A stretch of DNA of 64,000 nucleotides from Larus michahellis (lineage: Eukaryota > Chordata > Aves > Charadriiformes > Laridae): positions 5,151,967-5,215,966 of the forward strand of contig NC_133917.1 of NCBI RefSeq assembly GCF_964199755.1, in the 5' to 3' direction. Each line of letters opens with the position of its first letter. Position 1 is the first letter of the stretch. The notes beneath the pieces were generated by a model that was not told the DNA's origin, ran no database searches, and was given only the letters and a program-made list of their open reading frames with translations. Both the position numbers and the translations under genes were made by a program. Shown here piece by piece: positions 1 to 64,000 of the stretch.

Positions 1-3000
1 TCGGTGCCCCCAGGAGTGTGTGTGCCAAACACATGCTGAGAGTTGTGGGCGTGCATTGCAGGTAAATGCGTGGAGATGTGCACGGTGTCTTCATAGTCTC
101 CCTGCTCCCTCCCCGTATCGGCACTCTCGGCGGGGGGTGAGGCATCCCACAAAGATACCAGATAGCGGGTTTTCCTTTGCCAGCAGCACAGCATCTTCCC
201 TGTGGCAGTGAACGTGTGTTTCCAGGGGGAGGGAGGGGGTTGTCCACACGCGTGTGCGTGATGTGCTGACTCACTGACACACTGACACGCTGACCCACCA
301 GCCCCTGGCCGAGATGCTGAGCTGGCTGTCGTGGTACCGTTAAGTCTTTAATCTGGGTGATCATCTGGCCCTGCTCTGAGCTGCTTTAACTTTCCTAAAC
401 AGGAGGCCAAGATTAACCATGGGGCGGGGGACGTGGCAGGGTTGGGGGTCTGGTGGTTGAGAGCTGCTGGAGGGGGGCTGCCCAAGTGTTTTGTCCATGC
501 AGGAGGCTCAAAGCTGGTGGCAAAACAGACCTGGGCCTGTCTGGCCATGCGGTGGCCCCTTGGGAAGAGGCAGGTGGTCTTGGGGCAAGTGCCCGGGCCC
601 CGGGGAAGGGGACCTGGCGGGGCCATGGCAGAGTGGGCAGCAGGGCTGGCCCCCCACGGTGCCCAGTGCCCGGACGGGCCTTTCCTGGCAGCTTAGTCAG
701 GGTCACACTCAGCTCAGGAGTAAATCTGCTGAGCCGCTTACGCCTATTACGAAACGGGGATGTGGGCAACCCCTCTCACCTGCGCCCACCACCTTGTCCC
801 TGCCTCGGGGCTGGTGCTGTGGGACTCGATCCCCTGCAGCGGTCTGGGGGCACCCTGGGACACGGCTAGCTGTTCTGCCCTCGGGCCAGAGGAAGGGGGA
901 ATCTCTGCAGGCATTGCCCCCCCGGCGTGTGCCAGGGCCTCCCTTGGGGGGCAGAGACACCCCTCCACACCCCGTGCTGTGTTGGGGGTGGCTGGCAGCG
1001 AAAGGAACTGATCTCAGGCTGGGACAGCAGGGAGGGAAACTGAGGCAGGGAGCAGCATTTGCAGGCCGTGGCTGGGAGCTGAGGTGTCTCCTGAAATCTC
1101 TCTCATACTGTAATCCCCACATCGTCCCTCTGCTCTGGGGGTCCCATGCGGTCAGTGGAGAGAGCGTTCCCCGGGGTCGTGGCATGGGTCGTGCCGTAAA
1201 GCTGCTGCTGGGGTGCACTGGACACCTGCGGTGCGTGATGACACACAGGGGCACCGGGAGGACAGGCTAATGCCAAGGAAGGCAGAGTGCCTACGGCGGG
1301 GGTAATCCTGCTAAGAGGCTCTGAGGTCAGGCTGGGTGCGTGGCACGGCTCCCATCCCCTTTGAGGCTCACACTGGGCTCGGGCAGCGTCGTCCCCGAGA
1401 GCAGGATGGAGCTGGTGGGAGCTGGGAGCAGCTGAGCGCTGGGGCAGGGCGCGAATGCGCACGCCCCCACGAAAAGCGAGTCTGGGGTCACCTGGGGAGC
1501 TGAGTATGCAAAAAATGGGGCACACACTCCCTCCGAGCAGGCTCTCCTCCGGCAGGAGCCCCCAGGAACAGCCTTTTGCCAAGCCCTGCTCCTGGCCCAG
1601 CCCACTCCAGCCCTGGCGGTCCCACTGCCCTGCCTGCTCTGGGATGTAAGGCTCCGTGAGGCCACCAGCGTGGGCCCAGGGCTCCCGTGTGGGCTGTCCA
1701 GGCTGGGGGGTTGTAGCTTCGGACTCACTTTCCCAGCAGTCAGGGAGCGAGGATGAGACAAAACGGGGCAGGGGCAGAGCTGCAGGCAAGAGCAGGGTCC
1801 CCAGGCCTAAGCAGGTCTTGGGGAGGTCATCCTGCCTCCCCACTGTGCCCTGCTGGCATGGACACACGCTGTCACGTTCCGGCTAGGGACAGGTGGGCAA
1901 AGGCCACTTTCCCTGAAATAGCTGCTTGCACCCAGGGCCAGCCTGGCTCTTCCCCTACATTTAGTCGCTGTGGCACAGGGGGGACTCACCTTCGTTGTAA
2001 AAACAAACAACAAGGAAAAGCGCTGCCGGGTGAGGAATTAATTTCCTCTACCCCCTGCCTCCCCTCCCCGGTCCCTGGAGCTCCCAGGCTGCTTTTCCCG
2101 CTCTCGCTCAGACACGTTCTCTCCTGCCTCCCTGGGTGCGGGTACCACCATTGCCCTGCTTTCCCTTCACGCGTGCCAGGACCTGGCTACCTGCAGACCC
2201 TGTGAGCTGGATGAGGCCGGGCTGTTTCAGGGAAAGGGGGCTGGCTGTTCAGACTGTTTCAGGCACACGATTCCTTTGGGGAAGGGAGCAGAACACTCTG
2301 CAATCTGCTTCCGGAGCTGCTACCGCCCCAGCTCTCTGCTGTGCAGTGACACCAAACGCCACGTGGAACTTGCTTTTGCCCCCAATGGGGAGGTACAGCC
2401 GTGGTGGCAGCTGTGGGCCACCAGGCTGCACGCGAATGACAGTCACCGTCAGGCTCCTGAGATGGTCTCGGGCCCCGCGGTGCATGTTACCCTCATCCCC
2501 TCCACCGCTGGCGGCCCTGGAGCAGTTGATGCAGCGGAGAAACACCGGAGTGGTGCGCAGGAGGCAGAGCTGCAGGCACCGCTGCCACACTGGGACATGG
2601 CTGGCAGAACTGCCGGGACAGCAGTCAGGCTATGGGCCACGAGGCAAGTGGCCAGGGCAGCTTTTGGAACAGGAGAAGGATTTTTGAGCCACAGACATCG
2701 TGGCCGAACAAGGAGGCACCTGGGAGACAGGATCAGGGCAGCCCCAGGAGGATTGCTGGACGCCTCAGCAGCTTGCAGGAAGGGGAGGCAGGAGGATCTC
2801 CAGGTGGAAATGAGGGGGTCATATCCTCCAGCAGCTGAATGGGGTCACCTGCAGGGGTGGGAGGGTTGGTTTGAGGGAAGGGGAGAGGTTGTAGAGCATG
2901 CCCACTGGGGGCAAGATCACCTTAGGGACAGGGCCTGCACCCAGCCCCTCTGGTTCTTCGGGCAGGTGCACAGGGTGCAGCTGCCCCTGGGAGACGGGCC

Positions 3001-4100
3001 CGGTGCTCGCCTCCACCCAGCAGCCCCGTTGCAGCGGGACCCTGGTGGGCAGGGGGGCGCCGGGGCACCGCAGGCCCAGGAGCGCCCAAGCTCCGGCCTC
3101 ACAAAGCGGGTGACGATGGATGCGTGTCCCCGGCTGGAGGAAGAGCCCGCTGGCCCGCTTGCCCCAGCCCCGCACCCTCCCCAGGCCCTGCTGCGCCAAC
3201 CCGGGGGCCTGGGACCCCCCGCTCTCCATCTCCCTCTCGAGGGGGTGGCGCCCCAAACCCTGCTCCCTCCCCACCGTTTCAAGGCGGGGTGATGTGAAAA
3301 CAGCGATGTCCCCGCGGCGCTGGGGAGCGGCCCCACCGCACACCGGCACCGGGCCGGCGCCCGCGGGGGCCGGCGAGCAGGCGGCTCCGCCCGTCGCCAC
3401 CAGGGGCCGCTGCCCCGCGGTCCGCCGTGCCCGCCCGGGCGACCGGCCCCGTACCTCCCCCCGCCCCGGCACGGGGTGCCTGGCGGCTTGGCCGGGGACC
3501 TCACGGGGTGTTGGGGTGAGGGGGGCTCTGGGCGCCCCGGGGGGCGGCCGAGGTGATGCGCGGTCCCAGCGGCCGGCGCTCCTCCGCCCGGCTGCGCTGC
3601 CGCCGCCGCCGCGGTGCCCCGGGGGGAGGTGGGGACCCGCGGCACGTTCCTGCTCAGGATCCTGCCCCGCGGCGTCCCTGCCGCGAGCTCTGCCAGCCCG
3701 CAGTGGCTACTGCAGGCCACGGACAATGCGCAGAGTTTCGTGACGGTCGCGATCCCCCCACGCCACTGCCCAGCTCGGGGTGTCCTCGGCAGCATCCCGG
3801 GCGGGAGGGCTCGCTGGAGCCACCGGCTCCCCTCATCCCTGACAGGGGTCTCGTCAGGGAGGTGGGTTCACTCCTGCTGCGGGGCGGTTCCGGTGCTGGG
3901 AGGGTGGTCGCTGCTCAGCGATGACTGGGGGCACTGGCACAGGCTGCGTCCGTATCCCGGTGGCGTCCGGGCCACGGGAGATGCTGAGCCCGTGGGGGTC
4001 AGCCTGGGACGTCCCGCGTCTCCCTGCCCTCGGCCACCCTGGGACACCCGCACAGGGAGCTTCGGCCTCTCCCAGCTGTGGTGGAGGGAGCTGCTGGGAC
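1..4100. other. Region without a supportable gene
   Basis: This is moderately to highly GC-rich sequence. Open frames occur on both strands but overlap each other and have no recognisable domain, no consistent splice structure and no codon pattern. I looked for an activin beta-E/C gene, because INHBE lies just upstream of GLI1 in human, and saw no cysteine-knot pattern. CpG density rises from about 3.3 kb towards the island at 4.1 kb. The 3.3-4.1 kb part could belong to that promoter. Confidence 0.5.
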
Positions 4101-5420
4101 CTCGGTTCCCCGGGCGGCGGCGGTGGGGCCTAGCTGGGCACCGGGAGCGTTGGCTGGCGGTTGCACGTCCCACGCGTGCACACGCTGCGCTTGTGCTCTG
4201 CGCACAGGCGTGTGCTGTGCGGCTGGGGGGTGCGCGTGTGTGTCTGTGCACGCGTGCACAAATGCTTCTGTGCGCGGGTGTGCGCAGATGCGTGCGTGCA
4301 GGCCTGCTGCCTGCGCCCCGTGCGCTCACGCACAAGTGCCCGCGCGTGTGGCCGCCTCTGCGTGCGCGCCCAGGGGTGCGAGCGTGGCACGTTGCGCACA
4401 CGAGGGCACGCGGGCCCCCCGTGCCCGCGCGCGGGCCCCGCGCGTGTGCGCAGCCCCGTGCCGGGTGTGAGCGTGCCGGGCGGCCGGCGCGCGGGACCGG
4501 GCGTGTGCAGGGCCGTGGCGGGCGCGCGTGCCCCGCGTGCGCGCGTGTGCAGGATCCAGCCCGGGTTTTCGGAGCGCCCGGGGCCGGCTCCCGGCCGGGG
4601 TCTCCGTCCCGAGCGCGCTCGGCGCCGCCGCCGCCCGAGTTGGCGGAGCGGGACGGGACCCGCCGCCCCGCGGCTCCGCCAGTTTTGCCGGGACGCGCCG
4701 CCCCCGCGGGGCTCCGGCAACTTTCTCTGGGCGCCCGGGGCGGGCCGGGGAAGTGCGGGGGGCGCCGCGCCGTCCCGCCCCGACCGCCAGGGTCCCCCTG
4801 GATGTGCCGCTCCTGGCCCGGACCGAGCCGCAGCTGCAGCCGGGGGAAGGGGGAGCGCAGAGCCGCGGGACCCGCCGCCCCGCCCGGGGCCGCCCGGAGC
4901 CGCTCGGAGGTAGGATCCGTCGGGCGAGTCGGGGCGGCGGGCGGGGGCTCGGGACGCCCGCGGGCCCCCGCTCCCCGGAGGAGCCGGGATGGCGCCAGAC
5001 CCTCCGCCGGGCCGCGCCGGGGCCGTCCCGCTCCCGTCGGCGCCAGGGGGAACCTCGAACGGGGGCTCGCAGCGCGGGGCCCGGCGGGGAGCGGAGCCGG
5101 ACGGCGCGGGGCGGCGGGGCGGGCAGAGCGCTCCGGCCTCGCCGCGCTCCCCGCACGGCCCCCGCGCTCACACCCGCTCCCACGCCCTCACGCTGCCGCC
5201 GCGCTTCGTGCGCCGGGGCGCGGGGGGGGGGGAACTGCTCCGGCCGCGCCGCTGCTCTGCCCGCCCGGGGAAGCCCCCGCAGCCCCAGGAGGGGAGGGCT
5301 GGGCCGGAGCGGGGTGCTCCGGGCCCCTGGGCAGGCAGCCCCGGCTCCAGGCGGCTCCGCTGCTGCCCGGACGGGGGGTGTTGGACCGGGAGCAGCGATC
5401 GGGTGGAAGTTACTGCCCTG
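4100..5420. promoter_or_regulatory. CpG island, candidate GLI1 or unknown promoter
   Basis: This is a dense CpG stretch with many GC boxes and long stop-free frames in several frames, as expected from composition alone. On the + strand a good splice donor (GAG followed by GTAGGA) lies after 4909. A noncoding first exon ending there could join the GLI1 exon that starts at 16209. That link is inference: the 12.7 kb patch is an alternative GLI1 promoter, and the island could also serve a minus-strand gene outside the window. Confidence 0.5.
4155..4560. repeat. Degenerate GT/GC alternating purine-pyrimidine tract
   Basis: Long runs of alternating purine and pyrimidine (GTGCGTGC, GCGCGTGTG, CGCGCGC types) fill the left part of the CpG island. 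Such sequence is prone to Z-DNA and to polymerase slippage. The tract is imperfect, so it is an old or GC-biased microsatellite and not a clean dinucleotide array. Confidence 0.6.
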
Positions 5421-5927
5421 GGCCGAGTGACACAGCAGCTGCAGGACTGTCCCCCCCCCCGGCACTGCTGGTGCAAGCTCCTGGCCATCTTGAGCCCTCT
5501 TACCCTGGGCCGGTCGTGGTGTACGCGGGGCTCCGCCGGCCGCCGTGTGGGCTCTGCACCCAGCTGGCTTTGGCAGGGCGCTGAGCTGGCTGGCCCAGCC
5601 CCTGCGCCCCACGGCCGGAGCAGACGGCTGGATCCCCACCGACAGTACCCGCCGTTCCCTGGGCAAGGCTCCGAGGGGAGGAGGGTTTGGTGCTGGGACA
5701 ATGGGTCCCCCTACTCCCCTGACAGCCTGCCAGGCCATGTGGGCAAGCGTCTGGCAGGAGCGAGGCCCAGGGAGATTCTGTGCACCCCAAGGAGCCTCTC
5801 ACAAACCGTGGCAAAACGCCCGGGTCCCAACGCACCTCGGCTTCCCAGGTCTCATCCCACGGGCCCTGGAGCTGCGCTTCTTCCCTCCCCATGTGAGCTG
5901 TAGCTGTGTGTCCCACACCTGGGAAAC

Positions 5928-6110
5928 ACACAATCATAGAACAGCGCAAGTTGGATGGGACCTCGAGCGGTCATCTGCTCCAGCCATTTGTGGGAAAGGG
6001 AGCCTAGATGAGTTTATCAAACCTCTCTGGTTTTGGGGGAAGGGCAGAGCTGCTTTTTCGAATCACTTGTGGAGCACCTCGAGTCCTTGCGTGTGCCAGT
6101 TCTAAGTGTC
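5928..6110 (-). mobile_element. CR1 LINE 3' fragment
   Basis: Read on the minus strand, the sequence runs through the typical bird CR1 3' end: a stretch reading 'gagcagatgaccgctcgagg', then 'gtcccatccaactt', then the terminal 'ttctatgatt' near 5930. Only the last part of the 3' UTR is present. It is diverged and has no coding capacity. The inner limit is approximate. Confidence 0.7.
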
Positions 6111-8094
6111 CGTCAGTCCTCCTGTACGCTTGCACGAGTACTGCTGCTGGCTTTACTACTTGGAGAGCTGGGGCTGGGGGCGGGTGGGTTGGGCGGGGGA
6201 GCTCGGCCTTGAGCCTCCCTACAGCCGAAACCAGGCTTGACCTCTCTGGTGGGGGCTCCAGGTGCCTGCTGTGCCCCACTGGATGCTCCCTCTTTGGCCA
6301 CCTTTCTAAAGCCTCTAGGACCATCGGGTTCAGGTGTTGGCTCTGTGTGGCTCCCTGACTGGCATGACGAGTCTGGGGCCGGTGGTGCAGACTGGCCAAG
6401 GTCAGGCATGGCACAGAGGAGCGGGAAGGAACTGGCATTGCCAGCGTGAGAAGCCCTTGAGCAGGGCATTGAGATCTGGCCAGCTGAGCTTGCAGCTGAG
6501 CATGAGCTAACTGAGCCTCTGTGGGCACAGGCCACCCTTTGGGGGGTCTGCCCAGAACTGCCTGCAAGGCAACCCGAAACTGCACCAGGCCCGCAGCGAG
6601 CCAGGAGGGCAGGAAGGCTAAAGACAGGGGAGGTGTCTCTGGAGAGTTACCCTCTCTGTGTCATGGCGCCACGGGCCAGGCCTTGCAGGCACACGCGAAG
6701 TGCAGATGGTCCCTAACCAGAATGGGGGGTACTCAGCATTGCAGTGACAGCCCGAGGGTTGCACCTCTCCTGCGAGGATGGAGAGGCAGGCAGCTCGGTC
6801 TGAGTAGGGCTGGACAGCTGTGGCATTTGCAACGCTGTGTTTGGGGTCTGGAAATCTAGTAGATGCCCCAGCCATAGCTAGGGTCCTGTGCCCAGCCCTG
6901 GAAGGCGTGTGGGGGCCCAGCAGATGCTGCTGGATACCCAGATACCTGGGATTTTCCCCACCCTGCTCTGTAGGCTGTATGTGGCAAACCAGAGCCAATG
7001 GATGCAGCATCCTGAGGGTGGGCATTGGGTTTTGGGGCAGGGGTGGGTTGCAGGGAAGGGAAGAGGAAGCAGCAGGATGAAGTTTCCCCTTCAGAAATTC
7101 AGACCTGGGAAAACTTCCCAGTGTGGCTAGGTCTGCCGTGTCCAGCTAAGGCAGAAGCTGCCACCGTGGGAGACGGGGGATGGCAAAGGCACCTACTGTC
7201 CCCTACACGCTGTTGGGGGTGTTTGAAGCTGGTTTATTGATGCGCTTCTCTGTGCATAGCGTGAGTTGGGTTGGTCCATGCCCTCCCTTGACCCTTTCCC
7301 CAGCACAGTGAAGGTTACTGTTATTCAGCAAGGGTCTTCGGGGGCAAGGGGTTCTGCTGGACGTTGAAACCCTCGAGCAGATCCACACCAAAGCTCCCTG
7401 CGCCTGGTAGGACCCCCAAATTCCCCAACTATCAAGGATCCCAGCACCTCTGAGGAGACTGGCGTATCCTGACCTGAGCCCACCAGTGCATCTGCTGGCC
7501 CAGCTGCCACTGTGTGCGTGCATGAGCTCCCGGTAATGCCTGCGAGCGGACTTGTGAGGCTCTCTGGGCATCTGCTTGTAGCCAAGTCACTGGTTGCTTG
7601 GGGCAGGGGGTCCTCATCTCCCCCGCCTTCCAGGGTCTTTTCTATCAGAAAGACAAGCACAAAATCAGGAGCAGGTTTGGAGCCAAAGGTCGCCAGGCGC
7701 CCGTGGCCGCTTTAGCGGGAGGTGGTGGAAGAGACTCAGTACTGCGTTCCCCTCCTGGTGCTGGATCTGGCTGAGCTTCGAGAATCTCCCTGGAGCAGAG
7801 AAGTTTCCATCCGGGGGAGTGAGTCAGCGCGGACACCTTGTGACGTGCTGTCGTGTCAGCGCAGCCTGAGGAGAGGCGGGTGTTGGGCTCGGACTTGGAG
7901 GGGGATTTACCGCTCGCTGTCCAGAATGCGTGATGGGTGGGCGGGCGGATGGGCTGGAAGACACGAAGGCCCTTCTTCCAGTGCAACTGGGGGATGCCGT
8001 TAGTGACATGCCGCAGCTCAGGATTCCAGCTGCAGTGCTGGAGGGGCTGGCCAGCCCGTAGTGCCCGGGGAATACCATTCTCCCCACCATGCTG

Positions 8095-8215
8095 TACAAG
8101 CGCGCACACCCTCGTGCATCCATGCACCTGCGTACGCACGCACCCTCATGTACACGCCTGTGCACGTGTTCACGTGCCCACAGACACACGCACACCTGCA
8201 CATACCCAGGTGTGA
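8095..8215. repeat. Degenerate CA-rich microsatellite
   Basis: Interrupted CA/CG/CATG alternation (cacacgcacacc types) extends over about 120 bases. A related shorter tract follows at about 8390-8470. Neither supports a coding interpretation, although both leave cysteine- and histidine-rich open frames. Confidence 0.65.
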
Positions 8216-11200
8216 CATGGCTTTCATGAAAGGAAATTCGTGGTGTTGTCTGTCCTTCCTTTTACGGGCCACGGGGCCCGTTCTTGTTCACCTGTACTGA
8301 CATACTAGAAGAGGGGAACCTTGAGTGTCTGGTAGTTGGTCAGAAGGGAGAGCAATCCTCCAAGCCCAGAGTGTCCCCCAGGAGCATGTACGTGCGCGCA
8401 CACCCATGGACGTGTATACAGAGTGGCCTGTCGCATGTGTGTGTCCATACCTGTATGCACACGTGCACAATTGTCTGCCTGGCTGGTGCCTTGCATCTGT
8501 GGTACTGGAGTCTCTCTGGCTGTGTGCCTCAGTTGCTCTAGATATCTTCTCCTGGCGTTTAGCAATCCCAGCAATGTGATGAATAAAAAACCCATCCATT
8601 GGATGGGTCCTTGGTGAGATTGAGGGGATTCTTCTACAGAAATCCTCAAAAGAACGCAGCAAGTGTACCCACCCCAATCCTTACGGCCCACCAAAACCCC
8701 TCAGAAGCGGCAGAATAACAAGGTGAACAGCTGATAAAATAGCTGCCTCCGAGTGGGAACAAGCAGCAAAAACACAGAGTCGGGTTTCAGCTCTGCAGCG
8801 TCCGGGTCTGAGGCGGGAGTGGGGTGGGGGGAATGTTTCCAGATGTGGTGCAACCCCACTGTCAAACTCCTGTCCCTGATCTAGGGGGAGCAAAGCCCTG
8901 GCTTTCCTGTGGCAGAGAACACGGCTCTAAGCGATGGGGTTGCTGTGGGTATGGACAGAGCAGGAAAGCAGGCGTCTGTGCCACCCACCTCCACCAGTGG
9001 CACATACTCGGGAGAAACAAATGTGTCCCAGCAGGCAAGGGATCGCTGGGGACTTTTGGGAACAGTCTGAGGGCACCACCACCACCTCTGAGCAGATGGA
9101 GGGGGTCTCCTGCCTCAAAGGAGGAGCAATTTATGCTAAGTCCCCAAGTGCTCTGCTTCCCTTGCTCCATGCTCAGCATGTCAAGAGACAGGCAGTTCCA
9201 CAGATTAAAAAGGATTGCTATTGCATATCTAATCCTTTAAAGACTGCTGAAGTCCCTGCCAGGTCCTGCACATCCTCCTGCTCCCATCTTCTGAGGGCTC
9301 CTGCAGGATGGAGCTGTTGGGGTGGGAACAGGCTCTGTGTGAAGTACCCGGACTGCAGTGGGGGGACAGATGACACCGCAGCCCACTGCCTGCCGTGTCC
9401 TACCTTCCCTCCCTCAGGACAGCAGGATCTTCTGCATTGCCGCCCCTGTTCTGGAGGAGTCCCTCCATGCGCTGGGTCGGGGGTGATGCCTTGATGCCAT
9501 GGGAAGGAGCTCTGCCTGGCAGGGGCTCCTACAGCCCTGACTCAGAGCTGGGCTTTTATGGGTCCCACATGTTCGGTTTTGCTGTTTCCCTCCAGCACTG
9601 GGAAGGAAGGGGGAAGCATAAAAATTCCTTATAGCAGCTGCTGCCATGTGTGCCCCTCCCCTTACCCTCACCCCAAAACCTTGCCCCCACCCAGACTCCA
9701 GCCCAATGAAGGTAGGGTTCAGGGAAGTGGCTTTACGCGAGCAATTTGCAGGGCTAGTGTGCGCTGGGGTCCAAAGCAAACAACATTGCAAGCCCTCGAC
9801 AATTGCCTGCCTGCCCTGGGACCACCTATCAAGCACCACCACTCCTGCCTGGCTTGCCACGGCTTCCTGAGTGGCTCAGCTTGTGGTTGAGGGCTTGCGG
9901 TCCCTGCTTTACAGGGGGAACAGGCGCAGGGAGCGTGAAGCTGTGAGCTCCCACCCTGCAGCCCTCCTCCATGGGTTGTCTGTGCCCTGGGATACGCTGG
10001 AGACTGGGCAGCCAGGGCTGCTCCCCAGGCTGGTCTGCCTTCCCCTCTTCCCGAAGCACATGTGTGTTAGCACGTGTAAACGTGTCTAGAGGCATGTCAG
10101 TGCATGGTTTAGTGGGTGTGGGTGCATGTGGGAGCGAGGGGCTGGGTTGTTTTGCCCCCTGCTGAGATGCGGCGTATGGGTGGTGGTGTAGTGCGGCTTG
10201 TGTGAGGCTGTGCTGCTGGAGGGGTGGGTGGGCTGGGGAGGGACCGCTGGTCCTTTCTGGAAGCGGTGCGAGGGGCAGAGAATTTTGGCATGGGTGGGGA
10301 ATGAGGATGTGTTACGTTTTCAGAAGGTGGCAGCTGGGGCTGCAGAAGGGAGGGAGAACCGCGTGGAGGATGTCCTGAATCCCTCCTGGCATGGATGTCT
10401 CTGCCCCTTTCCCTCCACACGTGTAAACTTCCCCTGAAGCTGGTTCTTCTCTGCCTCATCTTTTCCAGGCGAGGGACCACCTTGGAACGAGCTTGGCAGC
10501 CCACACCAGCATGAGATCACGACCCTGAATTGTCCCCTTTCAGACCCCCTGAACCTGAAGCAATGTGCTTTGTGGCAGCTGCAGTCCCGGGCAGATTATC
10601 TGCCCCATGCAGAGGAGCCTGGGCTCACCCTAAAGGCCTGGCCTAACGGTGGGGTCAGACGCATAGCGAGGCAACAGGGCGGGAGGTCCGCACATCACTT
10701 CAGCTGGAGGCAGTGATGAGAAAGCGTGTGGGGCCGGGGGACGCGGCTCCCCAGCGCAGACTGGCCTGGCCCCAACTTGGTCCTGTGGCAGGGAAAAGGG
10801 TCCTCTTCCAGGGGGGGAATATCACCATCTTTGCCGCGCTGTCGGTGGCCTTTCCCCACCCCTGGCCGGTGCCCGCTGTGGCGCCTGGGGAGGCCGTGCC
10901 GCGTGCGGATGGCTTCGTAGCTGGGGAGGAGCGTGTTGATGCTGTTAGACCCCACCTGCCCCGAGAGGCCGCTGGGATGTGTCCCCTTGATCCTGCACTG
11001 TCGCGGGCATGGGGGAGCGCTGGCTCCCTGGCAGCTCTCTCCCAGCCTTGCTCCTTGCACCTACGTGCTGCAGCTCGGCCTGGCCCTCTGCCGCGTTCCT
11101 GTTGTGTGTCTGCAGCGCTGCCCTGGCTGCGGCTCCGTCTGAACTGCTGCCCCGGTGTGGGAAGGCAGATCTTAAGCCAGATCAATGTTTTTCCTAAGGG

Positions 11201-11519
11201 CCTGTAGGGTTAAACCAATTGGGCATGTGGCTGACCTTGGGTCAAGACGGCGGAGGGGGCTGCAGGGGTGTCGGCGAGGCTCTGTGCCTGCGGCGTGCTG
11301 AGGGGTTTGCCTGCCCCAGGGCTGGAGCCCCCTCTCCTGAGGGGGAAAAGAGGATGCGCAGCGGTGGCCTTCTGGGGCGTCTCCCCACCCTACCCCTGCT
11401 GCACCCCTGGACCCAGCTCTCTGCCTCTTCTCCCTGCTCTGGCCTTCTCTTGCTCCCTCAGCGTGGGTTTTGGGTGATCAGACCTGCAAACAGAGGGCGG
11501 CTCCCCCTTAGCTACTGGT

Positions 11520-11770
11520 GTAGCTCCCAACGTGCACACAGAGACATGCACATTCCCCACATACGGAGACACGCACAAGCACACGTGCAAGCATGCAAGC
11601 AAACACATACGTCTGTGAGTGCATACACACAAGCACCCCCCCAAAACATACTTGCACATAAACAGGAATCCCTCTGCACACATGCAAACGCATATGGCCA
11701 GACTTGTGCATTCACACACAGACGCTTACAGGAACACAGATGCCCCCACGCATGCACACACAGAGCCCTC
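11520..11770. repeat. Degenerate CA-rich microsatellite
   Basis: About 250 bases of interrupted ACAC/CATGCA alternation. The tract is CA-rich on the + strand and resembles the tracts at 8.1 kb and 13.3 kb. Confidence 0.65.
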
Positions 11771-12659
11771 CCCCAGGCCCCCCACGCTGGGGGCTGTGCC
11801 GGGCGGGTTGATGGATTGTGCCACACACAGCTCAGCGCTGCTGGTCTATCGGCTGGGATCTCGGCCGCACGGGCTAATCCAGCCCTGACATCACATTCTT
11901 CCACAGTGGGACTCTGGGGCGGTTAACCCTGCCGGGGCTGGGCCCGGGGCGGGAGATGGCGGGGACAATGCCGAGGCGTAGACAGGGACCCCCACCGCCC
12001 TTGTGTGCTGGGCTGGATGGCAGCCACCCTGCTGCCGCACGCTGCACCCGCTGCTGCGGGCCGGCCGGCCCCGGGGCTGTCGGAGCTGGTCGGGAGCGGG
12101 GAGCGTTGCTGGTGCGAGGCGGGAGCTGGGGTGGGGGCTGCCCCGTCGCGGGGTGCGGTGGGGTGCAGCCGCCTCCTCCTCTGGCAGCCAGGTCTCCTCA
12201 GGGCACGCGGTTCCCCTGGCAGTGGAAACGGCCGCGTCTCCCTCCTTCCCGCCGCCTCTGCCCTGCCACCCGCCACTGTCGGCATCCCGACTGTCCCGCG
12301 GCACAACTCGCTACATCTCCTTTCCCTCTCTGCCTTCTGCGCCTTCTCCTCTGTCTCCTCCCCGCCCCCCCGCCCCGTTCCCCAGTGTCCTCAGGAAACT
12401 GGAGCCAGATGACAGATTTTAGATGTGTTTGCAGGAAATAAAAGGCAAGGAGCTGGGGGGGAGGGGGATGGCCAGTCCTGACCCCCTCCTGTGCGGTGTT
12501 TCGGAGTCTGGAGCCAGCCCCGCTTCGACTGCTCCTGCCGCTGGCTGCGCTCCTTGTTTTCTTGGCAGAGAGGAGGAGGAATGTGTTTCAGTTTGAGTTT
12601 CTTGGCAGGAGGAGACCGAGGGAAGATTCGCCTCAATCCCGGCTGCGCCTGGCTCTCAA

Positions 12660-12940
12660 ATTTATGCCCATAGGCTGCGACTTGGGTGGGCCGCGGCGGT
12701 GTGCGGCAGGCGGGGGAGGCGAGCGCGGCGGTGGGGGGGCCGCGGGGCCGTTCCCATTGGCTCCCCGCGTCCCCGGCCCCCTCCAGCTCCCCCTGCTCAG
12801 GGGGCCCCCAGGGTCCAGGGAGCCCCTGCGGACCCCAGGGGCTGGGGGGAGCATCCTGCAGCTGAGACCTGTGGGCCCCGGGCGCTTTCCGCCTTGCACA
12901 GCCACCCCCCCACGCTGGTGCTGAGCAGCGGGAAGGTGCG
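12660..12940 (+). promoter_or_regulatory. GC-rich patch with inverted CCAAT box, alternative GLI1 promoter candidate
   Basis: A short CpG-rich patch contains GC boxes and an ATTGG (inverted CCAAT) near 12757. About 170 bases downstream is a possible splice donor (GGGAAG followed by GTGCGG, near 12936). The patch is nearer GLI1 than the 4-5 kb island, so a noncoding first exon of GLI1 could start here. No transcript evidence is available, so the choice between the two is open. Confidence 0.3.
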
Positions 12941-15900
12941 GGATGGGAGAGGGCCGTGTCACTGCCGTCGTGCCCACCTGGCACCCGCCTGCCCCCAGGC
13001 TGCCCCAGCGGGGGGACCCAGCCCGTGCCAGGCTGGGGCTGATCGCCAAACTCCTGCCCTCTGCCTGGGCTGGGGAAGAAGGAGCCGCTGTCATGGCGCA
13101 GCGGGACCCTGACCCCCCTGCTGTACCGAGATGGCTGGGGACGGGGGGTGGTGGGGACCAGAGCCCCACTGAGCTGCCCCCAGTCCTGTGTGGTGGACGC
13201 GGAGGGGACACCGCCCCAGGCAGGGAGATGGCGCACGAGTCGTGGGGCGGGGGGGTAACGTGCCTTGTGTTAGTGCCTGTGTGTTCCCCACGTGTGCTGT
13301 GCTCTGTGTGCCCACGTGTGCTCCATGCATGTTCATGTAACCCTGCGCACATGTGTGTGTTGTGTGCGTGTGTGCTATAGGCATGCACGTGCAACTTTGC
13401 GTGTGCTCCATTGGGCACACGTGTTCTCTGGTGTACCGAGCTGTGTGTGCACGCACTGCATGTTACACAGGTGCTGTGCTGTGTGCACGCACGTGGAGAT
13501 TGCGTGGCGGTCACTCTGCGGGTGTGTGTGCGTGTGCTCTCTGGACGTGTGTGTGCAGGGATAGAGCAGGTGGCGGGCACGGCGGGGGCTGGCACAGCTG
13601 CGCACAGCAAGGTGAGCAGGGCTAACAGTCGGCGAGGCAGAGGGGACATCACAAAGGCTGTGGTGAGCTAACCCTTTTCCTGGAAGCGGTAGATGCTCCA
13701 CAGATGCCCAATCTGCTTGGAACTCGGGGCGAGTCCGCAGCCCCGGTCGGGACGGGGAGCTGTAGGCTGGTGGGAGCCAGCCCGGCCCCGGGCTGAGCCC
13801 GTCGTGCTGTGGTGGCTGCGGTCTGGACGGGCACAGCCCCGCTGCCCTGCGGGCTGGGGCGGCCGCGTGGGGTTACTGCGCTGCGTGGTAGCAACCTGCC
13901 TGCTCTCGTGTGGAACAAGGAGCGGGTGGGCTGAGGCTGTGGGTCTGGGGCAGCCTGGGGGAGCTCGGGTGATAGTTCTTGGGAGGGGGAGACAGGAGGC
14001 TTTGGCTTTGCTGTGCTCCCACCCCCCCCCGTCATCTCCCGGCTGCACGCGCCTCTCCAGATACGTGTGTTCGTGCACCCGTGTGCGTGCGTGCACACAC
14101 GTGAATAGCTGTGTGCAGGAAGGGCTGGGGAGGGTGCTGTGCTTGACTTTCCAACTAGGCAAACTTTTGTGAGGGACTTGCAAAGCCTTTCTTCGTTCCG
14201 TGTTGTGGCTGGGGTGGGGGGCAGCTGGGGGGCTTCTCCTGCAGCTAATCCCCCAATCTTTGCTGCAAGGCCCAGGTCCGGCAGGCAGGTAAGAGGCCCC
14301 TCCTCTGCCACTCGTTTCCTACTCATCTCTTCCCCTTGCCTGCCCCCAGCCCCACCACCTTCCCGGGTACCTCCCTCCCCCTTTGCCTGCCCTGCTGCCC
14401 CCCCCCCCCATTCTTCCTGGCTGACAGTCTCACAAAGCCCCGAGACAAGCTTTCAAAGGGGCAACTCATGCGGAAGAATTGCTGCCCCCCTCGGCCCCCC
14501 GTGCTCCAAACGCAACCCAGCACTTTCCCAGCGGGGTGAGGGGCTCCCACTCCCCCAGATCCCTTGTTTGGGGCGATTCCCTTGGTCTCTCAAAGCGGGA
14601 GGCTGAGGGGGCAGGAGACCTTGTTCCCAGCACCACCCACATGTGCCTTTCTCTCCCCCTGTGTTTTTTTCTCCTTCCAGAGCCTCTGTCCTTCATGTAA
14701 GCCCTCGGGGTCTCGGGGCCGGACAGTGACCATGGGTGGGGATGGGGCTGGGCGCAGAGGCCAAAGGCACAGCCGCGGTTGGAGATGTGACCGCGGCAGG
14801 GCCAGGCAGAGCAGCAGGTGGAAATGAGCCCCAGGAACGGGGCAGGAACCTGCAGGTGGGGATGCGATAGTGGGCTGGGCTGAGCCCTGTGGGCAGGAGT
14901 GCAATGTGTGGGTGGGACAGGGCAGGGTTTTGACCTGCAGGCAGGGTGGGGACTCATGGGCAAGACAGGGCTGGGTGGGACCTGCAGATGCTGCAAGGAC
15001 CCATGAGGAGGGCAGAGCAAGGTGCCAGCTCAGGTCCTTTGAGCAAGAATGGTTCTAACCGTCTGTGCCTTAGTTTCCCCTTTCGGCAGTTAGGGCTCAC
15101 AGTTTTTACATCTGTGTGCTTGAGTGCAGATGTTCGTGTGGGTGTCTGGGTGCACACGTGTGCGTTTCATTCCTCGTGCAACAGGCACTGCGACGGGCTT
15201 GGGACTCTTGCTGGGACGGGACCCTCTTAGTACAGTGCCAAGCACAAGGGCACCTTGTTAAGTCAATATCCGAGGATGCTCATGATGGGCGACCACAGGG
15301 TGCCCTGCAGCAGTGTCAGCGCTTGTGCCAAGCTATCAGAGGTGGCCTCGAACTGGGCGAGGGTCTGATTTGTGCTACGCTCCTTGTGCTTGGAATGTGT
15401 GAACTCCCCCGTGCTGCTGCCACAGGGGGCCTGGGGGCCTGCCAGGGCCGGGGGCATGGGGACAGACACGCTTGTTTGGAGGGGGTGGCGGGCGGCCTCT
15501 GTGTTTGGCATGGTGGCTGTGGTGACACAGAACTGCCAGGGCTTGTACCTCCCGCCCTCACCCAGCCCACCAGCGGCACGCAGTTTTCCGCATGGTTATG
15601 TCTCTGCAGGGTCAGCAAAGGGAGGAGAGGGATGTGGGGGGCTGGCCCCGCAGACATCTCCCCTTGCACCTGCCCCTTCTCCCTTCCAGGTACATACGGG
15701 CCTGTGCCCAGGGCGCGAACGGCCCCCAGCTCCAGGGAGAAGGCGGGAGCCCTTAGGGCAGGGGTAGCCACCCTGAGAGAAGGGGAGCCCCAGGACGTGT
15801 ACGTGTGGGAGGGGGCAATGGAAAATGCCGGGGGCCGCCAAAGCTTTTGGGTATGCGGAGATGCTGACCGGTGGTCGCTGCCGAGTCCGGTGCCCTCCAG

Positions 15901-16208
15901 CCCAGTTCCTCTGCCCTGTTCGTTCGTGCCCCAAAATGGGGGGGGGGCCGACAGGGCTTCCCCCTGCATCACCTGCCCTTCCCCGGGCAGTGCCCCCGGG
16001 CCTTCCCTTTGCCGCGGGCCGAGGGCAGGGGTGGGTGCCGGGGGCCGAAGCGGCGGCGCGGCGGGTCGTGCCCCCGGGCGGGTGCGGGGCGGGGGCCGGG
16101 GGCGCCTCCGCGCCCGGGGGCTGCGGCTGTGCTGGGGCGCCCCCTGGCGGCCGCGGGAGGGCGCGGGGACGGCGGGCGGCGACCCCGGCCCACCCTTGTC
16201 CTCCTCAG
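12940..16208. other. Upstream region or first intron of GLI1
   Basis: I see no supportable coding exon. The stretch contains one TG-rich tract (13255-13560), a smaller one near 14060-14110, and CpG-rich sequence from about 16000 that leads into the first coding exon of GLI1. Confidence 0.5.
13255..13560. repeat. Degenerate TG-rich microsatellite
   Basis: Interrupted TGTG/CGTG/TGCA alternation covers about 300 bases. The opposite-strand composition matches the CA tracts at 8.1 and 11.5 kb. Open frames across it are cysteine- and valine-rich artefacts. Confidence 0.65.
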
Positions 16209-16278
16209 GCCCCGACCGGCTCCAGCCCCTCGGCGAGGACCAGATGTGCTCCTGAGCCCGGCCAGGCCCCGCCGCGAC
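16209..16278 (+). other. GLI1: GLI1 5' UTR segment of the first coding exon
   Basis: A polypyrimidine tract ending in 'cctcag' precedes 16209, which makes this a splice acceptor. About 70 bases of leader then precede the start codon at 16279. The human gene also has its start codon in the second exon. At least one noncoding exon is therefore expected upstream. Confidence 0.6.
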
Positions 16279-24192
<7,914 letters not shown>

Positions 24193-24900
24193 CTAGGGGG
24201 TACCGGCCATCAGGTGGGCATGTCTGCAACCCGGGGGGGGTGTGTGTGTGCAGACCACCTTTGGGCAGAAGCTGAAATCCCTTCTCACAGGCAGTTTTAT
24301 GCCTGGGGCAGGGGCAGGAAGGGGGGTAAGGCAGGAGAAACACCCGTGGAGTCTCCCTTACTCCACTTTGTCAGTGTCGGGCTCTTTCAGGGAAGGAACG
24401 TTGCTGGGTCCCAGACCCAGACGCAACCCTGATCAGGCACTTCAGGTCACCCCTTGCGGGGGGAACTTGTTTTACTGAGCCCTTTTATTCTGGTGCCTGG
24501 AACCTTTCCCTGCCTCCCCCAGCCCGATGGACAAGGTGGCCCTGCGCAGTCTTAGTGTCGAAACCAAAGAGTTCCACGCTCCCCAACCCCGTGGGCAGGC
24601 CCCATCCCTATGTTCCCACTGTTCTCGTGTCATCCACCGCCCCCTGAAATCCTAGTCTTTGTCATGACTGTAATCACTCCTTGCTTGGCGAGTCCCCGCC
24701 GCCGCGGTCGGTCAGAAAGGGGAGGCAGTTCACCACAGGGATGGTGTCGGGGGGCTCGGGGTGCTTGGCACTGCCTGTGTCGCTCTGTACATAGTGTGCA
24801 TATGTGTATGTCTCTCCTGTGGGCGTTATCCCAGCCTTTCTTTTATTTGACAGAAACAGCAGTGCCTCTCCTCCCCATTAAACCTGTTCTCAGGGGAGAG
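24193..24900 (+). other. GLI1: GLI1 3' UTR with ATTAAA poly(A) signal
   Basis: After the TAA at 24190-24192, no further exon is expected. The first good poly(A) hexamer is ATTAAA at 24877-24882, followed by GT-rich sequence (gagctgtgtgc). This gives a 3' UTR of about 0.7 kb. Confidence 0.6.
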
Positions 24901-25900
24901 CGAGCTGTGTGCTTTTTTATCCCTACAGATGGGCTCCAAGCTGGACCCCTGTGCGGTGTACGGCCCTCCCTGCCCGCTCCCTCTTGCCCTCATCTGGGAC
25001 CAAGACCCACTTATGCCCCGTAGAAACACTCCCCCCCCGCCACCTTTGGACTGGGGACCAGCCCTAGCACGGGAACCACGCGCTGATTCCAGCTGCAGGG
25101 GTTGGGGGGGGGAAAGGGCAGAGCTGCCCCGTGCTGCAGGCACGGCAGCGCTGAACAGAAGCAGCAGCAGCAGCAGAGCGAGAGCCATGTACACTTGGAG
25201 GCTTAGTCTCAAGGGACGGCTCAGTGCCTCTAGGACTGTGCCTGGATCTGAGACTTTTCCTTCAGACCATCTTGGCTCCTCTGGGGGCTACTCTCAGCTC
25301 TTCCTTAGGCATTGGGGTGCCTCCTTGGCACCTCTAGGGCTGCCCTGAGGGCTGGGGGCTCTTTGTAGGGTCTCCAGGACTGTCTAGGTGTGTTTGGGGC
25401 TGCTCTGGGGCTTTTCTGGGGTCTGTGGGTAGCCTTTTGATGGCTCTGAGGTGCTACGTGTTCCCCAGTGTTCTTTCTGAGGGGTGCGTTGCTGCTTCTG
25501 CAGCGTGGCAGGGCTTCCCCAGACCCCTAAGGGCACACTCAGTGTCTCAGGGTAGCACTGGTCATTTAAAATCTATAAATTGGGTGGTTTAGGCCATCCT
25601 GGTGTCTCTGGGGATGCTCCAGGGATCTTTCCAGGCTGTTAGCATATTGCTGGGGCTGTTCTCCAGGTCTCCGAGTAGACGTCTTTGTGCTGCTTGAGCT
25701 GCTGCTGGTGTGCCGGGGCATTCCCAGTTATTCCAAGGCTCCTGCAGATTCTCTGGGCTTTTCTAGAACCTCCGAGTCACGCTCAAGAGCATCCCTCCTG
25801 GTCCCTGGGCCTGTTCTCAGCCCAACTCGGGTCCTTTCAGGGTCTGAAGGTGTCTGGCCTGAGTCTTGGCGGGGAGGGGGGGCTCTCTGCGACTTCCCAG
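24900..25900. other. Intergenic stretch with degenerate CTGGGG-rich repeats
   Basis: No coding signal is visible. From about 25200 to 25860 the sequence loosely repeats motifs such as 'ggggctgctctgggg' and 'ggtctccaggactg'. This looks like a decayed minisatellite. Confidence 0.4.
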
Positions 25901-26480
25901 GTGCTGCGGGGTCTCTGTGGCCGTGGTGGGTGCCCGGGGGCTGCGGGCTCCGGGACGTTCCCCACGGCGGGTGCGTCCTCAGGGCGCCGAGGCCCGACCT
26001 GCGCTGCGGGGCTGCGCGCCAGGCCCGCGGGGGGCGTTGAGGGTCCCCCGGCCCCGCTCCCGTTCCGCCCCCCCCCCCGGCTCCGTTTTCCGGGGGGTCA
26101 CGCGGGTCTCCGCGCTCCCTCCCGCGCCTGCGCCGGGACCCGCCGTTTCCATGGCGACGGCGCGGCGGCACGGAGCGAGGCGAGGGCGCTGCGCGCGCGG
26201 CGCTCGCAAGCGCGCGGGGGGAAGTCCCGCCCCCTCCGCGCGCCGCCGCCACCCGCCCCGGCCCGTTCTCCGCAGCGCCCGCTCGGACGCGGGTACGGGT
26301 CGGGTCTGCAGCCGGGCAGCTCCCCGGGGGCTCTGCCGGCGCTGACTGGGGTAAAGCCCTGAAGAAGCGGAGAAAAGCCGCCTCCGACACCCGGGGCGGA
26401 GCCGGGCGCGGCCGTTCGGGGCGCCGGGTGCCCGTGGTGGGAGAGGCGGTGTGACTTGGCTGTGCCGGCGGGGACGGGGG
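25900..26480. promoter_or_regulatory. CpG island promoter with RFX X-box and NRF1-like site
   Basis: A dense CpG island contains GTTTCCATGGCGAC at 26145-26158, which fits the palindromic RFX X-box (GTYNCCATRGNRAC). GCGCCTGCGC at 26124-26133 resembles an NRF1 site. Such pairs are typical of TATA-less, often bidirectional, promoters of cilium or housekeeping genes. I could not identify the gene. Neither strand shows a recognisable coding exon near it. Confidence 0.6.
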
Positions 26481-26884
26481 TGCCGTTGCGCCCGGGTTTG
26501 GGGGGTCTGCTGGGGGCAGAGGCAGGACTCGGGTATTGGCAGCGATAAGCGCCCCTTTTCCTTCTCGGGATGGGGATAAGAGAACTGTCCCTGTGTGCTC
26601 TAAGCCTGTTGTTCTTGGGAAGGGATTAAATGCGGGATTCTCTGGGCTGGAACTGTAATCGCAAAAGGAAGATGGCGAAAGAGAAGGAAATTTCCTAAGA
26701 AAAGCTGAGTTTGCGGTCATGGTCTAATGCGTGTCGATGGAGGTGTCCAGGCACACGGGAAAAAGCGTGTGGGATGGAGGGAGCGGGGGGAAGGTGGTGT
26801 GTTCCCAGCCAGATCTCTTCCTAGTGGTGCCCTGTTTTTCCTTCCTGCTATTACAGCTCTTATGGTTGCAAGGCACAAACACAG

Positions 26885-27457
26885 TCTGGGTGGAGAATGG
26901 CTGGAGAGCAGCCCTGAGGAGGAGGACCTGGGGGTGCTGGTGGGCGAGAAGCTCAACAGGAGCCAGCAATGTGTGCTGGCAGCCCAGAGACCACCCCCAT
27001 CCTGGGCTGCATCACAAGAAGTGTGGCCAGCAGGGCGAGGGAGGGGATTCTGCCCCTCTCCTCTCCTCTGGTGACACCCCACCTGGAGTACTGCGTCCAG
27101 CTTTGGAGTCCCCAACGTAAGAAGGACATGGACCTGTTCGAATAGATCCAGCGGAGGCCACAGAGATGACCAGAGGGCTGGAGCCCCTCTGCTGTGGGGA
27201 CAGGCTGAGAGAGCTGGGGGGGTTCAGCCTGGAGAAGAGAAGGCTCCGGGGAGACCTTCCAGCCCCTTCCAGTCCCTCAAGGGGCTCCAGGAAAGCTGGG
27301 GAGGGACTCTGGAGCAGGGAGGGGAGCCACGGGACGAGGAGGAAGGGTTTTACACTGGAAGAGGGAGGTTTAGGTGAGGTATTGGGAAGAAATTGTTTGC
27401 TGTGAGGGGGGTGAGCCCCTGGCCCAGGTTGCCCAGAGAAGCTGTGGCTGCCCCATC
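26885..27457 (+). mobile_element. CR1 LINE fragment, truncated at both ends
   Basis: The sequence follows the common bird CR1: 'ggctggagagcagccctgag', then 'caacaggagccagcaatgtg', then 'cagcctggagaagagaaggc', then 'caggttgcccagagaagctg'. It stops before the usual 3' UTR and octamer tail, so the 3' end is missing. In-frame stops and indels show it is inactive. Confidence 0.9.
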
Positions 27458-28100
27458 ACCACCTGTGTCCCCCCCGGCACATTCGTAGCCGCTTCCCGCG
27501 CTCGCTGCTGCCGCCCGGCGACCCAGAGCCGGTTCTGCAGCCCGGCCCGAGAGAGCGGAGGCCCGAGGGCGAGCCGCCACCGCTGGTGCTCCAGCGAGCT
27601 CGCCGCCACCTGGAGCGGCTTCTGTGCCGCCCGCCTGCAGCGGCGGCAGCCCCGTCCCGCCCCGAGAGGCCACCAGCGGTCCGGTACCGGCTCCGACCGT
27701 GCTCCCAGAAGCGCCCGTCAGTCCTCCGAGAGTACATCTCTATGACCCCACGGTCCTCCAGGGTACAGGAAATGCCTCTCAGTCCTCCGGAAGTTCGTCT
27801 CTATGGCACTTCAGTGCCCCCAGGTGCCAGAACTGCTCGTCAGTCTCCTGGGAATCACCTGCCTCCAGCGCTCTGCCGAAGCTACAGAAAATGGCTAACA
27901 ACGAACCATAAAAATACCTGAAGATTACAAAAAACCCCCAAAGCGACCACCGCGGAAATCTTCTCCACAACAACAAGCCGCCAGAACTTGAACACAAGTG
28001 GCGAGAGAACCACCAGAGGCGAGTGGGAACGCCCAAGAAGGGAAATAAACAGGGGCGTCGCTTCGCGCGCGGGGGCTGGCGGCAGGTGGGAAAAGGAGCT
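27458..28100. other. GC-rich stretch with a 61-bp imperfect tandem duplication
   Basis: From about 27713 two related units follow each other: one contains 'gtcagtcctccgagagtaca' then 'tctctatgac'; the next contains 'ctcagtcctccggaagttcg' then 'tctctatggc'. A partial third starts near 27839. The unit length is not a multiple of three. Open + strand frames run through it, but I recognise no protein. Confidence 0.45.
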
Positions 28101-28190
28101 GCCGCTGCTGCGGCCGCCATTACGGCTGCTGGCGGGGGGGGGGGGTGCTGGCCCCGCCCCTTTCCCAGGGGATTGTGGGAAGAGCGCCGG

Positions 28191-28317
28191 GCGGGGACTC
28201 GGGGCCGGTGGGCGGGGACTCGGGGCCGGTGGGCGGGGACTCGGGGCCGGTGGGCGGGGACTCGGGGCCGGTGGGCGGGGACTCGGGGCCGGTGGGCGGG
28301 GACTCGGGGTATATAAG
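28191..28317 (+). promoter_or_regulatory. Six 21-bp GC-box repeats plus TATA box
   Basis: The motif GCGGGGACTCGGGG begins at 28191, 28212, 28233, 28254, 28275 and 28296, exactly 21 bases apart, each within a GGGCGGGG Sp1-type box (the first copy slightly different). TATATAAG follows at 28310-28317. A perfect initiator (TCATTCT) has its A at 28341, 31 bases after the TATA start. This is a complete core promoter facing right. Helically phased GC boxes upstream of a TATA box are unusual for a vertebrate CpG island. Confidence 0.75.
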
Positions 28318-28340
28318 CCACGGCCTGGCGGAGGGAGCTC

Positions 28341-28700
28341 ATTCTGCCGGGGGCTGCGGAGGGTTCGGGTCGCTGGGCGGGCGTGTTTTGGCATTTAGAA
28401 AAGCGGAGGTACGAGGTTTGGGGTAAGACCTTCAGGACCAGTTAGCGTCCGGCAGCCTGTAGAGTAGAAAGTCACCTTGGATGCTGCTCTCTCTTTTTTT
28501 TTTTTTTTTCAGGTCAGTAATTTTGTAATGAGTGTTCAGGGGTGCCCAGATAGTTTAATAGTACGCTTTTCATTATTTCAGGAGCACTGCATTTTCCTAG
28601 AATTCCTGATTTTATTGAAGATGGAACTGTGTTTCTTTTACCAGTTTTGCTGGTATATTATATAAGTTGCTGATATGATTTATCTTAATTGTCTAGATGA
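28341..28700 (+). ncRNA. Candidate transcript from the 21-bp-repeat promoter, product unknown
   Basis: Starting at the initiator A (28341), a 68-base exon would end at 28408 before GTACGA. The next strong acceptor is a long T tract ending in CAG at 28511-28513. No reading frame of useful length or recognisable content spans the two. If it exists, the transcript is probably noncoding and would run antisense to the 3' end of GALNT6. The right-hand limit is arbitrary. I looked for snoRNA boxes without a convincing hit. Confidence 0.25.
28611..28616 (-). promoter_or_regulatory. GALNT6: Possible GALNT6 poly(A) signal
   Basis: This is AATAAA on the minus strand, the first such hexamer downstream of the GALNT6 stop codon that I found. 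It gives a 3' UTR of about 1.2 kb. Confidence 0.35.
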
Positions 28701-29821
28701 TGAGATTATCTAGCAGGGGTTAGGGTGAGCATCTTGTATGCATCTGTATATGGCAGTTCAGCATTTCCCAAAAAAGCAGCAGGGACGTAAGGCGTAGTGT
28801 CGTTCAGGGCATGGGATGCCTCCTCACCTTTCCCTGTAGCCCACAGAGTACCGCGGTGTCCCTGGAGCTTTTGCAGCTTGTGGCAGGGCCCTTAAGGATT
28901 GTGTCAGGGCATCACTTATTTTATGGGTCTGTAGCAGGGCCCAGAGTCCGTGGGAAGACAGAAGACAGGCGGTGCCCACAAAATGCAGGGCACGACTTGG
29001 AAGAGCAGCTCCTGAGGAGCAGCCGACGCAGGGGCTTCAGGGTTGCAAATACGGAATGGGAGCTGTTGGGAAGAACTGGGGTTCCCTCCTTGACAGTTGC
29101 GGAGAACAGAAGGGGTTTCTAAAGTTCTGGGATGGGGGATGGCTAGGAAAGGGAGGCAGGTTCATCAGTCTTTGCATTTGGATTTGAGTGTCGATGAGGT
29201 CTGCTCTGTTCTAGTCTCTTGCATTTGAGGTGAACCGGGTAGTGTTCAGGAGGAGCACGGGACTGGTGATTCCGCACAGGCGCAATGGTGATTTTGTGTT
29301 TGTTGGTGTCAGGTCCCATAAATAATTGCTGCTGCAGCCTCTGACTCTGGAATCGGTGTGGCGCAGGTGAGTGGACTGTCACAGCACTTCTGAGGATGTG
29401 GGTGTTGTGGAAGAGATTGGCATCTACTGTTGTGAGGCACCCCCCCGCGGGATGAGCTGCACGGCTGGTCACCATCCTCCTCCTCGCTGGTTGGAGCTTA
29501 CCACCCAGCTTTCGTGTGTGGGGTGGTGCAGCTGCGGTTTTCAGTGCCCGATATGAATTTAGAGTCTCTGGTTGGAGCTGGGGGTGGGGGAAGGATGAGC
29601 CGCAGCCGGGTCCCGAAGAGCATCCTTGGGCTGAGCTTGGCTTCCCTGCTCCAAAGGCACGGGACTGAGTTCAAGGCAACCGTGAAATGCAGCATATTTA
29701 AGGCTTCTGCTTCTTAAATTAAAAAAAAAAAAGGAAGTGTTTTTCTTTTTTTTTTTTTTTGGATTCTGGTTTCCTGAGCGTGACTGGAGATGGCCGGGGG
29801 GCTCGGGTGCTGCTCCCCCCG

Positions 29822-32800
29822 CTAGGTGAAGGACCAGAGCTGGTGGGGGTCCGCTGGGTTGCAGGGAACCATTGCCGGGTGCTTCGCTCGTGCTGTCAGG
29901 CACATACCGGAGGCTGGGTTTCTAATCAGCCGGTCCTGCCGAAAAACAAAGGTGGCACCAGCTCAGCGATGCCAGCGGGAGGAGGAGGAAAGGATGTGAC
30001 TGAGGGGAAGCAGCTGAGAAGCATCATCATGGTGTGGGGGGGATGATGCCACCATGCCCTTGGGTGACTCCCAGGGTGGAGACGCATCTCCTCACCTGCG
30101 CCAGGTCCCACTCCTCGTTGGCCGGCACCCTCCCAGGCTTCCCCCGGTACTGGCAGTTGCCCAGTTCAGCCGAGCCTGAGCCTGCCTGCAGACAGAGCTC
30201 CTTCCCGATGTTGTGCCGCAGCTCCCGCTGGCTTGTGTACTCAAAATACTGGGGGGTGGGGGCAAGAGCAGAGAGCGGCTGTCAGGCTGCTGTGCCCCGA
30301 GAAAGCCACCCCCGGGGGAAAACCGGGAGTTCTGCAGGAGGGGGAACTGCTGGGGGTTGATGGGTGCCCACCTGGTTCCCCCCCATCCCGTGGCAGGGGT
30401 ACATGATGAGCGGTTTTCCACCATGGTTGTTCTCACCAACGTCCAGGCAGCTCTTGGTGCCCTCGTTTTTTATCTGCAACAGGGGGAGAAATGAGCGTGG
30501 GGGTTAATTGGGCTCCAAGGGCCTGGGGTAGGGATCCGCCTTGCGTTTGGGCTTTGTGGGGCACTTAATTATCACTGTACAAACATAATCCCGGTACTAG
30601 GAGCTGTGTCCGGGTCCCCTTGTCCTCTTCAGGAGGCGAGGAACGCCCGTGCCAACGCCTCCGTCCCACTGAGTCAAAGGTGAGAGCTGCCGGGGACACA
30701 GTTTCAGGAAACGAAGGTGAATTAAAACCCGGCTGGGTGCCAGCACCCGGCCCTCGCTGCATCCAGCAGCTGCTTCCACCTCGCCCTGGCTGAGGAGGGT
30801 TGGACTTGGACCCCCAAAATGCAGCTCGGAGGAAAAGGGCTATTTTTATTTTTTTTGGCAGCTCCATCCTCAGGGATGGAGCCGGTGCTCCATGTCCTGC
30901 CCGTCTCCAGCTCGGTTTTTCAAGCACGCCCTGTGCACGCCAACGTCGGCATGGGGCTCCTGGAAGCTTTCAGCTTTTTCGCCCGATTTCACCCAGTGCC
31001 ACGTCCCCACGGGTCCCCCACCCCGCAACTCGCCCCAAACCAGCTCTGCCGGATTCCAGCTCTTTCGCTGTCAGGCAGAGCCCCAACCGGCCCTGCCAGC
31101 TGGTGACAGACGTGGCTGCACCAAAACCCTCCTCCAGCACGAAGGTTTAAATGCAAAAACCCCAAACCCAGCCTTTTGGGGACTTCACTGCTGTGGCTAT
31201 TTCTAGCCAAAGACTGAGCCCAGGCACCCCGGTCCTTACCGCTCCGTAAAAGGTTGGTGTCAGGTCAGGGACGAACATCTCCGGGTAGACGGTCTGGAGG
31301 TACCAGGTGAAGTTCTTGCAGTGGAGCCGCTCCCTCAGCTTGCGCCGGTCTGTAATGTCACCATACGTCTTCTATCGACAAAGTCACGTGAGAAAATTAA
31401 ACTAACCTCCGAAGCCAGCAAGGAAAAAACAGAAAAACCCCTCCCAAGCCCTGGCTCAGAGCTGAGGGGTCCCTCTTGGCTTTGTCATCATCTGTCACCA
31501 GGACCCAGACCGGTGGTGGGGTCTTCCAAGACATTCCTGGTCCCTGGCAGGTACCCTCAGCCTCCGGCCGCTCACCGAGAGGGCTGGGACACTTTGGCAT
31601 CAAGCTTTTGGTGTATAAAAAAAAAAAATAAATTTAAAAATTAAAAAAAAAAAATTACGTTTTTTCTACAAGAAAACATTATGGCCAAATAGAAAAAAAA
31701 GGGCTTTTTGGCTACATCTTTCCGCCTGCATCTGCTTTCCCACCTCCAGGCTGAGCCCACCTCCTCCCTCTGCTTGGGCTTTTGCTCCCAGCGGGATCAG
31801 CTCCGCCCGGGAGAGCCAGGAGCCCGCTGGCGTGGACAGTACCTCTCTGGCCATCTGCGCAGCTTGCTGGTTCCTCCGGTAGAAGATCTCCTTGTAGTCG
31901 TCCATCCAGACCTCAGCCAGGCGGACTTGGTTCCTGGAGATGACCTGGGTGCCCTTGGGGAAGGTGTGGGGGCTCTTGGAGCGGAAGACGTGACCCACCA
32001 CGGAGCAAGGGATGATCTCGACTTGTCCCCCGCACTGCCAGACCTACAGGGAGGCAACGCCTGAGACATGGGGGGTCCAACCCCCCCCGTGCCCCCCAAC
32101 AAAGAGCATCCCTGAAGACGCCCTTTGAAGAAGACCTAGCCTTACCCTGAAGGACATCTCCACGTTCTCACCCCCCCAGATCTCCATCTGATCATCGTAG
32201 GAGCCGATGTGCTCGAAGTAGGACCTGGAGATGGCAAAGAGGCCACCGGCGAAGGTCGGGGACCTACGGGGGAGGGAGAAAGGAGACAAAAGTAGGGTTA
32301 AAATAAAAATAGAAAAGCGGAAGTCGTGAGTTTTGGGGACATCGTGGCACTCACGGTGGGTGTGAGCTCTCGGCAGCTGTGTCCCCCCCATCTCCCTGCC
32401 CCATCCAGCTGTGTCCCAGGTGTGGTGGCTTTGGCAGAGGGGCCGAAGGGCGGCCAGGAGGGGACGAGGCGGCGGTGGCAGCATGACACCGAGGGGCCTC
32501 GCCACTGCTCTCGCCTCAAAGCAAAAGGGGGATATTGTTACCAAAAACCTGTCGCCGAAAAGAAGGGGGGGAGATTAGAGCGCAGCAGCCGGCGCCCCAT
32601 TCACTCCTCTGGCTTCTCTAATCTTTTCCATCTGATCTTTAGAACAGGCTGGAACAGAAACTTGCTTTTATTCAGGAAAAATCAAAAATAAAAAAAAGGA
32701 TACTCTGAGCTGCTGCGTTCCCGCCGAGCGGAGATGAGACGCTGCCAGGAGCCAAACCGGTGGCTCGTGGTAAAAGGGACCTTTATTGGGACGGGGACGT

Positions 32801-35800
32801 CTCCCGGGTGATCTCCGCACAAAGCCAGCCCGGCCGCCCGCCAGGGACGGGATGCGGACGGGGCCAGGCAGGGTGTCTGGTATCTCCCGGTGGGAGCACC
32901 CAGCTTATTGTGGGGCACCGACGGAGAAGTACAGGGGGAAAAAACATTCAGGGTTTCTCTGCAGGCAAAATAGGGGGTAAAATAGGGGGTTTGGTACAGT
33001 CCAATCCGCAGGTGACATCTTCTTGCTGCTGTGCCAGTGCTGGTGCCCACCCTGTGCCCAGGTAGGTGGGTATCCAGGAGTGAGAAGATGCAAGACAGCG
33101 ATTAAATCCTTAATAAAAGACTTTGCACGAGCAGAGAGATGGCTGGAGGTGACTCAAAGGTGGTTTTGCGAGAGGTTTGTGTTCACCAAACCCCAGTGGG
33201 GGTTTCTCCTCTCTGACCGGGGCTGGGCATCCTCTCCTGGGTACAAACCACCCGAGATCCCTCAAGCCAAGCTCCACTGGGAAGGGACAACATCACCCAC
33301 CCGGAGGCACCAAAACAAACAGGAAAAAAACCAATTTGTTGGAAAAAGGAGCAAAAATAACTGGAGTGAGGGGCAGTTTCTTGGCACAGGGCACCCAGCT
33401 CTTTGCCACCCCTGGCAGTCCCTCCAGAAGCACGCTCAGCCCGTTTGTTTTGCAGCCTTTGGGTCTGGACACAGCGTTCCCAGGGCTCATCCAGCCTTTG
33501 TTCCCATCACACCAGTTTCGAAGGGGATATAAATCGATGGCTTACTTGATGGGGAAGGTTTCATCCTTTCTCTGCTGCCTCTCCTGGGGCGGGACGATCT
33601 CCCAGCCAAAAGTCAGGCTCCAGTCGAAGTTGCCCCGGCTGTGCTGTTTGCCGTTCTGGATGGGCTTGGAGAACTCGAAGGTGTTGAGATCGATGGTGGC
33701 AATGTCAGGGCTTACGACGGCCGTGGGCTCTTCGGCAATGCGGGATAAGAGGGGCTCCAGCCAGCCGTGGAAACACTCGCCTGGGACATCGGGGAGGGTT
33801 TGGCCGTTGAACGGGGACGACTTCACCCCCCTCACCAGCTCCCTGGGGACCCTGGGAGGTGGTGGGTACTCACAGTGGGCATCCAGGAAGGTGAGGACCT
33901 CCCCGCTGGCCACGCTGGCCCCCAGCAGCCGTGCTGTGATCAGCCCTTTCCGCTCCTTCTGCCGCACGACGCGCACGATCTGGAGCTGCTCCACGTAACG
34001 ATCCAGCTCATCCTTCAGGTAGTCTGGGGAGGGGGGGAAAGAGGAACTGGCTCCGTCAGAGGGGGGAGATGACGGTCCCTGCGCCCCACCAGCCCACCCT
34101 GCTGCCCCCATCCCACCCCATTCCATCACCTGCTGCTCACACCCCGCACCCGGGTTCAGATCCGGGGACACGCAGAGTCTCCTTTCCCCAAAATCCAAAA
34201 ATAGTTTTGGCTGAAGAAAGTGGGTTTTGCAAAGGAGCCGGTCTAATCCCCCACCAAAGAGGGATTAGAGCAACAATGGGGCGAGAAAGTCTCATGCCCT
34301 GTGGCTAAAGCATCACCAGGACCGGGCTGCCACCGCGGGAAGAGAGAGCAGACAAGGTGTCACCCTGGGAAATGGGGATTTCTCTCCTTCCTCGGCAGAT
34401 GCAGCCAAGCCAAAAGCTGGGAATGGCCCAGCGAGAGCTGGGATGTCCAGAGACCCGTCCTGAGGAGGGACCCTACGTCTCACCAGCATCTCACCTGTGT
34501 CCCCACCACAGCGGGAGCCAAGCTCACGGGTGATAACGCCCTGCACCGCCCCGCGGTCTCTGCTCCTTGGGAGCCCGTGCAGACACCGTGGGCGGAAAGG
34601 GAGTGTTTATCTCTGGGGCGAGGACAAAGTCCGCTCCCCTCCAGCGCCCCGATGCTGAACCACATCGTTAACTTGCTCTGGGTGTAGCTAATGAGGATTG
34701 CAGCCTGGCAGGCACACCGGCCGGCAGATGAGGCATTTGCAGGATGCTGGAGGAGTGCCCGGTTTTTCTCCAGGGCTGGGTTAACGGCAGCGCTGGAGAA
34801 GGGAAAATCCCCAAGGGCGCTCTGGGGTGTATGCGAAGCAACGTGGAAGAGTTGTTGGATGCATCCCGGGAGAGCTGGCATGAGCCGCTTCTCCTCCGAG
34901 TGGTTCGGAACCGCTGCTCCCAGGAATGGAAAGACGCTTGGCGTCTCCCCGCATCCCTCCGGCTCCCGCATCCCTGCCACAGGTCCTGCATTCCACCACA
35001 GCTCCCACATCCCTGCCACGGCTCCCACCCACCGTCGGTGCTGGCGTCGTCCACCAAGATGATCTCCTTGAGCAGGAGGGCCGGGGAGGCGTGCAGGACG
35101 CTGTACACCGTCCGCAGCAGCGTGGACCAAGCTTCGTTATGAAAGACGATGACGACGCTGGTGGTGGGCAGGGGGGGGCACCGCTTGAATTTCTGGTCGA
35201 TGCACCTCCAAGAGAGAAAAGCAGCGGTCTAAGCAAGACAGGGACGGGGGCCACGGCAGAAACACCCCTCGTGCCCCTCAAACCCCACGGCAGCAGGGCG
35301 GCTCCTGGCCCCGGCGGCTCTCAGCTCGTCACCGCTTTGATTTCAATGGATTTCTACCTCTCCCCCCGTCGCCAGTCGAGTGAATCCCATTCCTGCCGCC
35401 CGCCTGGCCCCCATGTCCCCCCCATTGTCACCGCTACACCTGCTAAGCACGGATAATCGCCTGCCGGCGGGGGGGCAGGGGGGCCGCTTTGCATGCCAGG
35501 GCTGAGTTTCTACCTCCTATTCAAGCCTTTTTTTTCCCCAGCCCAAAATCCCCAGCCCACCCCCCCCCGAGCAGACAGGGGTCGGGGGGGGGCATGCTTT
35601 AATCTGGCAGCCCATGGCTGGCGGGCAGGCGAGGAAATCTCTCCAGTTTATGCTGCTTTTCTCGCTCCCCCCCCGGCCCCGACCCCAGCGGGATCTGAGG
35701 CTGTTCCACTCGGCTAAGAAAAGAAAAAGTCCGATTACTGGAGCCGGCTGAAATAAAAGAGGGAGAGGAGGGAAAGGGGGGGGGAAGATGCCGGAGCCAC

Positions 35801-36542
35801 CCAGCTGTGAGCAGGTACACAGAGACACAAAGAGCCGCCGCTGGCTTTTGCCCATTGCTGTTAAAAACCAACCCCAAGAGGACAAAAATTATGGAAAAAA
35901 TAATAATAAATATAGGTATTTTTTCAGCCCTCGCTCTGTTTGATCCTCTGCCACGCTCGGTGACATCCCGCTCCTGATCTGCTTTTATGTCCCCTTAAAC
36001 TTGCCCCCTCCCGGGAGCCAATGGACCCCCACGGCTCCGGGGGAGGGCTCTTACTCCGGCGGGCGGCTGTCGGGTCCCAGCGCTCGCTGGAGGGAGATGC
36101 GGTCGCTGGCGAAGGCGTTGAAGCAATGCTTCTCGTAACCTCGCTCCTTCTCCTTCGTCTCCTCTGGCGTCCAGTGATCCTTTTTGAAGGCTTTGCCATC
36201 GGCTCCGGGGCTGGCGGGGTCTTGGGGGGGTCTCTCCATCAGCGGCCGAAGCTCTGCAGCCGTGTAGACGCCGGGGGGGCAGGAGCGGGCGCTGGGCAGA
36301 GGTTCCTCCTGCCGAACCGGAGCCCCGATCTGCAGCTTCGGCATCGAGTCTCGGATGTTGTTGACGGCCCCCAGCATCAGGTCCAGGACTTGGTCCTTCC
36401 CCTGGACGATGTTTTTCAGCCAGGGCTCCTCGCTCGGGTCCTTGTTCCCCACATCCTTCTGCAGGATGAAGAGGAAGATGACGAAGACGGCGCCTGCCAA
36501 AGCCACCTTCAAGGGGCTGTAACGTCTCCGGAAGAGCCTCAT
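29822..36542 (-). CDS. GALNT6: GALNT6 polypeptide N-acetylgalactosaminyltransferase 6, complete
   Basis: This Golgi type II membrane enzyme transfers GalNAc from UDP-GalNAc to Ser/Thr, the first step of mucin-type O-glycosylation. Minus-strand coding exons in order are 36055-36542, 35033-35205, 33874-34023, 33546-33780, 32146-32263, 31843-32043, 31240-31371, 30372-30473, 30096-30248 and 29822-29935. All phases fit, giving 621 residues (human 622). A short cytoplasmic tail (MRLFRRR) precedes a membrane anchor at 13-27. The GT-A catalytic part has VDDAST (215-220), the metal-binding LDAH (267-270), WGGEN (378-382) and VVGHVF (403-408). A ricin-type lectin domain fills about 500-621: CLDVGENN is intact, while the second and third repeats (LCLQAG, MCLTAR) lack the CLD aspartate, as in human. 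GALNT3 is the closest paralogue; the stem sequence (DSMPKLQI) and the SLC4A8 neighbour favour GALNT6. Confidence 0.97.
31613..31662. repeat. A/T-only low-complexity tract in GALNT6 intron
   Basis: Runs of A interrupted by single T-rich steps lie in an otherwise GC-rich intron. It is a simple repeat with no sign of function. Confidence 0.7.
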
Positions 36543-36647
36543 TTTATTTTTTCGTGTGGTTTCCGGAGGGTCCTCCCTGCGGCGACGGGTGTTTCAGGGC
36601 CGTGGGGTCTCAGGGTGCTTCATGATGCTCTGGCTCCGCTCTGCTAG
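36543..36647 (-). other. GALNT6: GALNT6 5' UTR part of the first coding exon
   Basis: On the minus strand, 'cttctcccccag' forms an acceptor just before 36647. About 105 bases of leader precede the ATG at 36542. A noncoding exon must lie further right, most likely in the CpG island at 39.5 kb. Confidence 0.6.
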
Positions 36648-38900
36648 CTGGGGGAGAAGGAGAAACACCCGCAGGTTAATTCACAGACTGGATGCACTTT
36701 GGGTGCATCCCCTTGATGTTACTATTAATTATATATTAATACAAAGTTCATTCCCTGCTACGCAGCAGGTGAGACCCCTGCAATCCCCTCCAGCCCGCAA
36801 ACCCACACTGAAAATAAAACATCAGGAAAAAAAAAGTGAGGTTTGAAAGTTGCCGTGAGATGTCCTGGATCTGGCCATCACGAGCGTGGGACGTCCCCAG
36901 CAGTTCCTCCTGCGACCGAGCCGGCTGCGGCATCCCCCCCCCCCCCGCCACTTCCCCACGCACGCCGGGACCACCAGAACGAAGCTAAAATTTGCCGAAA
37001 TATTTGTGGCTGCATGGAAAAAAGCCTTTCCCTGGGTATTTTCCCTGCCTGCAGCGTCGCTGGGAAGGAAACAAGACCCCATGGGGCTGCGGTTTTGGCT
37101 GAAGATTCGGTGTGCGGTGCCCTGCCTGGCGCGGTGGCCACCGAGAGCTCAGCCCTGGCTACAAAGTCTCCGCTGCGACCCGGCGAAAGCACCGTGACCG
37201 GCTGAGCTTTCCCACCACCAGCAAACCTCCCGTGGCTGCTCTTTGTGAGCCGCTGCCGCCGGAGCATGGAGAAGCTCCGCGGGAGCCATTCACTGGCATC
37301 TCCTCCTCCTCCTCCTCCGCTTCGGGGTCCCCCCCTCCTCCTTTATTTCTTTTTTTGTTTTTTTCTTTTTTCCCTTTTCTTTTTATCGCCTTGGAAATGG
37401 TGCGGCCCCAGAGCGGAGCAGGGCACCTGCCAGCAACTTCAAGGGCGAGGGAGCTTCGGCTGGTGAAGGAGGAAGGACGAGGCGGTCCCCAGGGTCACCG
37501 CCTTCAGCGCTGTGGGGATCAAAGCCGTGGCCGGACCACGCTTCACTGCCAAGGGCGACCGTTCCCGAGTCACGGCAGGACCGAGCGGCACCAGCTCCAC
37601 GGGGAAGGGCAGGGGGAAAAAAAGCAGAATTAAGGAAAAAAAAAAAAATCCACCTCAATTTCTGCTTGTATCTGAGCAAAGATGCTCCCACTTGCGCTGC
37701 TGAGACCTGCTGCTTTCATTGCACGGTGCAAGCCGCTGTCGTGCAAGGAGTCAAGCGGTGAAGAGCAGTCCCTTTTTGGGGAGGAAAACCCTGTTTCCAC
37801 TATCTCTACATCTCCCTGAGAGTCTTCTTCCTGCCACATCGCTGTGACTAACGCAACCACGTAACGAAGCACGCTCGTTAGCTGTGCGATGCTATAAACC
37901 CCAGGGCGGCACTTGGGCAAGGGTTCGTGCACAACAGCGCATGCCAGCTCCCGAGGGGGCTCCAACCCCAACCTCCCCCCCCAGGCCCTTCCCAAAAAAC
38001 CCCCCAAAACCAAAATACCGCCCCCCCCCGCCCCCAAATACTCTAATAAGTGCAGGGGTGGATTTTGCAACGAGCTCCTTGTACTCTCTGCCCCCAGTCC
38101 AGGGGCCGATGCTCCTCCAGCCCATCCAGCCCATCCCAAAAATCCCATGTGGGGATGGCGCTCACCCTCCTCCCGGGAAAACCAGCCCCAAAATTACCCG
38201 GGGGAGCCCGTAGGGTTCAAAAAAGGGGAAAAAGGGGGTTTTGGTGGGAATTTGGTGGCGTCTGGAGCATTCTCTGCGGCGCGGGAGGAAGGAATTGCGG
38301 GAAGAGGGGGAAATCGAGAAAGAGTTCCCCAGCAGACGGGGCAAAAAAAAGGGGGAAAATCAGTCAAATCAAATAAAATCAAATCAATGCTGACATGACG
38401 CTGGGAGCAAACAGAGTGGCTGCCATCAACGTGGCCACGCGCTCCACGTGGCAGCGAGCCCGTGGCCACCACCGCGACGTCAGAAGCCGTCGGGATTGCA
38501 GAAAGCCAAGGGCGGGAAGCAGGGGGCAATCCTGGACACCCCCCCAACCCCACCACCGGCAGTGAGCGGGGCAAAGCTGGGTCCGGTACCGGTGGTGCCA
38601 GGAAACAGTTGGTGCTGCTGGTGGGATTCAGCTCCTCGCGCCGGAGGATCGCGGCATGGCGCTGGTTTTAGGAACCGGTGATGCTGGGGGGTGCGAGGGG
38701 AAGGTGGGGGGGTCCCGTGGGGTTCCCACCATCGAGGTGCTGGACTCTCCCCGGTTGGGATGAGTCTTCAGGGTCCCGGACCTGCTCCCGGTGATGGGGG
38801 GCCGGGACCCCCGGAGACGGGCTGGGGGGCAGCTCTGCCCCGCCGGGGGTGGGAGCTGGGATGCCCCGTGGGGGTGGGAGGGGGCCGGATCCTGCTCTCC
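36648..38900 (-). other. GALNT6 first intron (inferred)
   Basis: No coding signal is visible. A polypyrimidine run of CTC and T tracts lies at about 37300-37390. The rest is mixed G/C-rich sequence with several A or G homopolymers. Confidence 0.45.
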
Positions 38901-38939
38901 GCGGTGCATGGAGCCATGCAGCCCCGTGGGGGGGTCCAG

Positions 38940-39350
38940 CTCGGGCCCCCCTTCCCCGGGGGGCTCCATCCCGGGACCCCAGACCCTTCCAGAGGGCTCC
39001 ACACCGGACACTCTGGCCCCTTCCCTGGGGGAGCTCCGCACCGGGACCCCCCAGCTCCCCTTTCCCACGGGAGGGGGGTTGTTCCACACCGGGACCGCCC
39101 GGACCCGCTTGCCCGGGGCGGGAACTCCGCACTGGGACCCCCCGGACCCTTTGCCCCGGGGGGGATGCTCCGCACCGGGACCCCCCAGCTCCGCCTTCCC
39201 ACGGGGCGGGGGCTCCGCACCGGGAACCCCAGGACCAGACCCCCTTCCCCCGGGGTAGGGGAGGAAGCTCCGCACCGGCACCCCCCGCCTCTTTCCCGGA
39301 GGGGGCTCCGCACCGGCACCTGCACCCTCAAACCGGGCTCCGCACCGGGG
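38940..39350. repeat. Degenerate GC-rich minisatellite near the GALNT6 promoter
   Basis: A core resembling 'gctccgcaccgggacccccc' recurs about every 50 bases with variable spacing, interleaved with 'ttcccacggg'-type segments. The copies are imperfect. Long proline- and glycine-rich open frames on both strands are by-products of this structure. Confidence 0.7.
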
Positions 39351-39800
39351 TCGCCCGGCTTCCCCTACCCTTGAGGCGGAGGCTCCGGACCAGCCCCTTT
39401 CCCCAGTGCGCACGGGCACGCCCGGTGCACGGGGACGGGACCGGGACCGGGACCGGGACCGGGACCGGGACCGGGACCGGGACCGGGACCCCCTTCACTC
39501 CCCCTACCCCGTCCCCGTCCCCGCTCACCCGGTTCAGCGGCGGCGGCGGCGCGCGCGGGCCGCAGGTGCGGTCTCGGCGGGGCGGGGCGGGGCGGAGCGG
39601 GCGCGCGCGGGCGGGGCGGGGCCACCGCTGCCACCTGCCGCCGCCCCGGGGTACAGGTGCACGAGGTGGGGGGGGGCGGTGTCGCGGCGCGGTCCTAGCG
39701 CCGACCCCCGGCCGAGCCACGCCGCGGTCCTAGCGCCGCCCGACGGACCCGCGACGGCCTCACGGCGGGGGGCGACGGCGGCCTGAGAGCGGGGTACCGA
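39330..39800 (-). promoter_or_regulatory. GALNT6: CpG island, GALNT6 promoter with noncoding first exon
   Basis: A dense CpG island has GC boxes (GGGGCGGGG) at about 39580-39620. On the minus strand, CCGG followed by GTGAGC gives a consensus donor, so a noncoding exon would end at 39529. It lies upstream of the GALNT6 start with only intron-like sequence between. The TANK-like gene begins to the right on the other strand, so the island might be shared. Confidence 0.6.
39434..39490. repeat. CCGGGA hexanucleotide array
   Basis: About nine head-to-tail, essentially perfect copies of CCGGGA/GGGACC lie inside the intron that follows the proposed GALNT6 exon 1. Such an array is GC-pure and likely unstable in length. 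Confidence 0.9.
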
Positions 39801-39899
39801 CGGGGACGGGGGTCTGTGGGGGCCGTGGGCACGGGGGGTGCCGTGAGTGGGAGCGGCCCATAGGCCTGACACCTGGGGCGCAGGGGGTGCCGGGGTCAT

Positions 39900-40378
39900 A
39901 GGGGCCTGGCACTGGGGGTGCTGCGAGCCACAGGGGCCTATAGAAGCCACAAGGGCCACAGGGGCCTGGCACTGGGGGTGCCGGGAGCGACAGGGGCCTA
40001 TAGAAGCCACAAGGGCCACAGGGGCTGGCACTTGGGGTGCCGGGAGCCACAGGGGCCTATAGAAGCCACAAGGGCCACAGGGGCCTGGCACTGGGGGTGC
40101 CGGGAGCCACAGGGGCCTATAGAAGCCACAAGGGCCACAGGGGCCTGGCACTTGGGGTGCCGGGAGCCACAGGGGCCTATAGAAGCCACAAGGGCCACAG
40201 GGGCCTGGCACTGGGGGTGCCGGGAGCCACGGGGGCCTATAGAAGCCACAAGGGCCACAGGGGCCTGGCACTGGGGGTGCCGGGAGCCACAGGGGCCTAT
40301 AGAAGCCACAAGGGCCACAGGGGCCTGGCACTGGGGGTGCCGGGAGCCACAGGGGCCTATAGAGGCCATAGGGGCCTG
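39900..40378. repeat. 60-bp minisatellite, eight copies
   Basis: Eight nearly identical head-to-tail units contain 'ggggcctatagaagccacaa' and 'ggcactgggggtgc'. Units are 60 bases except one of 59 near 40021. Differences between copies are mostly single bases (actggg versus cttggg), so the array is young or homogenised. Because 60 is a multiple of three, frames stay open on both strands, but these are not genes. Confidence 0.95.
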
Positions 40379-40379
40379 C

Positions 40380-43300
40380 CCCCAGGTGTGCTGGGGGTCA
40401 GTAAAGGCCTGGCAGTAGGGGTGCTGCTGGGAGGTATAGGTCCTGTACTGCCCATGGCATGGTGCCCTTCCTACCCAGCCTGCCCCTCAGTTCGTGCCAC
40501 GTTTGTTGTTATTATTCTTATATAGTAATTATTCCGCAGGCGCTGCGGAGCCTCCTGAGCTTCCTGGCTCTGGGGCAGGGGTTCACCGTGGATGGGAGTT
40601 TATTTACCATCGTTTATACCAAGATGCAATCATAATTTTTGTGAGCACACCGGTTCCTATAAATAGACTGTCAACATGGGAACTTGCTAATTATTCCCAT
40701 CCCTCTGTGTCATCCCTTATTAGCCACGATCTTCCCATTGACCTGCTGATTGCACCAGCTGCTGCTCTCCACCGGTGCCCTGAGCCCAAGCTTGGGGACA
40801 GGGCCATGACACCCCCGGTGTGTGATGCAGCGGCAGCCCCAAAGGATGAGCCCCCCCCTCCCAGCACCCCGTTTCCTGCCTCCTCAAGGCCCGTCCTTAA
40901 CACTAGATGGTGGTATCTTCATGAAGCTTCTGCCTGAGGATCAGCAGCTGCTAGGCACCGTACAAAAACTCCCTGGAAAAGCCAGGTGAGATATTGGTGG
41001 TGTGAAAGAGCCGCCCAAAGCCGCTTCAGGGACTATGTGACAGCTACAAGCCCTTCGGCAGGGGATTCCTGCGCTTGCAAGGAAGGGCATGAGCAGTCCC
41101 CAAGCCTCCTGTGCACCCCAGGAGAGGCTGTGGTTGAGACACGTAGGAGGGTGATGGGGAAAACCCCAGCGGCTTCTCCGGGATCGCGGAGGGATGAGCC
41201 CTGGGCAGGTTTTAATCACCCAGCTGAGGATTTAGCCTTGTCTCCTGTGCTGTACAGAGGATTTGGGGGATTTGACCTGCGGCAGAGTGAGTATTAATTT
41301 GGATTATTGGGATATTAGCTTGAATATTAGCTCCCTTACAGGGGATAAGTGAGGCAGGACTCCAGGGCACTGCAGACGCACAAATACCCAGCAGCCTCCA
41401 CGTTACAGCACTAACGAGTCACTAGAGAAAGGTGGGGGGAAACTGAGTCACTGAAAAGGCACCTGCCTCACCGGGTGCGATGCAGAGAAGAGCCAACACT
41501 CACCCGCCATGAGGCCACCCTTGGCCTTCATAATCATCTCCTGTGCTTTTCAGTGCTAAATTTAAACCCTGGGTTTGCGCAGCGGCTGCCTGTAATTCAC
41601 TGCCGCTTTGTTTCCTGCCTCGCCGTCATGCAGAAGTTTCGCTCTTAGCACACAAACTGCAGGGGAAATTCCCTACCCCCAAGTTTGCTGCTGCTGAACT
41701 TTTTCTCAGCTGCAACTCGCTGAGCCCGATGTCGCACCGTGGCTGCCCAGCCGGGGGAAGGAGGGCCCCCCGCCAGAGTAAGTGGCTTCTGTGGAAGATG
41801 GAGCTTTTTTGGCTTCACAGGGTCCACGCCGGGCCCTGTCGCGGGGGATGGGGTGGGGATGGGCTTTTCACCGCGTCAAGCCAGCCCTGTTCCCTGGCAC
41901 TGAGGGAGAACGCGGCTGAAAGCAGGTCCTGCCCCTCTGAGTTGCTCGGTGAACCCTGAGCATCCGATTTCCCCAGGATTTTTGTGTTCTGGGATTGCTT
42001 CCTTTAATTGCAATTTGTGAAAGGCTTTTCAAGTTATGCAGGAGATTAAAAATCGCCTGGTGCACCGTCCACCTAGTGTCACAAAAGTAATTTGGGGGAA
42101 ATGAAGAAGCCGTTAACTACTGAAAAAACCAGCGGGGATCGTACAAAATCGATACAGGCTTGCTTGGGTATGACAGCTCCAAATCACACTCTTCTTAATA
42201 ATTAATTGGCATAGCTATATATAACTCTCAGACAAAATATATCCTCTTAACCTTTAATTTGATATGTTAGCTCTGGAGTTAGCTGCTTTGGAGGGTGCAA
42301 AATGTTTATCCTTGGCTTTTAAGAAAAATTTTAAGAATTTTTCAACCAAACAGCTGAAAACATGATGCAGTCACAGTGGTGTGAGAAGCACAGAAATACC
42401 TGCACTGGAAGTGAACCTTACCATTTTGTCTGCAGTTTTCCTTGCGCCGGGTGCGTTTCCTTCGGGCCGGTCGGGATTTCTGCCTTTTCGCCCCTACTGG
42501 GGAATCCACATCGCCCCGGGCGTCAGAGGAGGCCCCATCAAACCCATCAGCCAAGCCCCTAATTACAGAGCCGGAGCTTAAATTTGCAGCGCTGAGCGGT
42601 AGCGAACCTGGAAAATATGACAGGAAGCAAAGCTGATTTGCATATTTATGCTAATCGGGATCGCACGAATCTTTCAAATTAAAATGTACTTTGCAGATGG
42701 CTTGCAGATTTGTATCGAGCTTTGGTTTTATTTATTATCTTTCAGACTGGTAATAATTGGTGCAATATGGTAAAACTGGAAAGTCTAATCCACAATACAG
42801 CTGTTAAAGCAAGGAGAAATGTGCTGAACACAATGCAGAGAGCTTTTTCTTTGTAGTAACAATATTTGGTTAACGCATACTGTGTGGGCATGAGCTACAT
42901 TTTAATTTGCAGGGTGTTTTGGAGAGCAGAAGGGGCAGCTCGGGGCTGAGCATCTTGAGAAAAGGGAATTGTGCCCCCATGCTTGGGCGTGGTTGCTTGT
43001 TAGGATTTGTTGTTGGGAGTTTGCTCTCATGCCACTGCACAAAAAATTAGACCCCTTGGTGCTAAGTGAATGGGAAATGCAACTTTTTCCAGGTAGATTT
43101 TTCAATAAATGGGACTTTTTGGTCGGTTGGAGCTGAGCTCGTGGCAGCTGCGGGCTGAGGGGTGGAAAAGCCCAACTTGACTGTTCAGTTAACCCCTGAC
43201 TTGGACAGAATCACTTCCCTTTTCAGTTTTTTTCTGTGTAAATTGTAAGAGAAGTGGGAGTGCTTCTTTCTTTGCAGTCCCATGGTCATGAGCACGTGGG

Positions 43301-43420
43301 ATCTCAAGGGATCCTGCAGCACCACTGAGCCCAGTCCTCCCCATCCCACCAGCTCGGGGTAACCTCGCCGCCTTTGGGTAACACACAGCTGGTCATTTCC
43401 TCTTGCTTTTCTCCTGATCA
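40380..43420 (+). other. Region upstream of the TANK-like exons
   Basis: This stretch separates the GALNT6 promoter from the first supported TANK-like exon. It should contain that gene's promoter and N-terminal exons. I found only weak exon candidates (see 41729-41777). The sequence from 42000 to 42900 is AT-rich and looks like ordinary intron. Confidence 0.4.
41729..41777 (+). CDS. Candidate N-terminal exon of the TANK-like gene
   Basis: An ATG at 41729 opens a 16-codon frame that ends in phase 1 before a perfect donor (GTAAGT at 41778). The next supported exon (from 43422) needs exactly this phase, and the join reads SHRGCPAGGRRAPRQ-S-TMEMEE. The start context is weak and no similarity to the TANK N-terminus is visible. 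It may therefore be chance, and the true N-terminal coiled-coil exons may lie elsewhere or be lost. Confidence 0.3.
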
Positions 43421-43426
43421 GGCACG

Positions 43427-46281
43427 ATGGAGATGGAAGAAATATTCCTCCAGCTCTGTGAGGAGGTCGCCAGACTGCAGGATTTGTGCACCAAGCAGGG
43501 CCAGCTCCTCCAGAAGCTGACGGCCAGGAAGGGACCCGTCCTCGGTAAGATGCAGGGCCGGGCAGAGTGCATTGAAACTGCAGATCCAGGCTGACAAATG
43601 TAATTTGAACCTTTGTCCTGATGCTGGCAAGGAGTTTGCTGGGGAAAGTGGGGCTTATGTGAAGCCGGTTGAAGACAGAAGTGTGCTCTGCAACCCGTGC
43701 TGGCTGGCGTGGCTTTTTGGCTTCGCCGTCTCCATCAAATGTGGAGTAATGTGTGCGTGTGTCTGCTTAGAGTCATGTTAAAACCGCCGCAGGTGTGCTG
43801 CTGCTTATTCACACCCCTTGCCCCTGGGGAGAGGGGGAAGGAGCGTGGGGCAGATGGTACCCTTTGCCTCGAGCAGTTTTGGGAAGCAGGGGTGGCAGTG
43901 CAGCCTCCAAAGCCTGGAAACCACCTGGGGAAATGTTCTCGCCCTCCCCAGCGAGAAATCTCCCTCCTGGTCCCCTAGCTGTGGTCCATGCACTCGTCTG
44001 TCCCCCACAAGCAGTCACATCACTCCCGCAGGGTGTTTTCTGTGGTCAGGAGGGATTGGCTTGGGCAAACGACTGCCATGTGCTGCAAAACCAGCTGCCG
44101 GGCCGGCCATCATGCTCCCCACCCCTGCACTCGCCTCCTTTCCCTACAGCTCCGCCGTCTGTGTGTCCTTCCCGGGGCTTGTGCGCAAATAAATGTCTCC
44201 AAAGAGGACGCAAACCAAAGCCGTTACTGGAATCAGCCCAGCTTTTGGGGATGTGGTGATGTCTCAACATCTCCTAAGGTAGCTAACACTCCTCTGACTC
44301 TCAGCCCTCTCTGGCTGTCCTCACATGCCTTTTCTTCGCTGGTCCAGCCTCCTCGTATTTAGTCGAGCGATGGGGACAGGCGAGCTTTGCCAGCAAGGAG
44401 GTAGCGCCCAGTTGTTTCGCAAGCGCAAGAGGAAAGTGAGGCAATGGGAAGGGAAAACACAAACGCTGTTAAGCCCCAGGAATGACTGCTCTGGCTTGCT
44501 TTCTTTCAAAGATATCCCTGTGTCGCTGCCGATCCAGTGCACGGAGGATATGGTCACAGAGGAAGGCGAAAGGCCACCGGACAGCCACCAGAAATGCTCT
44601 GAGGCCCCAGTATCTGCCACCTCCAACCTGGAGGGCTCTGCTCATCCCCTGGTGCAGCCGCACGCTGCTGGCATGTTGCCCGGCTTCGATGGCAAGTACT
44701 CACCAAGCGCCGTGAATGGCAGCGTCTTTGGCGTTGGAACTGGAGGAGCAGCTCTTGCTCTAGCTTTTGGCAGCAACAAGGCGGAGAGGAGCGAGAGGGT
44801 GGATATAAACATGTGGCTGAAAACCTGTAGGATGCTTCCACCTGTGAAAGCCCCCAAAGAAGAAGTGAGAGCTTGCTGCAGGCCGCAGGAGTTTGCGGCA
44901 CCAAACCCAGTTGTCGGGGACTCCTTCCTGACTCTTCTGGACCTCTATGAAGCCCCAGAAGCCCTTCAGAGGGAAGATGATCCCAGGGAAAGCGTTCTGC
45001 CTGCTGAGGCTAACGTCCCGGTAGAGATCCGAGGACCCATGAAGGTAAATTGTGAGGCTTGACGGGGAGTTTTGTCTGTGACTTTTGCGTGCTCTTCCTG
45101 GCGTAATGGCACGTGTCAGACTTCAGCATCCCCTCCATCAGCCCTGCTGTAGCACTTGGGAAGCTGTGGCAGAGTGGAGGTTTAGAGTTACGTCCTGAAA
45201 AGGTCTCTAGGCACCCGATTCTCCGGTTCCCAGGGGAATTAGGTAAATAAAAGCCCCTGGGATCTGGCTGCCAAGCAGCACCTGAGGCATTTTGGAGAAG
45301 TCCCTCCCGTGATCCTTTCTGAGGCAATGAGGAACCCTTGAAGCAGCCGATCCAGTCTCGGGGGGAAGAACTGTATCGACCTCCTTTGGATCTGCAAATT
45401 GAATGAGCTCTTAAATATTTCCTTTATTCTCTTTGATTTGTGTGCCCTGAAAAGGATGATTTCTAAAGACATCCTAAACTCTGTCCTCCTAGTAGGCCTT
45501 CACAATGTGTGTTACGGGTGGGACACCAACGCTGAACTTACCAGCGAGGGTTCCTGTAATGCCAAGCCCATTTCCTTTCATTTCTTCTTCCAAATGAGGC
45601 CCTTAAAAATTATTTCACGACTGCCGTGTCTACATAGTCATGGGGAAAGCTATTGATTTTCATCCTGGGCTATATTTAGAAGCTAGTTTCTTTTTAAGAA
45701 GAAAGAGAAGAAAGAAAGTGGAAGCGGTGCCTGTCTGGTAAAGCCCTAATGTGCCTTATCAGCACTTAAATGATAATGGCACAAAAAGGAAATTACAAAT
45801 GCACGCCAGTTTGCTTCTTACAAAAGCACTTTTCTCATGTTCTGGCTTGGATAGTGATTGTAGCTGCTGAGGGATAAGCGATGGGGGATGCTCAGGTGCC
45901 ATACGGATCCTCTGGTGGATGTTGGTGAGGATGGAGCGAGGAGGGACTCCAGCCCTTAGCCCAGCCTTTCTGTGGGCACAAAAATGCGGTGTCTGCTTTT
46001 GGAGGCTGCGCTTCAGCGTGGCAGATGACAGGATGGAGGCTGGACACAGCTGGGGGCGTGAAAAGAGGCTGCTTCTGCCGTTCCCACTGACCGCTTTTCC
46101 CCTTCACTCCTCGCAGATGTCCTGGACGCCGGGCTGGATGCTGGAGGACGGTACGCTCGGGCAAGGCGCCGTCCTCGCCTCCGAGGATGCTCAGGCTTGT
46201 GACATTTGCCAGGAGATTTTCCCATTGAACGCTGTGGGCCAAGCAGACTATTTAAAGCACGTCTTAGCCCATATGAAGTAG
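43427..46281 (+). CDS. TANK-like TBK1/IKK-epsilon adaptor, paralogue of TANK (N-terminus uncertain)
   Basis: Three exons join in phase: 43422-43544 (ATG at 43427), 44512-45044 and 46117-46281, for 271 residues from that ATG (human TANK has 425). The first carries a helix, FLQLCEEVARLQDLCTKQGQ, that aligns without gaps to the TBK1-binding helix of TANK. The second begins PVSLPIQCTED, matching TANK SVPIQCTD, a PxQxT-type TRAF-binding site. The exon 2/3 junction reads EIRGPMKMSWTP against TANK AIRGPQQPIWKP. The last exon ends in a zinc finger, CDICQEIFP...LKHVLAH, as in TANK (CEFCQAVFP...LRHLNSH). TANK scaffolds TBK1 and IKK-epsilon with TRAFs in interferon and NF-kappaB signalling; the same role here is inference. 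The N-terminal coiled coil of TANK is not found. The neighbour is SLC4A8, not SLC4A10, so this is not TANK itself. Confidence 0.85.
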
Positions 46282-46860
46282 GGCTTGTCTTCATGGTCGG
46301 AAATCTGCATATTTGCACCTCAACCAACGTGATGGGCCACCTGAGCTGACCTCTGGACCTTCACGAGATCCTGCCGCTGGCTTTGAGCAGGGCCAGCTCA
46401 GGTGGCAGTCCTCTTCCCTGTAATCCAGCGTGCTCCCAAACTCGGTCCCTGATGCACTGCTTGAGGGGCCAGCTGAAGGCCCTGGGTGTGTTTTGGCTTT
46501 TTGAGCTTCGTGGATATCAAAGCAGCTTCTGTCCTGGGGTCTGGGCTTGTGTGGGGCTGAGCAGGGGAGCTGTAACTCAACAGGAAATGGAACTTTATCA
46601 AAATTCACCTTTAACTGAGTAGAAAAGAATTTTCCACAAATAGACAGGGATGTTTGAAAAGTCACATTGGCGTTTTCCAAGAGCATGGAAGGTTGGGTGG
46701 GAGAATCGTGAGGTTTTCACGGTCAGTAAACCTGAATTGGCCTTTTGAGAGAGGCTCAATGGCGCGATGACGGGGACTGGATCACACCTTCCGTGTGTGT
46801 CCCAGAGGGGCATAACCGAGAGCTCTTCTCACTGCTATTAAAACCTCATCAGCTCCAATT
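46282..46860 (+). other. TANK-like 3' UTR (inferred)
   Basis: After the TAG at 46279-46281, a possible poly(A) hexamer ATTAAA lies at 46837-46842. No other coding signal is seen. Confidence 0.35.
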
Positions 46861-49800
46861 TATGGAATTGAATTGATCCCTCTCCAGGTGGGAGGAGGCT
46901 TATCAGCACCCATCGGCACGGGGTCGTCTCTCCTGGCTCAGGTCCCGCTGTGTTTGGAGAGCAGCAGAGCAGAATGGGGCTCCTGCAGCGCGGGGAGGTG
47001 ACTGACACGGGTGTTATTGTCCCCAGTTTCTATGAGGTCTCTTGGGGAAAACGTCTTTTGAACGACCGGCTCTGGGAGGCGGTGGGAGGGACGGGGGCAT
47101 GCGGAGGGTGCAGCTTCTGGTCCCAGAGCTGGGTGAACCTCGCCGGGCTGTGGTTTGCCCTCAAGTAAGGTTTTAATCTCGTCCTGAACAACAGGAGCAA
47201 GTAATTGCCTGCGAGGGTGCCATCCACGCAACTAGAATTAAGATTATATTAGTTCGCCATCAGCACCGGTAGTTTGACCGTTACGTAGCACTCTCCGCCA
47301 GTGGCTGCCTGTGTGTTTTGCAAAGGAATTCACCTGCAGAGGTGGGGAAACTGAGGCACGCAGCATGGATTAGTTCCAAATCCTCAAATAGGCCTTTTTA
47401 TTTCTTTGGAGAAACCTCATCTCAGGCCTTTGTGTTTTTCGAGTTGCTTCTGAAATGGATTTGGCATCCCATCTTTGAGGCAACTTGCATTGAAACCAAC
47501 AGCCAGATTCTCCTCTGCTTCCATGGATCGGGGCTAATTGCGATCTCCGGCATCTCATCTTCAGCAGCGCAGATAATAGTCATGACTCAAGTCTCTTCCC
47601 AGAAATGGAGCCGTGTTTATGAATTTGCTGGGACTGTGGCGGAGCTGATGACAAACATCTGTGCGTCCCCAGGATCTCGTCCTTTCAGACAAGGCGGGGA
47701 CCGATGTGGACGGGGCAGGCTCCAGGCTGGCAGCGCCGGGCTCCCTGCTTCGCTGGGGCTTCGTGTGGGGAGAAGCCATTTCTCCAAGGACTTTTCCGAG
47801 ACAAATCCTACGGCTTCTTTCTTTAGAGCCACAGCTTTGAGTTTGGTTCCTCTGTTCACGTGGATATCGGAGCTGTTTTCTGCCCAGGGCAGAATCAGGA
47901 CCTTTATTTCACTGAAAGTCGAAGGGGGTTTTATCAACGTCACGGTGCAACTTTCGCACTACCATCTCCTGCTCCAGGTTTCCTCCTGTGGTTTCCTCAA
48001 ATCAGTTAGCTGGTGGGATGATTTTGGAGTGTTTTGTGCTTTTCTATTGGGCCTGGAAGAAAATATAATTTCCCAGTGTGCCGAGTTCCTGGAAACGCCA
48101 GATCTGAAAGCGAACTGGAGCAAGGAGAGACATAAATTTTGGCATAAAATTGTAACAGCCACTCAGAATTTGCCGGAAGGAAGAAAACCAGCCCGGTTCT
48201 TTTTGCTTTGAGAGCGTGGCCGGTAAATTTAATTTAAAAATCGCAAGCACAGATGGCTTTTCTCAAGAGTCAAAGCAACCGTGGCGCAGCGCTGGTTTCC
48301 ATGAGCGGCTGCGGCACCGTATTGCCCAAAACGATGTGAAAAATCCCACCGGGTGTGTTTGGGGGTCACCCCTGCCGAAATCTGGGCCCGATGCTCCATC
48401 CCTGGTGACTGGGGACAGTCGAGCACCTGAAGTGCAACAAACTTCGCTTTGCAGCTTGGCCTTTCCCAACGCGCTTCTTTATATTTTTAGTTGTCGCGTT
48501 GTACGGTGTAATTAGTCACCCCCTTCCCAGCCAGATGGTCCACAATGACACAGGAGCTGCTTTTTTTAATCCAGCACTTTCCACTGGCGTGAAGGCGCCT
48601 CTGCTTCCTAAATAACCTTAAATACAGGGTGCTTCTCTTAGCTGCGGAGAGTGGGTGGGATGTTATTGTTTTTGCCCAGGTTCGGCTCCCGGGTGGGTGT
48701 CATTTCGGAAAAGGCAGGAGCTGGGCGAGGGCAGTTTCCCGTAAGGAGACATTGGAAAATCAAGACTGGATTAAACCTGCTTCAATTCTTGCTGCGGGGC
48801 GTATGCGTCGGGCAAGCACGGGAGCGTGTGCATCCTCCCTTGGCTCTTGTTTTCAAACCAAGGCTTGAAAAAGCTGGAACAGGCAATAACGCTCCTAGAG
48901 AGCCCCAAGCCAGCAAAATTAACAGCTGAAAACCAGATTTGGGTGGAAAATGTTCAGTTGTTGAGTTTTCTAATTAAGGACCCTGGATATGGGGAGGGAG
49001 AAGGGGCTGCCCAGGTGCTGGGGGGAGTCCTGAGACTGAGTGCCCTGAGCTGGTGTCCTGAGAGCGTGCACACACGCGTGCACACGTGCAAGCACACCCC
49101 GAACAGGTGTGAACACCCCAAACTCCGACAGCAGACTCTTTCGGGGCCACGTTTTCAGAGGAGCCAAAAGAAACGGGGCAGGAAGGGGAAATTTAATCCC
49201 TCCGATGGGAGAGTGATGAAAAATTTACATTTTCTGCAGCAAGAACAATATTTCTCAAAGGAAAAACTCCCTCTGACTACCATGGTTGTCCCCAATGTCT
49301 TGATCGTTCTGGGAATTGTCATCGGAAATAAGGGAAAGGGGGATCATCTCCCCCGCACCTGCAGCAGGAACCCATCTGTGCCACCAGCGAGGATGGGAAA
49401 TGGCTAATGGCTCTGTTAATTAATAACTGAGCTCTATTTTCATCTCCCATTACTGGAAGAGAAATGTTTCTTGATCCCGTTGCATTCGGACATGAGCTCA
49501 AGGAGGCTAAAACTGGAAGATGGAGCAAAGAACGTACATTTTCCAGCAATTCATTGATTTTTCAAGTATTGTCACTAAAAGGGTTTTAGCTGACAGCAAT
49601 ATCTTGGGCGGGTGGTTTTTGGGGCGGGGGGGATTTTATGTTTCATTTAAGATTTTTGCCAAAGGCCTTTCTTGGGGAAAAACAGGCAACTGGGGCTAGT
49701 GGGGAGGGCTGTGGGGGCGATGGCTGCAGCGGGGCCAGCCTGGCGGCCGGTTCCCCACGTGAAAGATTGAAGGGGGGTTTTGAGCCCAGTTTCTCTTGAA

Positions 49801-50000
49801 AATATTCAATAGTTTTGGGCCTGTAAAGGAAATAAAACTGTAGCGGCTGAGTCCGTCTGGAGCCCTCAGTCGCTTGGGGCACAGCAGCGTTTCAAGGGTG
49901 AAATGCCTCTTGGAGGGGGAAATACCCATTTCCCCCCCGCCCTGTTTCTGCCACTTTCCCGCTGGAGCAGCGGGGTCTTTGGGGGAGCAAAGAGCTGGGT
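46860..50000. other. Intergenic region between TANK-like gene and SLC4A8
   Basis: This is lower-GC sequence without recognisable genes. It contains one unusually long open frame (47318-48211) that I do not recognise and treat as a finding, and a short CA/TG tract at about 49066-49105. Confidence 0.45.
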
Positions 50001-50009
50001 TTGCCCCGG

Positions 50010-50470
50010 GCTGGAGTCGGGGGCTGGGGGGGAGCAGGGCTGGCTGCATCGGGGGGGTGGGTTGGGTGGGAGCGTGCTGGGGGAGGCCAGGAGGGGAGCT
50101 GGGGGGGATGCTGTAGGGGGATTAGGGGGACATGCTGGAGGGGAGCTGGGGAGTGCTGCCGGGGGGTGCTGCTGGAGGTGTTCTGGAGGGGGTGCTGGAG
50201 GGGATCAAGGGGTGCTCCTGGAGGGGGGCAAGTGGGGGTGATGCTCAAGTGGGATCAGAGAGGTGATGCTGGAGAGGGATTGGGGGGCGACGCTGGAGGA
50301 GAGGGTTTTTGGGGGGAGTGCTGGAGGGGGCTGGGGGGGGCGGATGATTCTGGAGGTGGCCACTAAGATATTGGTGGGGATTGAGGCGGGGGGATAATTC
50401 CCGAGGGGGGCCGCTAAAATGCTGGAGGTGATGGGGGGGTGGGTGATGCTGGAGGGGCCCGGGAGGATGA
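50010..50470. repeat. G-rich degenerate minisatellite upstream of SLC4A8
   Basis: The + strand repeats loosely 'gggggatgctggagggg'-type units with spacing of about 20-35 bases. Runs of three or more G occur every few bases, which favours G-quadruplex formation on this strand. It abuts the SLC4A8 CpG island. Confidence 0.7.
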
Positions 50471-50479
50471 TGCTGCAGG

Positions 50480-50850
50480 CAGCCGGGGGGAGGATGCTGG
50501 CGGGGGCCCGGGGGGGGGGAGCTGCCGAAGCGGGGCCGCCGTTCCCCGTCCGGGCGCTGCCCCGCAGCCCCCCCGACCCCCCCGGCCCGGCCTCCTCCCT
50601 CCGCCCGCCGCCGCCTCCCGGCCCTGGGCGGGGTTTGGCCCCGGCTCCGGGAGATGGTGGAGCCGGTGTGAGCGGCACCGGGGCTGCAGCCGGCTGCGGC
50701 CCCCCCTGGCCCCAGCCCCGGGGGGGACCCCGGCCCCCCCCCCCCGCGGCCCAGCCATGCCCGCCGGCAGCAACGAGCCCGATGGGATCCTCAGCTACCA
50801 GGTTGGGGGCGGCGGCACCGGCGGGGGGGCGATGCCCGGTACCCCCGATG
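50480..50850 (+). promoter_or_regulatory. SLC4A8: CpG island, SLC4A8 promoter and first exon
   Basis: A CpG-rich block directly precedes and includes the first coding exon (start codon at 50757). It contains GC boxes and no TATA box. The transcription start probably lies within the 250 bases before the ATG. Confidence 0.65.
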
Positions 50851-53800
50851 CGGCCGGAGGATGCTCGGTGGCTGCTCACTGCGGCATTTCCGATGGCGGG
50901 GGGGGCACAGGGGGAGCAGGGGGTGGGGGTGCATGGGGGAGGCAAGGCGTCTGCACGGGGGGGTGCGGGGGGGGCTGTAAGGGGCGTGTGAAGGGCATCT
51001 GCAAGGTGGCGGGGGGGTAATGGGGGGGTAGGTGTCTGTAAAATGGGGGCCCGGGGGTGTGGGAGTGGGGGGCCAGGCCTCTGGAGGGGGGGTGCAAGGC
51101 ATCAGCAAGGCATCTGCGAGGCGGAGGGGCGGGGGCGCGAAGGGGGGGCCGAGGGGTGCCCAAGGTGGGTGTGGGAGGGATGCGAGGAGGGGAGGAAGGC
51201 ACCGGGGCGATGCCTGTTGGGGGGCTCCCCACCGGGCCCCCCCTCCCCGTCCCCTCCTCCGCATCTAGATGTGACCCCGTGGTGACGCTGCGGCCCTTTG
51301 GTGGGGGGACAAAGGCCACTGTCCCCACAGAGGCCCGTGCCACCCAGTCACCTCAGCCATTGTCCCCACCGGGCGCTGCGAGGATGCGCCGGGTGCTGGG
51401 GTGCAGGCAGGAGGCAGCTGGGTGGCCCCCCCTCTTTCAGCATCTCCTTGTCCTGGGGAGGGCCTGTCTGACCCCCCCGGCTGCACCTGTGGGACCCGGC
51501 TGGAGGGGCTGCTCTCGTTGGCAAATGAGAGGTGGGGAATTAATTAATCTGCCCTGAAATTAGAGCTCACGGGGAAAAAGTGAAAGGAATTTACAGCTCT
51601 GCCAGCAAGGGATGACAGTCACGTCCTGGTGATGCTCGGCTGTGACCTGCGTCCCCCTCTCACAGCCCAGCTTTCGGGCTCCGGACACCCGTCCCCTCCC
51701 GTTAAGAGCACCCGGGTCCTGTCACTGTCACCAGGGATTTGTCACCACTCGGATCCTGGCTCAGGAGCCAGAGGGGTCCCCGTGGGGGGATGGTGCTGAC
51801 CCCCACAAAGCTGCCGGGATGGTGGCTTCATCCAGGTGGGATGGAGAAGGAGAAGGGTGAGGACGGGGCCTCCTACTCCACTACCAGGTCAGCCCCCAAT
51901 TTGGCCCGTCATCCCATTATAGCACTGGGGTCAGTGTTATTAATTACACTTCGGGCGAGATTAATTACATTAATCCTCCCTCCTGCAGCCGGTGGCAGGT
52001 CCTGCTCGCGTGTGACGATTCGAGGCGCCAGGGTGTGAGGTTTCCCTGCTCGCACGGTGCTTTCGGCCTCCCCCAGCTCCAGGAGGACTCAGAGCTGGAC
52101 CTGAACCTCTGCTTCGTGCTCTTCTTCCTCCTCAATTACACCAAAGCTTCCCCAGAGAAAGATTTTTCTTTCTTAACCAGAGGAGTTGCACTGAGGCAGG
52201 TGAACTGAGGCAGGGCATCCAAAAATCCCTCTCTCTCCTGCTGGGACAAAAAAATCGCAGCAAAGTAATAACTTGGAGAAGTTTTATTGAGATGGACGCA
52301 GGGAGAGGATGCACCGAGCTCGTGGCACGAAGGGGTTCACTGCAGCCGTGTCGAAACGGGCTTTTCTCCTTTGCTCCGGCGATTTCTGATTTGGTTTTTA
52401 CAAGCAGTAATTACTTTCAGCCTCCCAACAAAACCAGCTTCGAAGCAGCCACCCAGAGCTTTGTGCTTCGAAAATACTGAAGTGGAACAACCCTGTCTGC
52501 TCCAAAACTCAACAGTGAGCGATGCAAAGCTCGGCGTCCCCTTTCCCAGCCCCGTTGTGACGATTTGATGTTTTCCAGGTGCCTGGCAGTGGCGGAGGAG
52601 GACAAAGAGGGAAGGCAAAGTGTTTGCAATGCGGGTACCCATCCTGGGGTGGGATAATTTGCTTTTTGGAGGCATCTCTCCTTCCTGCTCCATCCCATCC
52701 CAAGCCTACAGGTCCACAGATCCCATAGAACTATTAAATCTTTAAATCCTCCAGCAATTTCCTCAGTGAAATAACCACTCTGAGCCCATTTGAGTGGCCT
52801 AATTGGGACCGAGAGAGTTTTGCTTGGGGCCGTTCCCTTCGGAGTCATCTCTGTGCGAGGTTTCGGGGATGCTGCCATGGCCGGGGAGGGGCAATGGGAT
52901 GCTCGGAGCATCTTGCCCTGGACCCACTTTCCTCCCGTTTTCGCTCCTGAAGCTTTAATACTAAATAATAAAAAAGCAACGGGGATCCGAGCTTGGATCC
53001 TGATGGGATTTTAACTGATTAGAGCTCGGTGTCACCTTCCTTTGCTGGGTTATTTTACACCACGTGTCACCTTTCAGGGGCAGTTAACCTTTGCGCCGTG
53101 CAGCGTCGGGGAGGAAGTTCATCACAGCAAATGAATTTGTAGGCTGGAAATGAAGGATTAGCTCGGCTCAGAAAATAAAGTCGGGCTGGAGATAGCGGGA
53201 GGAAGCGAGGGGAGTAAAAAATGTCGCTTATCTGGACATTTCCGTACTGTGGCGGGACTCGGTCTGGCTAAAGGGGATTTATGGAAGCGCCAAAGGGATG
53301 GAGGCCGTGCCAAAGCCATGAAACGCCCTGATTTTATGCAGGAAATTTTGAGGAAAATCGGTTGCTGCCCTGTTGATGTCCCCAGGGGTTCGCACCTCAT
53401 GTGTATTTTGGCAGCTTGTGCTTTCAAATACACCCAAATGCTCCTTTCGCCCCAGCAGGATGCGACGTTCCCACCCCATTTCTCCATTCTGGATAGTTTT
53501 TCCTCAAAACAGAGCTGGTTTCTCCCCATCCACTAAGTTTTCCAAGCGGGAAGAGTTTTGGGGTGCGTGGCTTTAAGTAACTGCCTGAGCGCGCCCCGGA
53601 GATTCCGATTCCATCAACGGTCACTTTTTGTTTACTGGAGCTGGTGGAGGCTGGGAGCCACTGGGCTGCCGTCGGGGGGTCTGCTCCCCTGATTGATCCG
53701 GAGGCTCAATTATCCCCCCAAATCGGGCCACCGGCGTCAGGATGGCCTGGAACGGGGGTCACAACATGACACTTCTGGAGGAGTTACGGGTCTCACGGTC

Positions 53801-56800
53801 AGGGCTGTGTCGGGGGGGGCCGGGCGTCCCCCAAACAGGGGGAAAACTCCCCAAAATCCCACTGGCATTTTGTCGGAGAGCGGATGGACTCGGGGAGGGG
53901 GGGCGATAACTGTGCCCTGCCGGGGGCAGGTTTAGCGTTGCTGGTGGGAGCGCGGGGGCAAAAGGAGAGAAGGAGACGTTCCCCGTGTCGCCCACGGGGA
54001 CTTCGAGAGCTGCGACCCCCAGAGTCGCTTCATTTCTTCCTGCTCTGACACCCCCGTAACGCGCTCAAGCTTGAGATTGTATTTAAATTGTGATTTTATT
54101 TAAGTTGCAATTTTATTTAAATTGCGATTTTAGTTGAATTGCGATTTTGAATGGCGGTTTTATTTGAATTGCGGTTTTATTTAAGTTGCATTTTTAAGTC
54201 ACATTTTTATTTACATCGCAATTTTATTTTAATTGCCATTTTCTTTCATTTGCGATTTTAGTTAAATTGCGATTTTAGTTAAATTGTGATCTTACTTAAA
54301 TAGTGATTTAAAGCGATTTGTTTAAGCCCTTCTGTCCCATGCCTTTTCCGAGGTTGGGGTTTGGGTTTTTTTGGCATCCCCTGGGGCTTGCGGGGAGCCG
54401 GGCGCGTTGCTGGGACGGGACGGGGGGAGGGTGGCGGAGGCTGTCACCGGTGAGAGGACGGGGAAAGCCACAGGTGCGGGATAATCCGTCTGCCGGGTAA
54501 CGCGGGCGAGTCCTGGGAGCTGGCGGGGAGGTCGCACCAAGTTGGCTTTGAAATTAGTACTCGGGGACCAGCAAAACTCCCTTCCTGGGACCGTTCGTCA
54601 AATTAACTCGTCAAATTAACCGGGGAGCGGGAGGCGTGCGCGCTCCCGAGCGTCGCTGCCACGCGGCCGCAGGTGACGCTGTTCTGTTGAAGCAGGAATT
54701 GGGGGATAAAAAGCAGATTTACCGTTAGCGTTTGCAGCTTAAATCCTATTAAGTTATTTATGCTCAATATTTTTAATAGGTCTTCCCGGTTAGTGCATCA
54801 TTATTAATACAGCGGGCAGGGCGGCGTTTGGAGTTTTACTTGAAAATTGCAGTTTCGGTTGTTCTGGGCTGTTTCGCAGTGCACGGTGCCGCTCTCGCCT
54901 CTTGAATTTCATCCAACAGCCCTGTCGGTTCCCCCAGTTTTCTCAGTATTTCGCTCTTCTTCAAACTTCAGTTTCAAAAATCCAGCAGCTGGGTGTGAAT
55001 CTCTGGTGGTTTTTTTTTTTTCTTTGAACAGTTTTTGGTCATTGAGGATGGCAACCGATTTGCAAAGATGGACCTCAGCAATTCCATAGTCCCAAACCTT
55101 CCCCTTTGTGCCTTTACTAAAGGAATAATTTGAAAACTGATGGAAAGTAAGGGGTGTTTGGGCATTGTGGAGTTTTTCTTTGCATGGGTGAACAGATTTT
55201 GGTTTTCTTGGATTAATTACTGTCCATGCAGGCAAGGAAGGAGAAAAAGAGCTGCAGTGATATATTTTCTTTAGTATTTCAGACATTAATAGCAGTTAAA
55301 AGCGCAGCCTGAAGAGGGGGAAAAGAGATATTGTTTCCTGGAGGCCCTCACGCTTGGTTGCAACTGGAGTGTGAGATGTGGCTGGGTTTTTATTTCTTTG
55401 GGCGCAGTAATCCTGGTAACCCCCTTCCCAGCCCTGGTGGTGAGGGGAAAAGAGAAGCAAAAAGACTTATTTCTGTTTCTCCTGTAGTTCTTCTTTGTCT
55501 TTTGAGGCAGGCACAGATGCTCTTCCTGCGGCGCTGGCAGTGGTATTTCAGCCAAGGAGGGCATTAGCTCTCAGCCTTTGGCTTTTCCAAGGAGAAAAAA
55601 TCAGGTTTTCTGTGGAAAGCTTGCAGCAAGAGAAGCCCCAGCCGGGTTGGGCTGGAGATGCTGCTTTGCCCTTGCGGGTTCTTGAGGGCCTTTGGAGGTC
55701 GGTGGTGGCCATGTCCTGTGGCCAGGTGCCATCTAGTGAGTCCTGCGGGTATCACGTTTGGAGACAAACTGGCTGCGATCAAAAGTGTAGGGTTGGGGTT
55801 TTGGTTTTTTTTCCCCCCAGTTTGGAAATCCCGTTTTTTTATTTTTTAGAAAGGAACCACAAGAACAAAGCAGATGGGTTTTTTTGGCCTGAAACACTCA
55901 GCCCTCTCCCCCTGTAGTAAATACCTCCAGACTCACATTGTGTGCAACACAGGTGATGCTACGGGTGGTTTTATTTGGGTATGGGAAGAAAAGCTGCCTA
56001 CAAGTCTGTGTTTTTGGGGTCGTGCCTGGAGGAGGAGGCAGGCAGAGGTGTGATACTCGCATGGACGCTGCGGGGGTGATGGCTGGGAAGGACGTAAGGG
56101 AGCCCTCCACACCCAACTTCTGCCTTCTTGTCATTGCTGAGCAGAGACACGACGAGGAGGCGGTGATTGACCAGGGAAGAACAAGCAACGTCGTCAACAT
56201 TCACTATGAGAAGGAGGAGCTGGAAGGTGAGTCTCCGCTGAGACCCCGGCAGAGGGGCCACCAGCACAAAGTCCCTGCAGCGTCCCTTGCTCGGCGCCCA
56301 CATCACGTGCGGCAAGGTGTGGCGTACTTCTAAATGAATAAGCGCAGTTATTTTCACATTTTTTTTAATATTATGGCTTTTAAACAGAGGGAAAAAGCCC
56401 CTGTGGAGGCCACGGTGTGTTTTAGCCGTGAAGCTGGATAATTCGGGGCTTGTTTTCTCAGAGAGGCTGCCCTTGGCTTGGGGGGGTCAGGAGAATAATT
56501 TGATGGCTGCAGACGCAGGGCTGTGATTTTCATTTTTTGTTCTGGATTTTGTTATCATGGGACTGATTGGATCTTCTCTTGTCGCCTTGTGCCACACAAA
56601 GATTTTAAAAATAATTACCTTCTGTTGCTGCTTAATGAGCAAGTCTGAGTGTTGTCCAGCCGAAGCTGGAATCTGAGAAGAGGTTCGATACTGTCGGGGC
56701 ACTTTTAGATGACCCGAAGCCATCACTTGTTGCTCCGTTGTTGCACAGTTTGAGTAAAATAGGCTTGGAAAAAGGGACAGGTCTGTGGCATTCCGGGATC

Positions 56801-59800
56801 CAGTGAAAATAAAATGAAGAGAAGTTGGTGTTTCCTCCTGGGGTGGCTGCACTGATTTAATCGTGGCCCCTGCGTCAACCATCTCTGCCATACTCAGAGT
56901 GATGCAAATGCCGCTTTTTTGCAGGCCACCGGACCCTGTACGTGGGCGTGCGGATGCCTCTGGTGAGGCAAAGCCACCGGCATCACAGACCCCACAGCCA
57001 GAAGCATCGGAAACGGGAACGGGAGAAGGACTCCGCCCCGACGGAGCAGGGCTTCCACTGTGAGTCCCGCCGCATTCACGAGACTCCCTGGGGCTACGTG
57101 GCTGCTGGGGTCTTCTGCGAGCAGGTCCTTGTGGCTAGTTTGTGTAGCCTGCTGTTCTGCAGAGGGAAAGTGGCATTATTTAGCAAGACCCCATACTCTC
57201 CTCGTTTATTTATTCTTTTTAAAGCAGTTAAGTGCATAATGGATTTAGGCTCATCTTCCTTAGAGGGATCCTGGCTTTAAAAATGGAAATGCGGGGAAGG
57301 AAAGCTGCCCATCCTTACGCAGAGGTGGAATTGATGCTTCTCCTTCTCTGTGGCTCTGTGCAAGCCTGGACAGACCCCAGGCAGAGGGGTCAGCTCAATA
57401 TTTACGGCTGAACTGGTGCCAGTCCGATGGCCAGTCTGCGTGTGAGTGTGATGGGCTGAATTCAGGCGCGGTAACGGGCTGGGGCTTTGTCTTCTGCCCC
57501 CAGACACCCCGTCCCAGCGGGTGCAGTTCATCCTCGGGACCGAGGAGGACGAGCAGCACGTTCCCCACGACTTGTTCACCGAGCTGGATGAGATCTGCCT
57601 GAAAGAGGGCGAAGATGCCGAGTGGAAGGAAACGGCAAGGTAAATCCCTGCAGTCGGCTGCAGCGGGAGAGGAGTCCCCGTGCCGGCAGCGCCTGCGGGC
57701 TCTGCTTTCTGCTCTCGGGGATGCGAAGCTTTTGCAGCTGCAGGTGCTGATGCGAGGAGCCTTCTCGTTTTGCTACCCCGTAGCTCTGTCAGAGGGGTGC
57801 AGAGCTGAGGCTGTTTTCTTGCAATGGGGCTGATTGTGCCCGATGTGCACAGGTGGCTGAAGTTTGAGGAGGATGTGGAAGACGGCGGCGAGCGCTGGAG
57901 CAAGCCCTACGTGGCCACGCTGTCCTTGCACAGCCTCTTCGAGCTGAGGAGCTGCATCATCAACGGGACGGTGCTGCTGGACATTTGTGCCAACAGCATC
58001 GAAGAGATTGCAGGTACTGTGGGTGCCGTGTCCCTCCGGGAACGGCCGAGCTCCATTTGCTGCTGTGCCTTCACTCCCGAAACAAACCCTGCCCCTGGGT
58101 CCTTTTCCAGAAGTCCCGCTGTGTTTTTAAGTTGTTTTTGGGTGCAGACTGGGCGTGCAACGGGCACAGCAGCTTTTTCTTCCAATATGGGATCCTTTTG
58201 AAGGCAATTTGTAGGGTTGGAGAAGCGATTAGAGAATATTCTCCAGCCAGAAAGGAGGGTGCATCAGGGCTTAGCAGGCTGCTTTTAGAAATAGGGATTC
58301 TGCGTAAGAGCAGAATCCTCTTTAAATAAACTATTTATTACAAGCCATTTCCTTGCATTCTTTTTTTTCTCTTGCCTTAACATCCAGGATTTAAGAATTT
58401 CAAAGGCAGAGTTTGTCTGTAAGATGCCCAAGCGGTGTATTTCTGTGGGGAAGATACTTGAAGTTAATTGAAAAAGCAGCTTTGGAGAAATTGTCTTTGA
58501 CTGGCAGGTCTCCATTCGGCCCTTTCAAGAGCTGGAGAAGTCGGAGCCGTTCTTAGCACGTTTCTCCCCGGGCTCAGCAAATTCTATGAAGGAAACTCTG
58601 GGAAAGTCTGTGCTTATAATTTGGTTAAATGTAGAGAGTCAGACAGAAAAGCCAGATCGGGCAGGAAAATTGCATTATTTAGAATGGGAAATAATTATCG
58701 TAGCGAAGTGATGAATAAGCAGTTCAGTGATGTCTTTGAGCAAAAGGAAATTCTTGCTTTCACTGCAAAGGCTGAACTGTATTAAAATGTCTTGCTGAGC
58801 AAGGCTGAGCCCGCCTCAGGGTATCCTGCATGGCGCAGCTTTCCCCGGGGGCTTCAGGCTTCGGGGTTTGGGGAGTTTCTGCTCTGACGGCTCCGTTTCC
58901 CTTCACCATCCTCAGATATGATCCTGGGCCAGCAAGAACAGTCCACGGAGTTTGACGAGCGCATGCGGGCCAAAGTTCGAGAAGTGCTTTTGAAGAAGCA
59001 TCACCATCAGAACGAGAAGAAAAGAAACAACCTGCTCCCCATTGTCCGCTCGTTTGCTGATGTGAGCAAGAAGCAGTTGGACCTGCACCCCCTTGACAAG
59101 TCAGGTGAGGGCTCCTGCAGGGCTTGGGCACCAGGTGCAGGTTTCTGCGGGGCTCTGGCCCCATGAGACTTGTTCTGGCAAAGAAGTGTCCCAGTTGCTC
59201 CTTGCCCATCTTTTCTGAGCATCTTCCTTTTTCCTACCAGCCCAAACACTCACTCCTCATCCTTCTCCCACCACTATAGAAGCTAAAAATGGGGTTAACC
59301 AGGACACCAATGCGATGGATCTCAGCAAGGTGAGACACTGATAGCTTTCTTATGCCTTTGAGGCCAGATTTGCTCTTGCAAACTTGGCTGCAGGGTGCTG
59401 CAGAGTGCTGTGGGCTTTGCTTTTGGGGTAATCGCCTGAAAGTCCCTTCTCGTGCCCAGGCGGAGCTGCACTTCATGAAGAAAATTCCCATCGGGGCTGA
59501 AGCGTCCAACGTGCTCGTAGGAGAGCTGGATTTCCTTCGCCAGCCCATCGTGGCATTTGTCCGCCTGACCCCGGCTGTCCTCCTCTCGGGCATGACGGAA
59601 GTTCCCATCCCAACAAGGTCTGAATAAGAAGCACAAAGGTTTTATTTAAAAAAAACCACAACAAAACATCAAATTGCATCAGTTGGGCGTCCCAAGGGAA
59701 CAAGGCCAGTGGGAGCAAGCACCTTTCTCCCACCCACATCTCCTTGCCTTCATTTCTCCCTTCCCCTCTGCAGCGTTTAAACCCATTGGCCAATTTTAAT

Positions 59801-62800
59801 GAACGTTGGCCCAAAAATTAAATTTGCGATTGTTTTTGATGATTTCAAATTCATCACTGGAGTTGGTGAGATGATGTGTCCCTTCTTGAGCCGTGCTCTG
59901 GGCTGGGAGCTCCTGGGGATTTCCTTGGGTGCCCTTTGAGCAAGGGCACGTTCTTCTCTCTCATTTTGTTTTTCTTGCCTAGGTTCCTGTTTGTTTTCCT
60001 TGGACCAGGAGGAAAAGCCCATCAATACCATGAGATCGGCAGGTCCATGGCTACCATCATGACAGATGAGGTGTGCTAAGAGAGATCTCAGGGTCATTTT
60101 TTGGCTTTCTTCACCTCTCCCTGTCTCTGTAGTAGTGAGGAAGAGGATTTGCTGTCCCAGCTGCCTGCAGGAGGCTAAAATCCCACCTGGGGCGCTCGTC
60201 CTTCTCCCCAGGGTCCCCAGCACCCTGTCCCCACTGGTGGCATTGCCAGGGCCAGTGAAACTTCTCCGCTTTAAGCAAAAGGCTGTGGTGTGCCATGCGG
60301 GACGGCAGCCTCATGGAGATGATTACAAATACCATGATGTGCAGATTTTGCCTTTTGGGATAATTATCTTGCGTTTAGCCAAGAGCTGATTGCGCGGGTT
60401 AGGACGTCTGAGATGGGTTGTCCTCTCACCAGGTTGTCTCCTATTGGCAGGTTTTCCATGATGTTGCCTATAAAGCCAAGGACCGGGCTGACCTTGTGGC
60501 TGGCATTGATGAGTTTCTGGATCAGGTCACAGTCTTGCCACCAGGAGAGTGGGATCCATCGATCCGAATTGAGCCTCCGAAAAATGTCCCTTCGCAGGTG
60601 GGTGCTGTGGTGGAGGGGGACGGGCAGGATGGCAGCCACGGCTGGGGATGCTGGCCAGGGGCCCAAATTCACAAGTCACATACCGAGACCGGAAGCAAAA
60701 CAAGCCAGCGATTACAAATCCATATCTTTATTTTATTTCCATTCTAACAGGAGAAAAGGAAGATGCCAGGAGCTCTCTATGACAGTGCGTCTCACAGCAA
60801 GCCGGAGAAACACAGTGGTCCTGAACTGGAGCGGACAGGAAGGTATGAACTTTAATAGTTTGGGCTTATTTTTTTCTGTTTGCCTCTAAAATTTGAGCGT
60901 GCGCCTCCTTTCTAGAAGGTTTTCGGGGTTAGTTGGTAGAGTGAAGGGGCTCCACATTACCAGCTCAGTCCCCTGGGCTGGGCGGGTGGGAGATCTGGGC
61001 AGCTGGGCTCAGCCGCAGCATCATCGCACACACGTTTTCTTGATTTGGGATGGAAGCAGATTTGTGAATCCCTCCGGGTAGAGCTCTGCTGCTTCTCAAA
61101 GCGAGGGACTGTTGCAGTAAGAGGGGATGGGCTCTCAGGTTCCGGCTTTTTTCTTTTTGTTGAAGGGGTTTTTTGTATGCCTCAGTTTCTACTGGGTGTA
61201 CCATGGGAGGAGGAGACCACTTCTTTTTAGCAATGAAAGTTACTCTGTGCTCGTGGTTGTCCTTCTGCAGCAAAGAAAACTTAATGTGGTCTTCCAAGAG
61301 AATGGTTTATTTTTTTTCCTTCCTCCAGGCTCTTTGGAGGTTTGATCCTGGATGTGAAGCGAAAGGCCCCGTGGTTCTGGAGTGACTTTCGGGATGGTCT
61401 GAGCCTGAAGTGTCTGGCGTCCTTCCTCTTCCTCTACTGTGCCTGCATGTCCCCTGTCATCACCTTCGGGGGACTGCTGGGGGAGGCGACCGACGGCCAC
61501 ATAGTGAGCACCTCTCTGCTGGGTGGCGCAGGGGAGGATAAAACTCATGCAAAAGTCCTGCTGCAGTGAATTTGCTTTGGTTTTTTTTTTCCCCTAATGG
61601 TTTATTTACTCAGTGCTGCCCCTCTTCCCTGGACAGAGTGCCATGGAGTCGCTGCTGGGCGCGTCCATGACCGGCGTGGTCTATTCCCTCTTTGCTGGCC
61701 AACCTCTCACCATCCTGGGCAGCACCGGACCCGTCCTGGTGTTCGAGAAGATCCTCTACAAATTCTGCAAGTAAGGCTGGCGGCTGCGGCCAGGGCCTGC
61801 GAGAAGCAGTGATGGAGAAAAGATGTTTTTCTTACGTTTTTCTTAGCGGTAGTTGTTAGAGTTGTCTCCTGTGTCACAAGCATTGCACACTGCTGCTTTA
61901 GTATGTGACGGTGCAAGAGCCCTCGGCTCCTGAAGGGTGGATGGGGTCGTTTGGGGCTTTTAGGGTTAAAGCCAAGCAGCGGGAGGAGGAGAAACCACAA
62001 GGGTGTGGATGCCCAAGATGGGCTGCACAAGGAAGATGAGACAAAGCATTCTGGTTTGGGCATGAGGGAAGATTTGCTTTCCTCCGAGTATAAAACTGGG
62101 CACTTTTCAGCATGATTTTTGCTGGAAGTGGAAATATATTTTGCCCACATATACAAATAGTTTTCTGGTCAAATATTTTGAGTTTTGATGATTTTTATTG
62201 AAAAAGTAGGAGCTTTTCATGTGAAAGGGATATTTTCCATGTCCGTCTTTTTTGTTGTGACGACTTTGGTGTGAGATTAATCACCCTAATTGCAATTAAA
62301 TTTATTATTAAGCCCCAACTTGCTGGCAGCAGGTGGGTGGAAAACCAGCCGGTTTCGATGTTAGGGCATCGGGGTGATGCGGGAGAGCACCACCTTCCAC
62401 AACGGGGACCTGACCTCAATTAGCCTCCAAGACATTAACACAAGATAATTGTTAAATAATGATAATTAAATAATTGGCCTCTCTTCCTGTGGGCCCACAC
62501 CCTGCACCGCAGCCCCGAGGCTGTCTGGAGCAGTACATGGAAACCGCATTTCCCATCCGCAGCCTTGACACGCTCCTAAATTGCTCCCAATGCTCCCAAC
62601 TTTCCCCGAAGGCAGGGATGGCGCAGAGCCTCTTGCGGGCCTTTCAACCCTTTGTTTTATTGTGGTTTCCCAGAGACTACACGCTCTCCTATCTCTCTCT
62701 GCGGGCGTGCATCGGGCTGTGGACCACCTTCTTGTGCATCGTGCTGGTGGCCACTGACGCCAGTTGTTTGGTTTGCTACATCACCCGCTTCACCGAAGAA

Positions 62801-63127
62801 GCCTTCGCCTCCCTCATCTGCATGATCTTCATCTATGAGGCTCTAGAGAAGCTGAGTCATCTGCGAGAGATCTACCCTGTGCACATGCACAGCAAGCTCG
62901 ACCTTCTCACCATCTACTAGTGGGTTTTTTCCTCCTAAAATGCTGCTGCCCCTTGGCAGGAGCTCAGGGCTGCACCTCCACTGCCTTTCCCTTACCCCTC
63001 TCTTGGCTTCTCTCCTCCCAGCTGTAAGTGTGAGGCGCCCACCCATCCCAGCAACGAAACCCTGCGTTTCTGGGAGAGCAACAAGATCAACGTGTCTGGC
63101 ATCACCTGGGAAAACCTCACGGTGACT
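50757..63127 (+). CDS. SLC4A8: SLC4A8 sodium-driven chloride/bicarbonate exchanger, 5' part
   Basis: This plasma-membrane transporter (NDCBE) imports Na+ and HCO3- in exchange for Cl- and raises intracellular pH, especially in neurons. Coding exons are 50757-50801, 56145-56226, 56925-57059, 57504-57639, 57853-58013, 58916-59104, 59241-59329, 59460-59617, 59983-60070, 60451-60597, 60751-60842, 61329-61503, 61637-61770, 62674-62919 and 63022-63127; all phases agree, giving 661 residues of roughly 1090. The start [15 protein letters not shown] is specific for SLC4A8 among the Na+-coupled members. The band-3 cytoplasmic domain includes [19 protein letters not shown] and [13 protein letters not shown]. 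Transmembrane segments begin near residue 465 ([17 protein letters not shown]). Exon 15 encodes the large extracellular loop with CKC and N-glycosylation sites NET, NVS and NLT. The rest lies beyond the window. Confidence 0.96.
50850..56144 (+). other. SLC4A8 intron 1
   Basis: A 5.3-kb first intron. The left kilobase is G-rich and repetitive on the + strand; the rest is mixed. An AT-rich minisatellite at 54.07-54.32 kb is annotated separately. I found no exon of another gene. Confidence 0.7.
54070..54322. repeat. AT-rich ~18-bp minisatellite in SLC4A8 intron 1
   Basis: About fourteen imperfect units of the type 'ttaaattgcgattttattt' follow each other, with variants (ttgaattgcggttttattt, ttaagttgcatttttaag). 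The unit length varies from 16 to 20 bases. It is conspicuously AT-rich within a GC-rich region. Confidence 0.85.
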
Positions 63128-64000
63128 GTAAGTGCCCCGAGCCACTGCTTCCTCGTGCTGCGGCCACAGGGTCCAGGGGCATTTGCGTGGTGCAAACCTC
63201 AGAGCCCTTCAGGTGATGACGGGCTTCAAACTGTGGTTGTGCTGCTCTGGAAAGTCATTACTTAGATCTAATGTGTGGTTTTAACCCGCTTGGTCCTGGG
63301 AAGGAGAGTCCACCTTGTCCAGTGCACCTTGTCCCCAGCGTCGTGGGTAATAACTGTCATCCTCTGGACAGTATTTCTGACCAGAAGGGAGGTTAAGCGG
63401 GTGCTTTGATTATTGTAGAAGTTGGAGGACTTAAGTTTATGCTTGAAGGTAGTAATTAGCTTCCTTAATTGGTTCCTAATAACTCCAGGCCTCGCTTTCT
63501 TACTCAGCACTGTCTGAAGGTGCCTGCATAAATTTGCATGTCTGAGCAGCCTCTTGGGCTGCTGTTGCTGGAAGCAGAGCCCAGGCATAGGACGGGGGGC
63601 TCTTGTGGACATCTTCCTCCCCCTGTGACCATGTCCTGTGAGCCCTCCACCGGGAAGGGGCAATTTGTCTCTTCTCCTTTCCTGTCATGGTTGTCCTAGC
63701 CCTCCTTCCCCGTTCCCTCTTTCTCTATCCCCAAGAGTTTCCAGTGTTTCCTTCCCCTCTGGTGTCTTCTTCAACCATGGTGACCTGCCGTTCAAACGGA
63801 GGATGTGCCATGGGTCTGGTGTCCCATCGTATCTCTTCTCTCCGCTCTCCTCTGTGTAATTCGATAATGTCCTGGTTTGATGTGTCACTTGTTCAGCTGC
63901 TGCCGCTCATTAAATATAAATCTCCATTGTCAGCAGCAGTTACAAGGTCATGGATCTTGGACCAAGATCCTCAAAATCCCCCAGTTACCCCAGGTTTCCT
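63128..64000 (+). other. SLC4A8 intron 15, running off the window
   Basis: The sequence begins with a consensus donor (GTAAGT). The next SLC4A8 exon (starting near ECQEMHG in human) is not found before the end. Nothing else is recognisable. Confidence 0.7.

What the first reader, a model, noticed from the sequence alone, without database searches (positions are those of the whole stretch)
43422..46281. A fourth TBK1-adaptor gene: a TANK paralogue beside SLC4A8
Seen: three phase-compatible exons encode a TBK1-binding-type helix, PIQCTE (TRAF-binding PxQxT type), an IRGP....WTP motif and a CxxC...HxxxH finger, in the same order as in TANK. Known: human TANK lies with TBR1 and SLC4A10, AZI2 with EOMES and SLC4A7, and TBKBP1 with TBX21. 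Inference: the copy beside SLC4A8 and GALNT6 (paralogues of SLC4A10 and GALNT3) is the fourth whole-genome-duplication copy. I know of no human gene of this family at 12q13, so it was probably lost in mammals. A retained bird copy could change how bird TBK1/IKK-epsilon signalling is wired.
Basis: partly seen in the sequence, partly recalled or inferred. Interest (0 to 1): 0.88.

Follow-up and report, generated by a model that had tools for sequence, protein, structure and literature searches.

The report
Fourth TBK1-adaptor gene beside SLC4A8
This stretch carries an intact-looking three-exon gene for a fourth, probably shortened relative of the immune-signalling adaptors TANK, AZI2 and TBKBP1, sitting where the fourth copy from the ancient vertebrate genome doublings would be expected.

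Summary
Three exons (43422-43544, 44512-45044, 46117-46281, +) join in phase into 271 codons without stops. The spliced protein passes Pfam's TBK1-binding-domain (TBD) cut-off (36.7 bits against 27); exon 1 alone scores 23.9. PIQCT[DE] occurs only here and in TANK in the fetched DNA; both introns match TANK's. The genome also holds TANK, AZI2 and TBKBP1. TANK and AZI2 lie in the order adaptor, T-box, SLC4A on one strand; TBKBP1 keeps a T-box neighbour; this gene keeps an SLC4A neighbour without T-box. It is no recent TANK copy: helix identity 10/32, against 18/32 between this TANK and recalled human TANK. Best reading: the fourth ohnolog. Corrections: trees of the short helix lean to TBKBP1, not TANK (support 91; 61 with other blocks added), so its sister is open; and the family's N-terminal coil was not found, so it is probably a short adaptor starting at ATG 43427. 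TBK1 and TRAF binding are inferred from conserved contacts. Expression, other species and loss in mammals were not tested.

The parts
43422..43544 (+). Exon 1 of the model (acceptor AG at 43420-43421, donor GT at 43545). Likely start ATG at 43427 with A at -3 and G at +4; encodes the TBK1-binding helix MEMEEIFLQLCEEVARLQDLCTKQGQLLQKLTARKGPVL; ends in phase 1.
   Evidence: TBD by Pfam; leave-one-out profile
44512..45044 (+). Exon 2: end of the Pfam TBD with the TRAF-binding-type motif PIQCTED, a long variable linker, and IRGPMK at its end; ends in phase 0.
   Evidence: same intron positions as TANK
46117..46281 (+). Exon 3 with stop: MSWTPG...CDICQEIFPLNAVGQADYLKHVLAHMK, a CxxC-HxxxH finger of the kind at the C termini of TANK and TBKBP1.
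   Evidence: finger profile E 4.5e-5; weak match to TAX1BP1 fingers E 0.069; no Pfam finger over cut-off
43545..44511 (+). Intron 1, phase 1, as in TANK and TBKBP1 after the TBD helix.
45045..46116 (+). Intron 2, phase 0, splitting IRGP from W.P as in TANK.
33857..35159 (-).
   Evidence: C26:5185823-5185996 and 5186985-5187125, minus
61327..62896 (+).
39251..40000 (.). CpG-rich stretch between the GALNT gene and the new gene; possible promoter of either or both (inference).
   Evidence: G+C 0.80-0.81, CpG observed/expected 0.87-0.92

Best explanation
A protein-coding gene for a fourth member of the TANK/AZI2/TBKBP1 family, the whole-genome-duplication copy that stayed beside the SLC4A8-type gene. 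Most likely mechanism: the exon-1 helix docks on the C-terminal coil of TBK1 (and IKK-epsilon) in the NAP1 manner. PIQCT binds the TRAF domain of TRAF1/2/3/5 in the TANK manner. So the protein bridges TRAF complexes to TBK1, or competes with TANK, AZI2 and TBKBP1 for it. The C-terminal finger supplies a third, unknown contact. Shown: gene model, domain, motifs, intron phases, neighbours. Inferred: transcription, binding, effect on signalling. The family's N-terminal coil appears absent, so a short adaptor lacking whatever that coil binds is expected.
For: Pfam TBD over cut-off across the splice. Positions of human NAP1 whose change to Gln largely decreased or abolished TBK1 binding (L226, L233, L244; PMC5027247 section 8), and L247 of the ninth layer, are all Leu here by ungapped register with the 5ep6 chain (I fitted the paper's numbers to the chain by spacing). 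PxQxT as in the TRAF1-TANK and TRAF3-TANK complexes (PMC6125299 passages). Intron phases as TANK. Collinear adaptor / T-box / SLC4A blocks on C11 and C2, adaptor / T-box on C22, adaptor / SLC4A here. Over 3 of 5 lined-up exons (those available from all three loci) the SLC4A neighbour is 194/222 identical to the one near TANK. Bird-like and recalled human TANK group together without it (support 70 concatenated, 88 helix only).
Against: No transcript, no second species and no binding data. The coil exon of the other three members was not found, and the exon-1 acceptor leaves phase 1 where the three others have phase 2, so the 5' part has changed and a decaying gene cannot be excluded. TBD of exon 1 alone is below cut-off. 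Finger over no cut-off in Pfam and not listed by PF18112; the structure model of exon 3 is poor (pLDDT 65.2). The trees rest on six sequences and 32 helix columns, lean to TBKBP1 rather than TANK, and the helix tree does not even keep the two AZI2 sequences together. Presence of TBK1 in the genome was not shown.
Confidence: 0.8

Rival explanations
1. A recent relic: a true fourth ohnolog that has lost its promoter and N-terminal exons in this lineage and is decaying, with the remaining frame still open by chance of time.
For: No coil exon found; changed acceptor phase of exon 1; no expression evidence.
Against: 271 open codons, consensus splice sites, strong Kozak context and retained TBK1- and TRAF-contact residues. 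G+C by codon position is 0.638, 0.439, 0.657, which looks coding, but no control was run for it.
Confidence: 0.13
2. A lineage-specific duplicate of TANK (or of TBKBP1) inserted beside SLC4A8.
For: TANK-like architecture: PIQCT, IRGP/W.P and finger in order; the helix tree leans to TBKBP1.
Against: Helix identity to this genome's TANK 10/32 and TBKBP1 11/32, against 18/32 between this TANK and recalled human TANK; finger 10/29 and 8/28 against 21/29. A 121-residue TANK query did not list it at E<=10, though only 3 first-look candidates were scored. Position and strand beside SLC4A match the TANK and AZI2 blocks.
Confidence: 0.03
3. A real fourth member, but with further upstream coding exons (a diverged coil) not recognised here, hence a full-length adaptor. 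This overlaps with the best explanation and differs only in the 5' part.
For: The exon-1 frame is open upstream of the ATG to the acceptor. TBKBP1's coil is seen only weakly with a TANK query (E 0.17) and at E 6.6e-4 with an AZI2 core query, so a more diverged coil could be missed.
Against: A three-paralogue coil profile finds nothing in the window (best E 4.3, wrong strand), though its known members score high because they built it; the acceptor phase differs from the three others.
Confidence: 0.2

Closest known systems
TANK (I-TRAF)
   Same: TBD helix, PIQCT[DE] directly after it, IRGP and W.P split by the last intron, C-terminal CxxC-HxxxH finger, both intron phases, and an SLC4A gene downstream on the same strand.
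   Different: Helix only 10/32 and finger 10/29 identical; no N-terminal coil found; separate locus. In tblastn with this protein only the helix, the PIQCT stretch and chance pieces of TANK's locus were hit, not the linker.
TBKBP1 (SINTBAD)
   Same: TBD helix 11/32 identical, the highest of the three, with Leu at all four contact positions; phase-1 and phase-0 introns; C-terminal finger; beside it in the helix tree (support 91).
   Different: No PxQxT (the matching exon starts GQRHSPLSQCHSP) and no IRGP/W.P before the last intron; finger 8/28; coil present.
AZI2 (NAP1)
   Same: TBD helix of the NAP1-TBK1 crystal structure 5ep6 (profile match E 2.3e-11, profile made of all four paralogues); Leu at all four contact positions; SLC4A gene downstream on the same strand.
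   Different: Helix 7/32; no finger in the human protein as recalled; coil exon present.
Optineurin
   Same: Binds the same TBK1 C-terminal surface (PMC5027247).
   Different: Different family (recalled); not compared by sequence here.

Membership tests
TANK/AZI2/TBKBP1 TBK1-adaptor family | TBD domain over Pfam's curated cut-off | tested here: met
   Spliced protein 36.7 bits, cut-off 27; exon 1 alone 23.9; unspliced whole-genome scan missed it
TANK/AZI2/TBKBP1 TBK1-adaptor family | Hydrophobic TBK1-contact positions of the helix (NAP1 L226, L233, L244, L247) | tested here: met
   Leu at 4 of 4 in ungapped register (positions, fitted to the chain by spacing)
TANK/AZI2/TBKBP1 TBK1-adaptor family | N-terminal coiled-coil exon before the TBD | tested here: not met
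   Not found in the 64 kb window by tblastn or profile; present in the three others. A diverged coil is not excluded. I still file the gene in the family because the TBD defines it; the missing coil marks it as a shortened member
TANK/AZI2/TBKBP1 TBK1-adaptor family | Phase-1 intron after the TBD helix | tested here: met
   (TANK, TBKBP1; not worked out for AZI2)
TANK/AZI2/TBKBP1 TBK1-adaptor family | Physical binding to TBK1/IKK-epsilon | not testable with these tools
   Needs co-precipitation or calorimetry
TANK | PxQxT TRAF-binding motif after the TBD | tested here: met
   PIQCTE; motif as described in PMC6125299 (passages)
TANK | C-terminal CxxC-HxxxH finger on its own last exon, phase 0 | tested here: met
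   for sequence; fold not shown (poor), Pfam finger models not reached
TANK | Closest relative in a tree is TANK | tested here: inconclusive
   Six sequences: grouped with TBKBP1, not TANK (support 91 on 32 helix columns, 61 in the concatenation); the helix tree splits the two AZI2 sequences, so it is unreliable. On balance against a TANK sisterhood
Fourth ohnolog (2R copy) | Lies in a block collinear with the other copies | tested here: met
   Adaptor then SLC4A on the same strand as on C11 and C2; T-box absent from C26 (0 of 51 T-box matches), present on C11, C2 and C22
Fourth ohnolog (2R copy) | Orthologues beside SLC4A8 in other vertebrates | not testable with these tools
   No other vertebrate genome was on hand; scans of viral and prokaryote contigs found none

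The most novel reading that the evidence does not exclude
This lineage keeps a fourth, coil-less TBK1 adaptor, absent from mammals, that carries both a TANK-type TRAF motif and a NAP1-type all-leucine TBK1 contact. It would act as a minimal bridge or natural competitor that resets which TRAF complexes reach TBK1/IKK-epsilon.
Probability: 0.45. Interest if true: 0.78.

Novelty: new member of a known kind. Interest (0 to 1): 0.64.

Why it matters
TBK1 and IKK-i are described as associated with three adaptors, TANK, Sintbad and NAP1 (PMC3169550, start of abstract), which compete for the same coil of TBK1 (passages). A fourth with both TRAF and TBK1 contacts would mean that findings on these adaptors in mammals cannot simply be carried over to lineages that keep it. 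It would also fill the fourth adaptor / T-box / SLC4A block.

Tried and rejected
Recent TANK duplicate: rejected on divergence and position. Retrocopy: rejected, the introns match TANK's. Chance motifs: rejected. N-terminal coil exon: searched and not found. Solved structures: phmmer hits of exon 1 plus the PIQCT stretch to WD-40 proteins are sums of short repeat matches, not homology; hits of the whole protein (alanine dehydrogenase E 0.15, TTHA1013 E 0.68) are chance; the TRAF-motif peptide found nothing. A structure model of exon 3 alone was too poor to use. A bacterial-type promoter scan of 39000-40500 found nothing and says nothing about an animal gene. Relatives in viral contigs (2 pattern stretches, 0 relatives) and prokaryote contigs (24 stretches, 0 relatives): none. 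Presence of TBK1 in the genome was asked three times and never answered, so it is not shown. Literature: I saw no paper on a fourth family member in the rows listed (9 of 9; 0; 20 of 623; 12 of 64; 0; 15 of 16; 6 of 6; 3 of 3; 8 of 34) and 62 (10 of 169); these are titles and starts of abstracts, the library lacks most subscription papers, and no annotation database of vertebrates was searched, so an automatic annotation of this gene may exist.

Full report
What is there. On the + strand of the window, exons 43422-43544, 44512-45044 and 46117-46281 have AG before and GT after each internal end, join in phases 1 and 0, and give 271 residues and a stop. ATG 43427 has A at -3 and G at +4. The protein holds, in order, a TBK1-binding helix, PIQCTED, a linker, IRGP-MKMS-WTP across the last intron, and CDIC...HVLAH. 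In the 1.405 Gb genome the protein query listed its own three exons and one chance match (E 2.89; 5 candidates scored). So no second close copy was seen; that search is not sensitive enough to list TANK, AZI2 or TBKBP1.

Is it more than chance. Pfam TBD scores 36.7 bits (cut-off 27, E 3.6e-9) and runs from residue 2 to 52, across the first splice; exon 1 alone scores 23.9, so joining the exons as proposed adds about 13 bits. Profiles built only from this genome's other members (three helices; two fingers) rank the frames holding exon 1 and exon 3 first among six-frame segments of the window (E 0.011 against 3.4 for the next; 4.5e-5 against 0.026). PIQCT[DE] occurs at 2 distinct places, this gene and TANK, in 690,882 codons scanned over the fetched DNA, part of which overlaps; four rows were printed, three of them this same gene. 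0 of 5000 Markov sequences stayed open for 271 codons. Against it: the unspliced whole-genome TBD scan did not list it at E<=0.001, and Pfam's finger models do not reach it (best 13 bits, cut-off 27); the whole-genome scan with PF18112 listed 3 other places, and neither this finger nor those of TANK and TBKBP1.

Relatives in the same genome. PF12845 found 3 places: C11:41763687 (TANK, by PIQCTDKTD and finger), C2:44440151 (AZI2), C22:1179971 (TBKBP1) (exons read). TANK's helix exon ends in phase 1 before the exon with EIQFSMPIQCTDKTD, which ends TIRGPHQ in phase 0; its last exon starts LIWQP and ends in the finger. The window gene has the same two introns at the same places. TBKBP1 shares the phases and a finger but has SPLSQCHS in place of PIQCT. 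At the 5' end of the helix exon TANK, AZI2 and TBKBP1 have phase 2 (read by eye from the sequences), whereas the window's acceptor would give phase 1; together with the missing coil exon this points to a start at ATG 43427. In one search the coil profile contained its own positive controls, so their high scores are no measure of sensitivity. In the single-sequence searches a TANK query found AZI2's coil at E 4.4e-7 and TBKBP1's at 0.17, and an AZI2 core query found TBKBP1's at 6.6e-4; in the window the best of the four queries reached 0.57, at 22944, far from the gene.

Position. T-box exons lie at C11:41668073-41669240, C2:44182228-44183420 and C22:1155219-1155854, all minus; SLC4A exons lie at C11:41470775-41495449 and C2:44018899-44030628, both minus, and at C26:5213293-5219873, plus (79 of 95 candidates scored). 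So reading downstream: TANK, T-box, SLC4A; AZI2, T-box, SLC4A; TBKBP1, T-box; window gene, SLC4A. C22 also has SLC4A exons, 2.3 Mb from TBKBP1, and C11 a second set at 42.39 Mb; I did not test to which subgroup they belong. None of the 51 T-box matches is on C26. Over the 3 of 5 lined-up exons available from all three loci, the SLC4A proteins are 194/222 (C11-C26), 198/228 (C11-C2) and 185/221 (C2-C26) identical. Gene names TBR1, EOMES, TBX21, SLC4A10, SLC4A7 and SLC4A8 are recalled from human maps, not from a call. The GALNT-type gene at window 33857-35159 runs the other way.

Age and placement. In hand-made ungapped blocks the helix is 10/32 identical to this TANK, 11/32 to TBKBP1, 7/32 to AZI2; this TANK and recalled human TANK share 18/32; the finger is 10/29 (TANK) and 8/28 (TBKBP1) against 21/29 between the two TANKs. 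In two small trees (six sequences) the two TANKs group without the window gene (support 70 concatenated, 88 helix only). The window gene falls beside TBKBP1, with support 61 in the concatenation and 91 on the helix alone; the latter tree also fails to keep the two AZI2 sequences together, so I do not lean on it, but it speaks against a special tie to TANK. The duplication most likely predates the split of this lineage from mammals. PIQCT and IRGP/W.P may be ancestral features kept by TANK and this gene.

How it most likely works. In the NAP1-TBK1 complex two TBD helices and two TBK1 C-terminal helices form a four-helix bundle; L226Q, L233Q and L244Q of NAP1 largely decreased or abolished binding and L247 forms the ninth layer (PMC5027247, section 8 read). 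In ungapped register with the 5ep6 chain (numbers fitted by spacing) this protein has Leu at all four positions, as do AZI2 and TBKBP1 of this genome, while its TANK has M, I, L, F. TANK binds TRAF1 and TRAF3 through PxQxT in SVPIQCTDKT (PMC6125299, passages); here it reads SLPIQCTEDM. TANK, Sintbad and NAP1 bind TBK1's second coil and compete (PMC3169550, passages). So the likeliest role is a short bridge from TRAFs to TBK1/IKK-epsilon, or a competitor. The finger resembles those of TAX1BP1 only weakly (E 0.069) and its partner is unknown. All binding statements are inference.

What remains open. Transcription, the 5' exon, conservation in relatives, the state of the site in mammals, and the presence of TBK1 in this genome (not completed). 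The rows listed by the literature searches held no paper on a fourth member (several lists were cut). A word search of the held main text of two papers on genes missing from bird assemblies found no TANK, SLC4A8 or GALNT6 (PMC4290089) and no TANK, SLC4A or GALNT (PMC11745021).

Noticed in passing
window 39893-40376: Minisatellite: 60-base unit, 8.1 copies, 96% matches, beside the CpG-rich stretch between the GALNT gene and the new gene.
   Followed up: no
window 39432-39490: GGGACC hexamer repeat, 10 copies, 98% matches, inside the CpG-rich stretch.
   Followed up: no
G000:C26: None of 51 T-box matches lies on C26, although three sister blocks keep one beside the adaptor: the fourth T-box copy seems lost while the adaptor stayed.
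   Followed up: partly
G000:C22:1178198-1178287 (TBKBP1 last exon): TBKBP1's C-terminal finger, scanned alone, passes Pfam's autophagy-receptor finger Zn-C2H2_12 (31.2 bits, cut-off 23.2) and TANK's nearly does (21.1), hinting at a shared origin with TAX1BP1/NDP52 fingers; the whole-genome scan with that model listed neither.
   Followed up: partly
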